Assembly (NCBI RefSeq): GCF_036250065.1
Contig: NZ_CP109199.1
Coordinates: forward strand, 3,410,001 to 3,474,000
Source of the DNA: Micromonospora sp. NBC_01699
GTDB taxonomy: Bacteria; Actinomycetota; Actinomycetes; Mycobacteriales; Micromonosporaceae
Reading direction: 5' to 3'
Length of the DNA: 64,000 nt
Shown here: piece after piece, positions 1 through 64,000 of the stretch
Layout of the letters: each line of letters opens with the position of its first letter
Position numbering within the stretch: the first letter of the stretch is position 1
The notes under the pieces: generated by a model
Told to the model about the DNA's origin: nothing
The model's input: the letters and a program-made list of their open reading frames with translations, nothing else
Databases searched by the model: none
Made by a program: the position numbers and the translations under genes

Positions 1-1138
1 GCCCGAGCAGCGCGGTCTTGAGCCCGTCCAGCCGTGCGCCACGCATCGAGCCGGAGGTGTCGAGCAGGTAGATCGTCCGGGCCGGCCGGCGTAGCGCGTC
101 GCCGAAGCCGGTCACCAGTGCGGTCGCGGCGTCGTAACGGGACGGGAACGGCAGCTCGACCAGACCACCGTCGACCGGGCCGAGCACGTCCGCCGGTTCG
201 ACGCCGGGCACGGCCGGGCGGCGGAAGGTGGTGTCCATGATGCGGCGTTGGGTGCTCGGTCGACGCAGGTAGTCGGCGATCGCCGCGTAGTTGGTGCGTG
301 CCTGTTCGGACGCGCCGGCGAGCAGCGTGAGCGGATAGTCGGCGGTCACCACGCCGTCCGCCGGGTGGACGATCACCAGCGGTTCGGACAGTTGCCCACC
401 GTGGTTCAGCGACACGAGCACGGACTCGTAGTTGATCAGCCCGTCGACCGGGGCGTCGCCGGTCTGCCGTTTGACGTACGCGTCGGCCAGCCACCCGGAC
501 GACCCGGCGGTGAGCGACTGCCCGGCGAAGAAGGGCCGGAGCCGGGGCGTGAGCGCGTTGATCTCGGCCGTGGTCAGCGCCCGACCGGTGCCGGCGAGGG
601 CGGCGGCGACGCTCACCAGCGCCGAGTAACCGGAGTTCGATGCGGCCGGATTCGTCATGCCGTAGGTGAACCGGCCCGCTCCGGCGGCTTCCGCAATCTC
701 GCTCCAGGTCGGGCGGGTCCTGTCCCAGCCCAACCGCTGCGCCACCGACGCCCGCAGACCGAGCACCACCGGGGAGTTGGCCACCTTGGTAGTCACGTCG
801 ATCTTCCCGGCCGCGTCCGGGTGCAGCTCCAGGTAACGATTGCTGGAGAACCAGATCGCGTCCTGGTCGGCCGCGGCGGCACCGGAGACCACGCGCTCGA
901 TTCCGTCGAGCGTCCCGATCTGGGTGAGTTGCACGCGTACGCCGGTGGCCGTCTCCGCGTCGGCCAGGACCGGATCCAGGTCGGCCAGCTCGGAGCCGGC
1001 CAGCACCCGCAGCACGCCCGAGCCGCGCTTGTACGGGGCCTCCGAACCCTCCGACGGTTCGGGTCGGGTCTGGCCGGTGCACCCGGCCACGGCGGTGAGC
1101 AGCACCACCACCAGGGACAAACACGCGGTACGGCGCAC
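1..1138 (-). CDS. Substrate-binding and VWA domain lipoprotein (3' end outside window)
   Basis: A GTG start preceded by AAGGAG eight bases upstream opens a lipoprotein signal (VRRTACLSLVVVLLTAVAGC) whose Cys would be lipidated. About 300 residues follow that resemble a periplasmic-type solute-binding protein (LRVLAGSELADLDPVL, later ANSPVVLGLRAS). The reading frame then enters a VWA domain; the MIDAS sequence LLDTSGSMRG lies at about 60-25. The stop is beyond position 1. This two-domain layout is common in actinobacterial surface proteins, but its ligand is not known. It follows the gene at 1156-2331 by 17 bases and is probably co-transcribed with it. The family call is firm; a function is not. 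Confidence 0.8.
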   Translation of the reverse strand, partial: MRRTACLSLVVVLLTAVAGCTGQTRPEPSEGSEAPYKRGSGVLRVLAGSELADLDPVLADAETATGVRVQLTQIGTLDGIERVVSGAAAADQDAIWFSSNRYLELHPDAAGKIDVTTKVANSPVVLGLRASVAQRLGWDRTRPTWSEIAEAAGAGRFTYGMTNPAASNSGYSALVSVAAALAGTGRALTTAEINALTPRLRPFFAGQSLTAGSSGWLADAYVKRQTGDAPVDGLINYESVLVSLNHGGQLSEPLVIVHPADGVVTADYPLTLLAGASEQARTNYAAIADYLRRPSTQRRIMDTTFRRPAVPGVEPADVLGPVDGGLVELPFPSRYDAATALVTGFGDALRRPARTIYLLDTSGSMRGARLDGLKTALLG

Positions 1139-1155
1139 TCGTGGTCTCCTTGTCG

Positions 1156-2331
1156 TCACGGTCGTAGGCGTACATCGAGAGTGGTGAGCAGTGCTTCGAC
1201 GGCGGCCGGGGCGGGTGGTTGCACCAGGTCGCCGATCCGGGCGGGCAGCGCCGCGCCGCCGGCGGACAGCCCGGCCAGCACGGCCGCGGAGATCGACTCG
1301 TCAGCGGTACGGAAGCCGTGCTCGGCGGCGAGCCGGAGGAGTTCGGGATCGGTGTCCAGGAGCCGGCCGACCCGGTCTCCCGGGCCGTCGAACGCGACCA
1401 GCGTGTGTACGCCGCTCACGGTCGGCGAGAGATACAGCAGGGTGGCGTTGCTCGGCAGGGTTTCGGAACGGGCCGCCTCGACGTACTGGGCCTCGTAGGC
1501 GAGCACCAGCGGCGCGAAGTTCAGGGCCTGGGTCAGATACTTCTGGAACGGGTCGTCGGTCGACCGTTCCAGGCCGCCCTGGTCGGCGAAGAGCCGGACC
1601 ACCTGGTCGACGGCGGGGCTGTCGTCACCGAGTTGCCGGGCCGCCAGCCAGGCGTAGGCCGCGGCCGAACCGGAGTCGCTCGGATGCGTGGTGGTGAGCA
1701 GGATGTCCCGCCGGGCCGGGTAGGCGACGTTGCCCGCGATCTGGTCCCAGCGCACGTCGCGGTGCGCGAGGTCGAGGAACCTGTCCAGGTCGAGCACCCA
1801 GTGGCCCTCGGGCGCCCGGTGTGCCGCGCCCTGCCCGGCGAGCAGGTCGACGATGGGGGTGAAGGTCGCGACCACCAGCGGCGATTCGAACGGCGCGTAC
1901 GAGCCGACGGCCGGACGGACCTGGCGTACCCGCTCGGCCGCCTGCTCGCTGCCGGGGAAGGCGAAGTCGTACCGTCCCAGTGGAACGGTCGTCGACATCT
2001 CACCCGAGCCGCGCGCGTCGACCTCCACCCGGAGGCCATGGTCGGCGAGGGCATCGCGTACGCGTGGATCGGCGAAGAAGGTTGCCTTCTCCGACCCGAC
2101 CACACCACGAACCGGTTCCAGACGCTCGGGTACGGCAAGGTAGTAGCCGATCCCCGCGCCGAGAACGGCGAGGATGACGATCGCGATCACCAGGATCCAG
2201 GGGCGCCTCACCGGCCGATGGTGGGGGCCGATCGCTTCCAGCACGGGGCACGGGCGGTGAACATTCGGCGAACGGTCGCTGTCCGGCTCGTTCGGCGGTA
2301 CCACGCCTGAGTGGACGACCACGATCGTCAC
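1156..2331 (-). CDS. Membrane-anchored solute-binding-like protein, function unknown
   Basis: This 391-residue protein has a proline-rich start, one strong membrane segment at about residues 44-66 (WILVIAIVILAVLGAGIGYY) and an extracytoplasmic part resembling solute-binding folds (VVGSEKATFFADPRV, GSAAAYAWLAARQLGDDSP). It sits immediately upstream of the VWA lipoprotein, so the two probably work together at the cell surface. The start is uncertain: the GTG at 2331 lies inside a strong hairpin that probably ends the upstream MerR transcript and has no clear Shine-Dalgarno sequence. An in-frame GTG at 2211, just before the membrane segment, is a credible alternative. No enzyme motif was recognised. 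Confidence 0.65.
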   Translation of the reverse strand: MTIVVVHSGVVPPNEPDSDRSPNVHRPCPVLEAIGPHHRPVRRPWILVIAIVILAVLGAGIGYYLAVPERLEPVRGVVGSEKATFFADPRVRDALADHGLRVEVDARGSGEMSTTVPLGRYDFAFPGSEQAAERVRQVRPAVGSYAPFESPLVVATFTPIVDLLAGQGAAHRAPEGHWVLDLDRFLDLAHRDVRWDQIAGNVAYPARRDILLTTTHPSDSGSAAAYAWLAARQLGDDSPAVDQVVRLFADQGGLERSTDDPFQKYLTQALNFAPLVLAYEAQYVEAARSETLPSNATLLYLSPTVSGVHTLVAFDGPGDRVGRLLDTDPELLRLAAEHGFRTADESISAAVLAGLSAGGAALPARIGDLVQPPAPAAVEALLTTLDVRLRP

Positions 2332-2358
2332 GCCCCGGCGCCGGGCGCCGGGGCGTGA
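2328..2358 (-). terminator. Hairpin terminator after the MerR gene
   Basis: A perfect 14-bp inverted repeat (arms TCACGCCCCGGCGC at 2328-2341 and its complement at 2345-2358) with a three-base loop lies 20 bases after the MerR stop on the minus strand. No U tract is visible, as is usual in this GC range. Confidence 0.6.
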
Positions 2359-2377
2359 TCGGCCGGGTGTGCGTGGG

Positions 2378-3280
2378 TTACGAGTGGGCGCGCAACGCGG
2401 CGCCGAACCACTCGAAGGCGGGAACGCCGGGCGGGAACGGCGGGCGGCCGTTCAGCACCCCGACGAGCTGCCAGTAACGCTCGACCCGCCGGTCGGTGAA
2501 CGTCTCCAGTTGGTCGGCCAACCTAGCGCGCTCGGCGGCGGGCAGGCCCGGGTCCACGATCCGGTCCAGCACCGCCCGCCCCTCGGCCGAGCGCGGGTCG
2601 ACCCCGGCGGCCACCGCCGCCCCGGCGTGTTCGAGTACGCCCGACGGCTCGTACCCCTGCGGGCCCGGGTTCCGGGGTGCGGCGGCGCCGGCCAGCGCCA
2701 TCTGCCGTACCCGATCGGCGAAGCTCGCGTCGCCGACGAGCTCGGCCAGCTCCAGCCACGCGTCCACCTGCTCCGGCGTCGGATCGGCCGGCAGTTGCCG
2801 CATCGCCTGCCCGATACCGGCGCCGGGTGCCTGCGGGTCGATCCCCTCGAACACGCGGTCCACGAAATCGTCGATCATCCGCTGCCGCTCCTGGGCGGAG
2901 AGGCGGGCCAGATCATGCATGAGTCTCAACTCCTCGATTGTGCTGTCCCGTTGCGCGACCGACCGCAGTACCGCCCGCTGGAGCGCAAGCGCACCGATCC
3001 GAGCGTCCATGGCCCGTACGTGTGCCCGGGCGACGTCGCCCACCGTGCTCTGCCGGTCCAGGATCCGCCGTACGGTGTCGAGGTCCAGACCCAGCTCGCG
3101 CAGGGTCCGTACCAGGTCCAGGCGGGCCACCGCCGCCGTGTCGTAGAGGCGGTACCCGCCGGCCGAGCGCCCGGCCGGCGGGACGAGCCCACTGTCGGAC
3201 CAGAACCGGATGGTGCGTACCGACAGACCGGTACGCGCCGCGAGCTGTCCGATGGTGAACAGGGTGCTGTGGTCGTTCAC
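2378..3280 (-). CDS. MerR family transcriptional regulator
   Basis: The 300-residue protein begins with GTG at 3280 (VNDHSTLFTIGQLAARTGLS). The N-terminal winged helix has the MerR signature: helix-turn-helix at about 9-28, then RTIRFWSDSGLVPPAGRSAGGYRLYD, and a coiled dimer helix around 75-115. The remaining 190 residues are helical with no ligand-binding Cys cluster, so it is not a metal or redox MerR. It may bind a hydrophobic or drug-like ligand, but this is inference. A MerR-type palindrome lies just upstream, indicating autoregulation. The nearby genes on the upstream side are decayed, so its original target may be lost. Confidence 0.85.
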   Translation of the reverse strand: MNDHSTLFTIGQLAARTGLSVRTIRFWSDSGLVPPAGRSAGGYRLYDTAAVARLDLVRTLRELGLDLDTVRRILDRQSTVGDVARAHVRAMDARIGALALQRAVLRSVAQRDSTIEELRLMHDLARLSAQERQRMIDDFVDRVFEGIDPQAPGAGIGQAMRQLPADPTPEQVDAWLELAELVGDASFADRVRQMALAGAAAPRNPGPQGYEPSGVLEHAGAAVAAGVDPRSAEGRAVLDRIVDPGLPAAERARLADQLETFTDRRVERYWQLVGVLNGRPPFPPGVPAFEWFGAALRAHS

Positions 3281-3292
3281 GGGATTCAGCCT

Positions 3293-3318
3293 CAACCCTC
3301 CAGCCGCTGGAGACTCAA
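3293..3318 (-). promoter_or_regulatory. MerR-type operator-promoter
   Basis: On the minus strand a TTGAGT -35-like hexamer (3318-3313) is followed at once by a perfect 7-bp dyad CTCCAGC-G-GCTGGAG (3312-3298). The palindrome in the -35/-10 spacer is the hallmark of MerR-controlled promoters, which use an over-long spacer. The -10 (about GAGGCT at a 19-bp spacing) is weak. The site lies 18-32 bases upstream of the MerR start, fitting autoregulation. Confidence 0.65.
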
Positions 3319-3353
3319 GTCCGATTCTCGGCCATCGTGGGCCCGTACCCCGG

Positions 3354-3700
3354 TCAGAACACGACCGCAACCTTGCCCGCCAGCCCGCCCCGCTGGAACC
3401 GGGTGTGCGCGGCGTGGATCGCCGGCAGACCGAAGATGGCGTCGACGCGGGGCGTGAGCAGGCCCCGGTCGACCAGTTCGACCAGTTCGGCCAGTGCCGC
3501 CAGGGCCGGGCCGTCCTCGCGCACCTGGTGGATGGTGGTGCGGACACCGCGTGCGGAGAGGTCCGGGACCGGCCCGGCCTGGGTGGCGATCGAGGCGTAC
3601 CGTCCGCCGTCGGCGACGGCTCGGTGACGAACGCTCCGAAGGTGTCGAAGACCGCGTCGTAGCCGCGCCGGGGAAGGACCGCCGGGTCGGTGGTGACGGT
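3354..3700 (-). pseudogene. Decayed MDR-type (zinc/quinone) oxidoreductase, C-terminal remnant
   Basis: Translation of the minus strand in two frames gives the end of an NADP-dependent oxidoreductase. YDAVFDTFGAFVTEPS lies in one frame, and GRYASIATQAGPVPDL through IHAAHTRFQRGGLAGKVAVVF, ending at 3354, lies in another. The switch is near 3610-3625, so at least one frameshift interrupts it, and the whole N-terminal catalytic domain is missing. It directly abuts a serine-hydrolase fragment. No intact start exists. The family call rests on the conserved C-terminal block. Confidence 0.7.
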
Positions 3701-3810
3701 GGCAGGGCGATTTTGCCGCCGGTGACGAGCGTGGCGAACGCCGGACTGAGCAGTCTGTCCGTCGTGAGCGCGCGGGCGAAGGCGAGCAGGTCCGACCCTG
3801 CTGTCGGCGG
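3700..3810 (-). pseudogene. Fragment of a beta-lactamase-like serine hydrolase
   Basis: The minus strand encodes SDLLAFARALTTDRLLSPAF followed by ATLVTGGKI, a block typical of class C beta-lactamase-family serine hydrolases just before their last catalytic motif. Only about 35 residues remain, and they run directly into oxidoreductase sequence. It is therefore a remnant fused by deletion rather than a gene. The assignment rests on one conserved block. Confidence 0.45.
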
Positions 3811-3815
3811 AGAAC

Positions 3816-4504
3816 ATGTCCCAGCGGGTCCCGGTCACCACACCCGCCGACGAACTCGCCACCCTGGCCGAAACCGTCAACGGCATGCCCGATCCTGTCC
3901 GGCATCGCCGATCGGGACCGGCTCCTGCACAGCCAACGTCTGTTCGTCGCCAACGCCGCCCACGAACCCCGTACGCCACTGACCACCGTGCATACCGCCA
4001 TCGACGTGACGCTCGACGGTCGACCCGGCGCCGACGAGCTGCTCGTGATGGCCGGCGACATCCGCGACGCAGTCGAACACAGCCAACGGACCCTCGACGG
4101 GCTGCTCACCCTGGCCCGCGGCCAGACCGGGCCCGGCCGACAACGCGCCGTCGACCTCGCGGACGTGGTGGCCGACATCGTCGACGCCGTACGAGAGCGG
4201 GCGGCGACCCATCCGGTCGAGCTGCGGACCGAACTGCGACCCGCCCCGATCACCGGTGATCCCGTCCTGCTCGACCGGATGGTCAGCAACCTCATCGACA
4301 ACGCCGTCCGGCATGTTCGAACCCTTCGTCCGGGGTTCGGCGAACCATTCGCGAAGCGACGGCGGGGTCGGCCTCGGCCTGTCCATCGTGCGCGCGGTCG
4401 TCGACGCCCACCACGGGCGACTCTCCAGCACCGTACGCCCGACCGGCGGGCTGGACATCACGGTCCACTTCTCCGGTAGCCGGCGGCGCCGCGCCGTCGG
4501 GTGA
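3816..4504 (+). pseudogene. Decayed sensor histidine kinase
   Basis: Three frames together give an OmpR-type sensor kinase core: a HAMP piece (PADELATLAETVNGM, from about 3840), then after a frameshift near 3890 a phosphoacceptor box (FVANAAHEPRTPL, about 3944-3982) and N box (DRMVSNLIDNAVRH). A deletion and second frameshift near 4310 remove the G1 region. The end (MFEPFVRGS, then GGVGLGLSIVRAVVDAHHGRL) closes at 4504. Sensor and membrane segments are absent and no partner response regulator is near. It is almost certainly non-functional. Confidence 0.8.
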
Positions 4505-4570
4505 CGGCGCCGCGCCGCCGCACCCGGTGGGGTGCGCCACCCTGTCGAAGACCTCGATCCGGTACGGCGG

Positions 4571-5443
4571 TCAGGCCGCGGCCTTTCTGAAGACCTCGAC
4601 CAGGCTGGTGAAGCTGTCGGTGGCGTGGCCTTCGGCCATGCCGCGCCGGAAGATCTCCAGTACCGCGCTGGGCAGTGCGGCGTCGATGCCCGCGTCCCTG
4701 GTGGTGTGGACGACGTGGTCGACGCTCGCCGTGCCCATGGCGAGTCTGTCCACGTCGCCGGGGTGCTCACCGGCCTCGATCCGGGGCGCGTAGAACTCCA
4801 TGAAGGACGGGATCGAGGAAAGCGTGGACGTGGCGTACGGCAGGAACTCCTTCGCGGAGATGCCGTTCGCGTCGGCCAGCGCGAGGGCGTGCAGGTAGCT
4901 GAGCATGGTCGTCCAGAACATGTCCATCTGAAGCTGGTAGTACAACGCGGCCAGGCCCGGGTCGGATCCGCGGTAATCGGTGCCGGTGAGCACCCGCAGC
5001 GTGTCCCGGTGCGCCTCGAAAACCTCCTGCGGGCCGCTGTAGAGGGTGGAAAATTCCGGGCTTCCGATGCCCGACGGTGGCGTCTGCACCCCTCCGGTGA
5101 GGTACCGGGCGCCCCGCTGCTCCACCCATTCGGCTGCCGTACGCGCTCGCTCCGGGGTGTCGGAGCTGAGGTTCACGACGACCCGGCCCGGCAGTGCCGC
5201 GGCGGCCGGTTCGAGGATCGCGTACATCGCGTCGTGGTCGGTCAGGCTCAGGATCACCAGTTGGCTGGCGGTCAGTGCCTCGGTCGTCGTGGCGGCCCGG
5301 CCGGCACCCCGGGCCACCAGCGCGTCGGCCCTGCTCGCGGTCCGGTTCCACACGGTCACCGGGTGGCCGTTGTCCAGGAACGCGGTCACCATCGCCTGTC
5401 CCATCGGACCGAGACCGATGACCGTTACTGCCTGCTTGTCCAT
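4571..5443 (-). CDS. NAD(P)-dependent imine reductase-type oxidoreductase
   Basis: This 290-residue protein has the 6-phosphogluconate-dehydrogenase-like Rossmann fold with cofactor loop GLGPMG (residues 10-15) and NRT after beta-2, as in NADPH-dependent imine reductases and beta-hydroxyacid dehydrogenases. The C-terminal helical half (LAALYYQLQMDMFWTTMLSYLHAL, then VDHVVHTTRDAGIDAALPSAVLEIFRRG) fits the imine reductase dimer domain better than the hydroxyacid type. It is transcribed away from the TetR gene at 5533 across two operator copies, so it is probably induced by a small molecule that TetR senses. Its substrate is unknown. Confidence 0.8.
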   Translation of the reverse strand: MDKQAVTVIGLGPMGQAMVTAFLDNGHPVTVWNRTASRADALVARGAGRAATTTEALTASQLVILSLTDHDAMYAILEPAAAALPGRVVVNLSSDTPERARTAAEWVEQRGARYLTGGVQTPPSGIGSPEFSTLYSGPQEVFEAHRDTLRVLTGTDYRGSDPGLAALYYQLQMDMFWTTMLSYLHALALADANGISAKEFLPYATSTLSSIPSFMEFYAPRIEAGEHPGDVDRLAMGTASVDHVVHTTRDAGIDAALPSAVLEIFRRGMAEGHATDSFTSLVEVFRKAAA

Positions 5444-5457
5444 GCGAACCCCTCGAC

Positions 5458-5473
5458 TAGAACGAACGCTCTA
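5458..5473. promoter_or_regulatory. TetR operator, copy 1
   Basis: TAGAACGAACGCTCTA is an imperfect 16-bp palindrome lying 15 bases upstream of the imine reductase start. It matches the second copy at 5499-5514 at 15 of 16 positions. Its place between divergent genes indicates an operator for the adjacent TetR protein. Confidence 0.7.
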
Positions 5474-5498
5474 TCCAATGGGGAGCGTAGCAGGACTC

Positions 5499-5514
5499 TA
5501 GAACGATCGCTCTA
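5499..5514. promoter_or_regulatory. TetR operator, copy 2
   Basis: TAGAACGATCGCTCTA is a palindrome with a single mismatched pair, 19 bases upstream of the TetR start and 41 bases (centre to centre) from copy 1. Occupancy of both would shut off the reductase and the regulator together. Confidence 0.72.
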
Positions 5515-5532
5515 TCTAGTAGCCTTCGGTGC

Positions 5533-6144
5533 ATGAGGACCAAGCCACAGCGCGACGGGGCCGTGCGTACGGGCGGCACCCCCGGCACCCGCGACCGGAT
5601 AGTCGTGGCGACCTCGCGGCTGATGCAGCGGCAGGGTTACGAGGGGACCGGCATCAAGCAGATCGCCCAGGCGTCGGAGGCCACCCTCGGCTCGGTCTAC
5701 CACTTCTTCCCCGGTGGAAAGCGGGAGCTGGCGGCCGAGGCGGTTCGCCACGCCGACCGGGAGTTCGCCGACCTCCTGCGCCGGGCGCTGGCCAGCGCGG
5801 ACGATCCGGCCGAGGCGGTCATCGCCTGCTGTCGGGTCCTGGCCGAGGGGCTGCGCGACTCCGACTGGTTGGACGGTTGTCCGGTCACCGCCACCGCGCT
5901 GGAGACCGTCGGCCGGGACCCGGACCTCCAGCAGGCGGTCGACCAGGCATTCGGGCACTGGCAGAGCCTCGTCGCCGACAAGCTCCGGGGTGCCGGCGTC
6001 GACGAGGAGAGCGCCCGTGACCTCGCCTGCACCGTGATCAACACGCTGGAGGGTGCCGAACTGACCGCTCAGGTGTCCAGAAGCGCCCGCCCCCTGGACG
6101 TCGCGGGCATGCACCTGGCCAGGCTGATCACCTCCTACCTGTAG
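5533..6144 (+). CDS. TetR family transcriptional regulator (LmrA/YxaF-like)
   Basis: The 203-residue protein has an N-terminal TetR helix-turn-helix (residues about 20-65: TRDRIVVATSRLMQRQGYEG, then IKQIAQASEATLGSVYHFFPGGK). The C-terminal ligand domain contains the DGCPVTATALE block typical of LmrA/YxaF-type regulators. It is divergent from the imine reductase gene with two matching palindromes between them, so it most likely represses both genes until a ligand binds. The ligand cannot be read from sequence. Confidence 0.88.
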   Translation: MRTKPQRDGAVRTGGTPGTRDRIVVATSRLMQRQGYEGTGIKQIAQASEATLGSVYHFFPGGKRELAAEAVRHADREFADLLRRALASADDPAEAVIACCRVLAEGLRDSDWLDGCPVTATALETVGRDPDLQQAVDQAFGHWQSLVADKLRGAGVDEESARDLACTVINTLEGAELTAQVSRSARPLDVAGMHLARLITSYL

Positions 6145-6174
6145 GTGAGGTTCTCGCCCCTGGGGTCGAGCGTG

Positions 6175-6480
6175 CGGCGCGCCGGCCCCGGCACCGGCGG
6201 CTTCTCCCTGCGGGACGACCTCGACTATTCCGGTGGGGACTCGGTTGTCGCCAACCGCTACACCTACGGTTTCGGGCAACCCGCTGGGCTTCGTCGACCC
6301 GGACGGGCACTACCCGACCCCGTCAGGAGGGCTCGGGCGACTCCGAGCGGTATTGGTTCGTCGGGGCCCCGAAGCCCAACCTTCCGGATGAGCTGACCGT
6401 CGAGCAGGTACAGGCGGGGAACTTCCCCGCGTGGACACCTCGCCCCTCCCTGCCACTCGGCGGTTGGCTGCCTTCCAGCT
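6175..6480 (+). pseudogene. Rhs-repeat core remnant
   Basis: VANRYTYGFG in one frame continues as GNPLGFVDPDGHYP in another, which is the signature at the end of the Rhs/YD-repeat core where polymorphic toxin tips attach. Further residues (SERYWFVGAPKPNLPDELTV) follow in a third frame up to the convergent MFS gene. At least two frame changes and no start mark it as a fragment of a large Rhs-family toxin gene. Confidence 0.65.
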
Positions 6481-6493
6481 CACGGATCCAGCC

Positions 6494-7945
6494 TCACCGC
6501 CGCTTGCGCGGCAGGGCGCTGAACAGCGGCGGGGACGACCACGCGGGTTCCCCGCGACCCTGGAAACGCTCCAGGTCCGGCGTTTCCAGGCGTGGACGGC
6601 CCGACAGGTACAGCCCGGTTGCGCCGACGAGCCCGACGGCGGCGATGGCAAAGCAGATCCAGAGCGCGGCCCGGGTGCCGGCTGTCCGGTCACTGCCCAG
6701 GTTTCCGGCGAGGAAGACCAGGATCGGAGCGGTCAGGAAGGCGGTCATCGCCCGCAGCAGCTCGATCAGGGCGAACACCCGTTGCAGCATGCTCGACCGC
6801 AGGGACAGGCCGGCCAGGAAGAGGGCCGGCGAGACCGCCGCCGCCACGCCCAGCCCGATCAGGCCGGTGGCCGCCGCGAGGGTGGGACTGACCGACGGGA
6901 GTGCGACCACCAGCAGCACCGCGGATGCCGCCACCATCAGCAGCCCGCCCGCGGTCAACAGCGGCGTGAACCGGGTACGGAACAGTGCCGCGAACAGTCC
7001 CGCGACGGCGACGGCGGCGACGACCTCGGGCAGGAAGATGAGCGCGGTGTTGGTGGGTGTGCTGTCGGTACGCAGCACCGCCAGGAGCAGTTCCATGGCG
7101 CCGAAGGCGGCCGCGCTGGCGGTGAGCGCGGCGAGGATCCCGGCCAGGGGGACCGAGGTGGCCAGCGCCTTGACCGGTACGAGTGGGTTGGGCAGCCGGT
7201 ACTCGTAGACGACCAGGAACGCGATCAGAGCCACTCCGGCGACCAGCGGGACCACCGACTGCACGTCGGCGTCCCCGCTGGCCTGGAGTTGGCCCGCGCC
7301 GTAGAAGGCCGCGCCGCAGCCGGTGACACCCAGGGCGAGGGCGACGAAGTCCCAGGGCGCGCTCGGGTCCTGCGGTGGGGTGTCACGGAAGGTCAGGATG
7401 GAGAACAGGAGTGCCAGCCCGGCCACTGCCGCGGCACACCAGAACAGCAGTCGCCAGCCCTCCGCTGCGGCCTGAAGCGCGCCGATGGTCGGGCCGGCGG
7501 CGACCGCGCCGAAGATGCACAGGTTCAGGATGCCGGCGCTGATCGGCATCTTGCTCGCCGGCCAGGAGGTGACCAGCGGGGGCAACGCGGCGATCAGCAT
7601 CAGGCTGGTCAGCAGCCCCTGAGCGATGAACGCACCGATGAACACCGTCCCGTTCGGGGCCACGGCGGCGAGGATGGACGCGACGAAGAAACAGACCTCG
7701 TAGATGATGAGCATTCGTCGCGGCGGGAGATGCATGGCCAACTGCGCGGCCAGCAGTGTGCCGACGGCGTACGCACCGGCGGAGAGGCTGACGGTCACCT
7801 GCAACGTGGTGCGGGAGATGTCGAGGCTCCTGGAGATGATCTCTCCGAGCGAGAGCACCGCCACCGTCAGGACCAGGAACGGGACCAGAGAGCAGACGAC
7901 GAGGGCCACCGCCCCCGGGTAACTTTTTGCGAGAGGTCCCTGCAC
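6494..7945 (-). CDS. MFS transporter, drug-efflux type
   Basis: The 483-residue protein is hydrophobic throughout with about 13-14 predicted membrane helices, as in the DHA2 (EmrB/QacA) subgroup. The first helices (YPGAVALVVCSLVPFLVLTV), a MHLPPRR loop between helices 2 and 3, and an arginine-rich C-terminal tail are visible. The GTG start at 7945 has a weak AAGG seven bases upstream. It is divergent from the Vat-type acetyltransferase at 8051, so a combined efflux plus inactivation role against an antibiotic is plausible but inferred. Confidence 0.82.
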   Translation of the reverse strand: MQGPLAKSYPGAVALVVCSLVPFLVLTVAVLSLGEIISRSLDISRTTLQVTVSLSAGAYAVGTLLAAQLAMHLPPRRMLIIYEVCFFVASILAAVAPNGTVFIGAFIAQGLLTSLMLIAALPPLVTSWPASKMPISAGILNLCIFGAVAAGPTIGALQAAAEGWRLLFWCAAAVAGLALLFSILTFRDTPPQDPSAPWDFVALALGVTGCGAAFYGAGQLQASGDADVQSVVPLVAGVALIAFLVVYEYRLPNPLVPVKALATSVPLAGILAALTASAAAFGAMELLLAVLRTDSTPTNTALIFLPEVVAAVAVAGLFAALFRTRFTPLLTAGGLLMVAASAVLLVVALPSVSPTLAAATGLIGLGVAAAVSPALFLAGLSLRSSMLQRVFALIELLRAMTAFLTAPILVFLAGNLGSDRTAGTRAALWICFAIAAVGLVGATGLYLSGRPRLETPDLERFQGRGEPAWSSPPLFSALPRKRR

Positions 7946-8050
7946 CTGCGGGCCTTACCCATGGCACACCTGATTAAACTGGGACCCACTCACGACGCCG
8001 GCTTGGAATAGGATGGGCTACCGGCCGTTCCCGAGCTGAGAGCCGATTCC

Positions 8051-8695
8051 GTGAACCAGGTCCCCGCCGATCCGACAGTCCTTCACCCGATTCCCGGCCA
8101 GCGGCGGGTGGTGTTGCTGAAGCCGCTGGTGACCTCCGAGCTGATCGATGTCGGGGACTACACCTACTACGACGACCCCGACGATCCCACAGCTTTCGAG
8201 ACCCGCAACGTGCTGTACCACTACGGTCCGGAACGGCTGGTCATCGGCAAGTTCTGCGCGCTGGGAACCGGGGTGCGGTTCGTCATGAACGGCGCCAACC
8301 ATCGGATGGACGGCCCCTCCACCTTTCCGTTCCCCATCATGGGCGGATCCTGGGCCGCGCACTTCGACCTGCTCACCGGCCTACCCGGTCGCGGTGACAC
8401 CATTGTCGGCAACGACGTCTGGTTCGGTTACGACTCCATGGTGATGCCCGGCGTACGGATCGGGCACGGCGCGATCGTCGCCTCCGGTGCCGTTGTCGTC
8501 GACGACGTTCCCGACTACGGCATCGTCGGCGGCAACCCGGCCAGACTTCTCCGGACCCGCCACGACAGCGACGACATCGCCCGCCTCCTGGAAGTGGCCT
8601 GGTGGGACTGGCCGGCCGAGCACATCACCGAGCACCTCCGGGTCATCATGTCCGGTACCGTCGACGATCTCGTCAAGCTCGCTCCGGGAACCTGA
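8051..8695 (+). CDS. Vat-like xenobiotic O-acetyltransferase
   Basis: This 214-residue protein has a left-handed beta-helix made of hexapeptide repeats (VIGKFCALGTGVRF, IVGNDVWFGYDSMVMPGVRI, GAIVASGAVVVDDV, IVGGNPARLL). It carries the conserved GANHRMDG loop, whose His84 matches the catalytic His of streptogramin A and chloramphenicol xenobiotic acetyltransferases. Length and motif order fit the Vat/CatB family, which moves acetyl from acetyl-CoA to a drug hydroxyl. The GTG start is chosen from alignment with the family. Substrate is unknown; many homologues have never been tested for resistance. Confidence 0.85.
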   Translation: MNQVPADPTVLHPIPGQRRVVLLKPLVTSELIDVGDYTYYDDPDDPTAFETRNVLYHYGPERLVIGKFCALGTGVRFVMNGANHRMDGPSTFPFPIMGGSWAAHFDLLTGLPGRGDTIVGNDVWFGYDSMVMPGVRIGHGAIVASGAVVVDDVPDYGIVGGNPARLLRTRHDSDDIARLLEVAWWDWPAEHITEHLRVIMSGTVDDLVKLAPGT

Positions 8696-8737
8696 CCGAC
8701 CCCATCCCCGGCCCACGTCGGGCCGGGCGCGCGCTTT

Positions 8738-8766
8738 GATTCCGGCCTGTTGTGGCGCCCGGAATC
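8738..8766 (+). terminator. Possible terminator after the acetyltransferase
   Basis: GATTCCGG (8738-8745) pairs with CCGGAATC (8759-8766) around a 13-base loop, 42 bases after the stop. The stem is short, so confidence is limited. Confidence 0.4.
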
Positions 8767-9164
8767 GGTAGGTTGCCGGAAATCGAGGCGTCCTGTTCGG
8801 CCCGCGGCCGACCCGGATCACGAACAGTGGATCCGGGTGAAATCGTTTCACGGACTCCATCATCTGAGGTGATGTCCCCGGAACGGTCCCGGTAGAAAGA
8901 TTGCCAGGGACTCGGGGAGGTTGCGTTGGCTATCGATGACGTGTATGGGCGCACCACCGGTGTGGGCGTACCGAACGAATGACGGGCGATGGTCGGTCGG
9001 ACGGCCTGTGCCTCGCGGGTGGATGACGGGCGCTCGTACGAGCGGTCGAATCCCCGCCACGAACGAGACGGTGTACGTCGACGACCGACGGCAGATCACC
9101 AATCGCGATGCTTCTCGTCCGTCAGGTTCCAATCGAAATAAAACGCGTTCCGCTGTACCGGTGG
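8767..9164. other. Intergenic stretch without a recognised gene
   Basis: No reading frame here has both codon bias and a ribosome binding site. The region leads into the VWA remnant and may hold further decayed sequence, but nothing recognisable was seen. Confidence 0.5.
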
Positions 9165-9390
9165 AAGGGGAGCGGTCGCGCGGGAGGTCCCGCCCGACGC
9201 GGTCGAACCGATCCGGGTGGCCGTCGCGGTCGACGAGTCCGGCAGCCATCAACCAGGGCATCGCCTTCCTGTCCACCGTCGACGACAGCCGCCCACGGGT
9301 GCTGCTCCTGCTCACCGACGGGGAACTCGACGTGCGCGGCCACACCTACTACGGCGGCGACCCCGACGACCACGAGATCCCGAAAAGCGC
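9165..9390 (+). pseudogene. VWA-domain protein remnant
   Basis: Frame one encodes EVPPDAVEPIRVAVAVDESGS, the start of a VWA domain with its DxSxS metal site (about 9185-9245). The sequence then jumps, with deletion and frameshift, to AAINQGIAFLSTVDDSRPRV and LLLLTDGELDVRG, which is the later TDG strand of a VWA domain. The middle of the domain is gone and there is no start. It ends against the M64 terminator. Confidence 0.6.
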
Positions 9391-9426
9391 GGGTGGTGGG
9401 TCGGCCCGGGAGCCGACCCACCACCC
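9391..9426 (-). terminator. Terminator after the M64 peptidase gene
   Basis: A perfect 15-bp inverted repeat (9391-9405 and 9412-9426, GGGTGGTGGGTCGGC and its complement) with a six-base loop lies 25 bases after the minus-strand stop. Confidence 0.75.
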
Positions 9427-9451
9427 ACCACCCGGCACACGACGGCGCCGG

Positions 9452-12040
9452 TCAGAGCCGGGCGCAGTCGCCGCTCTTCGAACCGTTCACCCTGTTCGGC
9501 GCGCCGAAGTCCCGCACCGGCGCGCTGTTGCCCGAGCAGCTCAGCGAACCGTTGAACCGGTTGCCGACCAGCACCGGACCGTACGCGCCGGCGAGCCGGC
9601 TGTAGCGTTCGTTCGCGGAGACCTGGGTGTTGCCGGAGAGCGCGAGCGCCCCGTTGAAAGTGGTCCCGGCGACGGTCAGGTCACGGGTGGTGCCGGTGAT
9701 CTGGGCCGCGCCGTTCAGGCTGGAACCGAACATCTGTACCGCCTGCGCCCCGGCGGACACCAGGGTCCCGTTGATCGAGCTGTCCCGGACCACCAGCGAG
9801 GCCCCGGCGCGTACGGTCACCGACCCGTTCACCTGCGCGTTGGTCAGGCAGGTCACGCCCTGCTCGACGACGACCCGTGACTGGCGTCCGGTCAGCGTCG
9901 TCGTGCACGTCGGCGAGGATCCCGGCAGCACGGTGGCCCGGTAGCTCTCCGCCGTGCCGATGTTGCCGGCCGGGTCGATCGCCCGGTGCTCGACCAGGTG
10001 GGTGCCGAAGCCGGGAACGAACCCGCCGCTCGGGTGGTCGTCGGGCAACGTCTGCTCGAACGTGGCCCGGGACAGCCCGCCGGTGCCGAGGTTGCCGTAC
10101 GTCAGCGCCTTCACGTTGGTACCGGAGTGCCGGAACTGGAACGGTGACGCCGGCATCGGCTGCTCGGGGAACCCGAAGTAGTTGAACCAGCCGTCGTTGT
10201 CCAGGCGGAGCTGACCGACGACGTACCGCTTCTCGTCGTATCCGCTCTGGTCGTCGCGCGGATCCAGCCACATGTCCCACCCGTCGAAGTAGACCGGGTG
10301 TTCCACCGCGCCGGGCAGCGTGGTCAGCGGCGCCGACAACGTACGCGGTGCGGTCGGCAGCGCGTGGTCGACCGTCCACTCGACCCGGTCGGAGACACCC
10401 GGCGCGGCCGGGTCGGACACCGTCGCGACCAGCCGGTGGGTGCCCGGCGTCAGCCTCAGCGCGCCGAGGTCGAGGGTCCGCCGGTTGTCCGGGTTCGGCA
10501 CCGCCGTGCCGTCGAGCGACCAGGTCACGTCGAGGATCCGGTCGGTCGGGTGGTTCGTCTCCACGAACACGACCTCGTCACCGGCGACCGGCTGGGTGGC
10601 GATCGTCGCCGAGGTGATCTCGGCGGCGGGTGCCGACGGGGTGGCGGTCGTGTCGCCGACCACCCACTGGCGGGTCTGCACGAACCGGGGTCCGTTGTAG
10701 CCGGAGTCCGAGGCGGTGTTGTTGGTCGACGGGTTGCGTACCCAGTCGGTTCCCTCCGGGCCGACCGGGTCGCGTACCTCGACGTGCACGACCGTGCCGG
10801 CGGGCAGGTTCAGCGGACCGAGGTCGAGGCTGCGGTTGTTGTCCGTGTCCAGCACGGTGCCGTCCGGTCCGCCGACCCGCCAGGTGACCCGCAGTTCGTG
10901 GTAGCGCGGCTGCCCGGTCTCGACCCACAGCACCCCGTCGCGGGGTACGGTGCCGAGCGGCGTCTGCCGGAGGTTCATCTGCCCGGCGTTACGCATGCCG
11001 GTGATCCGGGCGACCATGTTCTCCCGGCCGATCTGGTCCAGGTCGAACCCGATCCACCGCATCATCGAGTGCTCGCTCGGGCGGCGCTGGCCGCACGGGT
11101 ACGAGCCGCCGCCCTCGTGCAGCCCGATCGTGCCGCCGGACAGGCTCTCCTCGCCGAGCCAGCGGAACCACTTGTGCTGGTCGGCGGTCATCTTCTGTTC
11201 GTCGGTGTAGACCGTGTGGTGGAAGCTGCCCGGCTCGTTGCCGGTGTAGCAGTTGCGGACCACGTCACGGGAGCTGTACGGGTACTCGTCGGCCAGCGTG
11301 CCGAGCGAGTGACCCAGCTCGTGCAGCGAGATCAGCGGTCCCTGCGGCGAGCCGCCGGAGGTGGTCGCGTTCGTGCCGCCGATGCCGCCGTAGGTGAACG
11401 TGTTGAAGATGGCCAGCGACTGCACGTTCTGCGAGGTACGCGGGATGCCGAGCACCGGAGCCACGTACGTGTCCATGATCCGGTTGTACGCCTGGTTGCC
11501 GGTCTCGCAGGGGTTCACCCCCGGCGGATAGTAGGCGGCGAAGCTCTGGCAGTTCAGCGGCGCCCCGCCGTACACGGTGCCCCGCGACAGCGGGTCCCGA
11601 CAACCGTCCTGGTAGATCATTCGCAGCGCGGTGTTCTTCGCGTCGATCGGTCCCTCGCGCTCGCCGGTGTCCCGGACCGTCCCGTCCGGGTTGCGGACCC
11701 GTCCGTCCGGATCGCAGCGGACGCCGTAGTCGATCGAGGCGAGTTCGACGGCGTAGACGTTGATGTAGTCGCGGTACGTCCGGAACGGCTCGGTGGCCCA
11801 CATGACCGCGAGGTTGCGGTCGACGTCGGCGAAGAAGAGGCTCTGCTGGTCCGCCTGGTAGCCGTCACCCATGATGACCAGGTTGAGCCGCTCGGTGGTC
11901 GGGCCGGTGACCTGGATCGGATGGACCTTCGGTTCCGGCAGCGGGGCCGCCTCCTGCGCCAGCGACGCCGGGGCGGGACCGGCGACCAGCAGACCGGCCG
12001 CCAGACCCACCACCGCGAGAGTTGCTTTCCACCGTCTCAC
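9452..12040 (-). CDS. Secreted M64 family metallopeptidase with C-terminal beta-rich extension
   Basis: The 862-residue protein starts at GTG 12040 with GAGGTGA upstream (a GTG at 12049 is possible). A signal peptide (about 1-29, ending PASLAQ) leads to an M64-type catalytic domain. LNLVIMGDGYQ is typical of the family, and the zinc motif HELGHSLGTLADEY has H240, E241 and H244. Residues about 370-610 hold two similar beta-sandwich units, each with a DVTWSLDG/RVTWRVGG-like strand and LDLG repeats. The last 150 residues form short repeats (NGSVTVRAGASL, NGTLVSAGAQ, NGALALSGNTQ) that look like a beta-solenoid ending in a Cys pair. Family members include IgA-cleaving peptidases; the substrate here is unknown. 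Confidence 0.88.
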   Translation of the reverse strand: MRRWKATLAVVGLAAGLLVAGPAPASLAQEAAPLPEPKVHPIQVTGPTTERLNLVIMGDGYQADQQSLFFADVDRNLAVMWATEPFRTYRDYINVYAVELASIDYGVRCDPDGRVRNPDGTVRDTGEREGPIDAKNTALRMIYQDGCRDPLSRGTVYGGAPLNCQSFAAYYPPGVNPCETGNQAYNRIMDTYVAPVLGIPRTSQNVQSLAIFNTFTYGGIGGTNATTSGGSPQGPLISLHELGHSLGTLADEYPYSSRDVVRNCYTGNEPGSFHHTVYTDEQKMTADQHKWFRWLGEESLSGGTIGLHEGGGSYPCGQRRPSEHSMMRWIGFDLDQIGRENMVARITGMRNAGQMNLRQTPLGTVPRDGVLWVETGQPRYHELRVTWRVGGPDGTVLDTDNNRSLDLGPLNLPAGTVVHVEVRDPVGPEGTDWVRNPSTNNTASDSGYNGPRFVQTRQWVVGDTTATPSAPAAEITSATIATQPVAGDEVVFVETNHPTDRILDVTWSLDGTAVPNPDNRRTLDLGALRLTPGTHRLVATVSDPAAPGVSDRVEWTVDHALPTAPRTLSAPLTTLPGAVEHPVYFDGWDMWLDPRDDQSGYDEKRYVVGQLRLDNDGWFNYFGFPEQPMPASPFQFRHSGTNVKALTYGNLGTGGLSRATFEQTLPDDHPSGGFVPGFGTHLVEHRAIDPAGNIGTAESYRATVLPGSSPTCTTTLTGRQSRVVVEQGVTCLTNAQVNGSVTVRAGASLVVRDSSINGTLVSAGAQAVQMFGSSLNGAAQITGTTRDLTVAGTTFNGALALSGNTQVSANERYSRLAGAYGPVLVGNRFNGSLSCSGNSAPVRDFGAPNRVNGSKSGDCARL

Positions 12041-12416
12041 AAGCTTCACCTCACCTCTCAGGTGCCGGCACGACGTCCGGCACTCGACCGGGAACCGCAC
12101 CGTCGCCTGATGGCCCGACCGCCGCCGCGATTCCCCGCCATCGATCCAAGGTCGACCGACGGTATCCGCCGGTCTCGATCGGCGGCACCGGACACCTGAC
12201 GGAAGTTCGGCCGCCATGATCCGTCCAACGTCGCAACCGGTCGGCGACAACGCCGACGTGGACGAGCCCCGCGTCGGCGTGCGGGCGCGACTGGCGTGGG
12301 GTCGGGTCGGGCGCGACTTGCGTGGGGTCGGGTCGGAACGGACGATCCTGGTCGTGGGCCCTGGGCCCCGCCTCGCGACCGCGCCGCCGAGCGTCATCAG
12401 CCGATAGCATCGCTGC
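12041..12416. other. Intergenic region upstream of the M64 gene
   Basis: These 376 bases separate the minus-strand M64 gene from the plus-strand DUF1272 gene and must hold both promoters. Apart from a 26-bp tandem duplication listed separately, no gene or strong hairpin was seen. Confidence 0.5.
12285..12336. repeat. 26-bp tandem duplication
   Basis: Two adjacent 26-bp units (12285-12310 and 12311-12336) differ at one base. Each reads GCGCGACTGG, or GCGCGACTTG in the second, followed by CGTGGGGTCGGGTCGG. It lies 80-130 bases upstream of the DUF1272 start. Confidence 0.8.
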
Positions 12417-12602
12417 ATGGCGCTTGAGATGCGTACGGTATGCGAACGCTGCGACGCACCGCTGCCGGCCGACGGGCCGGCGATGATTTGCAGCTATGAG
12501 TGCACCTTCTGCCCGGCGTGCAGTGAGCAGCTCGGGGGGATCTGTCCTAACTGTGCCGGCGAGCAGGTGTCCCGGCCTCGGCGGACGATTCGGACAGCCT
12601 GA
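12417..12602 (+). CDS. DUF1272 small zinc-ribbon protein
   Basis: This 61-residue protein has six cysteines in a zinc-ribbon-like layout (CERC near the start, then CSYECTFCPACSEQLGGICPNC) and matches the DUF1272 family in length and in the ECTFCPAC core. The family has no known role. It is monocistronic and ends before a strong terminator. Confidence 0.85.
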   Translation: MALEMRTVCERCDAPLPADGPAMICSYECTFCPACSEQLGGICPNCAGEQVSRPRRTIRTA

Positions 12603-12674
12603 AAGCCGCCTTCCGGGATGGCCGGTGTCGTCGCGCCGGTGGCGCCGCACAGCCGGTTGGCGCAGCACAGACCG

Positions 12675-12715
12675 CCTCCGGCGGAATGGTGTTCGGAGCA
12701 TCATTCCGCCGGAGG
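12675..12715 (+). terminator. Strong hairpin after DUF1272
   Basis: A perfect 13-bp inverted repeat (CCTCCGGCGGAAT at 12675-12687, complement at 12703-12715) with a 15-base loop lies 72 bases after the stop. Confidence 0.7.
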
Positions 12716-12730
12716 TCTCGGGCTGCCGTG

Positions 12731-12754
12731 GTCACCCCGTCAAACGGGGGTGAC
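12731..12754 (-). terminator. Terminator immediately after the 22-residue peptide gene
   Basis: GTCACCCC (12731-12738) pairs with GGGGTGAC (12747-12754) around an eight-base loop. It begins eight bases beyond the peptide gene stop on the minus strand, which supports a short independent transcript. Confidence 0.6.
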
Positions 12755-12762
12755 CGTCGCGA

Positions 12763-12831
12763 TTATTCCGCGACGACGAACTGGGCGTCGCTGACTACGA
12801 ACTGCGCGTCGCTGACCACGATCTTGGACAT
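12763..12831 (-). CDS. 22-residue peptide with tandem VVSDAQF heptads, candidate precursor or signal peptide
   Basis: A perfect GGAGGTGA six bases upstream of ATG (12831) opens a 22-codon frame ending in TAA at 12763. The peptide is MSKI, then VVSDAQF twice in tandem, then VVAE. Third codon positions are almost all G or C, as in real genes here, and a terminator follows. The leader (GGAGGTGAATATG) closely resembles that of the divergent acyl-CoA ligase gene (GAGGAGTGAATATG at 13047-13060). No known peptide family was recognised. It could be a minimal RiPP precursor, a signalling peptide or a leader peptide; proximity to P450, methyltransferase and ligase genes favours the first, by inference only. 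Confidence 0.55.
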   Translation of the reverse strand: MSKIVVSDAQFVVSDAQFVVAE

Positions 12832-12841
12832 ATTCACCTCC

Positions 12842-13057
12842 AACCGTTGTGGGCAATATAAAGCACTTCTCGGCCCGCTGGGAAGCGATGATTTTCGATC
12901 ATGATCAGGTCGCCGACCATGGGTAATGCGCTTTGTGACAGTTGAAAAAACTGTGGTGAGGGTGGGCGGGGCCGTCGACCGTATAGGTATTGCGACCGTC
13001 ACGGCACGAGGCCACTGCGGACGCTATTGGCTGTCTCCGGTCGACCGAGGAGTGAAT
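12842..13057. promoter_or_regulatory. Divergent control region of the peptide and ligase genes
   Basis: This 216-bp region is AT-richer than its surroundings. For the peptide, a TTTATATT -10-like element on the minus strand lies about 13-20 bases upstream of the Shine-Dalgarno. For the ligase, TATAGGT near 13001 is a possible -10. Inverted repeats ACAGTT-gaaaa-AACTGT (12937-12953) and GATCATGATC (about 12897-12906) could bind a regulator. These elements were judged by eye only. Confidence 0.4.
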
Positions 13058-14677
13058 ATGGACAAAGGCTCGTCTATCCCGGAAAACTACGTCGCGCGCG
13101 GTCTGGAACTCTTCGCCGGGTACGGCGACCGCGAGGCGCTGGTGGGCGGGGACCGCAGGCTGACCTACGCCGAGCTCGGGGCCGCTGTCGTGGAGCTCGC
13201 CACCAAGCTGCGCCACCACGGGGTACGGCCGGGCAGCGCCGTACTGATGATGCTGGGCAACCCGCCCGAGGCGCCGATCACCCAGCTGGCGCTGCACCTG
13301 CTCGGTTGCCGCACCATCTGGATCATGCCGGGCAATCCCGAGCGCCTGTTCGAGGAGTACGTGCGGCTGCTGGGTGAGTCGGACGTCCTGATCTACGACC
13401 ACCGCAGCCACGCCGACAACGGTCGTGACCTGAGCGCCATCAACCCGCTGGTCCCGGCGCTCTGTTTCGGAGCCGGTGGGGTCGGGCCGGACCTGCTCGC
13501 GCCGCTGCCGTCCGACGCCGCGCCGCTGGACCTCGGTGACGTGCTCACCGAGCCGGAGTCGGTCTTCCAGACCAGCGGCACCACGGGCACGCCGAAGCTC
13601 GTACACCATCGCAACAGCTTCTTCGCCCAGGCCCAGGCGCTGGCGCTGGCGTACCGGGACTCGGGGATGCCGTCCCTGCGGCAGTACTCGATCTCCCCGT
13701 TCTGGGCGGTCAGCGGCCAGATGACCGCGTTTCTGGTGATCTTCGGCGGCGGGCTGCTGGTGCTCGGCGAGACCTGGGACCCGGAGGAGTTCCTGGACAC
13801 CATCGAGCGGGAGAAGATCAACGGTACGTTCGTCTCGCCGGCCATGTTCTACCAGCTGCTCGACCACCCGGCGACGGCCACCGCCGACACGTCCAGCCTG
13901 TTCATGTTCAACATCGGCGGCGCCGGGGCCAGCCCGGCCCGGCTGCGCGAGGGCATCGAGCGGTTCGGGCCGGTGCTGCGCATCATCTACGGGCTCAGCG
14001 AGTCCACGATGATCACCACCCAGCCGGGTCTGCGGGTCGACCCCGAGCACCCGGAGCGCGTCGGCTCGGTCGGCACCGCCTACGGCGACGTACGGATCGA
14101 GGTGCGCGCCGAGGACATGACAACCGTGCTGCCGGTCGGCGAGATCGGCGAGGTGTGGATCCGCAGCAACCTCAACATGGCCGGTTACTGGGGCCAGCCG
14201 GAGCTCACCGCGCAGACCATGGTCGACGGCTGGATCCGGACCCGCGACCTCGGCCACGCCGACGCCGACGGGTACATCTATCTCGTCGACCGGATCCAGG
14301 ACGTGATCATCACCGGCCTGGGCGCCCGGAAGATCCACTCCAGGGTGGTGGAGGACGTCATTGCCACCCACCCGCAGGTCCGCTCGGCGGCGGTCATCGG
14401 CGTGCCGGACCCGATGCTCGGCCAGGTGGTGCACGCGTACGTCATCGCCGCCGACCGTAGCGAGGTCACCGGCGAGGAGATCAGCGCACTGGTCGCCGAC
14501 AGCCTGATCAGGGCGGCCGCACCCAGGACCGTGGAGTTCGTGGACTCGCTGCCGCTCACCCGCTCGGGCAAGGTGGACAAGAAGGCACTGCGCGGCGCGT
14601 ACCTGGCCGCGCACGATCTGCCCGAGGGCGTGCTGCTCGAACACGTGGCGGTGGCGGCGGGCCGGGACAGCGCATGA
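13058..14677 (+). CDS. Acyl-CoA synthetase / AMP-dependent ligase
   Basis: The 539-residue ANL-superfamily enzyme would activate a carboxylic acid as acyl-AMP and then transfer it to CoA or another thiol. Visible motifs are the P-loop TSGTTGTPK (172-180), YGLSE (311-315), a TRDLGHAD hinge block and the C-terminal catalytic lysine in LTRSGKVDK (Lys505). The start at ATG 13058 has GAGGAG upstream. No carrier protein is fused or adjacent, so CoA is the probable acceptor. It overlaps the MFS gene by four bases, and together they face away from the peptide gene. It probably supplies the cluster's starter acid; substrate class (fatty or aromatic) cannot be decided by eye. Confidence 0.85.
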   Translation: MDKGSSIPENYVARGLELFAGYGDREALVGGDRRLTYAELGAAVVELATKLRHHGVRPGSAVLMMLGNPPEAPITQLALHLLGCRTIWIMPGNPERLFEEYVRLLGESDVLIYDHRSHADNGRDLSAINPLVPALCFGAGGVGPDLLAPLPSDAAPLDLGDVLTEPESVFQTSGTTGTPKLVHHRNSFFAQAQALALAYRDSGMPSLRQYSISPFWAVSGQMTAFLVIFGGGLLVLGETWDPEEFLDTIEREKINGTFVSPAMFYQLLDHPATATADTSSLFMFNIGGAGASPARLREGIERFGPVLRIIYGLSESTMITTQPGLRVDPEHPERVGSVGTAYGDVRIEVRAEDMTTVLPVGEIGEVWIRSNLNMAGYWGQPELTAQTMVDGWIRTRDLGHADADGYIYLVDRIQDVIITGLGARKIHSRVVEDVIATHPQVRSAAVIGVPDPMLGQVVHAYVIAADRSEVTGEEISALVADSLIRAAAPRTVEFVDSLPLTRSGKVDKKALRGAYLAAHDLPEGVLLEHVAVAAGRDSA

Positions 14678-15993
14678 GGGCGAAAGTCCCCTACCTCGCG
14701 CTGCTGGTCGCCGACACCCTGTCGACGCTGGGTAGCCGGATTTCCCTGCTGGCCATCCCGTGGCTGGTCTTCGTCACCACCGGCAGCCCCACCAAGATGG
14801 GCATCGCCGCCGCCGCCGAGATGCTGCCGTACGTCGTCACCGGGGTGTTCGCCGCGCCCCTGGCCGATCGGATCGGGCTGCGCCGCACCATCATCATCGC
14901 CAATGTCGGCAGCATGCTGGCGATGGCGGCGATCGCGGCGTGGAGCGAACTGGACTACCTGGTGCTGCTCGCGCTGGTCGCGATCGCCGGTGGGCTGCGC
15001 GGGATCGGCGACCGCTCCAAGAACGCCATCAACCGGCCGATCGCCAAGGCCGCCGGCATCCCGATCGTCCGGATGACGGCCCTGTACGAGGGGTTCACCC
15101 GGGCGGCCGGCCTGGTCGGGGCACCGCTGGGCGGTGTGCTGATCTACTGGCTCGGCGCGGCCGGGGCGATCTGGATCGACGCCGCCACGTTCGGGATCTG
15201 TGCACTGCTGATCATCATCTGGGTCAAGCCGCCCCCGCCGGAGCCCGTGCCGCCGAACGCGGACGGCACACCGGCGACCCCGCCGGCCAAGGAGCCGTAC
15301 TTCGTCGCGCTCAGGGGTGGGTTCGCGCACCTGGTCACCGACCGGCTGCTGTTCGCGCTGGTGCTGATGACGACCGTCACGAACCTGTTCACCCAGGCGG
15401 CGGCCGGGGTCTGGATCCCGCTGTGGGTCAACGACGTGCTGAAGTCCCCGGCGGCGCTCGGCCTGGTGGCGGGCGCGTTCGCGGCCGGCGCGACGCTGGG
15501 CAGCATCGGCTTCGTCCTGGTGGCCACGAAGGTGCCGCGCTACGCCACCTTCGTGATCGGGCTGATCATCGGCAGCGCGCCACGGTTCATCGTGATGGGC
15601 CTGAGCCACGACCTGACCCTGGTGCTGGTGGTGACCTTCCTCGCCGGCCTGTCCATGTCGGCGGTCAACCCGATCATCGGCGCGCTGATGTACGAGCGGG
15701 TCCCGATGGCGTTGCAGACCCGGGTGTTCGGCCTGGCGGCGGCGTTGTCGTTCATCGGCATCCCGCTGGGCGGGCTGCTCGGTGGATGGTCGGTCGACTG
15801 GCTCGGGCTCACCCCGGCGATCCTGACCGGCTCGGTGATCTTCCTGGCGATCAGTCTGGTCCCGTTGCTGTTCCGGGAGGGTTGGCGGGGCATCGCCGCT
15901 CCGGCGAAGGACCCCGACGCCCCGGCCACACCGGTACCGGACGCCGCCGCGACGCAGGCCGCGCCCCAACCCGCGGCCACCGGCCCCAGGTAG
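14674..15993 (+). CDS. MFS transporter, probable exporter of the cluster product
   Basis: The 439-residue protein has 12 predicted membrane helices, with the MFS loop LADRIGLRR between helices 2 and 3 and a central loop rich in Pro and Ala (about 187-205). It resembles single-component MFS exporters of the DHA3/MefA type (VADTLSTLGSRISLLAIPWL at the start). Translational coupling (ATGA) to the ligase makes it part of the same unit. Export of, or self-resistance to, the cluster product is the likely role. Confidence 0.82.
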   Translation: MRAKVPYLALLVADTLSTLGSRISLLAIPWLVFVTTGSPTKMGIAAAAEMLPYVVTGVFAAPLADRIGLRRTIIIANVGSMLAMAAIAAWSELDYLVLLALVAIAGGLRGIGDRSKNAINRPIAKAAGIPIVRMTALYEGFTRAAGLVGAPLGGVLIYWLGAAGAIWIDAATFGICALLIIIWVKPPPPEPVPPNADGTPATPPAKEPYFVALRGGFAHLVTDRLLFALVLMTTVTNLFTQAAAGVWIPLWVNDVLKSPAALGLVAGAFAAGATLGSIGFVLVATKVPRYATFVIGLIIGSAPRFIVMGLSHDLTLVLVVTFLAGLSMSAVNPIIGALMYERVPMALQTRVFGLAAALSFIGIPLGGLLGGWSVDWLGLTPAILTGSVIFLAISLVPLLFREGWRGIAAPAKDPDAPATPVPDAAATQAAPQPAATGPR

Positions 15994-16025
15994 CCGCGGG
16001 GCGGACCGGAACGTCGATCGAAGAG

Positions 16026-16057
16026 GGGCCGCGAACGGGTTTCCCCGTTCGCGGCCC
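16026..16057. terminator. Bidirectional terminator between convergent genes
   Basis: GGGCCGCGAACGGG (16026-16039) is perfectly complementary to 16044-16057 with a TTTC loop. It serves the MFS gene on the plus strand and the hydrolase on the minus strand. Confidence 0.8.
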
Positions 16058-16084
16058 TCGGTCGAGGTGGTCAGATCCTCCGGG

Positions 16085-17158
16085 TCAGGGAGCCGCCACC
16101 GTGAAGGCCCAGCCGAGCATGATCGCGGCCGACAGCGGAGCGGTGGTGCTCAGGACCGTGTTGTGACCGGTCCCGGGGATGAGGACCGTCTTGATCCGGG
16201 CCTGCGGCGAGTAGTACTGCGACTCGAAGGCGTGCACGGCCGAAGTGCTGCCGCAGTCCATCGCCGCCGGGCCGCAGTGCATCGGGTCCTGCTGTCCGTT
16301 GAGGATCAGCGTCGGCACCGTGATCTGCTGGGTGAGGGCCTGCGCCGGTGGCAGGGCCACGATCGCCGCCAGGTCCAGCATCTGGGTGTAGGTGACCGCG
16401 TCCTTGTTCGCCTCGTCGGCGGCGAGCGCCCCGGCGGTGACCGTGCTCGGGTGGTAGTACAGCAGCCCACGGGTGTTCGGCCGGGAGGTCAGGTATCCGG
16501 GGTCCAGGCCGAGCCCGGCCAGGGCCGGGTCGCTGGCCGCGGCGTAGAAGTTCGGGAAGAGGTTGGTGTCCAGGTGCGGCTGGTTGAACAGGTGCAGCGC
16601 GGCGGTGTTGATGAACGCGTCGACGTCGTGGTAGCGGGCGATCTCCGACCAGCCGTAGATGGAGCCGTAGGAGTGCCCGACCCAGATCACCTTCGAGAAG
16701 CCGGTGCCGGACACCGCGCCCGAGCGCAGGGCGGTGATGGCGTCGTGCAACGCGACCGAGCCACTGTTGATGTTGACCAGCGGGCTCGCCGGGTGGCTGC
16801 TGTTGCCGGCGCCGATCCGGTCCACGTTGAAGGTGGCGTAGCCGACCGCGTTCGCCGCCTTCACGTACGAGTAGAAGCCGCCGCCGTGGCCGATGTCGAA
16901 ATAGCTGTGGTTGTAGCCCGCGCCGTGCACCAGCAACTGCACCGTACGGGGCTGGCGCACACCCCGGTAGCACAGTTCACCCCACAGGACGGCGTTCACC
17001 GGGCCGGGGTCGCTGGTACGCACGTTCAGCGAGTGCTGGGTGCAGTGCGTCGTCGCGGCCTGCGCGGGCGAAGCCGGTCCGGTCAACAGCGCGACGACCA
17101 GCAGTGGCAGCAGGGTCAGGACGCTGACGGTTCGTCGACGATGCGACATGGGGCGCAT
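16085..17158 (-). CDS. Secreted alpha/beta hydrolase
   Basis: The 357-residue protein starts at ATG 17158 (a second ATG is at 17149) with a signal peptide ending PASPAQA. The core is an alpha/beta hydrolase: oxyanion region LLVHGAGYNHSYFD, nucleophile elbow VGHSYGS, and a C-terminal LILNGQQDPMHCG ... IPGTGHN giving the Asp and His. Two Cys pairs are consistent with an extracellular location. It is the last gene of the sigma factor-P450-hydrolase set on the minus strand. It might trim or esterify the exported product, or may be unrelated; substrate is unknown. Confidence 0.8.
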   Translation of the reverse strand: MRPMSHRRRTVSVLTLLPLLVVALLTGPASPAQAATTHCTQHSLNVRTSDPGPVNAVLWGELCYRGVRQPRTVQLLVHGAGYNHSYFDIGHGGGFYSYVKAANAVGYATFNVDRIGAGNSSHPASPLVNINSGSVALHDAITALRSGAVSGTGFSKVIWVGHSYGSIYGWSEIARYHDVDAFINTAALHLFNQPHLDTNLFPNFYAAASDPALAGLGLDPGYLTSRPNTRGLLYYHPSTVTAGALAADEANKDAVTYTQMLDLAAIVALPPAQALTQQITVPTLILNGQQDPMHCGPAAMDCGSTSAVHAFESQYYSPQARIKTVLIPGTGHNTVLSTTAPLSAAIMLGWAFTVAAP

Positions 17159-17351
17159 GTGGTCGGTCCTCTCGGTGACGGGATCTCGCGGGTACGCAAC
17201 CTTTACGGTCGCGCCCGCACCGACCCGCGCCGCCAGGCGGTCGCTGTGCTGCGTCCGTACGGCGGCCCTCACCAGCCGGACAGCCGATGCCGGCGCCGTC
17301 GCGCGACGGGTGAGCCGCACGGACCCGGCGACGCGCCCGTCGTCGGCGGCG

Positions 17352-18584
17352 TCAGCTCAGCGTCACCGGCAGCACCCGGTAGCCGCGCAGCAGCAGTTGG
17401 TCGTTGCGCTCGGCGGCACCGATCGCCAGCTTCGGGAAGCGACGCAGCAGCCGGGGGAACGCCAACCGACCCTCGGCGCGGGCCAGCGCCGCACCCAGGC
17501 AGTAGTGCGGCCCGGCGCCGAAACTGATCGACTGCACGTCGGGGCGGTACACGTCGAAGGCGTCCGGATCGGGATAGCGCAGCGGGTCACGGTTGGCCGC
17601 CCCCAGCAGCACCAGCACCATCGACCCCGCCGGTACGGGCACGCCCTCGATCTCGGCGTCCCGGGCCACCCACCGGCTGATGTACTGCAACGACGCGTCG
17701 TACCGGATGATCTCGTCCACGCAGGTGGTCAGCAGGTCCGGATCGGACAGGATGCCCTCGGCCAGGGTCGGGCGTTCCAGCAGCAGCGGCAGCCCGTTGC
17801 CCAGCATGTTGATGGTCGTCACGAAACCCGCGTTGAACATCAGCACCAGGTTGGCGATCACCTCGGGCAGGCTGAGCCGGTGGTCCTCGGCGTCCAGCAC
17901 CTGCACGAGGGTGCTGACCAGGTCGTCGCGCGGGTGGGCGCGCCGGGACGCGATCATCTCCTCGTAGTAGGCCAGGATCTCGCGGGTCACCGCGTCGGTG
18001 GCGGCCAGCACCTCCGCCGACTTGGCGGTCTGGTCCAGGTAGTCGACGATCTGCTGCACCCGGGGCCGGAACCAGTCCAGGTCACTGTCGGGGATGCCGA
18101 GCAGCGCCCCGACCACGCTGGTCGGCATCAGGTAGGCGAAGTCGGCGATGAAGTCGACCTCGACGTCGTCGGCGGCCTTCTTCGCCATCCGGTCCATCAG
18201 GTTGTCGATGATCCGGGCGATCGACGGCTCCAACTGGGTGACCCGCCGCGCCGTGAGCACCTGGTGGAACAGCTTGCGCATCCGGCCGTGGTCGGGCGCG
18301 TTGGTGAACATGATCGTGGTCATCAGGGTGGTCAGCGTCGGGTGCTCCCGCCAACCCTGACCGCCCCGGTCGAGATGGTGGCTGTCGGAGACCAGGAACG
18401 TCGCGTGGTCGCGCAGCACCCGGTCCACCGCCGCGTACCCGTGCACCACCGCGCCGAACGGCCCCACCCGGCCCGGGGTGACCTGCGCCGCCGGACCGAG
18501 GGCGTGCAGCCGTCGATAGTACGGGTACGGGTTGGCGCGTCCGTCGGCGGAGAACAGGCCCGCCAGGATGTCGTCGGCGAACAT
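17352..18584 (-). CDS. Cytochrome P450 with a valine at the I-helix acid position
   Basis: The 410-residue soluble bacterial P450 has ExxR (EIIR, 291-294) and heme loop FGAGPHYCLG with Cys362. In the oxygen-activating I-helix the usual A-G-x-[D/E]-T-T reads AGFVTT (252-257), so the acidic residue is Val255. Such loss of the proton-relay acid occurs in P450s with atypical chemistry or substrate-assisted proton delivery. ATG 18584 is chosen because GGAG lies five bases upstream; GTG 18590 is possible. It begins 11 bases after the sigma factor stop and is surely co-transcribed with it. Confidence 0.88.
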   Translation of the reverse strand: MFADDILAGLFSADGRANPYPYYRRLHALGPAAQVTPGRVGPFGAVVHGYAAVDRVLRDHATFLVSDSHHLDRGGQGWREHPTLTTLMTTIMFTNAPDHGRMRKLFHQVLTARRVTQLEPSIARIIDNLMDRMAKKAADDVEVDFIADFAYLMPTSVVGALLGIPDSDLDWFRPRVQQIVDYLDQTAKSAEVLAATDAVTREILAYYEEMIASRRAHPRDDLVSTLVQVLDAEDHRLSLPEVIANLVLMFNAGFVTTINMLGNGLPLLLERPTLAEGILSDPDLLTTCVDEIIRYDASLQYISRWVARDAEIEGVPVPAGSMVLVLLGAANRDPLRYPDPDAFDVYRPDVQSISFGAGPHYCLGAALARAEGRLAFPRLLRRFPKLAIGAAERNDQLLLRGYRVLPVTLS

Positions 18585-18595
18585 AACCACTCCAG

Positions 18596-19252
18596 TCAGG
18601 CGCAGCTTTCGGGCTGGTCACGGATCGGGTCGGTCATCGACCGTTCGTACAGCGAGCGCAGGCGGGCCCGGCCACGGGTGAAGGCACTCTCGACCGCCTT
18701 GGCCGACAGCCCGTAGCGGTCGGCGATCTGCCGGTTGGTCATGCCCTGGGCGCGGGCCAGCATGACCTGGCGTTCTCGTCCCTGTAGCTGCTGGACCAGG
18801 GCGAGCATCCAGTGTCCGAGATCGGTTTCACAGATGATCTCCTCCGGGCCGGCGGAGCGCTCGGCGTACGCGACCCGCAGCCGTAGCCGGCGCTGCCGGT
18901 CGCGGTCGCGGTAGTAGTCGACGCACAGCCGCAGGGCGGCCGCGGTCAGGAACGCGCCGGCGCGCTCCTCGTCGAGGCGCTGGAACATCACCGCCCGCAG
19001 GATCACCTCCTGTACGCAGTCGTCGACGTCCTGCGGATTCCACAACCTGCTGCGTACCAACCGGGTGATGTGCTCGCGATAGCCCAGGACGATCGCCCAG
19101 CGCCGGCTGTCGGGTTCGGCGGGAACCCGGGCCAGGAGTTCCTTTTGATCGTGAGCGGGAGACCGCAGCTGAACGGCATTCAAATCCGCATTCACGTGGT
19201 TGGTGGCGAAATCTTCATTCCGGTCGATTGTTGCGCTGCCGTGGCTCAACAT
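18596..19252 (-). CDS. Sigma-70 family (ECF-like) sigma factor, candidate cluster activator
   Basis: The 218-residue protein has sigma region 2 (HITRLVRSRLWNPQDVDDCV, then QEVILRA) at about 60-115. Region 4 (LQGRERQVMLARAQGMTNRQ, then IADRYGLSAKAVESAFTRGRARL) is at about 150-205. Region 3 is absent, as in ECF sigma factors. AGGAG nine bases upstream supports ATG 19252. No anti-sigma gene adjoins it. Its position at the head of the P450/hydrolase operon and divergent from the 12-gene biosynthetic operon suggests it directs transcription of the cluster. That role is inferred from position. Confidence 0.85.
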   Translation of the reverse strand: MLSHGSATIDRNEDFATNHVNADLNAVQLRSPAHDQKELLARVPAEPDSRRWAIVLGYREHITRLVRSRLWNPQDVDDCVQEVILRAVMFQRLDEERAGAFLTAAALRLCVDYYRDRDRQRRLRLRVAYAERSAGPEEIICETDLGHWMLALVQQLQGRERQVMLARAQGMTNRQIADRYGLSAKAVESAFTRGRARLRSLYERSMTDPIRDQPESCA

Positions 19253-19584
19253 GGCAAACCATCTCCTGAGGAGGGGAGGGTCCAAGTTTGTGTCGCTATC
19301 GAGGTCCCTTGACCCCTTGTGCAGCGTAAATGCGGAATTAATGATCTCGGTCGATCGACCGTTGAGGCCCCACGATGCCATGGTGGACGAAGGCAGGCAA
19401 GGGATCCGTTGGAGATCACTCAGCTGCTGCCCAGGGAAATGGCCTATGCGCAAATTCGAGGAATAATGTCTGTTTCGCCCTTTGAATGGACCCGTGAAAT
19501 CGACCGAATATTTTCTGAGGGTGGTGAATGTCCGTCCGCGTAACACCATGCAGAACGCATGGCTAGCGGTGGGAGGCGGGGCCG
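19253..19584. promoter_or_regulatory. Divergent control region of the sigma factor and the biosynthetic operon
   Basis: This 332-bp stretch is AT-rich for this genome and must hold the promoters for both sides. A short frame at 19466-19543 lies inside it and is listed separately. No clear ECF -35/-10 pair could be fixed by eye. Confidence 0.4.
19466..19543 (+). CDS. Possible 25-residue leader ORF
   Basis: ATG at 19466 follows GAGGAATA and opens a 25-codon frame (MSVSPFEWTREIDRIF, then SEGGECPSA) ending 41 bases before the membrane protein gene. Codon use is poor in third-position G/C (TCT, TTT, GAA, ATA), unlike the neighbours. It may be a leader peptide or chance. Confidence 0.22.
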   Translation: MSVSPFEWTREIDRIFSEGGECPSA

Positions 19585-20127
19585 GTGGACGCACGCAATC
19601 GGTTCGAGACGAAAGCGACATTCGAGCTGGCCAGGCTGGAATGGCTGGTCGCGCTCGTGGTCGCGGTCGTGCTCGCCGTCATCCACATCGGAGAGATCAG
19701 ATGGGCGGTCTTTGTCGGGTTTTTCTTGATAATCGACCTCATCGGCTATATCCCCGGTGCCATCGCGTTCCGCCGCAGCGCCGACGGCCACATCCCGCGC
19801 GGCTACTACGTCGCCTACAACACCATGCACAGCCTGGCCTTCAACGCGGTCCTGGTCGGAGCGTGGTGCCTGCTGGTCGGGCCGGAGTGGGCGCTGCTCG
19901 CCGTACCGATCCACCTGATGGGCGACCGGGCGTTGTTCGGCAACTCGCTCAAGCCCTTCGGAGTCCCGTTCGAGCCGCACCTCGACCCGCACTTCGCCGA
20001 GTTCGAGCAACGCTTCGCCGGTAGCGGGCCCGGGACCGGGACCGGCGGCGGTAGCGGGACCGGCGGCGCGGCGAGCACGCCGGCGTCACCCCCGACGGAG
20101 AGGCCCGCGCGTGCCGTCAACGCGTGA
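19585..20127 (+). CDS. Four-helix membrane protein (DUF4260-like)
   Basis: The 180-residue protein has four membrane segments at about 20-37, 42-65, 80-97 and 103-120. The last is followed by HLMGDRALFGNSLKPFG, reminiscent of the HIGFDR-GLK ending of DUF4260 proteins; that match is tentative. The C-terminal 45 residues are Gly/Ser/Thr/Pro-rich. It is the first gene of the 12-gene operon and overlaps the next by 17 bases. Function is unknown. Confidence 0.65.
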   Translation: MDARNRFETKATFELARLEWLVALVVAVVLAVIHIGEIRWAVFVGFFLIIDLIGYIPGAIAFRRSADGHIPRGYYVAYNTMHSLAFNAVLVGAWCLLVGPEWALLAVPIHLMGDRALFGNSLKPFGVPFEPHLDPHFAEFEQRFAGSGPGTGTGGGSGTGGAASTPASPPTERPARAVNA

Positions 20128-21082
20128 GGAGATCGAGGCGCACAGCGACAACCCCAGCGGCTTCCTGGCGCTCAACAGCGGAAACGACTACTACCGGGCC
20201 GACGGCGCCAGCGGGGTCGTCGCCTACCGGCGATCCGGCCGCTACCTGGTCCAGTTCGGCGGGGCGTTCACCACGGCACCGGACTACGACCGGCTGCTGA
20301 GCGGGTTCGTCGACTTCGCCGGCCGGCAGCGCCGTCGGATCGTCGCCATCCAGCTCCAGCGCGCCGACGCCGAGATCTACGCCCGGCACGGCTTCACCGT
20401 CAACCAGGTCGGCGCCTCGTACGTCATCGCGTTGGACGACTTCTCCCTGCGCGGCCGCAAGTTCATGCAGCTGCGCAACAAGATCTCCCGAGCCAGGCGG
20501 TGCGGCCTGGAGATCTCCGAGGAACGGCCGGCCGAGCACGGCGACCCGCTCGCCGAGGTCGACCGGGCCTGGCTGCGCGGGAAGGGTACGCGACACAAGG
20601 AGCTCACCTTCCTGATCGGCGAACGCCTCGGACCGTACGCGGCCGACCAGCGGCTGTTCGTCGGCCGGATCGACGGACAGGTGATCGGCTACATCAGCTA
20701 CTCGCCCGTCTACGGCAACCGGCCCGGCTGGCTGCACGACCTCACCCGTCGCCGCCCCGACGCGCCACCGGGGGTGATGGAGGCCGTCAACGCCGCCGCC
20801 ATCGAGACCTTCCGCGCCGAGGGCTGTCGGTGGCTGCACCTGGGCTTCACCCCGTTCACCGGCCTGGACGCCGAGCACGCCGTCGACTCCGGCAGCCCCC
20901 TGGTCGACCGGATCATCCGGTTCCTGGCCACCCACGGCGAGCCGGTCTACCCGGCCCGGACCCAGCTGGCCTACAAGCAGAAATGGGGCATCGCCACCGT
21001 CCTGCCGGAATACGTGGCATTCCAGGGCAGGCCCCGGCCGGGCGCGGTGTGGCGGCTGTTGCGCGTGACCAACTCGATCTGA
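20111..21082 (+). CDS. DUF2156 / phosphatidylglycerol lysyltransferase-like acyltransferase
   Basis: This 323-residue protein starts at GTG 20111 with GGAGAGG upstream. It looks like a tandem-GNAT DUF2156 protein: a central FMQLRNKISRARRCGLEIS block, then GEPVYPARTQLAYKQKWG near the end. Homologues include the soluble C-terminal domain of lysylphosphatidylglycerol synthase and stand-alone N-acyltransferases. In this cluster it could join an acyl or aminoacyl group to an amine, such as that made by the aminotransferase encoded three genes downstream. This is inference. Confidence 0.75.
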   Translation: MPSTREEIEAHSDNPSGFLALNSGNDYYRADGASGVVAYRRSGRYLVQFGGAFTTAPDYDRLLSGFVDFAGRQRRRIVAIQLQRADAEIYARHGFTVNQVGASYVIALDDFSLRGRKFMQLRNKISRARRCGLEISEERPAEHGDPLAEVDRAWLRGKGTRHKELTFLIGERLGPYAADQRLFVGRIDGQVIGYISYSPVYGNRPGWLHDLTRRRPDAPPGVMEAVNAAAIETFRAEGCRWLHLGFTPFTGLDAEHAVDSGSPLVDRIIRFLATHGEPVYPARTQLAYKQKWGIATVLPEYVAFQGRPRPGAVWRLLRVTNSI

Positions 21083-21102
21083 TCGTGGAGGGTTCAACCG
21101 GT

Positions 21103-22236
21103 ATGCGTTACCTGGAACGTGAGCGGACCGTACTGGGCAAGCTGTTGCCCGGCCTCGACGAACACCTCGCCGGCCAACCACTGCGGGCGCTGGAACAGCC
21201 CGGCGGCACGGGGCTGTCCGCCTTCCGGCAGGCCGGTGGACCCGGACTGCTCGTCTCGGCCGAGTACGGCGGCGTCGGCGCCACCCCGGTCGAGGCCGTA
21301 CGGGTGCAGCGCGCCATCGGCTCCCGCTCGCCGTCCCTGGCCGTGGCGACCACCATGCACCACTTCTCGATGGCCAGCCTGGTGGTGATCAGCGAGATCA
21401 GCAACGGCTTCGAGTGGATGCTGATGGAGGGCATCGCCCGCGAGGCGAAGCTGATTGCCTCCGGTTTCGCCGAGGGCAACCCGGGCCGCAGCATCCTGCA
21501 ACCGATGATGACGGTGGTCGCCGCCGACGGCGGGGTGCACATCAGCGGGGTCAAGAAACCGTGCAGCCTCTCCCGGTCGATGGACCTGCTCACGGCGAGC
21601 GTGCTGGTACCCCGCCGCGACGGCCCCGGCGAGCAGTTGGCGGTGGCGATGATCCCCGCCGACTCGCCCGGGTTGACCGTCACCCCGTTCTGGAACACCT
21701 TCGCCCTGGCCGGCGCCGAGAGCGACCAGGTCGAACTCGTCGACGTCTTCGTCCCCGACGAACTGCTGGTACGCACCGACACCGCGCCCGGCGAGGCACT
21801 CGACGGCGTACAGATCGCCGGTTTCCTGTGGTTCGAACTGCTGATGACCGCGAGCTACCTCGGTGCGGTCAGCGCCCTGGTCGAACGAGTGGTCGACAAG
21901 GTCGGCGTCCCGGAGCTGGAGAAGATCCGGCTGGTCTGTGACACCGAGGCGGCGATGGCGGCGGTGGAGACGGTGGCCGGGCGGCTCGACGCCGGCTGCC
22001 GGGACTCGACCACGCTGGCCGAGTCGCTGTACGCCCGGTACGCCGCCCAGGACTGCATCGCACGGGTGGCGCCGCACGCGGTCGAACTGCTCGGCGGCAT
22101 GCAGTTCATCGGCTCCGACGAGGTGGCGTACCTCTCGGCCGCCTGCAACGGGCTCACCCTGCACCCGCCGTCGCGCGCCCGGATGGCCGGTCCGCTGGCG
22201 GCCCAACTGTCCGGCGGCACGCTCACCATCGCCTGA
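21103..22236 (+). CDS. Acyl-CoA dehydrogenase family protein
   Basis: The 377-residue protein starts at ATG 21103 after GGAGGG. It follows the acyl-CoA dehydrogenase layout: N-terminal helices with LVSAEYGGVGATPVEAVRVQ, a middle beta domain (ASGFAEGNPGRS, then HISGVKKPCSLSRSMDLLTA), and C-terminal helices ending in APHAVELLGGMQFI. The usual catalytic-base glutamate could not be placed with confidence. It may desaturate the activated acid, or act in another flavin reaction such as N-oxidation as some members of this family do. Confidence 0.8.
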   Translation: MRYLERERTVLGKLLPGLDEHLAGQPLRALEQPGGTGLSAFRQAGGPGLLVSAEYGGVGATPVEAVRVQRAIGSRSPSLAVATTMHHFSMASLVVISEISNGFEWMLMEGIAREAKLIASGFAEGNPGRSILQPMMTVVAADGGVHISGVKKPCSLSRSMDLLTASVLVPRRDGPGEQLAVAMIPADSPGLTVTPFWNTFALAGAESDQVELVDVFVPDELLVRTDTAPGEALDGVQIAGFLWFELLMTASYLGAVSALVERVVDKVGVPELEKIRLVCDTEAAMAAVETVAGRLDAGCRDSTTLAESLYARYAAQDCIARVAPHAVELLGGMQFIGSDEVAYLSAACNGLTLHPPSRARMAGPLAAQLSGGTLTIA

Positions 22237-22272
22237 CCGCGATCCGTACGACGACCCAAGGGGGAGACCAGG

Positions 22273-23361
22273 ATGGCCGATGGCCGGCCGACGTTACTGC
22301 TCACCGGCGGCGCGGGGGTGCTCGGCAGCGCGTTCATCGACGAACTCGCCGACGACTTCGAGATCGTGTGCCTGCTGCGCCGCGCCTCCGTCGACGACCC
22401 ACGGGTACGCGCCGAACGCGGCGACCTCGGCGCCGACGGGCTCGGCCTGTCGGCGCGGCGGCTGGGCGCGTTGACCGACCGGGTGGACGTCATCCTGCAC
22501 GCCGCCGCGGCGACCAGCTGGACGATGCCGGCCCCGGAGGTGCGGGACACCAACGTCGGTGGCACCGCCAGGATGCTGGAGTTCGCCCGGCGCGCCGACG
22601 CACCGCTGTACTACGTGAGCACGGCCTTCGTGCAGCGGCCGATGCCGGCCGACGACACCGGCCGGTTCGCCGGACCCAGGGTCTACGTCGAGTCGAAGAT
22701 CGCCGCCGAGCGGCTGATCCGGGAGAGCGGGCACCCGGCGGCCATCGTCCGGCCGTCGATCGTGATCGGCGACTCGCGGGACGGGCGGATGTCCGCCTTC
22801 CAGGGCATCCACAAGGCGATCCGGGCGGTGGTACGCGGAACCGCGCCGATGATCCCGGCCGACCCGTCCTCGCTGATCGACGCCATCCCGCAGGACGTGG
22901 TGGCCCGCGCGGTCGGTGGGCTGATCCGCCGTGGACAGACCGGTGGCGAGCACATGCTCACCGCCGGGGCGCAGGCGCTGACGGTCGCCGAGATGGTCCG
23001 GCTCTGCCTCGACCTGGCCCGGCGGTGCGGGCTGCGCCACGCGGCGCCCCGACTCATCCCCAGCGAAGCCGTCGACCGGCTGCTGCTGCCGCTGCTGTCG
23101 GACGTGGTGCCGCCGGCGATGCGCCGCCGGTTCGAGGACCTGATCACCCTGATGCTGCTGTTCCAGGCGCCGGACGCGCTGCCGACCGACCTGCCCGCGC
23201 TCGGCGAGGCCGGGTCGGTCGAGAAACAGGCGCTGCTGGACTCGTTCGAGGCGTCGATCACCTACTGGGCCCGGCAGAGCGGGCTGCTGGAGCGGGCGGT
23301 GGCGACCGTACCGGCGCCGGCGGTCCACGGTGACCTGCCGGCACCGGTGGCGGCCCGGTGA
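22273..23361 (+). CDS. Thioester-reductase-like extended SDR
   Basis: The 362-residue protein has the NAD(P) loop TGGAGVLG (11-18), a HAAA strand at about 76-79 and catalytic YVESK (Tyr138, Lys142). The C-terminal extension resembles reductase domains of NRPS and fatty acyl-CoA reductases. Members reduce acyl thioesters to aldehydes or alcohols. It is translationally coupled (GTGA) to a class III aminotransferase, so an aldehyde made here would be aminated next. No carrier protein is present, so an acyl-CoA is the likely substrate. Confidence 0.8.
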   Translation: MADGRPTLLLTGGAGVLGSAFIDELADDFEIVCLLRRASVDDPRVRAERGDLGADGLGLSARRLGALTDRVDVILHAAAATSWTMPAPEVRDTNVGGTARMLEFARRADAPLYYVSTAFVQRPMPADDTGRFAGPRVYVESKIAAERLIRESGHPAAIVRPSIVIGDSRDGRMSAFQGIHKAIRAVVRGTAPMIPADPSSLIDAIPQDVVARAVGGLIRRGQTGGEHMLTAGAQALTVAEMVRLCLDLARRCGLRHAAPRLIPSEAVDRLLLPLLSDVVPPAMRRRFEDLITLMLLFQAPDALPTDLPALGEAGSVEKQALLDSFEASITYWARQSGLLERAVATVPAPAVHGDLPAPVAAR

Positions 23362-24620
23362 CGGCCGGGCTGCGGGCCGCCGACGACGTCATCGGCCGGA
23401 CCCGTCGACACCTGAGCACCGGCCGCGCCGCGCTGGGCCGGTTGATGGGCGCCGTGGTGGAGGTCCGCTCCGAAGGCTGCTGGGTGTACGCCGTCGACGG
23501 CCGCCGCTACCTGGACTTCGGCGGCTACGGGGTGTTCCTGCTCGGGCACTGCCACCCCGTGGTCGTCGACGCGGTCGGTCACCAGCTCCGGACCCACCCG
23601 CTGGCGACCCGTACGTTCCTGGAGCCGGTCACCGCGCTGGCCGCCGAGGCGCTGGCCGGGATCGCACCGCCGGGCCTGGACCGGGTGCACTTCGTCAACT
23701 CCGGTACCGAGGCCACCGAGGCGGCGCTGAAACTCGCCCGGGCACACGGGCACACGGCACTGGTCACGACGGTGTCCGGGTTCCACGGCAAGACCCTGGG
23801 CGCACTCAGCGTCACCGCCAACCCGCTGTACCAGGACCCGTTCCGGCCACTGCTGCCCGACGTCGTCGCCGTGCCGTACGGCGACCTGCCCGCCATCGAG
23901 CAGGCCGTCGCGGAACGCGGCGAGCGGGCCTGTGTGATCGTCGAACCGGTGCAGGGCGAGGGCGGGGTGGTCGTGCCGCCGCCGGGATACCTGCACTCGC
24001 TCGCCCGTACCTGCGCCGCACACGGCGCGTTCCTGATCGTGGACGAGGTGCAGACCGGGCTGGGCCGGCTGGGATCCTGGTGGGGAGTGGACGGGCAGGG
24101 CCCCGACGGCGCCGCCGTCGTACCCGACGTGCTGCTGGTCGGCAAGGGACTCAGCGGGGGAGTGGTGCCGGTCGCCGCGCTGCTCACCGGCGAGCGGACC
24201 TACGCGCCGTTCGGCCGGGACCCGTTCCTGCACTCCTCGACGTTCGGTGGTTCACCGCTGGCCAGCGCGGCGGCGCTGGCCACCGTACGGGTGATGCGGG
24301 ACGAGGACATCCCGGCCCGCGCGGCGCGGCTGGGCCAACGTCTCCTGTCCGACGTCCGGGAGCTGTGCGCGACCCACGGCGGCGGCATCGTGGCCCAGGT
24401 ACGCGGTCGTGGCCTGCTCATCGGCGTGGAACTCGCCGGCCAGGAGCACCTGGGGGAGCTGGTGCTGGCCCTGGTCGAACGCGGGGTGCTGGTCAACCAC
24501 TCCCTCAACGCCTCCCGGGTGCTGCGGCTGACCCCGCCCGCGGTGCTGCACGACGACGAACTGGCGCTGTTCGCGCAGGTGTTCGGGGAGGCACTGCGCG
24601 CCGTCGCCAACGGAACCTGA
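23358..24620 (+). CDS. Class III PLP-dependent aminotransferase
   Basis: The 420-residue fold-type I enzyme shows FVNSGTEATEAALKLAR (PLP phosphate site), GFHGKT, DEVQTGLGRLG and the Schiff-base lysine in VGKGLSGG (Lys263). Class III members transfer amino groups to aldehydes or ketones remote from a carboxylate. Coupling to the SDR suggests conversion of its aldehyde product to a primary amine. Substrate and amino donor are not determinable. Confidence 0.9.
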   Translation: MTAGLRAADDVIGRTRRHLSTGRAALGRLMGAVVEVRSEGCWVYAVDGRRYLDFGGYGVFLLGHCHPVVVDAVGHQLRTHPLATRTFLEPVTALAAEALAGIAPPGLDRVHFVNSGTEATEAALKLARAHGHTALVTTVSGFHGKTLGALSVTANPLYQDPFRPLLPDVVAVPYGDLPAIEQAVAERGERACVIVEPVQGEGGVVVPPPGYLHSLARTCAAHGAFLIVDEVQTGLGRLGSWWGVDGQGPDGAAVVPDVLLVGKGLSGGVVPVAALLTGERTYAPFGRDPFLHSSTFGGSPLASAAALATVRVMRDEDIPARAARLGQRLLSDVRELCATHGGGIVAQVRGRGLLIGVELAGQEHLGELVLALVERGVLVNHSLNASRVLRLTPPAVLHDDELALFAQVFGEALRAVANGT

Positions 24621-24667
24621 AACGACACCGATCGGCAGGCAGGTCCCACGACAGAAAGGTGCCCGTG

Positions 24668-25213
24668 ATGAGGCAGGTCACCCTCGCGGTGTTCGCGGCG
24701 GGGCTGCCGGCGCAGCTCGCCTACGAGCGGATCAGCGACTTCGCCCGGTACGAGCAGCTGACCAGCACCGTACGTCAGGTCGTCGTCCACCCACCGGAGC
24801 CCGACGGCAGCGTCGTGTCGGACTGGACGGTGCACTTCCGCAACGGGCTGCTCTGCTGGAGCGAGCGCGACACCTTCGACGACGCCGCCCGCACCATCGA
24901 CTTCGTCCAGCTGACCGGCGACTTCGAGGTGTTCCGTGGGCGGTGGCTGGTCACCCGCAGCGCCGACGGCACCCGGATCGTCTTCGACGCCGAGTTCGAC
25001 CTGGGGATGCCCTCCCTCGCGGCGATCCTCGACCCGGTCGCGGCGTCCACGCTGCGGGACAACATCCTCGTCATCCTGCGCGGGCTGCTCGCCGACTACG
25101 ACCTGCTGGACGAGGCCGACTACGCCCCGGTCGACGGGCCGGAACAGGCGGCGGTGCCCACCGCCGCGCGGCCGGGGGAGCCCGGCGCCCTCGTCGCGGT
25201 CAGCCGTGACTGA
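24668..25213 (+). CDS. SRPBCC (START-like) family protein
   Basis: The 181-residue protein has the START/polyketide-cyclase pattern: an initial strand, helix LAYERISDFARYEQL, a long antiparallel sheet (DGSVVSDWTVHFRNGLLCWSE) and a long C-terminal helix (LRDNILVILRGLLADYDLL). These domains bind hydrophobic ligands and in biosynthetic clusters act as cyclases, aromatases or carriers. ATG 24668 is used; GTG 24665 is adjacent. Confidence 0.72.
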   Translation: MRQVTLAVFAAGLPAQLAYERISDFARYEQLTSTVRQVVVHPPEPDGSVVSDWTVHFRNGLLCWSERDTFDDAARTIDFVQLTGDFEVFRGRWLVTRSADGTRIVFDAEFDLGMPSLAAILDPVAASTLRDNILVILRGLLADYDLLDEADYAPVDGPEQAAVPTAARPGEPGALVAVSRD

Positions 25214-25240
25214 GCAGCCCCACCCGGTACGGCGGCCGTC

Positions 25241-26692
25241 GTGACCGGCCCGGCGTCGACGCCATGGCACGCGGCGCCCGCGGACCGGGAATCGGAGCGG
25301 CTCACCGGGCAGGTCAGCGCGGACGTGGTGATCGTGGGCGCGGGTCTGGTCGGCCTGTCGACCGCCCTGCACCTGCTCGACCGTTCCCCGGGCAGCGACG
25401 TGCTGGTGGTCGACGCGGCGCACCCGGCCGCCGGTGCCAGCGGTCACGGCACCGGGCTGCTGGGCCCGCGCGTCGGCCCACCGGTCGACAAGGCCCGCCG
25501 CCGGTACGGCGACCCCACCGCCCGGCTGATGCACGAGGTCAGCACCCGAGCCGTCACCCGTACGCTCGATCTGATCTCCGAGTTGGACATCGAGTGCGGG
25601 CTGCGCACCGGTGCGCAGGCGGTGGTGGCCCGCGACCCCGCCACGGCTCGGGCGCTGGTGCGCCGTGGCCGGTCGTACCTGGAACTCGGTCTCGACGTGC
25701 CGGCGCTGTCGGCGCAGCGGCTGGACGAGATCGTGCGCCCCGGCTACCGGGCCGGGTCGGGCACCCGACCGGACGGCTCGGCGCTGCGCTGGCGGACCGG
25801 GCTGGCGTACCGGCCGGCGGCCACCCTGGACCCGGCGGCGCTCACCCGGGGCCTGGCCGCCGCCGCGACGCGGGCCGGTGCCCGCCTGCACGGCGACAGC
25901 CGGGTGCTGCGGGTGCTGCCGGACCGGCACGCCGTACGGCTCGAACTGCCCGGTGCGGTGATCCGCGCCGGGCGGGTGCTGGTGGCCGTCAACGGCTACG
26001 CCGACCTGCTGGAACTGCCGGCGGCGGTGAACACCGGCACGCTGCTGCCGCTACAGGTGCACGCGGTGGCGACCGCACCGCTGAGCGAGCCGGTGCTCGA
26101 CGACTGGGCGGTGATCGAGGCCGGCGAACTCGCGCCGTACTTCCGGATGACGGCGGATCGGCGGCTGGTCGTCGGCGGCGGGCGGGCGGTCCTGACCAGG
26201 GGCGCCGGGGTGGACACCGGTCAGCAGGAACGAGCCTGGCGGTTCCTGACCGGCTGGTTGCGCGCGCTGCACCCCCGGCTGCGCGAGACACCGGTCGAGC
26301 ATCGCTGGTCCGGGCGGATCTCGCTGACCGCCGACGGACTGCCGGTGGTCGGGCGGGTCGCCGACCGGATCTGGTTCGCCGGCGGCTGCTGCGGCCACGG
26401 CCTGGCGATGGGCGTCGCCACCGGCGCGTACCTGGCCGAGCGGCTCGGCGGTGCGTCCGACGAGTCCGCCGGACTGCCCTGGCACCGCTCGCGGGCGCCC
26501 TGGCTGCCGCTGCGCGGCCCGGCCCGGCCGCTGCTGCGGGCGTACCTGGCGGTGCTCGCCGCGCGCGCCGAGGTCCGCCCGGCCCGCGCCGGGGCGACCG
26601 CACGGTCCGGCGCCGGTACGGACGGGACCACTCGCGAGGGTTCGCCGACGCGGGCGCGTAATAGCAGAGGGAGAGGAGGAACCCACGGGTGA
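25241..26692 (+). CDS. FAD-dependent amine oxidase/dehydrogenase (DAO family)
   Basis: The 483-residue flavoprotein has dinucleotide motif VVIVGAGLVGLSTALHLL (residues about 28-45) and a C-terminal FAD block GLPVVGRVADRIWFAGGCCG. The fold matches the DAO family of glycine oxidase and gamma-glutamylputrescine oxidase. The last 60 residues are low-complexity and basic. It could oxidise the amine formed upstream to an imine. It overlaps the methyltransferase gene by four bases. Confidence 0.82.
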   Translation: MTGPASTPWHAAPADRESERLTGQVSADVVIVGAGLVGLSTALHLLDRSPGSDVLVVDAAHPAAGASGHGTGLLGPRVGPPVDKARRRYGDPTARLMHEVSTRAVTRTLDLISELDIECGLRTGAQAVVARDPATARALVRRGRSYLELGLDVPALSAQRLDEIVRPGYRAGSGTRPDGSALRWRTGLAYRPAATLDPAALTRGLAAAATRAGARLHGDSRVLRVLPDRHAVRLELPGAVIRAGRVLVAVNGYADLLELPAAVNTGTLLPLQVHAVATAPLSEPVLDDWAVIEAGELAPYFRMTADRRLVVGGGRAVLTRGAGVDTGQQERAWRFLTGWLRALHPRLRETPVEHRWSGRISLTADGLPVVGRVADRIWFAGGCCGHGLAMGVATGAYLAERLGGASDESAGLPWHRSRAPWLPLRGPARPLLRAYLAVLAARAEVRPARAGATARSGAGTDGTTREGSPTRARNSRGRGGTHG

Positions 26693-27378
26693 CGAAGGCT
26701 GTGAGGGGCATGATCCACAAACCGTTGGAACTGGTGGAGGACAACTTCAAGAAACCCACCGGGTTCGCCGGCCGGCTGATCGGTCACCTGATGACCGTCC
26801 AGCACCGTACGCTCACCGACTGGACCATCGAGCGGATGGGGATCGGTGCCACCGACGAGATCCTCGACGTCGGCTGCGGCAGCGGCATGGCGGTCGAGCT
26901 GATGGCGGCCAGGGCCCGGCGCGGCACCGTGACCGGCCTGGACTACTCGCCCGAGATGGTGACGTTGGCGACCCGGCGCAACCGGGCGGCCGTACGCGCC
27001 GGGCGGGTCCGGGTCCTGCGGGGTGACGCGATGGCGCTGCCGTTCCCCGACGCCTCCTTCGACCACGTGAGCGCCATCGAGACCTTCTACTTCTGGCCCG
27101 ACGCCATGAACGGGCTGGCCCAGGCCCACCGGGTGCTGCGACCGGGCGGGCAGATGGTGGTGACGCTGGAGATGAGCCGCGAGGCGTCCGGCACCCCGTC
27201 GCTGGTGCAGCGCTACTTCGGCCGGCGGTTCACCGAACGGTCCGCCCGGGAGGGGCTGCGGATCGTCTCCGGCGCGGACCTGACCGGGATGCTCACCCGC
27301 GCGGGCTTCCGCGACGCGGCGTTCATCGCCGAACCCACCCGCTCACTGGGCTGGGTCTGCGCGACGGCCCGCAAATGA
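26689..27378 (+). CDS. Class I SAM-dependent methyltransferase
   Basis: The 229-residue protein has SAM motif I ILDVGCGSGMAVELM (residues about 57-71), acidic motif TGLDYSPEM and post-motif VLRPGGQMVVTLEM. These are features of small-molecule class I methyltransferases. GGAGG lies upstream of GTG 26689, and both ends overlap neighbours by four bases. It may methylate N, O or C of the product. Confidence 0.85.
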   Translation: MTKAVRGMIHKPLELVEDNFKKPTGFAGRLIGHLMTVQHRTLTDWTIERMGIGATDEILDVGCGSGMAVELMAARARRGTVTGLDYSPEMVTLATRRNRAAVRAGRVRVLRGDAMALPFPDASFDHVSAIETFYFWPDAMNGLAQAHRVLRPGGQMVVTLEMSREASGTPSLVQRYFGRRFTERSAREGLRIVSGADLTGMLTRAGFRDAAFIAEPTRSLGWVCATARK

Positions 27379-28814
27379 CAGCGCCGGCCCCACCGGGGCG
27401 GGCACCGGCCGGCGGCCGGGGGCGCACCGGCGTCGTCCACCGCACCGGCGGGCTGCCGGTGCCCGGGGTACGCGGGCTGCCCCTGCTCGGCAGCGTCAAC
27501 GACTTCCGGTCCGACATCCTCGCCGCGATGCGGGCCGGCTTCGAGGCGCACGGCGACCTGGTCGGCTACCGGCTCGGCCCGGTCACCGTCTACGGGGTGT
27601 CCAGCCCGGAACTGGCCGGCGAGGCGCTGACCGACGCGGCGCGGTTCGGCAAGCTCGGCGCCGACAACCCGCTGCGCCTGGTGCTCGGCACCGGCCTGCT
27701 GACCAGCTCCGACCACGACAGCTGGATGCGCAACCGCCGGATGATGCAACCGCTCTACACCAGAGCCAAGATCGCCGAGATGTACGCCACGATGCGGTCC
27801 AGCACCGACGGGTGGCTGGACCACCTGGCCCGCGAGTACCGCCCCGGTGACCAGCTCGACCTGCACAAGGAGCTGATGCGGGTCACCCTGGACATCGTCA
27901 GCCGGTGCATGTTCAGCACCAACGTGCTCGACGACCTGGACACCATCGGTCCGCACGCGGTCGACATCGCGATCAACTACGCCTTTCAGCGGTTGCAGAA
28001 CCCGTTCAGCCCGCCGGTGTCCTGGCCCACGCCCGGCAACCGGCGCTTCCGGCGGGTGATGGCGTCGATCGACGACCTGATGTACCGGCTGATCGCCGAA
28101 CGCCGGGCCGCCGGTCCCGGCGACGCCGACCTGCTGGACGCGCTGCTGACCTGCCGCGACGCCGACACCGGCGAGGCGATGACCGACCGCGAGCTGCGCG
28201 ACGAGATCATCACTACCTTCGCCGCCGGTCACGAGACCACCGCCATCACGCTCACCTGGACGTTCTACCTGCTCTCCCAGCATCCGCGGGTGCTGCGCCG
28301 GTTGCAGGAGGAGGTGGACGGCGTCCTGGCCGGGCGTACCCCGACCCTGGCGGACCTGCCCCGGCTGCCGTACACGCTGCGGGTCTTCGAGGAGGCGATG
28401 CGGCTCTACCCGTCGGCGCCGATCGTGCCGCGACTGGCCAACCACGACACCACCCTCGGCGGTCACCACCTGCCCGCCGGGGCGCGGGTGCTGGTCAACC
28501 TGGTCAACATCCAGCGGCACCCCGACCACTGGCCGGACCCGGAACGCTTCGACCCGGACCGGTTCGAGCCGGCGGCGCGCAAGGGCTGGCACCGGTACGC
28601 GTACCTGCCGTTCGGTGCCGGTCCGCACCTGTGCATCGGCAAGCACTTCGCGCTGATGGAGGCGCAGCTGCTGCTCGCCGCGCTGGTCGCCCGCTACGAG
28701 TTGCGTCACCTGCCCGCACACCGGGTGGTGCAGCACGCCACCATCACGCTGCGCCCCCGGTACGGCATGGAGATGACGATGCACCCCCGCCGGCGTACGA
28801 CCGTCGCCAGATAG
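27375..28814 (+). CDS. Cytochrome P450
   Basis: The 479-residue P450 has I-helix AAGHETTAITLTW, ExxR in EEAMRLYPSAP and heme loop FGAGPHLCIG with Cys420. Sequence style (long, with a HPRVLRRLQEEVD segment) is closer to the fatty-acid/terpene-oxidising CYP102/CYP4-like lineage than to the short macrolide P450s. It probably hydroxylates or oxidises a hydrophobic intermediate. It overlaps the methyltransferase (ATGA). Confidence 0.9.
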   Translation: MTAPAPPGRAPAGGRGRTGVVHRTGGLPVPGVRGLPLLGSVNDFRSDILAAMRAGFEAHGDLVGYRLGPVTVYGVSSPELAGEALTDAARFGKLGADNPLRLVLGTGLLTSSDHDSWMRNRRMMQPLYTRAKIAEMYATMRSSTDGWLDHLAREYRPGDQLDLHKELMRVTLDIVSRCMFSTNVLDDLDTIGPHAVDIAINYAFQRLQNPFSPPVSWPTPGNRRFRRVMASIDDLMYRLIAERRAAGPGDADLLDALLTCRDADTGEAMTDRELRDEIITTFAAGHETTAITLTWTFYLLSQHPRVLRRLQEEVDGVLAGRTPTLADLPRLPYTLRVFEEAMRLYPSAPIVPRLANHDTTLGGHHLPAGARVLVNLVNIQRHPDHWPDPERFDPDRFEPAARKGWHRYAYLPFGAGPHLCIGKHFALMEAQLLLAALVARYELRHLPAHRVVQHATITLRPRYGMEMTMHPRRRTTVAR

Positions 28815-28820
28815 GCAGGA

Positions 28821-29825
28821 ATGAGCACGATGACCGACGAGCGACTGTCCTTCACCCAGTACACCCCCGGCCAGCGGGAGGGGCACTACGAGAGCTTCTA
28901 CCAGCGCGGCAACCACCCGACCCGGCCGCTGGCGTTCTGGATCCGGTACACCATCTTCAGCCCGAAGGGTCGGCCCGAGGCGGCCATCGGCGAGCTGTGG
29001 TCGATCTTCTTCGACGGCGAGACCGGCGAGCACGTGGCGACCAAGGAGGAGCACCCGATCGCCGACACCGCCTGGGCCCGGGACGCGTTCAACGTACGGA
29101 TCGGCGACCGGGTGCTGTCGCCGGGCCGGCTGCGGGGCGAGGCGAGCAGTTCCGGCAACACCATCGGCTGGGACCTGAAGTACACCGACGGGCAGGAGAC
29201 GATCTACCTGCTGCCCAGGTCGATGTACTCCGGCGGCTTCCCCAAGGCCAAGAGCCTGGTCGGCGCCCCACTGAGCAGCTACAGCGGCACGCTGACCGTC
29301 AACGGCGCGCAGATCGACATCGACGACTGGATCGGCAGCCAGAACCACAACTGGGGCAGCCAGCACACCGACTACTACGCCTTCGGCCAGATCGCGGGCT
29401 TCGACGATGCGCCGGACAGCTTCCTGGAAGTGATCACCGCGCAGACCAGGGTCGGTCCGATCAGGACCCCGTTCATGACGCTGCTCGTGCTGCGGCACCG
29501 AGGCCGCGAGTACGCGCTCAACTCGCCGAACACCGCCCGCAAGGCCAAGGGCCGGTTCGGCTACTTCGACTGGGACTTCGCCACCGGCAACGACGAGGTA
29601 CGGATCGAGGGCAGGATCACCGCCCCGGGGGAGGCGTTCGTCGGGTTGAACTACTACAACCCGCCGGGCGGCATCAAACACTGCCTCAACACCAAGATCG
29701 GCGCCTGCGAGCTGACCGTCACCGATCGCGCCACCGGTACCGTCGAGACACTGCGCGCATCCCACCGGGCGCTGTTCGAGATCCTCACCGACGACCGCGA
29801 ACACGGCGTCGAGATCCGGGCCTGA
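28821..29825 (+). CDS. CrtC/lipocalin-like protein, candidate hydratase or pericyclase
   Basis: The 334-residue protein lacks a signal peptide and has two beta-barrel-like halves. It shows NHNWGSQHTDYYAFGQIAGF in the middle and a C-terminal half with NPPGGIKHCLNTKIGACELT. NHNWG is typical of the AttH/CrtC-like (hydroxyneurosporene synthase) lipocalin superfamily. Related proteins include carotenoid 1,2-hydratases, kievitone hydratase and fungal decalin-forming Diels-Alderases. The assignment rests on motif style, so moderate confidence. It starts six bases after the P450. Confidence 0.6.
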   Translation: MSTMTDERLSFTQYTPGQREGHYESFYQRGNHPTRPLAFWIRYTIFSPKGRPEAAIGELWSIFFDGETGEHVATKEEHPIADTAWARDAFNVRIGDRVLSPGRLRGEASSSGNTIGWDLKYTDGQETIYLLPRSMYSGGFPKAKSLVGAPLSSYSGTLTVNGAQIDIDDWIGSQNHNWGSQHTDYYAFGQIAGFDDAPDSFLEVITAQTRVGPIRTPFMTLLVLRHRGREYALNSPNTARKAKGRFGYFDWDFATGNDEVRIEGRITAPGEAFVGLNYYNPPGGIKHCLNTKIGACELTVTDRATGTVETLRASHRALFEILTDDREHGVEIRA

Positions 29826-29879
29826 CGACTGTCCCGCCGCGCCCGTACCCAGCGCCCGATCGACGGAGAGGAGCACGGC

Positions 29880-30536
29880 ATGGACGAGGGGAACGACCCG
29901 TACCTCAGCACCGACGACGCGGCCCGCCGGCTGCTCGCGGCCGCGCCCTGGCGACGGTTCCTCGTGCTGGGTGACAGCATCGCCGAGGGGATGGGGGAAC
30001 CGTCGCCCGGCTACGCCGACCTGACCTGGTTCGAACGGGTCCGGCGGGTGCTCGGTGTCGCCCAACCGGACCTCGAACTGCTCAACCTGGCCCGCCGCGA
30101 CCTGCGGGCGGCAGCCGTCGGGTCCGAGCAACTGCCGGTGGGGCTGGCCTTCGCGCCGGACCTCGCGGTCGTCGTCGCCGGCGGAAACGACGTGCTCGGT
30201 CGGGTCTTCGACGCCGACGCCGTCGAGGCCGAGCTGGACAAGATCGTCGCCGGGCTCACCGGCATCGGCGCCACGGTGGTGCTGGTGACGCTGATGGACA
30301 TCGTACGGGCGGTGCCGCAGCTGGCCGGTGGGCCGATGGAGCGGCTGCCGATCCTCAACGACCGCATCCGGGCCGTGGCGCAGCGGCACGACGCGCTGGT
30401 CCTGGACGCCTTCGTCCACCCGATGTGCGGCGACCGGGACGTCTACAGCGCCGACTTCAAGCACCCGACCATGCGCGGGCACGCCATCCTCGCCACCGAG
30501 ACGCTCCGGGTGCTCGCCACCCGCGTCCACGGCTGA
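29880..30536 (+). CDS. SGNH/GDSL-family hydrolase
   Basis: The 218-residue protein has block I LVLGDSIAEGMG (Ser nucleophile), block III VVVAGGNDVLG and a C-terminal block DFKHPTMRGHAIL supplying the His. It lacks a signal peptide and so acts in the cytoplasm. In the cluster it may hydrolyse an ester or thioester or transfer an acyl group. The start has GGAGAGGAGC upstream. Confidence 0.82.
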   Translation: MDEGNDPYLSTDDAARRLLAAAPWRRFLVLGDSIAEGMGEPSPGYADLTWFERVRRVLGVAQPDLELLNLARRDLRAAAVGSEQLPVGLAFAPDLAVVVAGGNDVLGRVFDADAVEAELDKIVAGLTGIGATVVLVTLMDIVRAVPQLAGGPMERLPILNDRIRAVAQRHDALVLDAFVHPMCGDRDVYSADFKHPTMRGHAILATETLRVLATRVHG

Positions 30537-30618
30537 GGGTGTGGGCTCGGCGCGACAGCAACGTGACACCGGGCGTCGCGGCTGACGCCCGGCAGGCGAA
30601 CGAAAGGGATCCGATGCC

Positions 30619-32037
30619 ATGACCACCACCGATCCGAGGCCGACGACCATCAGCACCGCGGCGCCCCGGTTGCGCGAGCGGATTCCGGCGGTCAGTCATC
30701 TGCGGGCCTTCATCCGCGACCCGCTCGCCCTGTTCGACGGCATGCACGCCAGCCACGGCGACGTGGTCGAGTTCTTCATGGCCGGCGACCGGTGGGTACT
30801 GCTGAGCCACCCCGAGGACATCGAGCGCGTGCACCTGGAGACCACCCGGGGATACCGCAAGGGTTACCAGGAATACAAGAAGATCGGGTACGTCTTCCGG
30901 CACACGCTCGGCAACGGCCTGGTGACCAGCGAGGGCAGCTTCTGGCGTACGCAGCGCAGGCTGGCGCAGCCCGCCTTCCACGGCAGGCGGATCCGCGGCT
31001 ACGCCGACGTCATGGTCTCCTACACCCAACAGATGATCGACAAGTGGCAACCCGGCCAGGACTTCGACATGCGCATCCTGATGGGCGGGCTGACCCAGCG
31101 CATCGCCGCCATGTCGTTCTTCGGCACCGACACCGAGGCCGAGTCGTCGCGGGCGAGCAAGGCCCTCGACAAGATCATGCTGGGCTTCAACGCGGAGCTG
31201 GCGAGCATGGTGCTGGAACGGCTGCCCGCCTTCGTCCGGACGCCCAACCGGCGCCGGGTCGACTCGGCCATCGCCGACTTCGACGACGTGGTGGCGGAGT
31301 TCGTCCGCAACCGGCGCGCGGCGCCCGAGGGCACCCACTCGGACCTGCTGGCCATGCTGGTCGAGGCGCGCGACGACGACGGCACCCAGATGACCGACCA
31401 GCAGCTCCGCGACGAACTGGTCACCATGTACGTCGCCGCGCAGGAGACCACCACCAGCACCCTGGCCTGGATCTGGTACTTCCTCGGCCGGCGGCCCGAC
31501 CTCGCCCGGCGCGTCTACGACGAGGTCGACGAGGTGTTCGGCGGCCAGAGCCCGACCCCGGAGAAGCTGCCCCAGCTCAAACTGCTGCGCGCGGTGGTCG
31601 ACGAGGTGCTGCGGCTGTACCCGCCGGCCTGGCGGGTGTTCCGGGTGCCGGAGGAGGACGTGGAGTTCCGCGGCTTCCGGGTCAAGGCCGGCACCATGGT
31701 CGCGATGAGCCAGTGGGTGACCCATCGCGACCCGCGCTGGTTCGACAAGCCGACCGAGTTCGACCCGGACCGCTGGCTCGACGGGCGCACCGCCAAGCTG
31801 CCGAAGTACGCCTACTGGCCGTTCGGCGGCGGCCCCCGGGTCTGCATCGGCACCGGCTTCGCGCTGATGGAGATCGTGCTGGTCGCGGCCACCATCGCCC
31901 AGCGGCTGCGGTACACGCTGCTGGACACCGAAGTGACGCCGTACCCGATGATCACCCTGCGGCCGGATCCCGGTGTGCGGGTGCGGGCGGAGTCGATCGC
32001 CGACGCGCCGACACCGGCCGCCGACCCGGTCGACTGA
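30619..32037 (+). CDS. Cytochrome P450
   Basis: The 472-residue P450 has I-helix VAAQETTTSTLAW (Gln replaces the usual residue before the acid; Glu is present), ExxR in DEVLRLYPPAW and heme loop FGGGPRVCIG with Cys409. The GYVFRHTLGNGLVTSEGSFW block is typical of terpene- and fatty-acid-type actinobacterial P450s. It is the last gene of the 12-gene operon, ending before a strong terminator. Confidence 0.9.
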   Translation: MTTTDPRPTTISTAAPRLRERIPAVSHLRAFIRDPLALFDGMHASHGDVVEFFMAGDRWVLLSHPEDIERVHLETTRGYRKGYQEYKKIGYVFRHTLGNGLVTSEGSFWRTQRRLAQPAFHGRRIRGYADVMVSYTQQMIDKWQPGQDFDMRILMGGLTQRIAAMSFFGTDTEAESSRASKALDKIMLGFNAELASMVLERLPAFVRTPNRRRVDSAIADFDDVVAEFVRNRRAAPEGTHSDLLAMLVEARDDDGTQMTDQQLRDELVTMYVAAQETTTSTLAWIWYFLGRRPDLARRVYDEVDEVFGGQSPTPEKLPQLKLLRAVVDEVLRLYPPAWRVFRVPEEDVEFRGFRVKAGTMVAMSQWVTHRDPRWFDKPTEFDPDRWLDGRTAKLPKYAYWPFGGGPRVCIGTGFALMEIVLVAATIAQRLRYTLLDTEVTPYPMITLRPDPGVRVRAESIADAPTPAADPVD

Positions 32038-32076
32038 GCGCCGACCGGCGCGGACAGCCGGGGGAGCGGACGAGTG

Positions 32077-32103
32077 GGCAGCCCGGCGACCCGCCGGGCT
32101 GCC
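32077..32103. terminator. Bidirectional terminator closing the biosynthetic operon
   Basis: GGCAGCCCGGCG (32077-32088) pairs perfectly with 32092-32103 around a three-base loop. It lies between convergent genes and touches the stop codon of the sigma-factor fusion gene. Confidence 0.8.
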
Positions 32104-34256
32104 TAACCGCCGGGGCCCATCGGGGCGCCGACGCGCGGGTCCCTCGTGTTGGTCAGGAAGGTGGTCGGCGGCAGGCCACCGTCCGGTGACCTCGGCGCCA
32201 GCGTCGACGCCGGATCGGTGGTACGCAGCACCGCGCCGCTCCAGCCACCCCGGTCCCAGGAATTGTCCGCCGCGTCCACACCGTCGCCGAGGGTGGACTC
32301 CCGGCCGTTGCCGATGGCCAGGTTGTCCCGCAGCAGCGACGTCGACCGCTCGAAGGCGAAGCCGGTCTTGCCGTTGCGGAACGCCGTGTTGCCGCGCACC
32401 GTCAGGGCACCGGCGTTCCCGCTCTCGGTGAACCCGTACCCGGCGTTGTCCCACGCCGCGCTGCCGGTGATCACGTGGTCGACGGCGGCAGGAGGGGTGC
32501 CGCCGCCGAGCTTGAACCCGTAGCCGTCGCCGTCGAAGGGGGCGAGGTCCCAGCGGTTCACGCCGTTGCCGAACGACCAGGTGCGTTCGATGGTGACCGG
32601 GCTGGTGAACTCGTGCAGGCCCAGGCCGTCGTCGGCGTTGCCGTACAGCCGGCAACCCCGTACGACGTTGCCGGTGCCGGAGCCGTACTCGATGCCCAGA
32701 CCGTCGGCGTACTCCCCGTTGGTCGCCGTGTCGTGGTTGCCGAAGAAGTCGCTGTCGACGACCAGGTTGTCGACGGTGTCCGGGTCCCGCAGCATCAGTC
32801 CGGTCTGGCCGTTGTCATGGAACGACAGCGCCCGGAAGACGTTGTGCGAGCAGGACCGGCAGACGTACGCGTGCCCGGACGCACCCCGCACCCGCAGACC
32901 CTGCACGGTCCAGTAGCTCGCCCGCTGGGTGACGTAGGCCGCGCCGGCCCGGACCCGCGCGGCGTCGATGACCGGCGTCTCGTCGCGGTAGTTGCTCAGC
33001 ACTATCCGCTGAGCCGCCGTGCCACTCGTGGTGATCTCGACCGGTCGGGTGGGCCGGTACACCCCGCCGCGTAGCGCGATGGTCTGGCCCGGACGGACCA
33101 TCGACACCGCTCGGTCGAGCGTGGCGAAGGGACGGTCGAGCGTACCGGGGTTCGTGTCGCTGCCGTCGGGTGCGACGTAGTAGGAGGCGGTGGTGACGCC
33201 GTCGAAGCCGCCGGCCGGTCGCCCGGTCGGGGACATCGTGGCGCCCGGATCCGCCGTGGCCGCGCCGGGCGCCGGCGGGTTCGCCGCCTCCACCGACGGC
33301 GGCGCTGGTCGGGGACCGTCGTCCTGGTAGGGCGGGTAGTACACCGCGTAGGCGAACACGGAGGCGGTGCCGACCGCGACGATTCCCCCGATCGGCAGGA
33401 ACTTCGCCAGCAGGTACCGGGCGGCCCGCTGGGCCGGATCCCAGAGTCCCCAGGCGGCCCCGCCCGACGCACCGACAGCGGTACCGGCCAGCCCGGCGAG
33501 TATGGGCGCCAGACTGCCACCCGCGAGCAGGTGTTCGGCCGGGATGAGCTCCCGCTCGTGGGCGAGGCAGACCTCGCACCGCCGGACGTGCCGGCCGAGC
33601 TGCCTCAACCAGCGTCGGTCCGACGGCCCGCCCAGCTTCCGTGCCGCCGTGCTCAGCTCGGCGCAGCGCGGGACCGCGTGCCAGGCCCGCAGCAGCGTCC
33701 GGGCGAGCACGAGTTGCGCCTTCACCCGCTGTACGCGCACCGCCGCGTGGCCGGTGCTGACCCGCAGCGCCCCGGCGAGCTCGGCTCGGCTGAGCAGACC
33801 GGCCGCCTCCTGCCACCACAGCCCGAGTACGCGCTGGTCCCCGGCGCTCAGCCAGCGGCTGGCCTCGTGGGTCTCGCGGCGCTCGCCGGACAGGTGGAGC
33901 CGGAACATGGTCGAGTCGACGAAGTCGCCGGCCGGGTCCGGCCACTGCGAGACGTCGGCGACGAGCGGCCCGAGCGCGGTGGCGACCCGGATCGAACGAC
34001 CGCGGTCCTGCATCTGCCGGTAGGCGATCGAGATCACCCAGGCCCGGAAGCAGTCCGGATCCTTGAGCCCGGCAATGCCCCTGACCACGCGGAGCATGGT
34101 CTCCTGGACCACGTCGTCGACATCGGAACTGCCGCCGAGTGCCTTGCCCACCACGTTGTACACCAGCGGCATGGCCTCCGCCACCAGGGCCGCCATGGCA
34201 GCCTCGTCACCACCGCGGGCCGCCTCGACGAGGACGGGATCGACCGCCGTCCTCAT
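32103..34256 (-). CDS. ECF sigma factor fused to zinc finger, membrane segments and PL9-like beta-helix sensor
   Basis: One uninterrupted 717-residue frame starts at ATG 34256 with GGAGGTGG upstream. Residues 6-85 are sigma region 2 (DVDDVVQETMLRVVRG) and about 135-190 sigma region 4. His223-x3-Cys227-x2-Cys230 is a zinc-binding anti-sigma motif. Hydrophobic stretches lie at about 249-271 and 282-307, followed by a Pro-rich linker. Residues 357-705 are a right-handed beta-helix similar to the PL9 lyase at 36037. Against that lyase, Asp518, Asp542, Asp543 and Lys582 are kept but the fourth calcium ligand is Gly546. Actinobacterial ECF groups with fused zinc-finger and extracytoplasmic carbohydrate domains are known. 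Here the domain probably senses pectin outside the cell and releases the sigma factor for the divergent lyase genes. Confidence 0.85.
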   Translation of the reverse strand: MRTAVDPVLVEAARGGDEAAMAALVAEAMPLVYNVVGKALGGSSDVDDVVQETMLRVVRGIAGLKDPDCFRAWVISIAYRQMQDRGRSIRVATALGPLVADVSQWPDPAGDFVDSTMFRLHLSGERRETHEASRWLSAGDQRVLGLWWQEAAGLLSRAELAGALRVSTGHAAVRVQRVKAQLVLARTLLRAWHAVPRCAELSTAARKLGGPSDRRWLRQLGRHVRRCEVCLAHERELIPAEHLLAGGSLAPILAGLAGTAVGASGGAAWGLWDPAQRAARYLLAKFLPIGGIVAVGTASVFAYAVYYPPYQDDGPRPAPPSVEAANPPAPGAATADPGATMSPTGRPAGGFDGVTTASYYVAPDGSDTNPGTLDRPFATLDRAVSMVRPGQTIALRGGVYRPTRPVEITTSGTAAQRIVLSNYRDETPVIDAARVRAGAAYVTQRASYWTVQGLRVRGASGHAYVCRSCSHNVFRALSFHDNGQTGLMLRDPDTVDNLVVDSDFFGNHDTATNGEYADGLGIEYGSGTGNVVRGCRLYGNADDGLGLHEFTSPVTIERTWSFGNGVNRWDLAPFDGDGYGFKLGGGTPPAAVDHVITGSAAWDNAGYGFTESGNAGALTVRGNTAFRNGKTGFAFERSTSLLRDNLAIGNGRESTLGDGVDAADNSWDRGGWSGAVLRTTDPASTLAPRSPDGGLPPTTFLTNTRDPRVGAPMGPGG

Positions 34257-34541
34257 GTCGACCACCTCCGTTCGTGCTGTGACCGCCATGTTCACATGCC
34301 TGCGGCGTGGGCGCGGCCTGCCTTCGTTGACGGCTGATCCGGCCGCCGGATAACAGCAACCGGGGGTCGGGCGCGCAGGGCGCGAAGATTCAAAACGTGA
34401 TCTTGCAGGTGTTCCGGGAACGCGCTTTCCTGATGGCGGCTCCCGACGTCACCGACCCAGTGGCGACCAGGCTCTCGGGTGCTGAGCGCCGTGCGCCGCA
34501 TGTGCGTGGACCCCACCCCCGTCCCACCTTGGAGGCTTCCC

Positions 34542-35918
34542 ATGTTCTCTCGTTCCTCGGCCCGCCGACGATGGGGTCGGTGGTCGCTGGTCACCGGCGC
34601 GGTCGCGGCGTTGGTCGTCGGTACCATCGGCTTCGGCCACACCGCGCAGGCCGCGACCGTCTTCGGTGACGACTTCGAGGACGGCAACACCAGCGACTGG
34701 TCCAAGTCGGGCGGCACCTGGACGGTCGTCGCGGACGGTTCCCAGACGGTGCGCCAGACCAACGCCGGCAGTGAGAACGCCCGGCTGTTCGCCGGTACGA
34801 CCAGTTGGACGGCCTACACCGTGCAGGCCCGGGTCAAGCCGCTGAGCCTCGGCTCGGGCGGCCACGCCGGGCTGCTGGCCCGAGCCAGTGGGTCCACCAC
34901 GTTCTACCGGCTCGCCCTGCTGCCCGGCAACCAGGTGCAACTCCAGGCCGTCAAGGGCAGCACCGTGACCGTCCTCGGCGGCGTCTCCCGTACGGTCGCG
35001 GTCGGCTCCTGGTACGCGCTCGCGATCGAGGTCAACGGCTCGACCGTACGGGCGACGGTGGACGGGGCCCAGATCGCGCAGGCAACCAGCGAGGTGTCCG
35101 GCAGCGGCCGCATCGGCCTCCAGACGGCGTACGCGACCGCCGCGTTCGACGACGTGTCCGTGACGACGTCGGGCACCACCCCGCCGACGGCGAATCCGAC
35201 GACGACGCCGAACAACCCGCCCACCCCCACTCCCACCACCACGGCGCCGCCACCCACCACGACCTGGCCGACACCGACCGGCAACGCGCCGGTCAACAAC
35301 GGCACCATCCAGGTCACCGGTACCTTCGACGGCGGCATGCGCCGCTACTGCTGCATCGGTGACGGCGGCCAGGGCGAGAGCCAGGATCCCGTCTTCACGC
35401 TCGCCGCCGGCGCCACCATCCAGAACGTCATCCTCGGTGCGCCCGCCGGTGACGGCATCCACTGCGAGGGCAACTGCACCATCCGCAACGTCTGGTGGGA
35501 GGACGTGGGCGAGGACGCCGCCACCTTCCGCGGCGGCAGCACCTACAACGTCATCGGCGGCGGTGCCCGCGCCGCGTCGGACAAGGTGTTCCAGCACAAC
35601 GGTTCCGGCACCGTCCACATCACCGGCTTCTACGCCGAGAACATCGGCAAGCTCTACCGCGGCTGCGGCAACTGCTCCACCTCGTACGAGCGGCACGTCG
35701 TGATGGACAACGTGACCGTACGCAACGCCGACGCCATCGCCGGGATCAACACCAACTGGGGCGACACCGCGCGCTTCACCCGGATCACCATCTACGGCGA
35801 CGCCACCGTCTGCCAGAAGTACCGCGGCGTGTCCAGCGGCAACGAACCCGTCCTGATCGGCGAGGGCGCGGACGGCGTCAACTGCATCTACACCAGCTCC
35901 GACATCACCTACCGCTAG
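34542..35918 (+). CDS. Secreted PL3 pectate lyase with N-terminal LamG-like domain
   Basis: The 458-residue protein starts at ATG 34542 (GGAGG upstream) with a signal peptide ending AQA (about residue 37). Residues 38-212 form a concanavalin/LamG-like module (FGDDFEDGNTSDWSKSGGTW). A Pro/Thr linker (213-250) leads to a PL3 domain: GGMRRYCCIGDGGQGESQDP, DGIHCEGNCTIRNVWWEDVG and DKVFQHNGSGTV. PL3 enzymes cleave polygalacturonate by calcium-dependent beta-elimination. It is divergent from the sigma-sensor gene and probably controlled by it. Confidence 0.9.
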   Translation: MFSRSSARRRWGRWSLVTGAVAALVVGTIGFGHTAQAATVFGDDFEDGNTSDWSKSGGTWTVVADGSQTVRQTNAGSENARLFAGTTSWTAYTVQARVKPLSLGSGGHAGLLARASGSTTFYRLALLPGNQVQLQAVKGSTVTVLGGVSRTVAVGSWYALAIEVNGSTVRATVDGAQIAQATSEVSGSGRIGLQTAYATAAFDDVSVTTSGTTPPTANPTTTPNNPPTPTPTTTAPPPTTTWPTPTGNAPVNNGTIQVTGTFDGGMRRYCCIGDGGQGESQDPVFTLAAGATIQNVILGAPAGDGIHCEGNCTIRNVWWEDVGEDAATFRGGSTYNVIGGGARAASDKVFQHNGSGTVHITGFYAENIGKLYRGCGNCSTSYERHVVMDNVTVRNADAIAGINTNWGDTARFTRITIYGDATVCQKYRGVSSGNEPVLIGEGADGVNCIYTSSDITYR

Positions 35919-35931
35919 CCGATCCCCGGCC

Positions 35932-35977
35932 GGTGGCGCTGGCCCGTCCCGTCGGCCGGCGACGGGCCACCGCCACC
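35932..35977 (+). terminator. Hairpin after the PL3 gene
   Basis: Arms of 7 and 9 bp (GGTGGCG and TGGCCCGTC with their complements) flank one mismatch and enclose a 12-base loop, starting 13 bases after the stop. Confidence 0.65.
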
Positions 35978-36036
35978 GTGCCCGGGAGCGCCCCCCACAC
36001 CGGGGACCGATGACCGTACCGTTCGGAGGTTTTGGA

Positions 36037-37866
36037 ATGGATCGACAGAACGTCTCGCGATCGGGGCGCCGACGCTGGCAGTGGGTCGCCGGCGCGGTGG
36101 CACTCTTCAGCGTGGCGGCGATGATGTCCGGTCAGCTGGCGTACGCCGCCACGCTGTTCGGTGACACCTTCGAGGACGGCAACGCCGACGGATGGTCGAA
36201 GTCCGGTGGGACCTGGGCGGTGGTGACCGACGGGTCCAGGGCGTTGCAACAGAGCAACGTCGGCAGCGGCAACGCCCGCGAGTTCGCCGGATCGACCGGT
36301 TGGACGGCGTACACCGTCACCGCCCGGGTCAGGCCCACCGCGTTCGGGCCGGACGGTCTCGTCGGGCTGCTCGCCCGCGCCCGGAGCTCCACCACCTTCT
36401 ACCGGCTGGCGTTGCTGCCCGGCAACCGGGTCCAACTCCAGGTGGTCAACGGCGGCTCGGTGACGGTCCTCGCCGAAGCCGCGCGTACGGTGTCGCCCGG
36501 AACCTGGTACACCCTCTCGGTGACGGTGTCCGGCAGCACCGTCACCGGCACGGTCGACGGCGTCGTGATCGGCTCGGGGACCAGCGGTGTCGCGGCCACC
36601 GGCCGGATCGGCCTGCAAACCCTCTACGCCACGGCGTCGTTCGACGACGTGACGGTCAGCGACTCCGGTACGACGAACCCGAGCCCGACTCCGAGTGCCA
36701 CCGTGTCACCGACGCCCACCCGCACACCGACCCCGCCACCGCCGACGAGCCAGCCGCCGACGAACTCGCTGATCGTGGCGCCGAACGGCAACGACGCCAA
36801 TCCGGGCACCCTCGCCGCCCCGCTGGCGACGCTGGGCGCAGCGGTCAGCCTCGCCACGCCGGGCAGCACCATCGCGCTGCGCGGCGGCACCTACCAGTTC
36901 AGCACCAACGTGCAGATCATGAAGGACGGGACCGCCGCCAACCCGTACACGATCACCAGCCACAACGGCGAGAAGGTGATTCTCGACGGCGAGAACCTGC
37001 CGCACACCCCGGCACCACTGGGCGGCAGCATCCCGAACGCCGAACGCGGGCTGCTGCACATGGAGGCGGACTACTGGCGGATCCGGGACCTGGAGATCGT
37101 GCACGGCCCGTACGCCATTTTCTGTCGCGACTGCAACAACAACATCTTCGAGCGGCTCGTCACCCGCGACAACTACGAGTCCGGTCTACAGATCCAGGGT
37201 GCGGCCAGCAACAACCAGGTGCTCAACCTGGACAGCTACGGCAACCGCGACCCGCGCAAGAACGGTGAGAGCGCCGACGGCCTGGCAATCAAGGAGGGCG
37301 GTGGCAGCGGCAACGTGGTCCGTGGCGCCCGACTGTGGAACAACGTGGACGACGGCTTCGACGCCTGGCTGTTCACCTCGCCGATCCTGATCGAGAATTC
37401 CGTCGCCTGGGGCAACGGTGTCGACCGGTGGGGTTTCCCGGACTTCGCCGGTGACGGCAACGGCTTCAAGATGGGCGGTGGCGACCCCGACCCACCGGCG
37501 AACCACACCATCCGCAACAGCATCGCCTTCGACAACGCCCAGGGCGGCTTCATCGACAACGGAAACCCGGGTTCCATCCGGGTCGAACGCAACACCGCCT
37601 GGCGCAACGGCGACGGCGGCTTCAAGTTCGCCAACTCGACCTCCGTACTCACCGCCAACCTGGCCGTCGCCAACGGGGCCGGTGTCTCCCTCGGTACGTC
37701 GACCGGCAGCGGCAACTCCTGGGACATCAAGAGCACCTGGAGCGCGGCCGACCTCGCCAGCACCGACCCGGCGGTGATCACCGGACCACGTGACCCCGAC
37801 GGCGGCATCCGCGGTTCCACCTTCCTCCGACCGACCGCCTACCCCAACCTCGGCGCGCAACTCTGA
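36037..37866 (+). CDS. Secreted PL9 pectate lyase with N-terminal LamG-like domain
   Basis: The 609-residue protein starts at ATG 36037 with GGAGG seven bases upstream. After a signal peptide (to about 38) comes a LamG-like module (39-212) closely matching that of the PL3 enzyme, a Thr/Pro linker and a PL9 parallel beta-helix (245-600). Spacing exactly reproduces the Pel9A active site as I recall it: Asp414, Asp438, Asp439 and Asp442 as calcium ligands (SADGLAIK, DDGFD) and Lys478 as base (NGFKMGGG). It should be an active calcium-dependent endo-pectate lyase. It lies behind the PL3 gene and its terminator. Confidence 0.9.
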   Translation: MDRQNVSRSGRRRWQWVAGAVALFSVAAMMSGQLAYAATLFGDTFEDGNADGWSKSGGTWAVVTDGSRALQQSNVGSGNAREFAGSTGWTAYTVTARVRPTAFGPDGLVGLLARARSSTTFYRLALLPGNRVQLQVVNGGSVTVLAEAARTVSPGTWYTLSVTVSGSTVTGTVDGVVIGSGTSGVAATGRIGLQTLYATASFDDVTVSDSGTTNPSPTPSATVSPTPTRTPTPPPPTSQPPTNSLIVAPNGNDANPGTLAAPLATLGAAVSLATPGSTIALRGGTYQFSTNVQIMKDGTAANPYTITSHNGEKVILDGENLPHTPAPLGGSIPNAERGLLHMEADYWRIRDLEIVHGPYAIFCRDCNNNIFERLVTRDNYESGLQIQGAASNNQVLNLDSYGNRDPRKNGESADGLAIKEGGGSGNVVRGARLWNNVDDGFDAWLFTSPILIENSVAWGNGVDRWGFPDFAGDGNGFKMGGGDPDPPANHTIRNSIAFDNAQGGFIDNGNPGSIRVERNTAWRNGDGGFKFANSTSVLTANLAVANGAGVSLGTSTGSGNSWDIKSTWSAADLASTDPAVITGPRDPDGGIRGSTFLRPTAYPNLGAQL

Positions 37867-37871
37867 CCACC

Positions 37872-37912
37872 GGTGCCCACCGGTCGGGGTCGTACCTCAC
37901 CCGGTGGGCACC
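37872..37912 (+). terminator. Terminator after the PL9 gene
   Basis: GGTGCCCACCGG (37872-37883) is perfectly complementary to 37901-37912, starting six bases after the stop. Confidence 0.7.
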
Positions 37913-38203
37913 GCCGCACCTGCGTCACCCGCACCGACCCGTCCACCGGCCGCCTCCGCATCGCCGCCCACCCAACCGGGAAGGCCGAGCCGCGACCTCG
38001 ACGCGTCGACCGCCGGCGGTGGTCGGAAGCCGGTCGACGGCCGCCGCCGAGGCAGGCGGTATCGTCACCGGCAGGCCGACCGGCCGACCGGCTCCGGTGC
38101 CGTCACCGGCCGAGTCGCCACGGCGGGCGGACGCAGGCGACCCGACCGGCCACGCCGGCGCGAGGCGGGAGGCGTGCCGGCCGTCAGGTGGAAGGGTGGA
38201 CCG
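37913..38203. other. Intergenic region before the riboflavin-like locus
   Basis: About 290 bases of very GC-rich sequence with no credible gene. It probably holds the promoter of the hotdog-RibD-like operon; no hexamers were clear. Confidence 0.45.
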
Positions 38204-38845
38204 ATGATCATCCCTGGACGCTTCAACGGGCCACCCGGCTCGGGGAACGGCGGCTACAGCGCCGGGATCTTTGCCGGCGGCGGCCCGTACGAGGTCACGC
38301 TGCGTATGCCGCCGCCACTGGACACACCGCTGGTGGCGGCGCAGGGGCAGGTCCGGACCTCCGACGGCGCCGTCGTGGCCGAGGTCGCGCCGACCGGTGG
38401 CGTCGACACGGTGGTCCCGCCGATCGGGTACGCCGACGCGCTGCGCGCCAGCGACGCGTACGCCGGGTTCACCGACCATCCGTTCCCCACCTGCTACGTC
38501 TGCGGGCCGCAGCGCACCGACGGTCTGCGGATCTTCCCCGGCCCGGTGGCGGACGGCACGACCGCCGCGCCGTGGACGGTCCCCGACGACGTGACGCCGG
38601 AGCTGCTCTGGGCCGCGCTCGACTGCCCCGGTGGCTGGGCGATCATCGCCACCGGCCGACCGTACCTGCTCGGGCGGATCGCCGTACGGATCGGTCGGCT
38701 GCCCGTACCGGGTGACCGGTGCGTGGTGGTGGGGGCGCTGGCCGCGACGCAGGGGCGCAAGGCCCTCGTGTACACCACCCTGTACGCCCCGGACGGTGCC
38801 GAACTCGCCCGTGCTCGGGCCACCTGGATTGCGGTCGCCGGCTGA
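38204..38845 (+). CDS. Hotdog-fold thioesterase-like protein
   Basis: The 213-residue protein opens with FNGPPGSGNGGYSAG, typical of hotdog-fold acyl-CoA thioesterase relatives in which a Gly-rich loop precedes the long helix. The second half (TCYVCGPQRTDGLRIFPGPV, then LGRIAVRIGRLPVPGDRCVV) fits a second hotdog strand set. A CxxC pair is present. It precedes and overlaps the RibD-reductase-like gene by one base, so it belongs to that operon, but its substrate is unknown. Confidence 0.6.
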   Translation: MIIPGRFNGPPGSGNGGYSAGIFAGGGPYEVTLRMPPPLDTPLVAAQGQVRTSDGAVVAEVAPTGGVDTVVPPIGYADALRASDAYAGFTDHPFPTCYVCGPQRTDGLRIFPGPVADGTTAAPWTVPDDVTPELLWAALDCPGGWAIIATGRPYLLGRIAVRIGRLPVPGDRCVVVGALAATQGRKALVYTTLYAPDGAELARARATWIAVAG

Positions 38846-39567
38846 TGTCGGGGGATCCGAACGGGGAGTCACCGGTGGGCGAGCGACCCTACGTACTGCT
38901 CAGTTGCGCCACCTCGATCGACGGCTATCTCGACGACGCGACCGACCAGCGGCTGTTGCTCTCCAACGACGAGGACTTCGACCGGGTCGACGCGGTACGC
39001 GCCGACTGCGACGCGATCCTGGTCGGCGCCAACACGATCCGGCTGGACAACCCGCGGCTGCTGGTGCGCTCGCCGCAGCGCCGGGACGCTCGGGTGGCCC
39101 GTGGCCTGACCGCGTCGCCGACGAAGGTCACCATGGTCGGCCGGGGCGACCTCGACCCGGCCGCCCGGTTCTTCACCACCGGCGACACCGACAAGCTCGT
39201 GTACTGCGCGTCGCCCTCGGTGGAGAAGATCCGGGCGCGTCTCGGTGACTGCGCGACCGTGGTCGACGGCGGCGAACCGGTCACACCGGAGCGGACGCTG
39301 GCCGACCTCGCCGCCCGTGGCGTACGCCGACTCGTGGTCGAGGGCGGCGGCACGATGCACACCCAGTTCCTCACCGCCGGGCTGGCCGACGAACTGCACC
39401 TGGTGATCGCCCCGTTCTTCGTCGGCGACTGCCGGGCTCCGCGTTTTGTCGGCGACGGGCAGTTCCCGTGGCATCCGGGGAGCCGCGCCCGGCTGGCCGA
39501 GGTCCGCCAGATCGGCGACGTCGTGCTGCTGCGCTATGCCCTGTCCGACCGGTGCGGTGCGGCGTGA
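38845..39567 (+). CDS. RibD C-terminal-like (dihydrofolate-reductase-fold) pyrimidine reductase
   Basis: The 240-residue protein matches the reductase half of RibD: YVLLSCATSIDGYLDDATDQ, ILVGANTIRLDNPRLL and the NADPH site LVVEGGGTMHTQFL. In riboflavin synthesis this domain reduces the ribosyl side chain of the deaminated pyrimidine. Here it is a separate gene placed upstream of the deaminase, the reverse of the usual fused RibD order. Confidence 0.85.
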   Translation: MSGDPNGESPVGERPYVLLSCATSIDGYLDDATDQRLLLSNDEDFDRVDAVRADCDAILVGANTIRLDNPRLLVRSPQRRDARVARGLTASPTKVTMVGRGDLDPAARFFTTGDTDKLVYCASPSVEKIRARLGDCATVVDGGEPVTPERTLADLAARGVRRLVVEGGGTMHTQFLTAGLADELHLVIAPFFVGDCRAPRFVGDGQFPWHPGSRARLAEVRQIGDVVLLRYALSDRCGAA

Positions 39568-40019
39568 CCGATCGTGACCGGCACTGGCTGACCGCCGCGA
39601 TCACGCTGTCGTACCACAGCCCGCCGGTCAGCTTCGCGTACGCCGTCGGTGCGGTGGTGGTCGACCGCGCCGGGGCGGCGTTGGCCACCGGGTTCAGCCG
39701 GGAGACCGACACCCAGGTCCACGCCGAGGAGTCCGCCCTGGCCAAACTCGTCGGCGTGGACCTCTCCGGTGCGACGATCTACAGCTCGCTGGAGCCGTGC
39801 AGTGAACGCCGGTCCCGCCCCCGGACCTGCACCCAGCTCATCCTCGCCGCCGGCATCAGGCGGGTCGTGTTCGCGCTGCGGGAACCGCCGTTGCTGGCCG
39901 ACTGTCACGCCGTCGAACTGCTCCGGGGCGAGGGAGTCGAGGTGGTCGAGCTGCCCGACCTCGCCGACGAGGTCCGTACGGTCAACGCCCACCTCCTGCT
40001 GCCGGGCCGACCACAGTGA
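39564..40019 (+). CDS. RibD N-terminal-like pyrimidine deaminase
   Basis: The 151-residue cytidine-deaminase-fold protein has zinc and catalytic residues in HAEESAL and EPCSERRSRPRTC, as in the deaminase half of RibD. GTG 39564 overlaps the reductase stop by four bases, so the two subunits are made together. The product of the convergent GTP cyclohydrolase II gene at 40039-40692 is the natural substrate of a RibD deaminase, which supports a joint pathway. Confidence 0.85.
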   Translation: MTDRDRHWLTAAITLSYHSPPVSFAYAVGAVVVDRAGAALATGFSRETDTQVHAEESALAKLVGVDLSGATIYSSLEPCSERRSRPRTCTQLILAAGIRRVVFALREPPLLADCHAVELLRGEGVEVVELPDLADEVRTVNAHLLLPGRPQ

Positions 40020-40038
40020 CCACGGCGGCCCGAGTCGG

Positions 40039-40692
40039 TCACCGGACCAGGGGAAAGTCCGGGGTACGGACGGCCCGGCCGGCCTTCGCCGCCAGGTAGG
40101 CGGCGTTGGCGGGGGACAGGTACACCCCGGTCGGTACACACTCTGTCACCGCCAGCCCCAACCGGCCGAGCTGCTCGGCCTTGTCCGGGTTGTTGGTCAG
40201 CAGGGCGACGCGCTCCGCACCCAGGGTGGCCAGCATCTGGGCGGCGGCGGCGTAGTCGCGCTCGTCCTCGGCGTGGCCGAGCGCGACGTTGGCCTCGTAG
40301 GTGTCCAGGCCGGTGTCCTGTAGCGCGTACGCGTCGAGCTTGGCGTAGAGGCCGATGCCGCGCCCCTCCTGGCGCAGGTAGAGCAGGAAGCCGCCGGCCG
40401 AGGCGATGCGTTCGACCCCCTCGCGCAGCTGCGGGCCGCAGTCGCACCGCTCGCTGCCGAACACGTCGCCGGTCAGGCACTCGCTGTGCGGCCGGACCAG
40501 CGGTACGGGTCCGTCGGTGTGCTGTCGGTCGAGTGCCCCGGCCCAGTCGCCCAGAGCGAACGCGAGATGTTCCCGGCCGTCAACCAGCCCGTCGAACGAG
40601 AACACCCGCGCGGTCGTGGTGAATCCGTCGGGGAACCGGAGCGGTACCGTGACCTGCGTCCGAACCGTCGCGACGGGCAGTGCTTCGAGCAT
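40039..40692 (-). CDS. ribA: Stand-alone GTP cyclohydrolase II
   Basis: The 217-residue enzyme opens the GTP ring to give the diaminopyrimidine precursor of riboflavin. Zinc ligands are in SECLTGDVFGSERCDCG (Cys72, Cys83, Cys85) and the catalytic region is YLRQEGRGIGL. Tyr122 in KLDAYALQD matches E. coli RibA Tyr105, so the deformylating activity should be intact, unlike the paralogues in Streptomyces that stop at the formyl intermediate. It lacks the RibB domain often fused in actinobacteria, so it is probably a second, pathway-specific copy. AAGGAG precedes ATG 40692. Confidence 0.9.
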   Translation of the reverse strand: MLEALPVATVRTQVTVPLRFPDGFTTTARVFSFDGLVDGREHLAFALGDWAGALDRQHTDGPVPLVRPHSECLTGDVFGSERCDCGPQLREGVERIASAGGFLLYLRQEGRGIGLYAKLDAYALQDTGLDTYEANVALGHAEDERDYAAAAQMLATLGAERVALLTNNPDKAEQLGRLGLAVTECVPTGVYLSPANAAYLAAKAGRAVRTPDFPLVR

Positions 40693-41617
40693 TGTTCTCC
40701 TTCGTCGAGCCGGCGGCCGGCACCCGGATCCGCCGGACCAGCAGTACGGCGGCGCCGGGCAGGCTCGCGACGAGCACCAGCACCCCGTACACCATCGCGG
40801 TGGCGATGCCCTGGGACGCGGTGAGGCCGGCGGCGCCGAACGCCCACGCGGCCACCCCCTCCCGTGGCCCGAAGCCGGCGACGTTCGCCGGCACCCCCAT
40901 CGCCAGCAGCGCCAGCAGCGTCAGCGGGACCAGCTGCGACAGCGGTGCGGTCGCGCCCGCGGTCCGGGCCGCGACCAGGAACGTGGCCAGGTGACCGGCG
41001 ACGACGACGGTGGAGGCGACCAACACCCCCACCCACTTGCCCCGGGCGAGCAGGCCGTCGCGGATGTCGGCCTCGGTGGCGCGTAGCGCCCGCGCCCAGC
41101 GCGACGCACCGCCCCGAGGCAGCGCCCGCGCGACCAGTACGGCGGCGAGCCCGCCGGCCACCAGCAGCGCGGTCGCGGCGGGCAGGTACGGCCGCACCGG
41201 CGACGGAAGCACGAGCAGGATGGCCAGTGCGATTCCGGCCTGGACGACCTGTCCGGCGGTCCGCTCCCACACCACGGCGCGGATGCCACGGCCGACGTCA
41301 CCGGTGTCCCGCCCGTGGCGCACCGCCCGGTGCACGTCACCGAGCACCCCGCCGGGCAGGGTCGAGTTCAGGAACACCGCCCGGTAGCAGTGGGCCACGG
41401 CCGTACGCAGTGGCAACCGGACACCGAGCCCGTCCGCGATCAGGCTCCACCGCCAGGCGCAGCAGACGGTGGTCAGCGCGCCGATGCCGAGCGCCGCCGC
41501 GAGTGCCCACCCGTCGATCAGGCGAAGCCCATCGAGGAACGGGCCGGTGCCCAGCCACCACAGCAGTACGGCGAGGATGCCCACGCCACTCACCGTGCGT
41601 ACCAGGGCCCAGTTCAC
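40580..41617 (-). CDS. Lysylphosphatidylglycerol synthase TM-region-like membrane protein (UPF0104)
   Basis: The 345-residue protein has about eight membrane helices and the family block NSTLPGGVLGDVHRAVRHGRDTG, with MGVPANVAGFGPREGVAAWAFG later. Related membrane domains act as lipid flippases or glycosyl/lipid transporters. It lacks the soluble transferase domain. Its last 37 codons overlap the start of ribA by 113 bases in another frame, an unusually long overlap. It may move the lipid-linked product of this locus across the membrane. Confidence 0.8.
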   Translation of the reverse strand: MNWALVRTVSGVGILAVLLWWLGTGPFLDGLRLIDGWALAAALGIGALTTVCCAWRWSLIADGLGVRLPLRTAVAHCYRAVFLNSTLPGGVLGDVHRAVRHGRDTGDVGRGIRAVVWERTAGQVVQAGIALAILLVLPSPVRPYLPAATALLVAGGLAAVLVARALPRGGASRWARALRATEADIRDGLLARGKWVGVLVASTVVVAGHLATFLVAARTAGATAPLSQLVPLTLLALLAMGVPANVAGFGPREGVAAWAFGAAGLTASQGIATAMVYGVLVLVASLPGAAVLLVRRIRVPAAGSTKENNARSTARRDGSDAGHGTAPVPRRIHHDRAGVLVRRAG

Positions 41618-41674
41618 CCGCAGCCTCCCTCGAAGATTTTCTTCTCGGGTACACGTACCGCGGCGGTCAAAGGT

Positions 41675-42499
41675 TCATTCACAGTTGGCGAGAAGGTCGT
41701 TGTGCTCGACCACGACACCGAGTTCACCGGCCGCCGCCTGGGCGAGCCGGCGACCCGCGTACGCCGCCGCCGGGCCGGTCAGCTCCGGCCGCTGCTCGCA
41801 CGCCGCGCCGAGCCAGCCGTCGAACCACTCGGCGGTCAGGTCTGCCCGGTCCGCGCCGAGCCGCCAGTGGCTGGACCGCACCGTGACGTCGACCCCGTGT
41901 CGGCCGAACGCCTCGACGGTGGCGTCCACGGCGTCCGGTCCGAGCAGCTTCCGGCCGTCGGCGGTCCGCCGCTGGTGGGCGTTGAACGCATCACGTACCT
42001 CGGCGTCCAGCGGGTCGGGCGGGGTGAGCGCTACCCGGCCGATCACCGAGATCGTCAGCAGGGTCGGGCAGCCGGCGCCGGCGCAGGCCGCCACGATCCG
42101 CTCGATCTCCTCGGCGGTCAGCATGTCGAGCAGGGCCGACGCGGTGACCAGGGAGGCGTCGGCGAGGTCGGCGGCGGTCAGCCGGGTGATGTCCCGCTGC
42201 CGGGTCTCGACGGTGACCGGTGCGCCGTCGGCGGCCGTGTCGGTCATCTCGGTCCTGGCGTGTGCCAGCAGTTCGGGGTCCCGGTCGTACATGATCCAGT
42301 GCTGTGGTCCGGGTATCCGGGGCGCCAGCCAGCGGCCCATCGACCCGGTGCCGGTGCCGAGGTCGTGCACGACGGTGAGCGGGCTGCCGGCCAGGTGGCG
42401 GCGGACCGGTTCGACGAGTTCCGCCGCGCGGGCGGCCGCGTCGGCGGGCTCCCGGAGTCCGAGCCAGGCCGCGCTGACGCGACCGACCTCCTCGGTCAT
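41675..42499 (-). CDS. Class I SAM-dependent methyltransferase
   Basis: The 274-residue protein has SAM motif I VVHDLGTGTGSMGRWLA (about 42-58) followed by an acidic MYDRDPELL. The rest (SLVTASALLDMLTAEEIERI, then RSSHWRLGADRADLTAEWFDGW) is conserved in style with actinobacterial proteins from similar gene neighbourhoods but has no known substrate. It overlaps the glycosyltransferase gene by four bases. Confidence 0.78.
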   Translation of the reverse strand: MTEEVGRVSAAWLGLREPADAAARAAELVEPVRRHLAGSPLTVVHDLGTGTGSMGRWLAPRIPGPQHWIMYDRDPELLAHARTEMTDTAADGAPVTVETRQRDITRLTAADLADASLVTASALLDMLTAEEIERIVAACAGAGCPTLLTISVIGRVALTPPDPLDAEVRDAFNAHQRRTADGRKLLGPDAVDATVEAFGRHGVDVTVRSSHWRLGADRADLTAEWFDGWLGAACEQRPELTGPAAAYAGRRLAQAAAGELGVVVEHNDLLANCE

Positions 42500-43587
42500 G
42501 CCGGCCTCCCCACCGTCGTCGGTACGGCGGCCAGCACGTCCGCCACCAGCGCGGCGGTGACCGCCCAGCCGGTCAGGGTGTCGCGGCGGCCACCGGCGGA
42601 GCGCCGCAGCCGGTCGCGCAGGTCGGCGTCGCCGAGCCACCGGCGCAGTGCCCCGGCCAGGGCGGCCGGGTCGTCGGGCGGGACCAGGATGCCGGGCAGG
42701 CTGCCGTCCGGTGCCCGGCCCAGTGCCTCGGGCAGCCCGTTCGTCGCGGTCGCCAGGACCGGGATTCCGCGCGCCAGCGCCTCGGTGACCACCATGCCGT
42801 ACGTTTCGCCGCGCGACGCCAGCACCAGCAGGTCGGCGGCGGCGTACGCGGCGTCGAGCGCCTCGCCGGTACGTGGGCCGACGAGGCGCATCCGGTCGGC
42901 CAGTCCGGACCCGGTGACCTGCCGACCGACGCGGTCGACGAAGTCCGGGTCGCGGGTGAGCGGGCCGACGCAGACGCAGTTCCATCGCAGGTCGGCTACT
43001 GCCGCCAGGGCGGATGTCAGCACGTCGTGTCCCTTGTGCGGGGTGACGGCGGCGACGCAGAGCAGTTCCGAGCCGCCGGCCGATCCGGCTGCCACGGGCG
43101 CGTCGTCCACGCCGGGGGCGGCGACGTGGATCCGGTCGGTGGGCAGCCCGTACAGGTCGATCAGCCGACGCCGGGTCCACTCGCTGGTGGTGACGACGGC
43201 GGTCGCGGCGGCCAGGGCCGCGCCCTCGCCGGACCGCGCCGCCACCGAGTCCTCACCCAGCGGCAGGTGGACCAGGACGACCAGGCGCAGCCGTCCGGCC
43301 TGCGGCACCAGCACGTCCGGTACGGCCGACGCGACCAGACCGTCGAGCAGGACCACCGCGTCGTCGGGCAGCGCGCCGAGTACGCGGGCGAGGTCGGCCC
43401 GCTCGACGTCACCGGGCCGGGGCCAGGCTCCCCGTACGGCGTGCTCGTGCACCGACCACCCGGTCGCGGCGAGGCCGGCGCAGATCCGGCGGTCGTAGCC
43501 GTTGCCGCCACTGGGGTCGGTGGGGTCGTCGATGTCGTTGGGCAGCACCACGTGCACCGACCGGAGGCCGTTGTCGGCTGCGGTCAC
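42496..43587 (-). CDS. GT4 family glycosyltransferase
   Basis: The 363-residue GT-B enzyme has the nucleotide-sugar E-x7-E motif in [25 protein letters not shown], and [14 protein letters not shown] near the N terminus. The fold predicts a retaining enzyme using a nucleotide sugar such as GDP-mannose or UDP-glucose. It is coupled on both sides (four-base overlaps) to the methyltransferase and the PTPS-like gene. Confidence 0.85.
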
Positions 43588-43982
43588 AGGGACCGCTCGT
43601 AGCTCGCCCAGGCGATGTGCGACTCGTGCAGGGTGACCGAGATGCCGTCCAGGCCGCGGGCGCCCTCGCCGAGGGCACCGTCGTGCACCCGGTCGGCGAG
43701 CCGGTCGGCGATGATCTGGGCGAGGGCCTCGGTGGAGGTGTTGATCCCGGCGAAGTCGGCCTCGTCGTCCAGGTTGCGGTAGTTCAGCCGGGCGAGTACG
43801 GCGTTCAGCTCCTGGCTGGCGAGCCCGATGTCGACAACTATGTTGTCGGCGTCGAGGGCGGCCCGGCGGAACGTCGCGTCGACGACGAACGTCGCCCCGT
43901 GCAGCCGTCGGGCGGGTCCGAAGACCTCGCCCCGGAAACTGTGGGCGATCATGATGTGGTCGCGGACGGTTACGCTGAACAA
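43584..43982 (-). CDS. 6-pyruvoyl-tetrahydropterin/6-carboxytetrahydropterin synthase homologue with altered zinc site
   Basis: The 132-residue protein has the PTPS fold ([30 protein letters not shown]). In the family two zinc ligands come from an H-G-H motif; here it reads HGA (His28, Ala30), while His14 is kept. The zinc site may use another residue or the function may have shifted. PTPS enzymes act on dihydroneopterin triphosphate, also made from GTP, which fits the GTP-derived theme of the locus. Confidence 0.8.
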
Positions 43983-43986
43983 GGGG

Positions 43987-44964
43987 TCACTCTCCGTAGG
44001 TGATGAGGTGGCACAGCGCGGGCAGGGTGCCCGCGGTCAGTCGGGGCAGCACGTCGGGCAGCTCGTCGAACCGGGAGGTGCCGGTGAGCAGCGCGTCGAA
44101 CGCGGGATCGCGGAGCAGGTCCAGGGCCAGCGCCAGGCGGTCGGCGTAGGTCCGGCTCGCCCGTCGGGCCGGTGACACCAGGCCCACCTGGCTGCTGCGG
44201 ATGGTCAGCCGGCCGGAGTGGAACGCCCCGCCCAACGACAGGTTCACCACCCGGTCGCCGTACCAGCTCAGGTCGAGGACCGTACCCTCGGCAACGAGCA
44301 GGTCCAGCGACTGTTGGAGCCCGGCCGACGACGCGCTCGCGTGCACCACCAGGTCGCGCCCGGCGGTGGCGTCGGCCGGCAGCGCGAACTCGACGCCCAG
44401 CGCCGAGGCGACCCCGGCCCGGCTCGGATCGGCGTCGACCAACTCGACCCGGACGCCGGGAAACCGGGCGAGCAGGGCGGCGACGCAGCAACCGACCATT
44501 CCGGCACCGACCACCGTGATCCGGTCACCGACCAGCGGCGCGGCGTCCCACAGCGCGTTCACGGCGGTTTCCACGGTTCCGGCCAGCACCGCCCGTGCCG
44601 GCGGAACCCCATCGGGTACGGCGACCACGGCGGAGGCCGGGACGACGTACGCGCTCTGGTGCGGGTAGAGGCAGAACACGGTACGCCCGAGCAGTCGCGC
44701 CGGACCCTCCTGCACGACGCCCACGTTCAGGTAGCCGTACTTCACCGGGCCGGGGAAGTCGCCCTCCTGGAACGGTGCCCGCATCGCCGCGTACTGGCTG
44801 GTCGGCACGCCACCGGCGAACACCAGGGTCTCGGTGCCGCGACTGATGCCGGAGAACCGGGTGCGGACGAGAACGTCCTGCGCGCCGGGGTCGGGCAGGG
44901 TCACCGGTCGGATCTCGCCCGCACCGGGTGAGCGCAGCCAGAAGGCGTGTGCGTCCCGCGTCAC
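43987..44964 (-). CDS. MDR-superfamily dehydrogenase without zinc ligands (BchC-like)
   Basis: The 325-residue protein has the MDR fold with [15 protein letters not shown] near the N terminus in place of the zinc-binding Cys block, and cofactor motif [20 protein letters not shown] is characteristic of BchC-like dehydrogenases. It is the first gene of the minus-strand operon, four bases before the PTPS gene. It probably oxidises or reduces a side chain of the heterocyclic product. Confidence 0.78.
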
Positions 44965-45058
44965 CGGACCCTCCTTCCCGAAATCTCCGTCGAACCGAAC
45001 GGCCGCATTTTACGTGTTTCCCTATCAAGGGCGTACACACGATAGACACGGAGGCAGG

Positions 45059-45916
45059 GTGCGCACGGTTCAAAGCGGTCCGAAAATTGGGTTGATCGTC
45101 CAGGTTGTCCTGCTCGCCGGCCTTGCCGGAACAGTCGGTCTCGGCATCGCCGGCTGGCTGGCCGGAGGCGTCTACGGCGCCGTCATGTGTGTCCTGCTCG
45201 GTCGCGGTCTGCGCGACTCGGGCGCGGACCGGTTGAGCCCGGCCGACCGGGTGACCCTGGGCCGGGCGACGCTCGTCGGCGGCGTGACGGCGTTGACGGC
45301 GGACTCGTTCAGCCGACCCACCCCGGTCACGTTGCTGGTCACCCTCACCGCCGTGGCGCTCGCACTGGACGCGGTCGACGGGTACGTGGCCCGGCGTACC
45401 GGCACCGTCACCGCGCTCGGCGCCCGGTTCGACATGGAGGTCGACGCGTTCCTCCTGCTGGTGCTGAGCGTCTACGCGGTGGCACCGGTCGGCGGCTGGG
45501 CGCTCGCGATCGGCGGCATGCGGTACGTCTTCGTCGCGGCGATCTGGGTGCTGCCTTGGATGCGGGGAACGCTGCCCCCGCGCTACTGGCGCAAGGTCGT
45601 CGCCGCCACCCAGGGCATCGTCCTGCTGCTCGCGGCGGCGGACCTGCTGCCCCGGCCGCTGACGGTGGGCGCGGTCGCGGTGGCGCTGGCCCTGCTCGTC
45701 GAGTCGTTCGGCCGGGACGTGCTCTGGCTGTGGCGGCACCACCCCGTCGCCCCCGACCGGCGACCCCGACCCGAACCGTCGGTACGGGTCGCACCGTCCA
45801 TCCGGACGGGCAGCGGACTGCCGGCACACGTCGTCGCCGTACGCGGGACCGGCCCGGTCGGAGTCCTGCGCGCGACCGCCGGTCGGAGCCACCGCCTGCA
45901 CGACCCGGTGCCGTGA
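45059..45916 (+). CDS. CDP-alcohol phosphatidyltransferase
   Basis: The 285-residue membrane enzyme contains the full catalytic signature D-x2-D-G-x2-A-R-x8-G-x3-D-x3-D (Asp104, Asp107, Gly108, Ala111, Arg112, Gly121, Asp125, Asp129). It displaces CMP from a CDP-activated molecule with an alcohol to form a phosphodiester. GTG 45059 with GGAGG is chosen. It is divergent from the dehydrogenase operon. In context it could attach a phosphorylated head group to the product or to a lipid. Confidence 0.88.
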   Translation: MRTVQSGPKIGLIVQVVLLAGLAGTVGLGIAGWLAGGVYGAVMCVLLGRGLRDSGADRLSPADRVTLGRATLVGGVTALTADSFSRPTPVTLLVTLTAVALALDAVDGYVARRTGTVTALGARFDMEVDAFLLLVLSVYAVAPVGGWALAIGGMRYVFVAAIWVLPWMRGTLPPRYWRKVVAATQGIVLLLAAADLLPRPLTVGAVAVALALLVESFGRDVLWLWRHHPVAPDRRPRPEPSVRVAPSIRTGSGLPAHVVAVRGTGPVGVLRATAGRSHRLHDPVP

Positions 45917-46055
45917 CCCGGCGGTTGCCGTCGTTCGATCGCCGCGCGGCGACGCCCGCGCCCCGGGCCACCCGGTGGCCCCTGCCGACCCGGTACGACA
46001 CTGCCCGCATGCTGTGCATACACAGATCGGGCCGGAGCAACGAGGAGAAGCGGAC

Positions 46056-46724
46056 GTGAGTCAGTTCGAGGCGGTCCTGTTCGACGCGGGCGACACCCTG
46101 ATCCGGCTCTCCGGCAGCGGCGAGAAGCTGTTGCACCGGGCGGCGGCCAGGCTCGGCGTCGACCCGCTCGACCCGGACGAGGTCGCGTGCGTGTGGCGGC
46201 GGGTGCTCGACACCAGCAGTACGGCCGAGGAGCTGGCCAAGGGCCGGGACCTGTCGAACGCCCGGCACCGGGAGGTGTGGACCGCGCTCTACACCTCGGC
46301 CGGGTGTGAGCGGCTGGCCCCCGGCCTGAGCGGGGAACTGTACGCACTCACCGTCAGCGCGCAATCGTGGGAGGCGTTCCCGGACACCCTGCCCACCCTG
46401 AAGGCCCTGCGCGAGCGGGGGCTGCCGGTCGGCATCGTCAGCGACACCGGCTTCGACCTGCGCCCCGCGATGGAGTTGCTCGGCCTTTCGCCGTACCTGG
46501 ACACCGTCGTGATGTCGTACGAGCAGGGGGTCTGCAAGCCCGCCGTCGAGGTGTTCCGCACCGCGTGCGACCGGATGCGGGTCCGTCCGGAACGGACCCT
46601 GATGGTCGGCGACAACCCGCTCACCGACTCCGGCGCCGTGGCCGCCGGACTGCACGTGTTCCTGTTGCCACCACCGGTGCAGACCGGTCCCCGGGGACTC
46701 GGCCACGTCCTGTCCCTGATCTGA
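46056..46724 (+). CDS. HAD-superfamily hydrolase
   Basis: The 222-residue protein has HAD motif I LFDAGDTLIRL (nucleophile Asp; the general acid is also Asp), motif II VSDTG, motif III Lys in GVCKPAVEVF and motif IV VGDNPLTDSGA. It is a phosphatase-like enzyme with a C1 cap. It precedes the sulfatase-like gene by 18 bases. It may dephosphorylate a pathway intermediate; RibD products also need a phosphatase before lumazine synthesis. Confidence 0.85.
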   Translation: MSQFEAVLFDAGDTLIRLSGSGEKLLHRAAARLGVDPLDPDEVACVWRRVLDTSSTAEELAKGRDLSNARHREVWTALYTSAGCERLAPGLSGELYALTVSAQSWEAFPDTLPTLKALRERGLPVGIVSDTGFDLRPAMELLGLSPYLDTVVMSYEQGVCKPAVEVFRTACDRMRVRPERTLMVGDNPLTDSGAVAAGLHVFLLPPPVQTGPRGLGHVLSLI

Positions 46725-46742
46725 ACGAAGGACGATCCGACC

Positions 46743-48482
46743 ATGATCGACGATTCGACCACCAGCCGGGACACGACGCCCGACGGCAGCGCGGAGAACC
46801 CGCCGGGTGACCCCGCCGGCAACACCGCGTCCGCCGCCGGTGTCACGGCGCAGGACCCGATCGCCGTACGCGGAAAGCGTCGCGCCCTGGCCTGGGCGAC
46901 CACGGCCGCGGCGGTCCTGCTGGTGCTGTTCGCCCTCGTCGCCCCGGACCAGGTCGGTCGTCTCACGCCGGTGGCCTTCGTCCGCGTCCCGCTCGAAGGA
47001 CTCGTCGGTGTCGCCGTCCTGCTCGTCCTGCCCGGCCGGGCCAGGCGGGTGGTGGCCGCGGTGGTCGGGGCGGCCCTCGGTCTGCTGACCATCGTGAAGG
47101 TCCTCGACATGGGCTTCTACCAGGTCCTCGACCGGCCGTTCGACCTGGTCCTCGACTGGGTCCTGCTCGACGACGCGCTGTCGTTCCTCACCGACTCGAT
47201 CGGCCGGGTCGGCGCGATCGGCGCCGCGATCGGGCTCGTCCTGCTCGTCGTCGCCGTGCTGGTCCTGATGACCCTGGCGGTCGTACGCCTGAGCCACCCC
47301 CTGGTACGGCACCGGACCACCGCGACCCGCACCGTCGCGGCACTCACCGCGGTGTGGGTCACCTGCGCCGTACTCGGCGCGCAGATCGTGCCGGGCCTGC
47401 CGGTCGCCGCCACCGGCGCGGCCGACCTCGCCTACGACCGCACCGTGCAGGTACGGGCGGGACTGCGCGACCGCAGCACGTTCGCCGCCGAGGTTTCCGT
47501 CGACGCCTTCCGCGACACCCCCGGCGACCAGCTCCTGACCGGCCTGCGTGGTAAGGACGTGGTGCTCGCGTTCGTCGAGAGCTACGGGCGCGACGCGGTC
47601 GAGGACCCGGAGCTGGCGTCGCAGGTCGGCGCGGTGCTCGACGCCGGCAACCGGCGACTGAACGGGGCAGGGTTCGTCTCCCGCAGCGCCTTCCTCACCT
47701 CGCCGACGGCGGGCGGCGGTAGCTGGCTGGCGCACGCCACGCTGCTGTCCGGCCTCTGGATCGACAACCAGCAGCGCCACGACAACCTGCTCGCCAGCGA
47801 CCGGCTGACCCTGGGCGGTGCCTTCCGCCGCGCGGACTGGCGAACGGTCGCCGTCATGCCGGCCCTGACCCAACCGTGGCCGGAGGGTGCGTTCTTCGCC
47901 AACGACCGGGTCTACGGCGTCGACGACCTCGGCTACCGAGGTCCGAAGTTCAGCTACGCCCCGGTCCCCGACCAGTTCACCCTGTCCGCCTTCGAACGCT
48001 TCGAGCGGGCCAACCCCGACCACGCCCCGGTCTTCGCGGAGATCCCGCTCGTGTCGAGCCACGGTCCGTGGGCGCCCATTCCCCGGATGGTCGGCTGGGA
48101 CGAGCTCGGCGACGGCTCGGTCTTCGACCCGATCGCCAAGGCCGGCGTGTCGCCCGACGACGTGTGGCCCGACCCCACCCGGGTACGCACCGAGTACCGG
48201 CGTTCCATCGAATACTCGCTGAACAGCCTCATCTCCTATGTGGAGACGTACGGCGACGAGAACCTCGTACTCGTGTTCCTCGGCGACCACCAGCCGGCGC
48301 CGATCGTCACCGGCGAGAACGCCAGCCGGGACGTGCCGATCACGATCGTCGCCCACGATCCGGCCGTGCTCGACCGGATCTCCGGCTGGGGCTGGCAGGA
48401 TGGTCTCCAGCCGGGTCGGGGGGCACCGGTCTGGCGGATGGACTCCTTCCGGGACCGGTTCCTCACCGCGTTCGGACGCTAG
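46743..48482 (+). CDS. LTA-synthase/sulfatase-like membrane protein
   Basis: The 579-residue protein has a disordered N terminus, about four or five membrane helices (residues 45-185) and an extracytoplasmic alkaline-phosphatase-superfamily domain. Visible elements are FVESYGRDAV, the nucleophile region TSPTAGGGSWLAH, VSSHGPW and FLGDHQPAPIV. The layout is that of lipoteichoic acid synthases and phosphoethanolamine transferases, which transfer phospho-alcohol groups at the outer face. It may decorate a surface glycolipid or act on the locus product after export. Confidence 0.8.
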   Translation: MIDDSTTSRDTTPDGSAENPPGDPAGNTASAAGVTAQDPIAVRGKRRALAWATTAAAVLLVLFALVAPDQVGRLTPVAFVRVPLEGLVGVAVLLVLPGRARRVVAAVVGAALGLLTIVKVLDMGFYQVLDRPFDLVLDWVLLDDALSFLTDSIGRVGAIGAAIGLVLLVVAVLVLMTLAVVRLSHPLVRHRTTATRTVAALTAVWVTCAVLGAQIVPGLPVAATGAADLAYDRTVQVRAGLRDRSTFAAEVSVDAFRDTPGDQLLTGLRGKDVVLAFVESYGRDAVEDPELASQVGAVLDAGNRRLNGAGFVSRSAFLTSPTAGGGSWLAHATLLSGLWIDNQQRHDNLLASDRLTLGGAFRRADWRTVAVMPALTQPWPEGAFFANDRVYGVDDLGYRGPKFSYAPVPDQFTLSAFERFERANPDHAPVFAEIPLVSSHGPWAPIPRMVGWDELGDGSVFDPIAKAGVSPDDVWPDPTRVRTEYRRSIEYSLNSLISYVETYGDENLVLVFLGDHQPAPIVTGENASRDVPITIVAHDPAVLDRISGWGWQDGLQPGRGAPVWRMDSFRDRFLTAFGR

Positions 48483-48484
48483 GC

Positions 48485-49252
48485 ATGCCCGAGGTGAGGC
48501 TGCACGACGGGACCGCCATCGAGGTGGCGGTCCACGGCTCGGGTCCGGCCGTACTGCTGCCGGTGGCGGCACCGGACGGGCCGACCGATCCCGTCGCCGA
48601 CAACCCGTTGGTCGGCGGTCTGCGCGACTCGTTCCGGGTGGTGGCCTTCGACTACGCGGGGCACCTGCGGCGCCATCCGAGGCCGGACACCCTGACGCCC
48701 GGCAACATCGCCGGCGACCTGCTCGCCATCGCCGACGCCGCCGGGGTCGACCGGTTCGCCTACTACGGTTACTCGTGGCTGGCACTGAGCGGCCTGCAAC
48801 TCGCGATCCGTACGCACCGCCTCCGCGCGCTCGTCCTGGGCGGCTTCACCCCGGTCGACGGCCCGTACGAGCGGGCGCTGCGGGACGCCGTGACGGTACA
48901 CGCGACAGTGGTCGCCGGCCGGCGCGACGGCTGGCCGTCCGAACCGCAGGCCCGGCAGTTCGTCACGCTGTACGAGTCGTTGCGGGGCTTCGACGACCGG
49001 GCGATCCAGTCCCAGCTCACCTGCCCCCGGCTCTGCTTCGTCGGCGGGGCGGACGGGATCGCGTCCGACCCGACCCAGGACGGGATCCCGGTGGACGTCG
49101 GTGCCGTGGTGCGCGAACGGCGGGCGGAGTTGGCGACCCTCGGCTGGGACGTCCGGATCCTGGACGCGCTCGACCACATCGGGGCCGGTCGGCCCGGCCC
49201 CGTCCTGGGCGTGCTGCGCCCGTGGCTCGTCGCCGCCCTCGACGGTCGCTGA
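48485..49252 (+). CDS. Alpha/beta hydrolase
   Basis: The 255-residue cytoplasmic protein has the alpha/beta hydrolase fold with VVAFDYAGHLRR and nucleophile elbow YYGYSWLA, where the usual final Gly of GxSxG is Leu. The His is probably in LDALDHIG. It begins two bases after the sulfatase-like gene and ends the operon. Substrate is unknown. Confidence 0.78.
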   Translation: MPEVRLHDGTAIEVAVHGSGPAVLLPVAAPDGPTDPVADNPLVGGLRDSFRVVAFDYAGHLRRHPRPDTLTPGNIAGDLLAIADAAGVDRFAYYGYSWLALSGLQLAIRTHRLRALVLGGFTPVDGPYERALRDAVTVHATVVAGRRDGWPSEPQARQFVTLYESLRGFDDRAIQSQLTCPRLCFVGGADGIASDPTQDGIPVDVGAVVRERRAELATLGWDVRILDALDHIGAGRPGPVLGVLRPWLVAALDGR

Positions 49253-49263
49253 CCCGCGGCGGC

Positions 49264-50277
49264 TCAGCGGCGCGGAGGTGCGGTGCTGTCCCGGATCACC
49301 AGCTCGGTGGCGAGTTCGACCCGTGGCGACTCGATCTTCTCGCGCTGGGCCAGCCGGAGCACGGTACGGGCGGCGAGCAGGCCCATCTCGGCCAGCGGCT
49401 GACGGACGGTGGTCAGCGGGGGCGAGCACCACCGTACCTCGGGCAGGTCGTCGAAGCCGACGACGCTGACGTCGTCGGCGACCCGCAGGCCACGGCGGCG
49501 GATGGCCTCGTACACACCGAGCGCCATCTGGTCGCTGGAGGCGAAGATGGCGGTCGGTGGGTCGGGCAGTTCCAGCAGCAGGCTGCCGCCGGTGAAGCCG
49601 GCCTCGTGGTAGAAGTTGCCGGGCCGGATGAGCTTGCCGTCGACGGGCAGGCCGGCGGCCTCCATCGCGGTGCGGTAACCGTCGAGCCGGGTGCGGCTGC
49701 ACAGCAGCTGCGGCGGCCCGGCGATGAAGCCGATCCGCCGGTGGCCGAGACCGATCAGGTACTCGGTCGCGCGCAGGCTGCCGGTCCAGTTGGCGGCGCC
49801 GATGGTGGGCGCACCCTGGGTGGGTACGCCGCCGGGGTCCACGATCACGACGGGGATGTTGAGGCGGCGCAGTTCGGCCTGCAACGGCGGTTCCAGTGCG
49901 GAGGTCACGAAGATGACGCCCTCGGTGGTGCGGGCGCGCATGTTGTCGAGCCACTGCTTGGCCGACGATGTCTTGCGGTGGATCGCCGAGACGACGGTGC
50001 CGACGTCGGCGGCGTGCGCGACGTCCTCCACCCCCCGGATGATCTCCACCGCCCAGGGGCTGTCGAGATCGTTGAAGACCAGGTCGATCAGGCCGGCGGT
50101 GCTCCGTACGGCCGTGGGTCGGCGCTGGTAGCCGTGGCGGTTGAGGACCTGCTCGACCCGTTCGCGGGTCTCCGCCGAGACGTCGGAGCGACCGTTGATG
50201 ACCCGCGAAACCGTCGGTACGGAGACGCCCACCTCGCGGGCGATGGCCGCGATGGTGACCTTGCGGTTGTCGCCCAC
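49264..50277 (-). CDS. LacI family regulator of the xylan locus
   Basis: The 337-residue protein begins at GTG 50277 with AAGGAG eight bases upstream. The N-terminal helix-turn-helix (VTIAAIAREVGVSVPTVSRV, then INGRSDVSAETRERV) and hinge are followed by a periplasmic-binding-like ligand domain. It is next to the sugar ABC transporter and xylanolytic genes. Repeats of a palindromic operator occur upstream of them, so it most likely represses the locus until a xylo-oligosaccharide binds. Confidence 0.9.
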   Translation of the reverse strand: MGDNRKVTIAAIAREVGVSVPTVSRVINGRSDVSAETRERVEQVLNRHGYQRRPTAVRSTAGLIDLVFNDLDSPWAVEIIRGVEDVAHAADVGTVVSAIHRKTSSAKQWLDNMRARTTEGVIFVTSALEPPLQAELRRLNIPVVIVDPGGVPTQGAPTIGAANWTGSLRATEYLIGLGHRRIGFIAGPPQLLCSRTRLDGYRTAMEAAGLPVDGKLIRPGNFYHEAGFTGGSLLLELPDPPTAIFASSDQMALGVYEAIRRRGLRVADDVSVVGFDDLPEVRWCSPPLTTVRQPLAEMGLLAARTVLRLAQREKIESPRVELATELVIRDSTAPPRR

Positions 50278-50347
50278 GCAGGTTGCTCCTTCTCAGTCGT
50301 CACGTGTTCGCTGTCGCGTCGGCCTCTTCGGCCCGGCCGGGACCGGT

Positions 50348-51193
50348 TCAGCCCTTCACACTGCCGGCCAGACCGCCGATGAGCTGCCGCTCGGCGACGG
50401 CGTAGAAGGCCAGGGCGGGAACCATGGACAGCACCACGTAGGCCAGGACCCGGGCGGTGTCGTCGGCGTACTGGCCCTGGAACGCCTGCACCCCGACGGG
50501 CAGGGTCCACCAGTTCTGGTCGGTGAAGACGACCAGCGGGAGCATGAAGTTGTTCCAGCTCGCGACGACGGCGAGCACCGACACGGTGGCCAGTGCGGGC
50601 CGGGCCATGGGCAACAGGATGCGCCAGAAGAACGCGAACGGGCCGCACCCGTCCAGCGTCGCCGCCTCCTCCACCTCGCCGGGGATGGTACGGAAGAACG
50701 AGCGCAGGACGATGATCGTGACGGGCAGCCCGAACGCGGCCTGGGGCAGGATGACGCCCAGTGGATTGTCGAGCAGTCCCATGCTGCGCAGCAGGATGAA
50801 CAGGGGCAGGATCGCCACCGTGAACGGGAACATCAGCCCGACGGCGAAGAGGGTGAACAGGAACTCCCGCCCCCGGAAGACGAACCGGGCGAAGACGAAC
50901 GCGGCCATCGCCGAGGCACCGACCACGATCACCACGGTCGCCACGGCGATCAGGGTGCTGTTGCCGAGCTGCCGCCAGAACACCCCGGAGGCGAGGATGG
51001 CGGTGTAGTTCCCCGGCACCCACGGGTCGGGCAGTCCGAGTGGGTTGGTGGAGAGCTGCCCGTTGTCCTTGAACCCGCCGAGCACCCCGAACCCGATGGG
51101 TACGACGATGCACACGCCGATGATCGTCGAGACGACGTGCAGGATCAGTCGACGCAGCCGGGCGGAGGTGCTGGCCCGCTGTCTCGTGGTCAT
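50348..51193 (-). CDS. Carbohydrate ABC transporter permease (MalG-like)
   Basis: The 281-residue protein has six membrane helices and the ATPase-coupling EAA loop EEAATLDGCGPFAFFWRILLP. It is the second permease of a CUT1-type importer, overlapping the first by four bases. No ATPase gene is in the locus, so a shared MsiK-type ATPase elsewhere is likely, as is usual in actinomycetes. Confidence 0.9.
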   Translation of the reverse strand: MTTRQRASTSARLRRLILHVVSTIIGVCIVVPIGFGVLGGFKDNGQLSTNPLGLPDPWVPGNYTAILASGVFWRQLGNSTLIAVATVVIVVGASAMAAFVFARFVFRGREFLFTLFAVGLMFPFTVAILPLFILLRSMGLLDNPLGVILPQAAFGLPVTIIVLRSFFRTIPGEVEEAATLDGCGPFAFFWRILLPMARPALATVSVLAVVASWNNFMLPLVVFTDQNWWTLPVGVQAFQGQYADDTARVLAYVVLSMVPALAFYAVAERQLIGGLAGSVKG

Positions 51194-52197
51194 CGCTGGA
51201 CCCCCCGGGTGGTGAGCGCGCCCTCGGTGTCGCGCCTCAGGACGTAGCGCTGGTAGAGCAGGGCGAAGACGAGGCTGAGCAGGAACATGATGATGCTGAT
51301 GGCACTGGCGTAACCGACCTCGAAGCGGCGGAAGCCGTACTGGAACATCGTCACGGCCAGGGTTTCGGAGGAGCGGATCGGGCCGCCGCCGGTGAGCACC
51401 CACACCATGTCGAAGAGCTGGATGGTGCCGATCACGGACAGGAACACGCTGATCCGGATCGTCGGTCCGAGCAGCGGCAGGGTGACGTGCCGGAACGCCT
51501 GCCAGGCACTGGCGCCGTCGGTGGTGGCGGCCTCGGTCAGCTCCTTGGGGATGCCCTGCCGCCCGGCCAGGTAGAGGATCATGTAGAAGCCGAAGTACTT
51601 CCAGGAGATCACGAAGAACAGGGCATAGAGCACGGTGGCCGGGTCGGCGAAGACCGAGCCACCGAGTTCGGCGGCCCCGAACCAGCCGAAGACGGTCGTA
51701 CTCAGGCCCCGGTTGGGCGAGAAGACGAGGGTGAACAGCACCGCCGTGGTCACCTCGGACAACACGTACGGGGCGAAGAACACGAGCCGGTAGATCGCCC
51801 GCCCGCGAATGGGCTGGTTGAGCAGCATGGCCAGGGCCAGTGACACGGGAAGCTGGACGAACAGCGACAGGGCGACGAGGATCAGGCCGCGCCGCAGGTC
51901 GCCCATGAACACCGGATCCTCGACGGCCCGGGTGAAGTTGTCCACGCCGACGAAGTTCTCCGGCAGGTTGAAGCCGTTCCACTTGAACAGGCTGGTGTAG
52001 GCGGCCACCAGGATCGGCACGATCACCAGGAGCAGGAACAGCACCAGGGCCGGGGCGAGGAAGACGGCGATCGTGCCCAGCCGGCCGAGCCTGGGCCGGG
52101 CCCGGCGGCCACGCTGTCGCGTGGCCGCCGGCGGTGCGGATGGAAGCTCGGCCGGCGCGTCGTCTGTGCGTAGGCCGGTGCCGGCCGATCGGTTCAT
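51190..52197 (-). CDS. Carbohydrate ABC transporter permease (MalF-like)
   Basis: The 335-residue protein has a basic cytoplasmic N terminus, six membrane helices and EAA loop TEAATTDGASAWQAFRHVTLP. It pairs with the MalG-like permease and the binding protein upstream to import oligosaccharides, probably xylo-oligosaccharides released by the secreted xylanase. Confidence 0.9.
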   Translation of the reverse strand: MNRSAGTGLRTDDAPAELPSAPPAATRQRGRRARPRLGRLGTIAVFLAPALVLFLLLVIVPILVAAYTSLFKWNGFNLPENFVGVDNFTRAVEDPVFMGDLRRGLILVALSLFVQLPVSLALAMLLNQPIRGRAIYRLVFFAPYVLSEVTTAVLFTLVFSPNRGLSTTVFGWFGAAELGGSVFADPATVLYALFFVISWKYFGFYMILYLAGRQGIPKELTEAATTDGASAWQAFRHVTLPLLGPTIRISVFLSVIGTIQLFDMVWVLTGGGPIRSSETLAVTMFQYGFRRFEVGYASAISIIMFLLSLVFALLYQRYVLRRDTEGALTTRGVQR

Positions 52198-52248
52198 CCT
52201 GCCTGCTCCACTCGCTGGTCGTGACGAGGATTCCGGGGGCGGGGCACG

Positions 52249-53541
52249 TTACTGGTTCTTCGCCACCGTGGTGATGTCCTTGACGATCTGCTCGGGTGTC
52301 TTGGACCCGGCCACCAGTTCCGCGATGCTGTCGTTGACCTGCTGGCCGACCGCGGGCGGGTACGCCTGGTCCAGGTAGAGCTGGAAGCCGGTCGCCGCGG
52401 CCAGGCTCGACGCGACCACCTTGTTGTTGGCGTCGGCGATCGCGTCCGCCGCGTCCTTGACGGTCGGCAGCACCGCGCCGGTGGCCGCCGACTTGCGCTG
52501 GTTGGCCACTTCGAGCAGGGTCTTGAGGAAGTCGAGGGTGGCCGGCGGGGCGTCCTTGCCGACGGCGAACCCGTTGCCGCCGCCGAACACCTCGGTCGAG
52601 GTGCCCTTGCCGCCGTCGACCGACGGGAACGGGAAGAAGCCCAGTTTGTCGCCGAGCCCCTTCTTGCTGGTCGACGAGGAGGCCTGGACGGCGGGCGCCC
52701 ACTGGCCCATCAGTTCCATGGCCGCGCCGCCGTTGCCCATGGTGGCGGCCTGCCCGTCCGGCGAGCCGTACTCGGCGGCGAGGAAGTCCTTCTGGAACGG
52801 CGAGAGGGCGACGAGTTCCTTCAGTCGCGCTCCGGCGGCGACGAAGTCCGGGGTGTCGAAGTTGTGGTCGGTCCCGGCCCGCTTGAGCGCCTCCAGTCCG
52901 CCGATCCGCATGACCAGGTAGGACCAGTAGAAGTGGGCGGGCCACTTCTCCTTGCCGGCCAGGGCGATCGGGGTGATCCCGGCGGCCTTGATCTTGCCGA
53001 CGGCGCCGAGCAGTTCGCTCCACGTCGCCGGCGCAGCGGTGACGCCGGCCCGGCTGAAGAGGTCCTTGTTGTACCAGAATCCGACCATGCCGACGTCGAA
53101 CGGAACGCCGTAGATCTTTCCGTCGACCGTGTACGGCTCCACCGACACCGGTAGCAGCGAGCCGATCCACGGCTTGACGTCCTCGGTGATGTCCTTGACC
53201 AACCCGGCGTCGATCTGCTGCTTCAGTACGCCACCGCCCCAGGACTGGAACAGGTCCGGCGGGGAGCCGGCCTGGGTGGCGGTGGTGAGCTTGGTCTTGA
53301 ACGCCTCGTTCTCCAGTGGCTGGATGGCCACCTTCACGTTGGTGTGCGCGGTCTCGTACTCCTTGGCCATCGCGGCCCAGACGGGCAGCATCGGCTCGGT
53401 GTTCTGGATGTGCCACCAGTTGATGGTCTGCGGAGCGTCCGGGTCGGCGGATTCGTCGTTGCCGCAACCGGCCAGCAGGAACGCGCCGGCGCTGGCACCG
53501 GCGAGGCCCAGCAGGGATCTGCGGGAGAGGTGCGCCGTCAT
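52249..53541 (-). CDS. Sugar-binding lipoprotein of the ABC importer
   Basis: The 430-residue protein has a twin-arginine-like lipoprotein signal (SRRSLLGLAGASAGAFLLAGC) with lipidated Cys at about 26, then a family 1 solute-binding fold (INWWHIQNTEPMLPVWAAMA). It is first in the transporter operon and divergent from the GH43 gene. A LacI-type operator lies 70 bases upstream. Confidence 0.9.
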   Translation of the reverse strand: MTAHLSRRSLLGLAGASAGAFLLAGCGNDESADPDAPQTINWWHIQNTEPMLPVWAAMAKEYETAHTNVKVAIQPLENEAFKTKLTTATQAGSPPDLFQSWGGGVLKQQIDAGLVKDITEDVKPWIGSLLPVSVEPYTVDGKIYGVPFDVGMVGFWYNKDLFSRAGVTAAPATWSELLGAVGKIKAAGITPIALAGKEKWPAHFYWSYLVMRIGGLEALKRAGTDHNFDTPDFVAAGARLKELVALSPFQKDFLAAEYGSPDGQAATMGNGGAAMELMGQWAPAVQASSSTSKKGLGDKLGFFPFPSVDGGKGTSTEVFGGGNGFAVGKDAPPATLDFLKTLLEVANQRKSAATGAVLPTVKDAADAIADANNKVVASSLAAATGFQLYLDQAYPPAVGQQVNDSIAELVAGSKTPEQIVKDITTVAKNQ

Positions 53542-53611
53542 GAGCCATCCCTTCGAGGTACGTACGAGGTACTCGGATGCCGATCAGTCAGCGGGAGGTG
53601 GGTAAACGGCC

Positions 53612-53624
53612 CCGGAAGTTTCGG
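53612..53624. promoter_or_regulatory. LacI-type operator upstream of the binding-protein gene
   Basis: CCGGAAGTTTCGG is palindromic about its central G with one mismatched pair. The same word recurs, in one orientation or the other, near 53744, 55442, 55531 and, degenerate, 57023. Confidence 0.7.
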
Positions 53625-53743
53625 CAGGAGACCGGTATTTTCGATTGATGACGGGCACGTTACGACGCCACGAAGGTGCCGGTCAAGGTCTGTCGTGTCT
53701 CGACTTTGGCGGTTATCGTGAGCGAGAATTTCGACATCTTGGC

Positions 53744-53756
53744 GCGAAACTTCCGG
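53744..53756. promoter_or_regulatory. LacI-type operator upstream of GH43
   Basis: GCGAAACTTCCGG is the complement orientation of the 53612 word, differing at one end base. It sits 38 bases upstream of the GH43 start, where it would block that promoter. Confidence 0.7.
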
Positions 53757-53794
53757 ACAACCGCCGGAAGCACGATCGTCAGAGGGGACGAACT

Positions 53795-55420
53795 ATGTCG
53801 ACCGACATCGCGAGCGTCACGACGGCCGCCGGCTCGATCCGCAACCCGATCCTCAGTGGCTTCCACCCGGACCCGTCCATCCTGCGGGTGGGCGACGACT
53901 ACTACCTGGCCACCTCCACGTTCGAGTGGTACCCGGGGGTCCGGGTGCACCACTCGCGTGACCTGGTGCACTGGCGGGCCCTGGGCGGTGTGATCACTGA
54001 GCGGCGTCTGCTGGACCTGCGCGGTGCCGGCGACTCCAACGGCGTCTGGGCCCCCGACCTGTCCTACGCCGACGGACTGTTCCACCTCGTCTACAGCGAC
54101 GTCGCCAGCTTCGCCAGTGGCTACTGGGACCCGCAGAACTATCTGATCACCGCGCCCGCGATCGACGGCCCCTGGTCCGACCCGATCCCGCTGCACGCCC
54201 ACGGCTTCGACGCCTCGCTGTTCCACGACGCCGACGGCAGCAGTTGGCTGCTGGCGATGAGCGCCGACTGGCGGCCGGGGCGCGACCGCTTCGGCGGCAT
54301 CGAGATCCAGCGTTACGACCGGACCGAGCGCCGGCTCGTCGGCGACGCCCGGCTCATCTTCCACGGCACCGAGGCCGGTCTCACCGAGGGCCCGCACCTC
54401 TACCGGCACGACGGGTGGTACTACCTGGTCACCGCCGAGGGCGGCACCAGCTGGGAACACCAGGTCAGCGTCGCCCGCTCCCGTTCCCTGTTCGGGCCGT
54501 ACCTGGCCGACCCGGCCGGGCCCCTGCTCACCTCCGTCGGGCGCCCGGAACTGCGGTTGCAGAAGGCGGGCCACGGCAGCCTCGTCCGGACCCAGACCGG
54601 GCAGTGGTACCTGGCGCACCTGGTCGGGCGGCCCTACACCCCGCTGGGAAACTGCGTCCTCGGCCGGGAGACGGCGTTGCAGCGGGTCGAGTGGCCGGTC
54701 GGCGGCTGGCCCGCGATCGCGGGCGGTGTCCCCGCCGACGAGATCGCCGCACCCGACCTGCCCGCCCACCCCTGGCCGGCGTCACCGGCGACCGACCACT
54801 TCGAGGGCGACTCGCTGGGGCCGGCCTGGTCCACCCTGCGCCGTCCGGCGACGCCGGACTGGGTCGACCTGTCCAGTCGCCCCTCTCACCTGCGGATCCT
54901 CGGTGGCCAGTCGCCGGTCGGGCGGCAGACACCGAGCCTGGTCGCCCGCCGGGTCGGTGCGACGCGCTGTTCGCTGGAGACGGTGGTGGAGTTCGACCCG
55001 GCCGACCACCGCCAGCTCGCCGGCGTCACCGGCTACTACAACACCGCGAACTGGTACTACGCCTACCTCACCCGCGCCGACGACGGTCGGCGGGTGCTGG
55101 AGGTGCTGAGCTGCGACAGCGGTCGACTCACCGCCCACCCGGACCTGGGCGTCGATGTCGGTGCCGTCGACCGGGTCGGGCTGCGGGTCACGTTCGACGG
55201 GCCGGTACTGCGCTTCGCCTGGGGTCTCGACGACACCTGGCACGACCTGCCGGCCGAGTTCGACGCCACCGTGCTCTCCGACGAGCACGCCGCCGTCGTC
55301 ATCGACGGCGAACCGGCCGCCTGGGGTTTCACCGGTGCCTTCCTCGGCCTCTGGGTCCAGGACCTCGGTGCCGACGGTGTGCACGCGGACTACGACTACG
55401 CCACCTACCTCGAATACTGA
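53795..55420 (+). CDS. GH43 beta-xylosidase/arabinofuranosidase, intracellular
   Basis: The 541-residue protein lacks a signal peptide. The five-bladed propeller has Asp26 (HPDPSIL, base), Asp139 (FDASLF, pKa modulator) and Glu198 (TEGPHLY, acid). A C-terminal beta-sandwich (about 335-541: VTGYYNTANWYYAYLTR) is the accessory domain of GH43 beta-xylosidases. It would split imported xylo-oligosaccharides to xylose. It is divergent from the importer operon and shares its operators. Confidence 0.9.
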   Translation: MSTDIASVTTAAGSIRNPILSGFHPDPSILRVGDDYYLATSTFEWYPGVRVHHSRDLVHWRALGGVITERRLLDLRGAGDSNGVWAPDLSYADGLFHLVYSDVASFASGYWDPQNYLITAPAIDGPWSDPIPLHAHGFDASLFHDADGSSWLLAMSADWRPGRDRFGGIEIQRYDRTERRLVGDARLIFHGTEAGLTEGPHLYRHDGWYYLVTAEGGTSWEHQVSVARSRSLFGPYLADPAGPLLTSVGRPELRLQKAGHGSLVRTQTGQWYLAHLVGRPYTPLGNCVLGRETALQRVEWPVGGWPAIAGGVPADEIAAPDLPAHPWPASPATDHFEGDSLGPAWSTLRRPATPDWVDLSSRPSHLRILGGQSPVGRQTPSLVARRVGATRCSLETVVEFDPADHRQLAGVTGYYNTANWYYAYLTRADDGRRVLEVLSCDSGRLTAHPDLGVDVGAVDRVGLRVTFDGPVLRFAWGLDDTWHDLPAEFDATVLSDEHAAVVIDGEPAAWGFTGAFLGLWVQDLGADGVHADYDYATYLEY

Positions 55421-55441
55421 GCGAATCCCCGTCCCGTGGGT

Positions 55442-55454
55442 CCGAAACTTCCGG
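55442..55454. promoter_or_regulatory. LacI-type operator 1 upstream of GH10
   Basis: CCGAAACTTCCGG is the exact reverse complement of the site at 53612. It lies in the 282-base gap before the xylanase gene. Confidence 0.7.
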
Positions 55455-55530
55455 GCTGGGCCAATACCTTTCATGCTCTCCGACTAGGGGCACCACTGGT
55501 ACGGACCTGTTGACGGCTGTCGATCCCGGT

Positions 55531-55543
55531 CGTAAAGTTTCGG
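55531..55543. promoter_or_regulatory. LacI-type operator 2 upstream of GH10
   Basis: CGTAAAGTTTCGG matches the consensus CCGGAAGTTTCGG at 10 of 13 bases, including the AAGTTTCGG half. It lies 160 bases before the xylanase start and 89 bases from operator 1. Confidence 0.5.
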
Positions 55544-55702
55544 CCAAGTTACGGAAGACCTGTAACGTACGTGAGCGCTCGTCCGCACGGCGCACACACC
55601 GCAGTGACGCCTCCCCGACGGGAGCAGCTTCCGGCTGCCCGAACTCCCGTCCGCGCTATCGACACCGTCCGTTGTCCCGTCCCAGTCCTGAGAGGACGCC
55701 CG

Positions 55703-56896
55703 ATGAAGCTGAGACGATGGATCGTCGTCGGCACCGTAGCCCTGGCGACCGCCGGCACGCTGAACAGCCTGCCGGCCACGGCCGGGAACACGGTCCGACC
55801 CGGAGACCAAAGCCTGCGTACGCTCGGCATGCGGCACGACCTCTACATCGGCACCGCCATCGACCAGGCCGCCCTGAACGACCCGGCCGATCCGCAGTAC
55901 CGGCAGCTCGCCGCCACCCAGTTCTCCTCGGTGACGGCGGAGAACGTGATGAAGTGGGAGAGCCTGGAGCCCACCCGTGGCACCTACAACTGGGCCCCCG
56001 CCGACGAGCTGATCGCCTTCGCGAAGCAGAACAACCAGCGGGTACGCGGGCACGTGCTGGTCTGGCAGAACCAGCTGCCTGGCTGGCTCACCGCCGGCGT
56101 CGCCGACGGCTCGATCGATACCGACGAGCTACGCGGCATTCTGCGCAACCACATCACCACCGTGGTCAAGCACTTCAAGGGCAAGATCTGGCAGTGGGAC
56201 GTGGTCAACGAGGCGGTCAGCGACCCCTGGGACACCCCGCCGAGCCTGCACTACAAGGGCTTCTGGGCGCAGCACCTCGGTTCCGGCTACGTCGCCGACG
56301 CGTTCCGCTGGGCCCGAGCGGCCGACCCCACGGCCCTGCTCTTCTACAACGACTACAACATCGAGGCGTTCGGCTCCGGTGACCCCGCGAACGACAAGAC
56401 CCAGTTCGTGTACGACATGGTCAAGCGGCTCCGCGCGACCGGGGTGCCGATCGATGGCGTGGGCAGCCAGGGCCACCTCGGCACCCAGTACGGCAACTAC
56501 GACACCCTACAGGTCTCCGACGCCCTCAGGCGGTTCGGCGACCTGGGCCTGGCCACCGCGTTCACCGAGGTCGACGTACGCAGCCAGATGACCCCGGGGG
56601 TGCAGGCCGGTGACTCGAACGAGATCAATCCGCGGTTGCAGGCGTCGGCGGCCAACTACAGCGTCCTGCTCCAGGCGTGCCTGGCCAACCGGCGCTGCCT
56701 GTCGTTCACCGTGTGGGGCTTCACCGACCGGCACTCCTGGATTCCCGGCTGGTTCGACAACCCGCCGGAGGGCCTGGCCACCCTGTACGACGAGAACTAC
56801 CAGCCCAAGCGGGCGTACAACACCGTCAAGGCGGATCTGATCTACGCCGGGGCCCCGTACGTGCTGCCGCGCATCCCGCAGAAGCCGCGCCGGTAG
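55703..56896 (+). CDS. Secreted GH10 endo-1,4-beta-xylanase
   Basis: The 397-residue protein has a signal peptide (about 1-28, LPATAG) and a complete GH10 barrel: WDVVNEA with acid/base Glu170, TEVDVR with nucleophile Glu289, and WGFTDRHSW near the end. There is no carbohydrate-binding module. It cuts xylan backbone outside the cell, feeding the importer and the GH43 enzyme. Confidence 0.93.
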   Translation: MKLRRWIVVGTVALATAGTLNSLPATAGNTVRPGDQSLRTLGMRHDLYIGTAIDQAALNDPADPQYRQLAATQFSSVTAENVMKWESLEPTRGTYNWAPADELIAFAKQNNQRVRGHVLVWQNQLPGWLTAGVADGSIDTDELRGILRNHITTVVKHFKGKIWQWDVVNEAVSDPWDTPPSLHYKGFWAQHLGSGYVADAFRWARAADPTALLFYNDYNIEAFGSGDPANDKTQFVYDMVKRLRATGVPIDGVGSQGHLGTQYGNYDTLQVSDALRRFGDLGLATAFTEVDVRSQMTPGVQAGDSNEINPRLQASAANYSVLLQACLANRRCLSFTVWGFTDRHSWIPGWFDNPPEGLATLYDENYQPKRAYNTVKADLIYAGAPYVLPRIPQKPRR

Positions 56897-57022
56897 CCCC
56901 GCCCACGCTTTTCGGTCGATCGAGCCGTACGAGATTCTCGTCCGCTCGGGCTTCTTGCCGCCCTCGATCACATCAGCCCTGGTCAATGCGGAATCACCGG
57001 CACAATAGCGACCGGTAGTTTT

Positions 57023-57035
57023 CCGGAAGTTGTTG
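57023..57035. promoter_or_regulatory. Degenerate LacI-type operator upstream of CE4
   Basis: CCGGAAGTTGTTG keeps the first nine bases of the consensus but loses most of the right half. It lies 139 bases before the deacetylase start, so regulation by the same LacI protein is possible but weakly supported. Confidence 0.35.
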
Positions 57036-57173
57036 ACGGTGTTACGAACGTCCGCCCAAAATGACGTCGGTGGATCGTGGAATCGCCAACTCCCACCGCG
57101 GGTGGTGCGGCGGCCCGGATCCGCCGCACCACCCGGACCCCACGAACCCTCCTTCGTCCCGAGGAGCCGGACC

Positions 57174-58232
57174 ATGTCACCGACACCCCGCCTGTCCCGC
57201 CCCGCCCTCGCGCTGACCGCGCTGGTCACCGTCGTCGCCGCGACGGCCGTCGCGCTCACCGCAACCCCGTCCAGCGCCGCCGCCGACTGTAGTAACGGCT
57301 ACGTCGCCCTCACCTACGACGACGGTCCCAACGCCGGCACCACCACCGCCCTGATCAACGCGCTCACCGCCAACGGCGTACGCGCCACGTTCTTCAACAT
57401 CGGCCAGAAGGCCCAGCAGAACCAGGCACTCGTCCGGGCCCAGCAGCAGGCCGGCATGTGGATCGGCAACCACAGCTGGACGCACCCGCACCTGACCCAG
57501 CTGAGTACCGCGCAGATCACCTCGGAACTGAGCCAGACCCAGCAGGCCATCCAGCAGGCCACCGGCACCGCGCCCCGGCTGTTCCGCCCCCCGTACGGCG
57601 AGACCAACAGCACCGTCAGATCGGTGCAGGCGCAGCTCGGCCTGACCGAGGTGCTGTGGAGCGTGGACTCCCAGGACTGGAACGGCGCCAGCACCGCCCA
57701 GATCGTGCAGGCCGCCGGCACCCTGGGCAACGGCGGCGTGATCCTGATGCACGACGGCTACCAGACCACCATCAACGCCATCCCGCAGATCGTCGCGAAC
57801 CTCACCAGCCGCAACCTCTGCGCGGGCATGATCTCCACCAGCACCGGCCGGGCGGTCGCCCCCGACGGCGGCAACCCCGGCCCGACGGCCACTCCGACGG
57901 CCGTCCCGACCACACCCCCGGCCGACGGCGGCAGCTGCACGGCCACGTACCGGGAGACGCAGCGCTGGGGTGACCGCTTCAACGGCGAGGTCACCATCCG
58001 CGCCGGCGGCACCGCCCTGACCAGTTGGACGGGCACCGTCACCCTGCGCAGCCCGCAGCGGGTCTCCACGGTCTGGAACGGCAGCCCGAGCTGGAGCGGC
58101 GGCGGACTGGTCATGACCGTCCGACCCAGCGGCAACGGCAACGTGCCCGCGGGTGGCAGCACCACCTTCGGCTTCACCGTGATGACCGGCGGCAACTGGA
58201 CCGCCCCGACGGTCTCCTGCCGTACGCCCTGA
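57174..58232 (+). CDS. Secreted CE4 polysaccharide deacetylase with CBM2
   Basis: The 352-residue protein has a signal peptide ending SSAAA and a NodB domain with TYDDGPN (Asp49, Asp50), HSWTH (His100, His104), RPPYG and LMHDG (His193). A Thr/Pro linker and a C-terminal CBM2 (about 250-352, bracketed by Cys) follow. Streptomycete enzymes of this design are acetylxylan esterases, which fits the xylan locus; chitin deacetylase is the alternative. Confidence 0.88.
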   Translation: MSPTPRLSRPALALTALVTVVAATAVALTATPSSAAADCSNGYVALTYDDGPNAGTTTALINALTANGVRATFFNIGQKAQQNQALVRAQQQAGMWIGNHSWTHPHLTQLSTAQITSELSQTQQAIQQATGTAPRLFRPPYGETNSTVRSVQAQLGLTEVLWSVDSQDWNGASTAQIVQAAGTLGNGGVILMHDGYQTTINAIPQIVANLTSRNLCAGMISTSTGRAVAPDGGNPGPTATPTAVPTTPPADGGSCTATYRETQRWGDRFNGEVTIRAGGTALTSWTGTVTLRSPQRVSTVWNGSPSWSGGGLVMTVRPSGNGNVPAGGSTTFGFTVMTGGNWTAPTVSCRTP

Positions 58233-58238
58233 ACCGAC

Positions 58239-58299
58239 GGTCCGGCTCGGCCGGGCGGACCCCGGCACCAGCCGCCCGGCCGCCCGGCCGAGCCGGACC
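58239..58299 (+). terminator. Long terminator after the CE4-CBM2 gene
   Basis: GGTCCGGCTCGGCCGGGCGG (58239-58258) is perfectly complementary over 20 bp to 58280-58299, six bases after the stop. Confidence 0.8.
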
Positions 58300-58356
58300 C
58301 CCACCGATCCGGGTACCCCGATCCCGCCGGTCCCGGCGGCGGAAAGGCGACCTGCC

Positions 58357-58989
58357 ATGTCACCGCCGTCCACCGGCCCGCTCGTCCCGGGCCCCCGGAT
58401 CATCGACACCGCGTGGGGGAGCGGACCCGTCGTCAGCTTCACCTTCGACGACGGACCCAACCCGCTCGACACCCGGCGTCTGCTTACGGTCCTGCACAAA
58501 CACCGGGTCAGGGCCGTCTTCTGCCTCTGGGGCGACCACGTCGAGGAAAACCCCGATCTGGTACGCCGAATCGCCGCCGCCGGTCATACGCTGTCCAACC
58601 ACGGCATGCACCACGACGACATGAGCACCTGGACCCCGGAACGGATCAGGGCGGACCTCCGCGAGACCAACGCCGCTATCCGTCGCGCGGTCCCCGGTGC
58701 CTCCGTGCCGTACTTCCGTGCCCCGTACGGCAACTGGGGGCAGACGCCGGCCGTCGCGGCGGCACTGGGCATGCGACCACTGGGCTGGCGCCTGGCCATC
58801 ACCGACTGGGAGCCGCCCGGCACCGACGTACTGGTGAACCGCCTGCTGGACGGTGTCACGCCCGGCGCGGTCGTGCTGATGCACGACGGCGGCGGCGATC
58901 GCAGCCAGACCGTTGACGCGGTCGACCAGGCCATTCCCATCCTCAAGTCCGAGGGGTGGCGGTTCACCCTGCCGATCCCCGCCCGCTGA
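58357..58989 (+). CDS. CE4-type polysaccharide deacetylase without signal peptide
   Basis: The 210-residue NodB-domain protein has FTFDDGPN (Asp31, Asp32), NHGMHH (His82, His86), FRAPYG and LMHDGG, so the metal triad is complete. No signal peptide or membrane anchor is seen, so it appears cytoplasmic. It may deacetylate imported acetylated oligosaccharides. It follows a strong terminator and has its own Shine-Dalgarno (GGAAAGG). Confidence 0.85.
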   Translation: MSPPSTGPLVPGPRIIDTAWGSGPVVSFTFDDGPNPLDTRRLLTVLHKHRVRAVFCLWGDHVEENPDLVRRIAAAGHTLSNHGMHHDDMSTWTPERIRADLRETNAAIRRAVPGASVPYFRAPYGNWGQTPAVAAALGMRPLGWRLAITDWEPPGTDVLVNRLLDGVTPGAVVLMHDGGGDRSQTVDAVDQAIPILKSEGWRFTLPIPAR

Positions 58990-59123
58990 CCGGCCGCCCC
59001 CACTCCCGCCCGACCGAGGGCTGTGCTCCCAGGATCCGTGTCGCACTTTGAGCAAACCTTGCAGAAATTGGGAATTGCGGGTCAGACTGGGGGCGGCGGG
59101 GAGATCAAATACGGGGTGGGTGG

Positions 59124-62100
59124 ATGGCGGCGAACTTCGGCCTGCTCGGGGATGTCGGGGCCGAGGTCGACGGCACGCCGGTCGCGATCGGCCATGTCCG
59201 GCAGCAGTGTGTGCTGGTGGCCCTGCTGGTCGACGCGGGCAAGCCGGTGTCGGTTGATCAACTTATCGACCGGGTGTGGGGGGACGATCCTCCACGACTT
59301 GCCCGGCACACGCTCTACAGCTACCTCTCCCGTCTACGGCGGTCCCTCGCCGAGGTCGACGTCCGCCTCGTGCGGCAGCCCAGCGGCTACCTGCTGGCGA
59401 TTGCTCCGACAACGGTGGACCTGCACCGATTCCGTCACCTCCTCGCACAGGCCCGCGCCGCCGACGACGACGGTCAGGCCCTGATCCTGTTCGAGCGGGC
59501 CATCGCGTTGTGGCGAGGTGACGCCTTCGCCCACCTGGACACCCCGTGGCTCAACGCCCTGCGCGACACGTTGCAGCGCGAACGCGTCGGCGCCGAACTC
59601 GACCGCAACGACGTCGCACTGCGCAGCGGCCGTGACGCCGGCCTGCTGCCCGAACTGTCCACCAAGGCCGTCCAACATCCGTTGGACGAGCGCCTGGCCG
59701 GCCAGCTCATGCTTGCCCTGTACCGACAGGGCCGACAGGCCGAGGCGTTGGACCACTACCGGCTCGTCCGGCAGCTGCTCGCAGACGAACTGGGGATGGA
59801 ACCGACCCCTGCGTTGCAGCGGCTGCACCAGCAGATCCTGACCGTGGATCCGGGCCTCGACGTGCCACGGGATCGGCCCGCCGACCCACCGCAGGTCGAC
59901 CTCCAGCGGTTCCGGGCTCTGGTGCGGGAGGCTCGCGACAGCGGCGACGTGGCCGTTCGGCGTCGCCTGCTCACGGCCGCGCTGGCCGAGTGGCGCAGCG
60001 ATGTCCCGGCGGGCAGCGCGACCAGCCCGGCGCCGGAACGCGCGGTCGTCGCGCTGCCGGAGGAGCGGCTCGCGGCGCTGGAAGAACGGTTCGAAGTGGA
60101 CCTGGAGCTGGGCCGTCATCACGACGTCGTGGCGGAACTGGCCGCTGCGGTCGCCGAACATCCGGGCCGGGAAAGGCTCACCGGAGCGTTCATTCTGGCG
60201 CTGCACCGGTGCGGGCGGAGGGCCGAGGCGCTGGAAGCCTACCGGGATCTGCGCGAGCTGTTGATGACGCGGGCCGGCGTCGAACCGGGCGCCGACCTGA
60301 GGCATCTGCACCAGATCCTGCTCAACGACACCGGGACCGCGCCCGCCGCGACGCGTCCGGCGGTGCCACGGCAGCTACCGGCGGCCATCGCCGACCTCGT
60401 CGGGCGCGATCGCTACCTGGCCGCGTTGGACGATCTGCTCGTCACGCCCGAGGTACCGGTGCTGGTCACGCTGGTCGGTCCGCCGGGGGTGGGCAAGACC
60501 TCACTCGCGCTGCGCTGGGCGCACTCCGTCGCCGTACGCTTCCCGGACGGCCAGCTCTACATCGATCTGCGCGGCCACGCGCCCGACAAGCCGGTCACCC
60601 CGCGAGCGGTGCTCGCCGGGTTTCTCCACGCGCTGGGAGTGCATCCGCAGCAGGTGCCGGAAGGTGAGGCGGAACGTTCGGCGTTGTACCGGTCGTTGCT
60701 CGCCGGCCGGCGGATGCTGCTGTTGCTCGACAACGCGCGGTCGGCCGAACAGGTGCGGCCGCTGCTGCCCGGTGCCGCGGGCTGCCTGGTCGTGGTCACC
60801 AGCCGGGCCGAACTGGCCGGACTCGCGGCCCGCGACGGCGCGCACCCGGTTGCGGTCCTGCCGCTGTCCACCGACGAGGGGCTGGAACTGCTCCGCCGTG
60901 TCGTGGGCGAGCGGGTCGGCGCGGAATCACCCGCCGCCGTACGGCTGGTGGAGCTGTGCGCGGGCCTGCCGCTGGCATTGCGGGTGGTGGCGCACCGTGC
61001 CGGCCGCCGGCCGGGGTTCACGTTGACGGCGCTCGCCGAGCAGTTGGTGGACGAGGGGCGGCGGCTGGACCTGCTCTCGCCGCCCGACGATCCGTCCACC
61101 GCGGTACGGGCGGTGTTCTCGTGGTCCTACCTGGCCCTGCCACCGGCCGCCGCGATGCTGTTCCGCAGGCTCAGCGCCATGCCGGGCGACGACTTCGACG
61201 TCCGGGCCGCCTCCGTCGCCGCCGACGATCCGGACCCGTACGGACCGCTCGCCGTCCTGGTCTCCGGGCACCTGGTGGAGGAGACGTCGGTCGACCGCTA
61301 CCGGATGCACGACCTGCTCCGCGTCTACGCCCTGGATCTCGCCGAGGTGCAGGAGCGACGCGACGCCGCCGTACGCGTGCTCGACTGGTACCTCGAACGC
61401 GCGAGCGCCGCCGTCGCCGTGCTGGAACCGAGCGCGGGCACCGGCGAACCCGGCGGTGGCTTCGCCGACCGGGAGGACGCCACCCGGTGGTTGGCGGCCG
61501 AGCGAACCGTCCTGGTCGGTGTTCCCCGGTTCGCCGCCGCCCTCGGGCTGCACGAGTACGCGTGGCGGATACCGAACGCGCTGTGGCGGCACTGGCTCAC
61601 CCTCGGTCTGGTCGACGACCTGACCGCCACCCACGAGACGGGACTGGTGTCCGCGCGCCTCGTCGGTGACGTCCAGGCGCAGGCGGACCTGCTCAACAGC
61701 CTCGGTGCGGTCCACTACACAGCGCGCCGGTACGCCGACGCGCTGACCGTCTACGAGCAGGCCCTGGTGCTGCGCGACGGGCTCGGCGACCAGGCCGGCG
61801 CGGCCCGGACGTTGATGAACATCGCGATAGTGCACTACCTCGCGGGTCGTTACCCGGACGCGGTCGCGCACGGCGTACGGACACTGGCGTTGCGGCGCGA
61901 CCTTGACGACGTGTTCGGGGAAGCCTCGGCGCACAATGCGCTGGGCGGATTCCACCTCCGCCTGGGCGACGTCGAGTCGGCTTTGCAGCACACCCAGCGT
62001 GCGCTGGCCCTGTTCGACAAGCTCGGCTACCGCTTCGGCCAGGCGGCGGCGACGCTCAATCTCGGCCACGTCCACTGGCACGTCGCCGAACTGGACGCCG

Positions 62101-62558
62101 CCGACGAACACTATCGGGACGCGCTCGGACGGTTCCGCGAGCTCGGCGATCGCCGGCACGAGGGCGAGGCGCTGTGCGGACTGGGATCGGTGTGTATCGG
62201 GCGGGCACAGCTCGGCCAGGCGCACGACCACCTCAACGAGGCACTTGCCATCGGTGCCGTGGTGGACGACCTGTCGCTGCGCGGGGAGGTACGCCACCGG
62301 CTCGGCCTGCTGCGGCTGGCCGAGGGGGAGCCGGAGCTGGCGTTGCGGGACTTCGACCACGCCCGTCGCGTCGACGACCGCTACCTGCAAGCCCGCGCTC
62401 GCCACGGCACCGCCCGAGCCGAGTGTGCGTTGGGGCGTCACGACAGCGCCGTGCGTTCCTGGCGCGCGGCGATCGACGGGTTTGCCGCGCTCGGTGTGCC
62501 CGACGAGGTGGTCCCGACCTGTCCGATCTGCTCGGCCGGCGTCCAACATCCCGTCTGA
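59124..62558 (+). CDS. AfsR-like regulator with duplicated BTAD, NB-ARC and TPR
   Basis: The 1144-residue protein has an OmpR-type winged helix (about 3-95), a first bacterial transcriptional activation domain (about 97-250, VDLHRFRHLLAQARAADDDG) and a second BTAD-like copy (about 258-400, VDLQRFRALVREARDSGDVA). An NB-ARC ATPase follows with P-loop GPPGVGKTS (about 453) and LLLLDNARSAEQV. TPRs occupy about 850-1130. AfsR/SARP regulators activate antibiotic or catabolic genes. Usual AfsR proteins have one BTAD, so the duplication is odd. Target genes are not evident. Confidence 0.88.
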   Translation: MAANFGLLGDVGAEVDGTPVAIGHVRQQCVLVALLVDAGKPVSVDQLIDRVWGDDPPRLARHTLYSYLSRLRRSLAEVDVRLVRQPSGYLLAIAPTTVDLHRFRHLLAQARAADDDGQALILFERAIALWRGDAFAHLDTPWLNALRDTLQRERVGAELDRNDVALRSGRDAGLLPELSTKAVQHPLDERLAGQLMLALYRQGRQAEALDHYRLVRQLLADELGMEPTPALQRLHQQILTVDPGLDVPRDRPADPPQVDLQRFRALVREARDSGDVAVRRRLLTAALAEWRSDVPAGSATSPAPERAVVALPEERLAALEERFEVDLELGRHHDVVAELAAAVAEHPGRERLTGAFILALHRCGRRAEALEAYRDLRELLMTRAGVEPGADLRHLHQILLNDTGTAPAATRPAVPRQLPAAIADLVGRDRYLAALDDLLVTPEVPVLVTLVGPPGVGKTSLALRWAHSVAVRFPDGQLYIDLRGHAPDKPVTPRAVLAGFLHALGVHPQQVPEGEAERSALYRSLLAGRRMLLLLDNARSAEQVRPLLPGAAGCLVVVTSRAELAGLAARDGAHPVAVLPLSTDEGLELLRRVVGERVGAESPAAVRLVELCAGLPLALRVVAHRAGRRPGFTLTALAEQLVDEGRRLDLLSPPDDPSTAVRAVFSWSYLALPPAAAMLFRRLSAMPGDDFDVRAASVAADDPDPYGPLAVLVSGHLVEETSVDRYRMHDLLRVYALDLAEVQERRDAAVRVLDWYLERASAAVAVLEPSAGTGEPGGGFADREDATRWLAAERTVLVGVPRFAAALGLHEYAWRIPNALWRHWLTLGLVDDLTATHETGLVSARLVGDVQAQADLLNSLGAVHYTARRYADALTVYEQALVLRDGLGDQAGAARTLMNIAIVHYLAGRYPDAVAHGVRTLALRRDLDDVFGEASAHNALGGFHLRLGDVESALQHTQRALALFDKLGYRFGQAAATLNLGHVHWHVAELDAADEHYRDALGRFRELGDRRHEGEALCGLGSVCIGRAQLGQAHDHLNEALAIGAVVDDLSLRGEVRHRLGLLRLAEGEPELALRDFDHARRVDDRYLQARARHGTARAECALGRHDSAVRSWRAAIDGFAALGVPDEVVPTCPICSAGVQHPV

Positions 62559-62728
62559 ACCGGGCTTTCTCCCGGTCGGAGCCCCTCTCGGGGAAATTCC
62601 AGATTTCCACAGGCTTCGTTCGTGGCGCGCGATTCCCTCCGGCCCGAATCGCCGGTCCGTGTTCGCCGTACGCGGTCGAACACCGGACCGGCTCGGTCCG
62701 GCCGCGGGGCCCGGGGCTCGGGCGCCGT

Positions 62729-63544
62729 TCAGGGGATGCGGGCGACGGCCCCGTACATGCAGATGTCGACCGGGTCCGGTCGGTCGGCGTCGGGGGCGGG
62801 TCGCCAGTCGCCCACCGGGACGATGCCCGGGTCGACCAGGTCCAGGCCGGTGAAGAACCGGGCCAGCTCGTCCCGGCTACGGGGTCGGCTCAGTCCGCCG
62901 GTCGCGGCGTTGGCCTGCTCCAACCGCTCGACCGCGGCCGCCGGCAGCCCGTCGTACGTGCCGTGGGACATGGCGAGGTAGCTGCCCGACGGCAACGACT
63001 CGACGAGTCGGCCGACGACACCGTACGGGTCCTCGAAGTCCCGTACGAAGTGCAGGATCGCGACCAGCATCAGGCCGACCGGCTGACCCAGGTCCAGGGT
63101 GGCGTGCAACTGCTCGTCGTCCAGGATCGACCCGGGGTCGCGCAGATCCCGTTCGAGGTAGGCCGTCCGGCCCTCCGGCGAGGAGGTGAGCAGGGCCCGA
63201 GCATGGGCCATCACGAGCGGATCGTTGTCCGCGTAGACGATCCGCGACCGGGGTGCGATCCGCTGGGCGACCTCGTGGGTGTTGTCCGCCGTGGGCAGCC
63301 CGGTGCCGATGTCGAGGAACTGGCGGATGCCGGCCTCGCCGGCCAGGAAGCCGACCGCCCGTTGCAGGAACGCCCGGTTCTCCCGGGCGGCCTGCTTGAC
63401 CGTGGGGAACGCGGCGGCGACCTGGTCGCCGGAGAGCCGGTCGGCGGCGAAGTTGTCCTTACCGCCGAGCCAGTAGTTGTAGCGGCGTGCGGGGTGCGCC
63501 ACCGTCGTGTCGAGCCGGCTTGCCGGACCGGGCTGGTCACTCAC
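62729..63544 (-). CDS. SAV2177-family (DUF574) SAM-dependent methyltransferase
   Basis: The 271-residue protein begins at GTG 63544 with GGAGG upstream. It has the family opening ARRYNYWLGGKDNFAADR, SAM motif FLDIGTGLPTADNTHEVAQ and VYADNDPLV. This large actinomycete family is thought to be methyltransferases with unknown substrates. It lies alone between convergent or unrelated genes. Confidence 0.88.
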   Translation of the reverse strand: MSDQPGPASRLDTTVAHPARRYNYWLGGKDNFAADRLSGDQVAAAFPTVKQAARENRAFLQRAVGFLAGEAGIRQFLDIGTGLPTADNTHEVAQRIAPRSRIVYADNDPLVMAHARALLTSSPEGRTAYLERDLRDPGSILDDEQLHATLDLGQPVGLMLVAILHFVRDFEDPYGVVGRLVESLPSGSYLAMSHGTYDGLPAAAVERLEQANAATGGLSRPRSRDELARFFTGLDLVDPGIVPVGDWRPAPDADRPDPVDICMYGAVARIP

Positions 63545-63652
63545 GGTGCCTCCGAGGGGATGGGTTCCGAGGGGAACGATTATGGACCATCGCCCACATC
63601 TGGTCGATCTCGCACCTCCTCCTCGCGCGGGGGCCCGGAGACCGGGCGGCAC

Positions 63653-63686
63653 GTGGTGGGGCGGCCGGGTGGCGCCGCCCCACCAC
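63653..63686 (-). terminator. Terminator after metE
   Basis: GTGGTGGGGCGGC (63653-63665) pairs perfectly with 63674-63686 around an eight-base loop, four bases beyond the metE stop on the minus strand. Confidence 0.8.
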
Positions 63687-63690
63687 GCAC

Positions 63691-64000
63691 TCAGGCGAGG
63701 GTGCCGCGTACCTCGGCGGCCGAGGCGACGAGCCGGGCGAGGGCCTGTTCGACCTCCGCGTACCCGCGGGTCTTCAACCCGCAGTCCGGGTTGACCCAGA
63801 GCCGGTCGGCGGGCACCGCGCGGACCGCCCGGCGCAGCGCGTCGGTGATCTCCGACTGCTCCGGTACGCGGGGCGAGTGGATGTCGTACACGCCCGGCCC
63901 GACGCCGCGCCCGTAGCCGGTGGTGTGCAGGTCGTCCAGGATCTCCATCCTCGACCGGGACGCCTCGATGCTGGTGACGTCGGCGTCGAGGGCGTCGATC
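63691..64000 (-). CDS. metE: Cobalamin-independent methionine synthase, C-terminal end
   Basis: About 103 residues at the right edge match the end of Met[30 protein letters not shown] and the zinc-Cys region [21 protein letters not shown]. The enzyme methylates homocysteine from 5-methyltetrahydropteroyl-polyglutamate. The rest lies beyond position 64000. Confidence 0.92.

What the first reader, a model, noticed from the sequence alone, without database searches (positions are those of the whole stretch)
32103..34256. Single-protein sensor: ECF sigma factor fused through the membrane to a disarmed PL9 pectate lyase
One 717-residue frame joins sigma regions 2 and 4, an HX3CX2C zinc motif, membrane segments and a beta-helix that aligns with the PL9 lyase 1.8 kb away. 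Using the Pel9A numbering I recall, Asp209, Asp233, Asp234 and Lys273 are conserved (518, 542, 543, 582) but Asp237 is Gly546. Loss of one calcium ligand while keeping the substrate groove fits conversion of an enzyme into a pectin receptor. Sigma factors with fused carbohydrate domains are known in actinobacteria; a PL9-derived sensor beside its lyase targets is, to my knowledge, undescribed.
Basis: partly seen in the sequence, partly recalled or inferred. Interest (0 to 1): 0.85.

Follow-up and report, generated by a model that had tools for sequence, protein, structure and literature searches.

The report
Pectin-sensing sigma factor with disarmed lyase
A soil bacterium carries one protein that joins a gene-switching sigma factor, through the cell membrane, to an outside domain derived from a pectin-cutting enzyme; in most relatives that domain has lost parts of its cutting site, so it probably works as a built-in pectin detector.

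Summary

The fusion recurs in at least 39 of 150 genomes of the same family. The stronger evidence is comparative: 40 of 40 free PL9 enzymes examined keep five active-site residues, while 37 of 42 fused domains lost at least one (33 if Lys-to-Arg is set aside), different ones in different lineages. Sister fusions to GH128 keep their catalytic motifs (22 of 22 rows). Pectinase genes lie near 35 of 42 fused loci, against 0 of 39 sister loci with other modules. A promoter-like element (GTTRTC-N16/17-RTCWAC) precedes pectinase or fusion genes in 30 of 79 loci scanned.

In this strain it precedes only the fusion gene, which suggests autoregulation; direct control of the neighbouring lyases is not supported. 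Sigma factors fused to carbohydrate domains (ECF52/53) are known, so this is a new variant: a one-protein pectin receptor made from a repeatedly disarmed lyase. Ligand binding and proteolytic release are inferred.

The parts
32103..34256 (-). sigma-PL9 fusion gene, 717 aa (ATG 34256; stop 32103)
   Evidence: orthologs
33711..34199 (-). ECF sigma domain (residues 20-182; Pfam region 2 at 24-87 = 33996-34187)
   Evidence: helices
33567..33590 (-). HX3CX2C zinc-type motif, H223 C227 C230
   Evidence: invariant 30 of 30; no Pfam zinc-finger hit
33474..33530 (-). first hydrophobic stretch, residues 243-261; not shared by all members
   Evidence: no counterpart in at least 4 of 30
33342..33398 (-). 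membrane-spanning segment, residues 287-305
   Evidence: present 30 of 30
33207..33329 (-). Pro/Ala-rich linker, residues 310-350, predicted disordered
   Evidence: pLDDT under 50 for 279-350
32115..33194 (-). PL9-derived right-handed beta-helix, residues 355-714
32619..32621 (-). Gly546, in place of Pel9A calcium ligand Asp237
32703..32705 (-). Asp518 (Pel9A Asp209), kept
32628..32633 (-). Asp542-Asp543 (Pel9A Asp233, Asp234), kept
32511..32513 (-). Lys582 (Pel9A base Lys273), kept
34326..34354 (-). promoter-like element GTTATC-N17-GTCAAC reading toward the sigma-PL9 gene; the only exact match to the strict pattern in the 8.28 Mb genome
34417..34430 (.). palindrome GGAACGCGCTTTCC (LacI-family-like, name recalled); GGAA-N6-TTCC forms also lie within 1.5 kb upstream of the PL1 domain of 3 of 11 PL1 matches of this genome
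34264..34269 (-). ribosome-binding-like GGAGGT before ATG 34256
34542..35918 (+). divergent PL3 pectate lyase gene (ATG 34542; ORF list gives GTG 34479)
36010..37866 (+). free PL9 pectate lyase gene with all five active-site residues

Best explanation
The gene encodes a one-protein transmembrane signalling system. The ECF sigma domain is held at the inner face of the membrane by its own zinc-motif anti-sigma-like segment and a membrane helix. The extracytoplasmic sensor is a PL9 pectate-lyase domain that can probably no longer cut efficiently but probably still binds pectate or oligogalacturonides. Binding would trigger proteolysis in or near the membrane and free the sigma domain, which would transcribe from GTTRTC-N16/17-RTCWAC promoters: its own in this strain, and adjacent PL1/CE8/PL3 pectinase genes in many relatives. 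Shown by computation: the architecture, the PL9 fold, loss of catalytic residues across most of the fused clade, purifying selection, linkage to pectinase genes, and the shared promoter-like element. Inferred: the ligand, loss of activity, the outside orientation, release by proteolysis, and that this sigma factor reads that element.
Against: No binding, activity or expression data exist here. The window's own domain keeps four of the five residues. The five catalytic columns are kept in the fused set about as well (36-86%) as the average of the 117 columns invariant in free enzymes (62%), so the loss is part of general divergence and not a targeted change. The free set is less divergent than the fused set. 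Five fused domains keep all five residues and four more have only Arg for the base, which may still work, since PL1 lyases use Arg (PMC6627557, passage). In this genome no pectinase gene carries the element. A subclade of six (L083, L086, L088, L089, L090, L092) has no pectinase neighbours. A strict out-of-sample scan (spacer 17 only) found one site, pointing at nothing relevant, in 26 loci, while 39 control loci held 8 sites; the positives needed spacer 16 as well. On the opposite strand 27 of 176 windows also reach 11 or more, which I put down to divergent genes sharing the region, so orientation rests on tandem genes, operons and the distant PL9 genes. Two sites at sigma-PL9 loci (G114, L253; G022, L260) point at no recognised pectinase, and of 16 sites examined away from the locus in genomes with a fusion, 10 point at nothing in my query set, two at araB-like genes and one at a leucine-rich-repeat protein gene. 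Unrestricted parsimony needs only two changes between intact and eroded states.
Confidence: 0.68

Rival explanations
1. The PL9 domain is still a working, membrane-tethered lyase; the protein cuts pectate and signals through its own reaction.
For: The window keeps D209, D233, D234 and K273; 5 of 42 fusions keep all five residues and 4 more differ only by Arg for the base. Sister GH128 fusions keep their catalytic motifs in 22 of 22 rows.
Against: 37 of 42 fusions lost at least one residue, and 22 of 42 have neither Lys nor Arg at the base, while 40 of 40 free enzymes lost none. The window's Asp237-to-Gly change is shared by its four closest relatives.
Confidence: 0.14
2. A sensor, but not of pectin: the beta-helix was reused to bind another polymer or a protein.
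For: A number of columns fixed in the free enzymes are changed in all or nearly all fusions; one subclade of six has no pectinase neighbours.
Against: 35 of 42 loci hold pectinase genes against 0 of 39 control loci, and the linked promoter-like element precedes pectinase genes.
Confidence: 0.12
3. The GTTRTC-N16/17-RTCWAC element belongs to another sigma factor or regulator of pectin genes; sigma-PL9 has different targets.
For: 24 of 111 family genomes without a detected sigma-PL9 gene also hold the strict pattern (29 matches; about twice the rate of the reversed control, 19 in 150 genomes). No biochemical link was tested.
Against: 35 matches in 39 genomes with the fusion against 29 in 111 without (the pattern was found in these loci, so this is partly by construction). 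The element changes form with the sigma clade (GTCAAC in the window's clade, GTTGTC with spacer 16 mainly in Paractinoplanes). On the gene strand a loose form is found before 0 of 57 sister fusions with a recognised module and 1 of 8 unclassified ones, against 6 of 41 PL9 fusions in the same set.
Confidence: 0.2
4. Two genes falsely joined by a sequencing or assembly error.
For: None found.
Against: Same full-length order in at least 39 of 150 genomes and many named records.
Confidence: 0.005

Closest known systems
ECF52 sigma factors (SCO4117 of Streptomyces coelicolor)
   Same: ECF sigma domain, zinc motif, membrane segment, Pro-rich linker and a carbohydrate-related C-terminal domain in one actinobacterial protein; proteolytic activation proposed (PMC5826349 and PMC8999054, passages).
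   Different: SCO4117 ends in a carbohydrate-binding module (smart00776) and controls development; its proposed motif CSGYN-17-SRHA differs. Here the sensor is a lyase-derived beta-helix linked to pectinase genes.
ECF53 sigma factors
   Same: Sigma fused to a zinc-finger, membrane part and, in some, predicted glycosyl hydrolase or carbohydrate-binding domains (PMC10766802, passage).
   Different: That passage says experimental validation is lacking; no PL9 member is named in what I could read. Group assignment by ECF models could not be run.
SigI/RsgI biomass sensors of Clostridium thermocellum
   Same: Extracellular sugar-binding or enzyme-like domain (CBM3, CBM42, PA14, GH10, protease-like) signals through the membrane to a sigma factor (PMC12203970, passages). 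RsgI9 uses a protease-like domain that binds polysaccharide.
   Different: Two proteins, a different sigma family and a self-cleaving periplasmic domain; here one polypeptide and a PL9 domain.
IutY of Pseudomonas putida (ECF243)
   Same: Sigma factor fused to its own membrane anti-sigma part, freed by Prc and RseP (PMC8999054, passage).
   Different: Responds to a siderophore through a cell-surface signalling system, no sugar domain.
PL9 pectate lyase Pel9A (PDB 1ru4)
   Different: Asp237 replaced by Gly here; tethered to a sigma factor.

Membership tests
ECF sigma factor | sigma-70 regions 2 and 4 of the ECF type | tested here: met
   TIGR02937 20-182 above cut-off; Pfam region 2. No separate Pfam region 4 hit; region 4 rests on TIGR02937 and model helices.
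ECF52/ECF53-type fused sigma factor | C-terminal zinc motif, one or two membrane helices, long extension | tested here: met
   motif and hydropathy only, no Pfam zinc-finger hit
ECF52/ECF53-type fused sigma factor | assignment by the published ECF group models | not testable with these tools
   the classification papers I asked for were not held, no ECF group models on hand
ECF52 (SCO4117-like) | C-terminal carbohydrate-binding module | tested here: not met
   domain is a PL9-derived beta-helix
Polysaccharide lyase family 9 | PL9 beta-helix fold and sequence relation | tested here: met
Polysaccharide lyase family 9 | calcium ligands D209, D233, D237 and base K273 | tested here: not met
   Asp237 is Gly546; the others kept (residues per PMC10992409, passages)
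Active PL9 pectate lyase | lyase activity on pectate | not testable with these tools
   needs an assay
SigI/RsgI system | separate SigI sigma and RsgI anti-sigma proteins | tested here: not met
   one polypeptide, ECF-type sigma

The most novel reading that the evidence does not exclude
A secreted pectin-cutting enzyme was captured once by a self-anchored sigma factor and then disarmed independently at least four times, first at different catalytic residues, giving a family of one-protein pectin receptors whose target promoter has changed together with the sigma domain. It belongs to a wider modular family in which the same sigma half carries PL9, PL1, GH128, AbfB, CAP or unknown sensor modules.
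Probability: 0.5. Interest if true: 0.78.

Novelty: new variant of a known kind. Interest (0 to 1): 0.66.

Why it matters
What fused-extension sigma factors such as ECF52 and ECF53 sense, and which promoters they use, is largely untested in what I could read. This subfamily offers a likely ligand class (pectin), a candidate promoter and clusters of likely target genes, so both questions become directly testable. It also looks like a clear case of an enzyme becoming a receptor, with intact free copies in the same family's genomes as controls, and sister fusions (GH128) that seem to keep their catalytic residues for comparison.

Tried and rejected
Housekeeping or WhiG-type promoter: the pattern first appeared as GTWGAY-N17-GATAAC, but sites before tandem and operon genes point to the other strand (GTTATC-N17-RTCWAC), so this reading was dropped. 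A GGAAC-type ECF promoter showed no enrichment. A relaxed scan of the own genome with two mismatches gave 174 matches against 84 for the control and was not informative. The one-mismatch sites L281-L285 were looked at and not used. The strict out-of-sample scan was negative. My first PL3 query was translated one base out of frame; one search repeats with the right frame and gives the same 35 of 42 and 0 of 39, and its numbers are used; one search was not repeated, so PL3 genes may be missed there. Single-residue loss as proof of inactivity was rejected as too weak; the clade-wide test replaced it. Mis-join rejected by orthologs. A sigma-half tree did not separate the modules cleanly (PL9 needs 3 changes), so I make no claim on the order of module swaps. 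Papers: searches (listings and abstract starts); passages seen in PMC8999054, PMC10766802, PMC5826349, PMC6056542, PMC10992409, PMC6627557, PMC12203970; no whole text was read. Rows left out: of the fused matches listed, the second copy of equal score in G135 (contig 43) and a piece at a contig end in G076 (contig 148) were not fetched; of the free PL9 matches listed there only part was fetched. Dropped before the residue counts: L010 and the L077 PL9 (duplicates of other rows), a partial PL9 in L079, and both pieces of the broken L087 gene. L087 is kept in the 42 loci of the neighbourhood count; L127 is not (short locus). Module labels and 91 other than PL9 rest on short sequence motifs, checked by Pfam on a sample. 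Neighbour genes were called by a simple codon-usage script, not by a standard gene finder. joins loci of two collections, some from the same genome; identical windows were counted once.

Full report

Topology. The 287-305 segment has a hydrophobic counterpart in 30 of 30 fused proteins examined; the first stretch has none in at least 4 of 30. One shared crossing puts the PL9 part outside. This is an inference from hydropathy; if both stretches cross, the PL9 part would be inside.

Active site. In the Pel9A alignment D518, D542, D543 and K582 match D209, D233, D234 and K273, and Gly546 stands for D237. A review gives D209, D233, D237 as calcium ligands and K273 as base (PMC10992409, passages).

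Comparative test. I fetched the loci and part of the listed free PL9 genes (L009 and L010 come). In 40 of 40 free enzymes compared the five positions read DDDDK. In 42 fused domains only 5 do; 37 have lost at least one, and 33 if Lys-to-Arg alone is set aside. Different lineages lost different residues: DGDDK in 7, SGDNA in 5, DDDDR in 4, DDDGK in 3 (the window and two orthologs), and others. With the five columns removed, the fused domains form one clade with SH-aLRT support 100. If residues are never regained the tree needs at least four first losses; plain parsimony allows two changes. In named records, partly the same genomes, 34 of 37 depart from DDDDK; two further Micromonospora proteins share DDDGK with the window. 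Enzymes at 32% and 25% identity (1ru4, 5olq) still align with the Asp residues and Lys.

Controls and limits of that test. Of 117 columns invariant (39 or 40 of 40) in the free enzymes, the fused set keeps 62% on average, and the five catalytic columns lie within that range (36-86%). The catalytic residues are thus not singled out; they are simply no longer protected, which a working enzyme would need. The fused set is also more divergent than the free set. Against the idea that any fused enzyme decays, 22 of 22 rows of fusions of the same sigma type to GH128 (two rows are one locus) keep both catalytic motifs (NEP and TE[FY]; that these hold the catalytic Glu residues is recalled). dN/dS in the window's clade (window, L053, L054) is 0.24-0.30 for the PL9 part and 0.14-0.23 for the sigma part, so the domain is maintained.

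Neighbourhood. In the window the gene is divergent from a PL3 pectate lyase (34542-35918), followed by the free PL9 (36010-37866). In most relatives (a gene cluster found in 31 of 42 loci) the neighbours are PL1 and pectinesterase genes, mostly with a ricin-type lectin part. A pectinase (PL1, CE8, PL3 or free PL9) lies within the roughly 14-22 kb read in 35 of 42 fused loci; of 39 control loci with the same sigma half and other modules, none has one. The control loci are somewhat shorter (mean 16.4 kb) and mostly Streptomyces, so organism is a confounder. The seven without are L074, whose neighbour is a distant PL1 relative (Pfam E 9e-5, below cut-off), and a subclade of six with other synteny.

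Promoter-like element. Two-block counting upstream of the fused genes found a pattern in 11 of 28 groups of loci, against at most 7 for any pattern in shuffles. Read on the strand that faces pectinase genes, it is GTTATC-N17-RTCWAC. A loose form occurs on the gene strand upstream of 17 of 42 fused genes, against 1 of 516 other neighbouring genes; on the other strand 3 of 42 and 6 of 516. Across 150 genomes the strict pattern has 35 matches in the 39 genomes with a fusion and 29 in the other 111; the reversed pattern has 19 in all 150. Discovery and test overlap here. The more independent support is that the element also precedes a free PL9 gene in G058 and in G111 and an arabinofuranosidase gene in G061, away from the sigma-PL9 locus, that 0 of 17 sites examined in genomes without a fusion point at a gene of the query set, and that 9 of 25 named loci outside the discovery set carry it with 11 or more of 12 matches, four of them before both PL1 and pectinesterase. 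Overall 36 of 176 distinct windows, in 30 of 79 loci, reach 11 or more, against 0 of 176 read backwards; 27 of 176 reach it on the opposite strand, which I put down to divergent genes sharing the region. Results that do not fit: a stricter out-of-sample scan was negative (1 site in 26 loci, 8 in 39 control loci); sites in G114 (L253) and G022 (L260) beside the fusion point at no recognised pectinase; and of 16 sites examined elsewhere in genomes with a fusion, 10 point at nothing in my query set, two at araB-like genes and one at a leucine-rich-repeat protein gene.

The window genome. The strict pattern has one match in 8.28 Mb, at 34326-34354, reading toward the sigma-PL9 gene, 69 bases before its ATG; it is conserved in two orthologous loci. 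Looser patterns add no pectinase gene: PL3, PL9, 11 PL1 matches and one pectinesterase score like control. Autoregulation is therefore the only direct link here. A palindrome, GGAACGCGCTTTCC at 34417-34430, lies between the sigma-PL9 and PL3 genes; GGAA-N6-TTCC forms also lie within 1.5 kb upstream of the PL1 domain in 3 of the 11 PL1 matches, in one of them (L332) inside the open frame, where the true start is unknown. This suggests a second, repressor-type regulator, as an inference.

Mechanism. The best reading is a single-protein receptor: pectic material binds the disarmed lyase outside, proteolysis frees the sigma factor, and the sigma factor raises its own synthesis and, in many relatives, pectinase genes. 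Proteolytic release is proposed in print for ECF48, ECF52 and ECF53 and shown for IutY (PMC8999054, passages). The functional parallel is SigI/RsgI of Clostridium thermocellum, where enzyme-like domains serve as sensors (PMC12203970, passages).

Relation to known systems. Sigma factors with fused zinc motif, membrane part and carbohydrate domains are known as ECF52 and ECF53, some with predicted glycosyl hydrolase domains, without experimental validation in the passage I read (PMC10766802). The same sigma half occurs here with GH128, PL1, AbfB, CAP and unnamed modules. None of the titles and abstract starts listed by my searches (one search listed 20 of 22) names a sigma factor fused to a pectate lyase; two main classification papers were not held. 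I rate it a new variant of a known kind.

Noticed in passing
L003:391-2307 (own genome, about 6.68 Mb): A paralog in the same genome joins the same sigma half to a GH128-type domain with catalytic motifs kept.
   Followed up: partly
L129:397-2577: The same sigma half fused to a PL1 pectate lyase domain, a second lyase family used the same way.
   Followed up: no
L191-L230: Sister sigma fusions carry AbfB, CAP, GH128 or modules without any Pfam match (labelled PVPQY and GCxGV).
   Followed up: partly
34417-34430: Palindrome GGAACGCGCTTTCC, related to sites upstream of 3 of 11 PL1 matches of this genome; looks like a repressor operator.
   Followed up: partly
L083, L086, L088, L089, L090, L092: A subclade of sigma-PL9 genes with heavily changed active site and shared synteny without pectinases (a DinB-type polymerase gene nearby).
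   Followed up: partly
L087:9027-11192: A sigma-PL9 gene interrupted by an in-frame stop; described only.
   Followed up: no
L248 and L249: The promoter-like element lies before ribulokinase-like (araB) genes divergent from araA-like genes in two related genomes.
   Followed up: partly
L258:1533-2927: The element lies just before a gene for a BspA-type leucine-rich-repeat, lipoprotein-like protein.
   Followed up: no
38719-40692: RibD C-terminal domain, deaminase and GTP cyclohydrolase II genes side by side, like a riboflavin-type gene set.
   Followed up: no
27375-32037: Two cytochrome P450 genes with a GDSL lipase and a 334-residue protein (28821-29825) without Pfam match between them.
   Followed up: no
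own genome, 7.63 Mb (L322, L323, L325, L326, L328, L330): Six PL1 domain matches in a row within 9 kb, a pectinase cluster.
   Followed up: no
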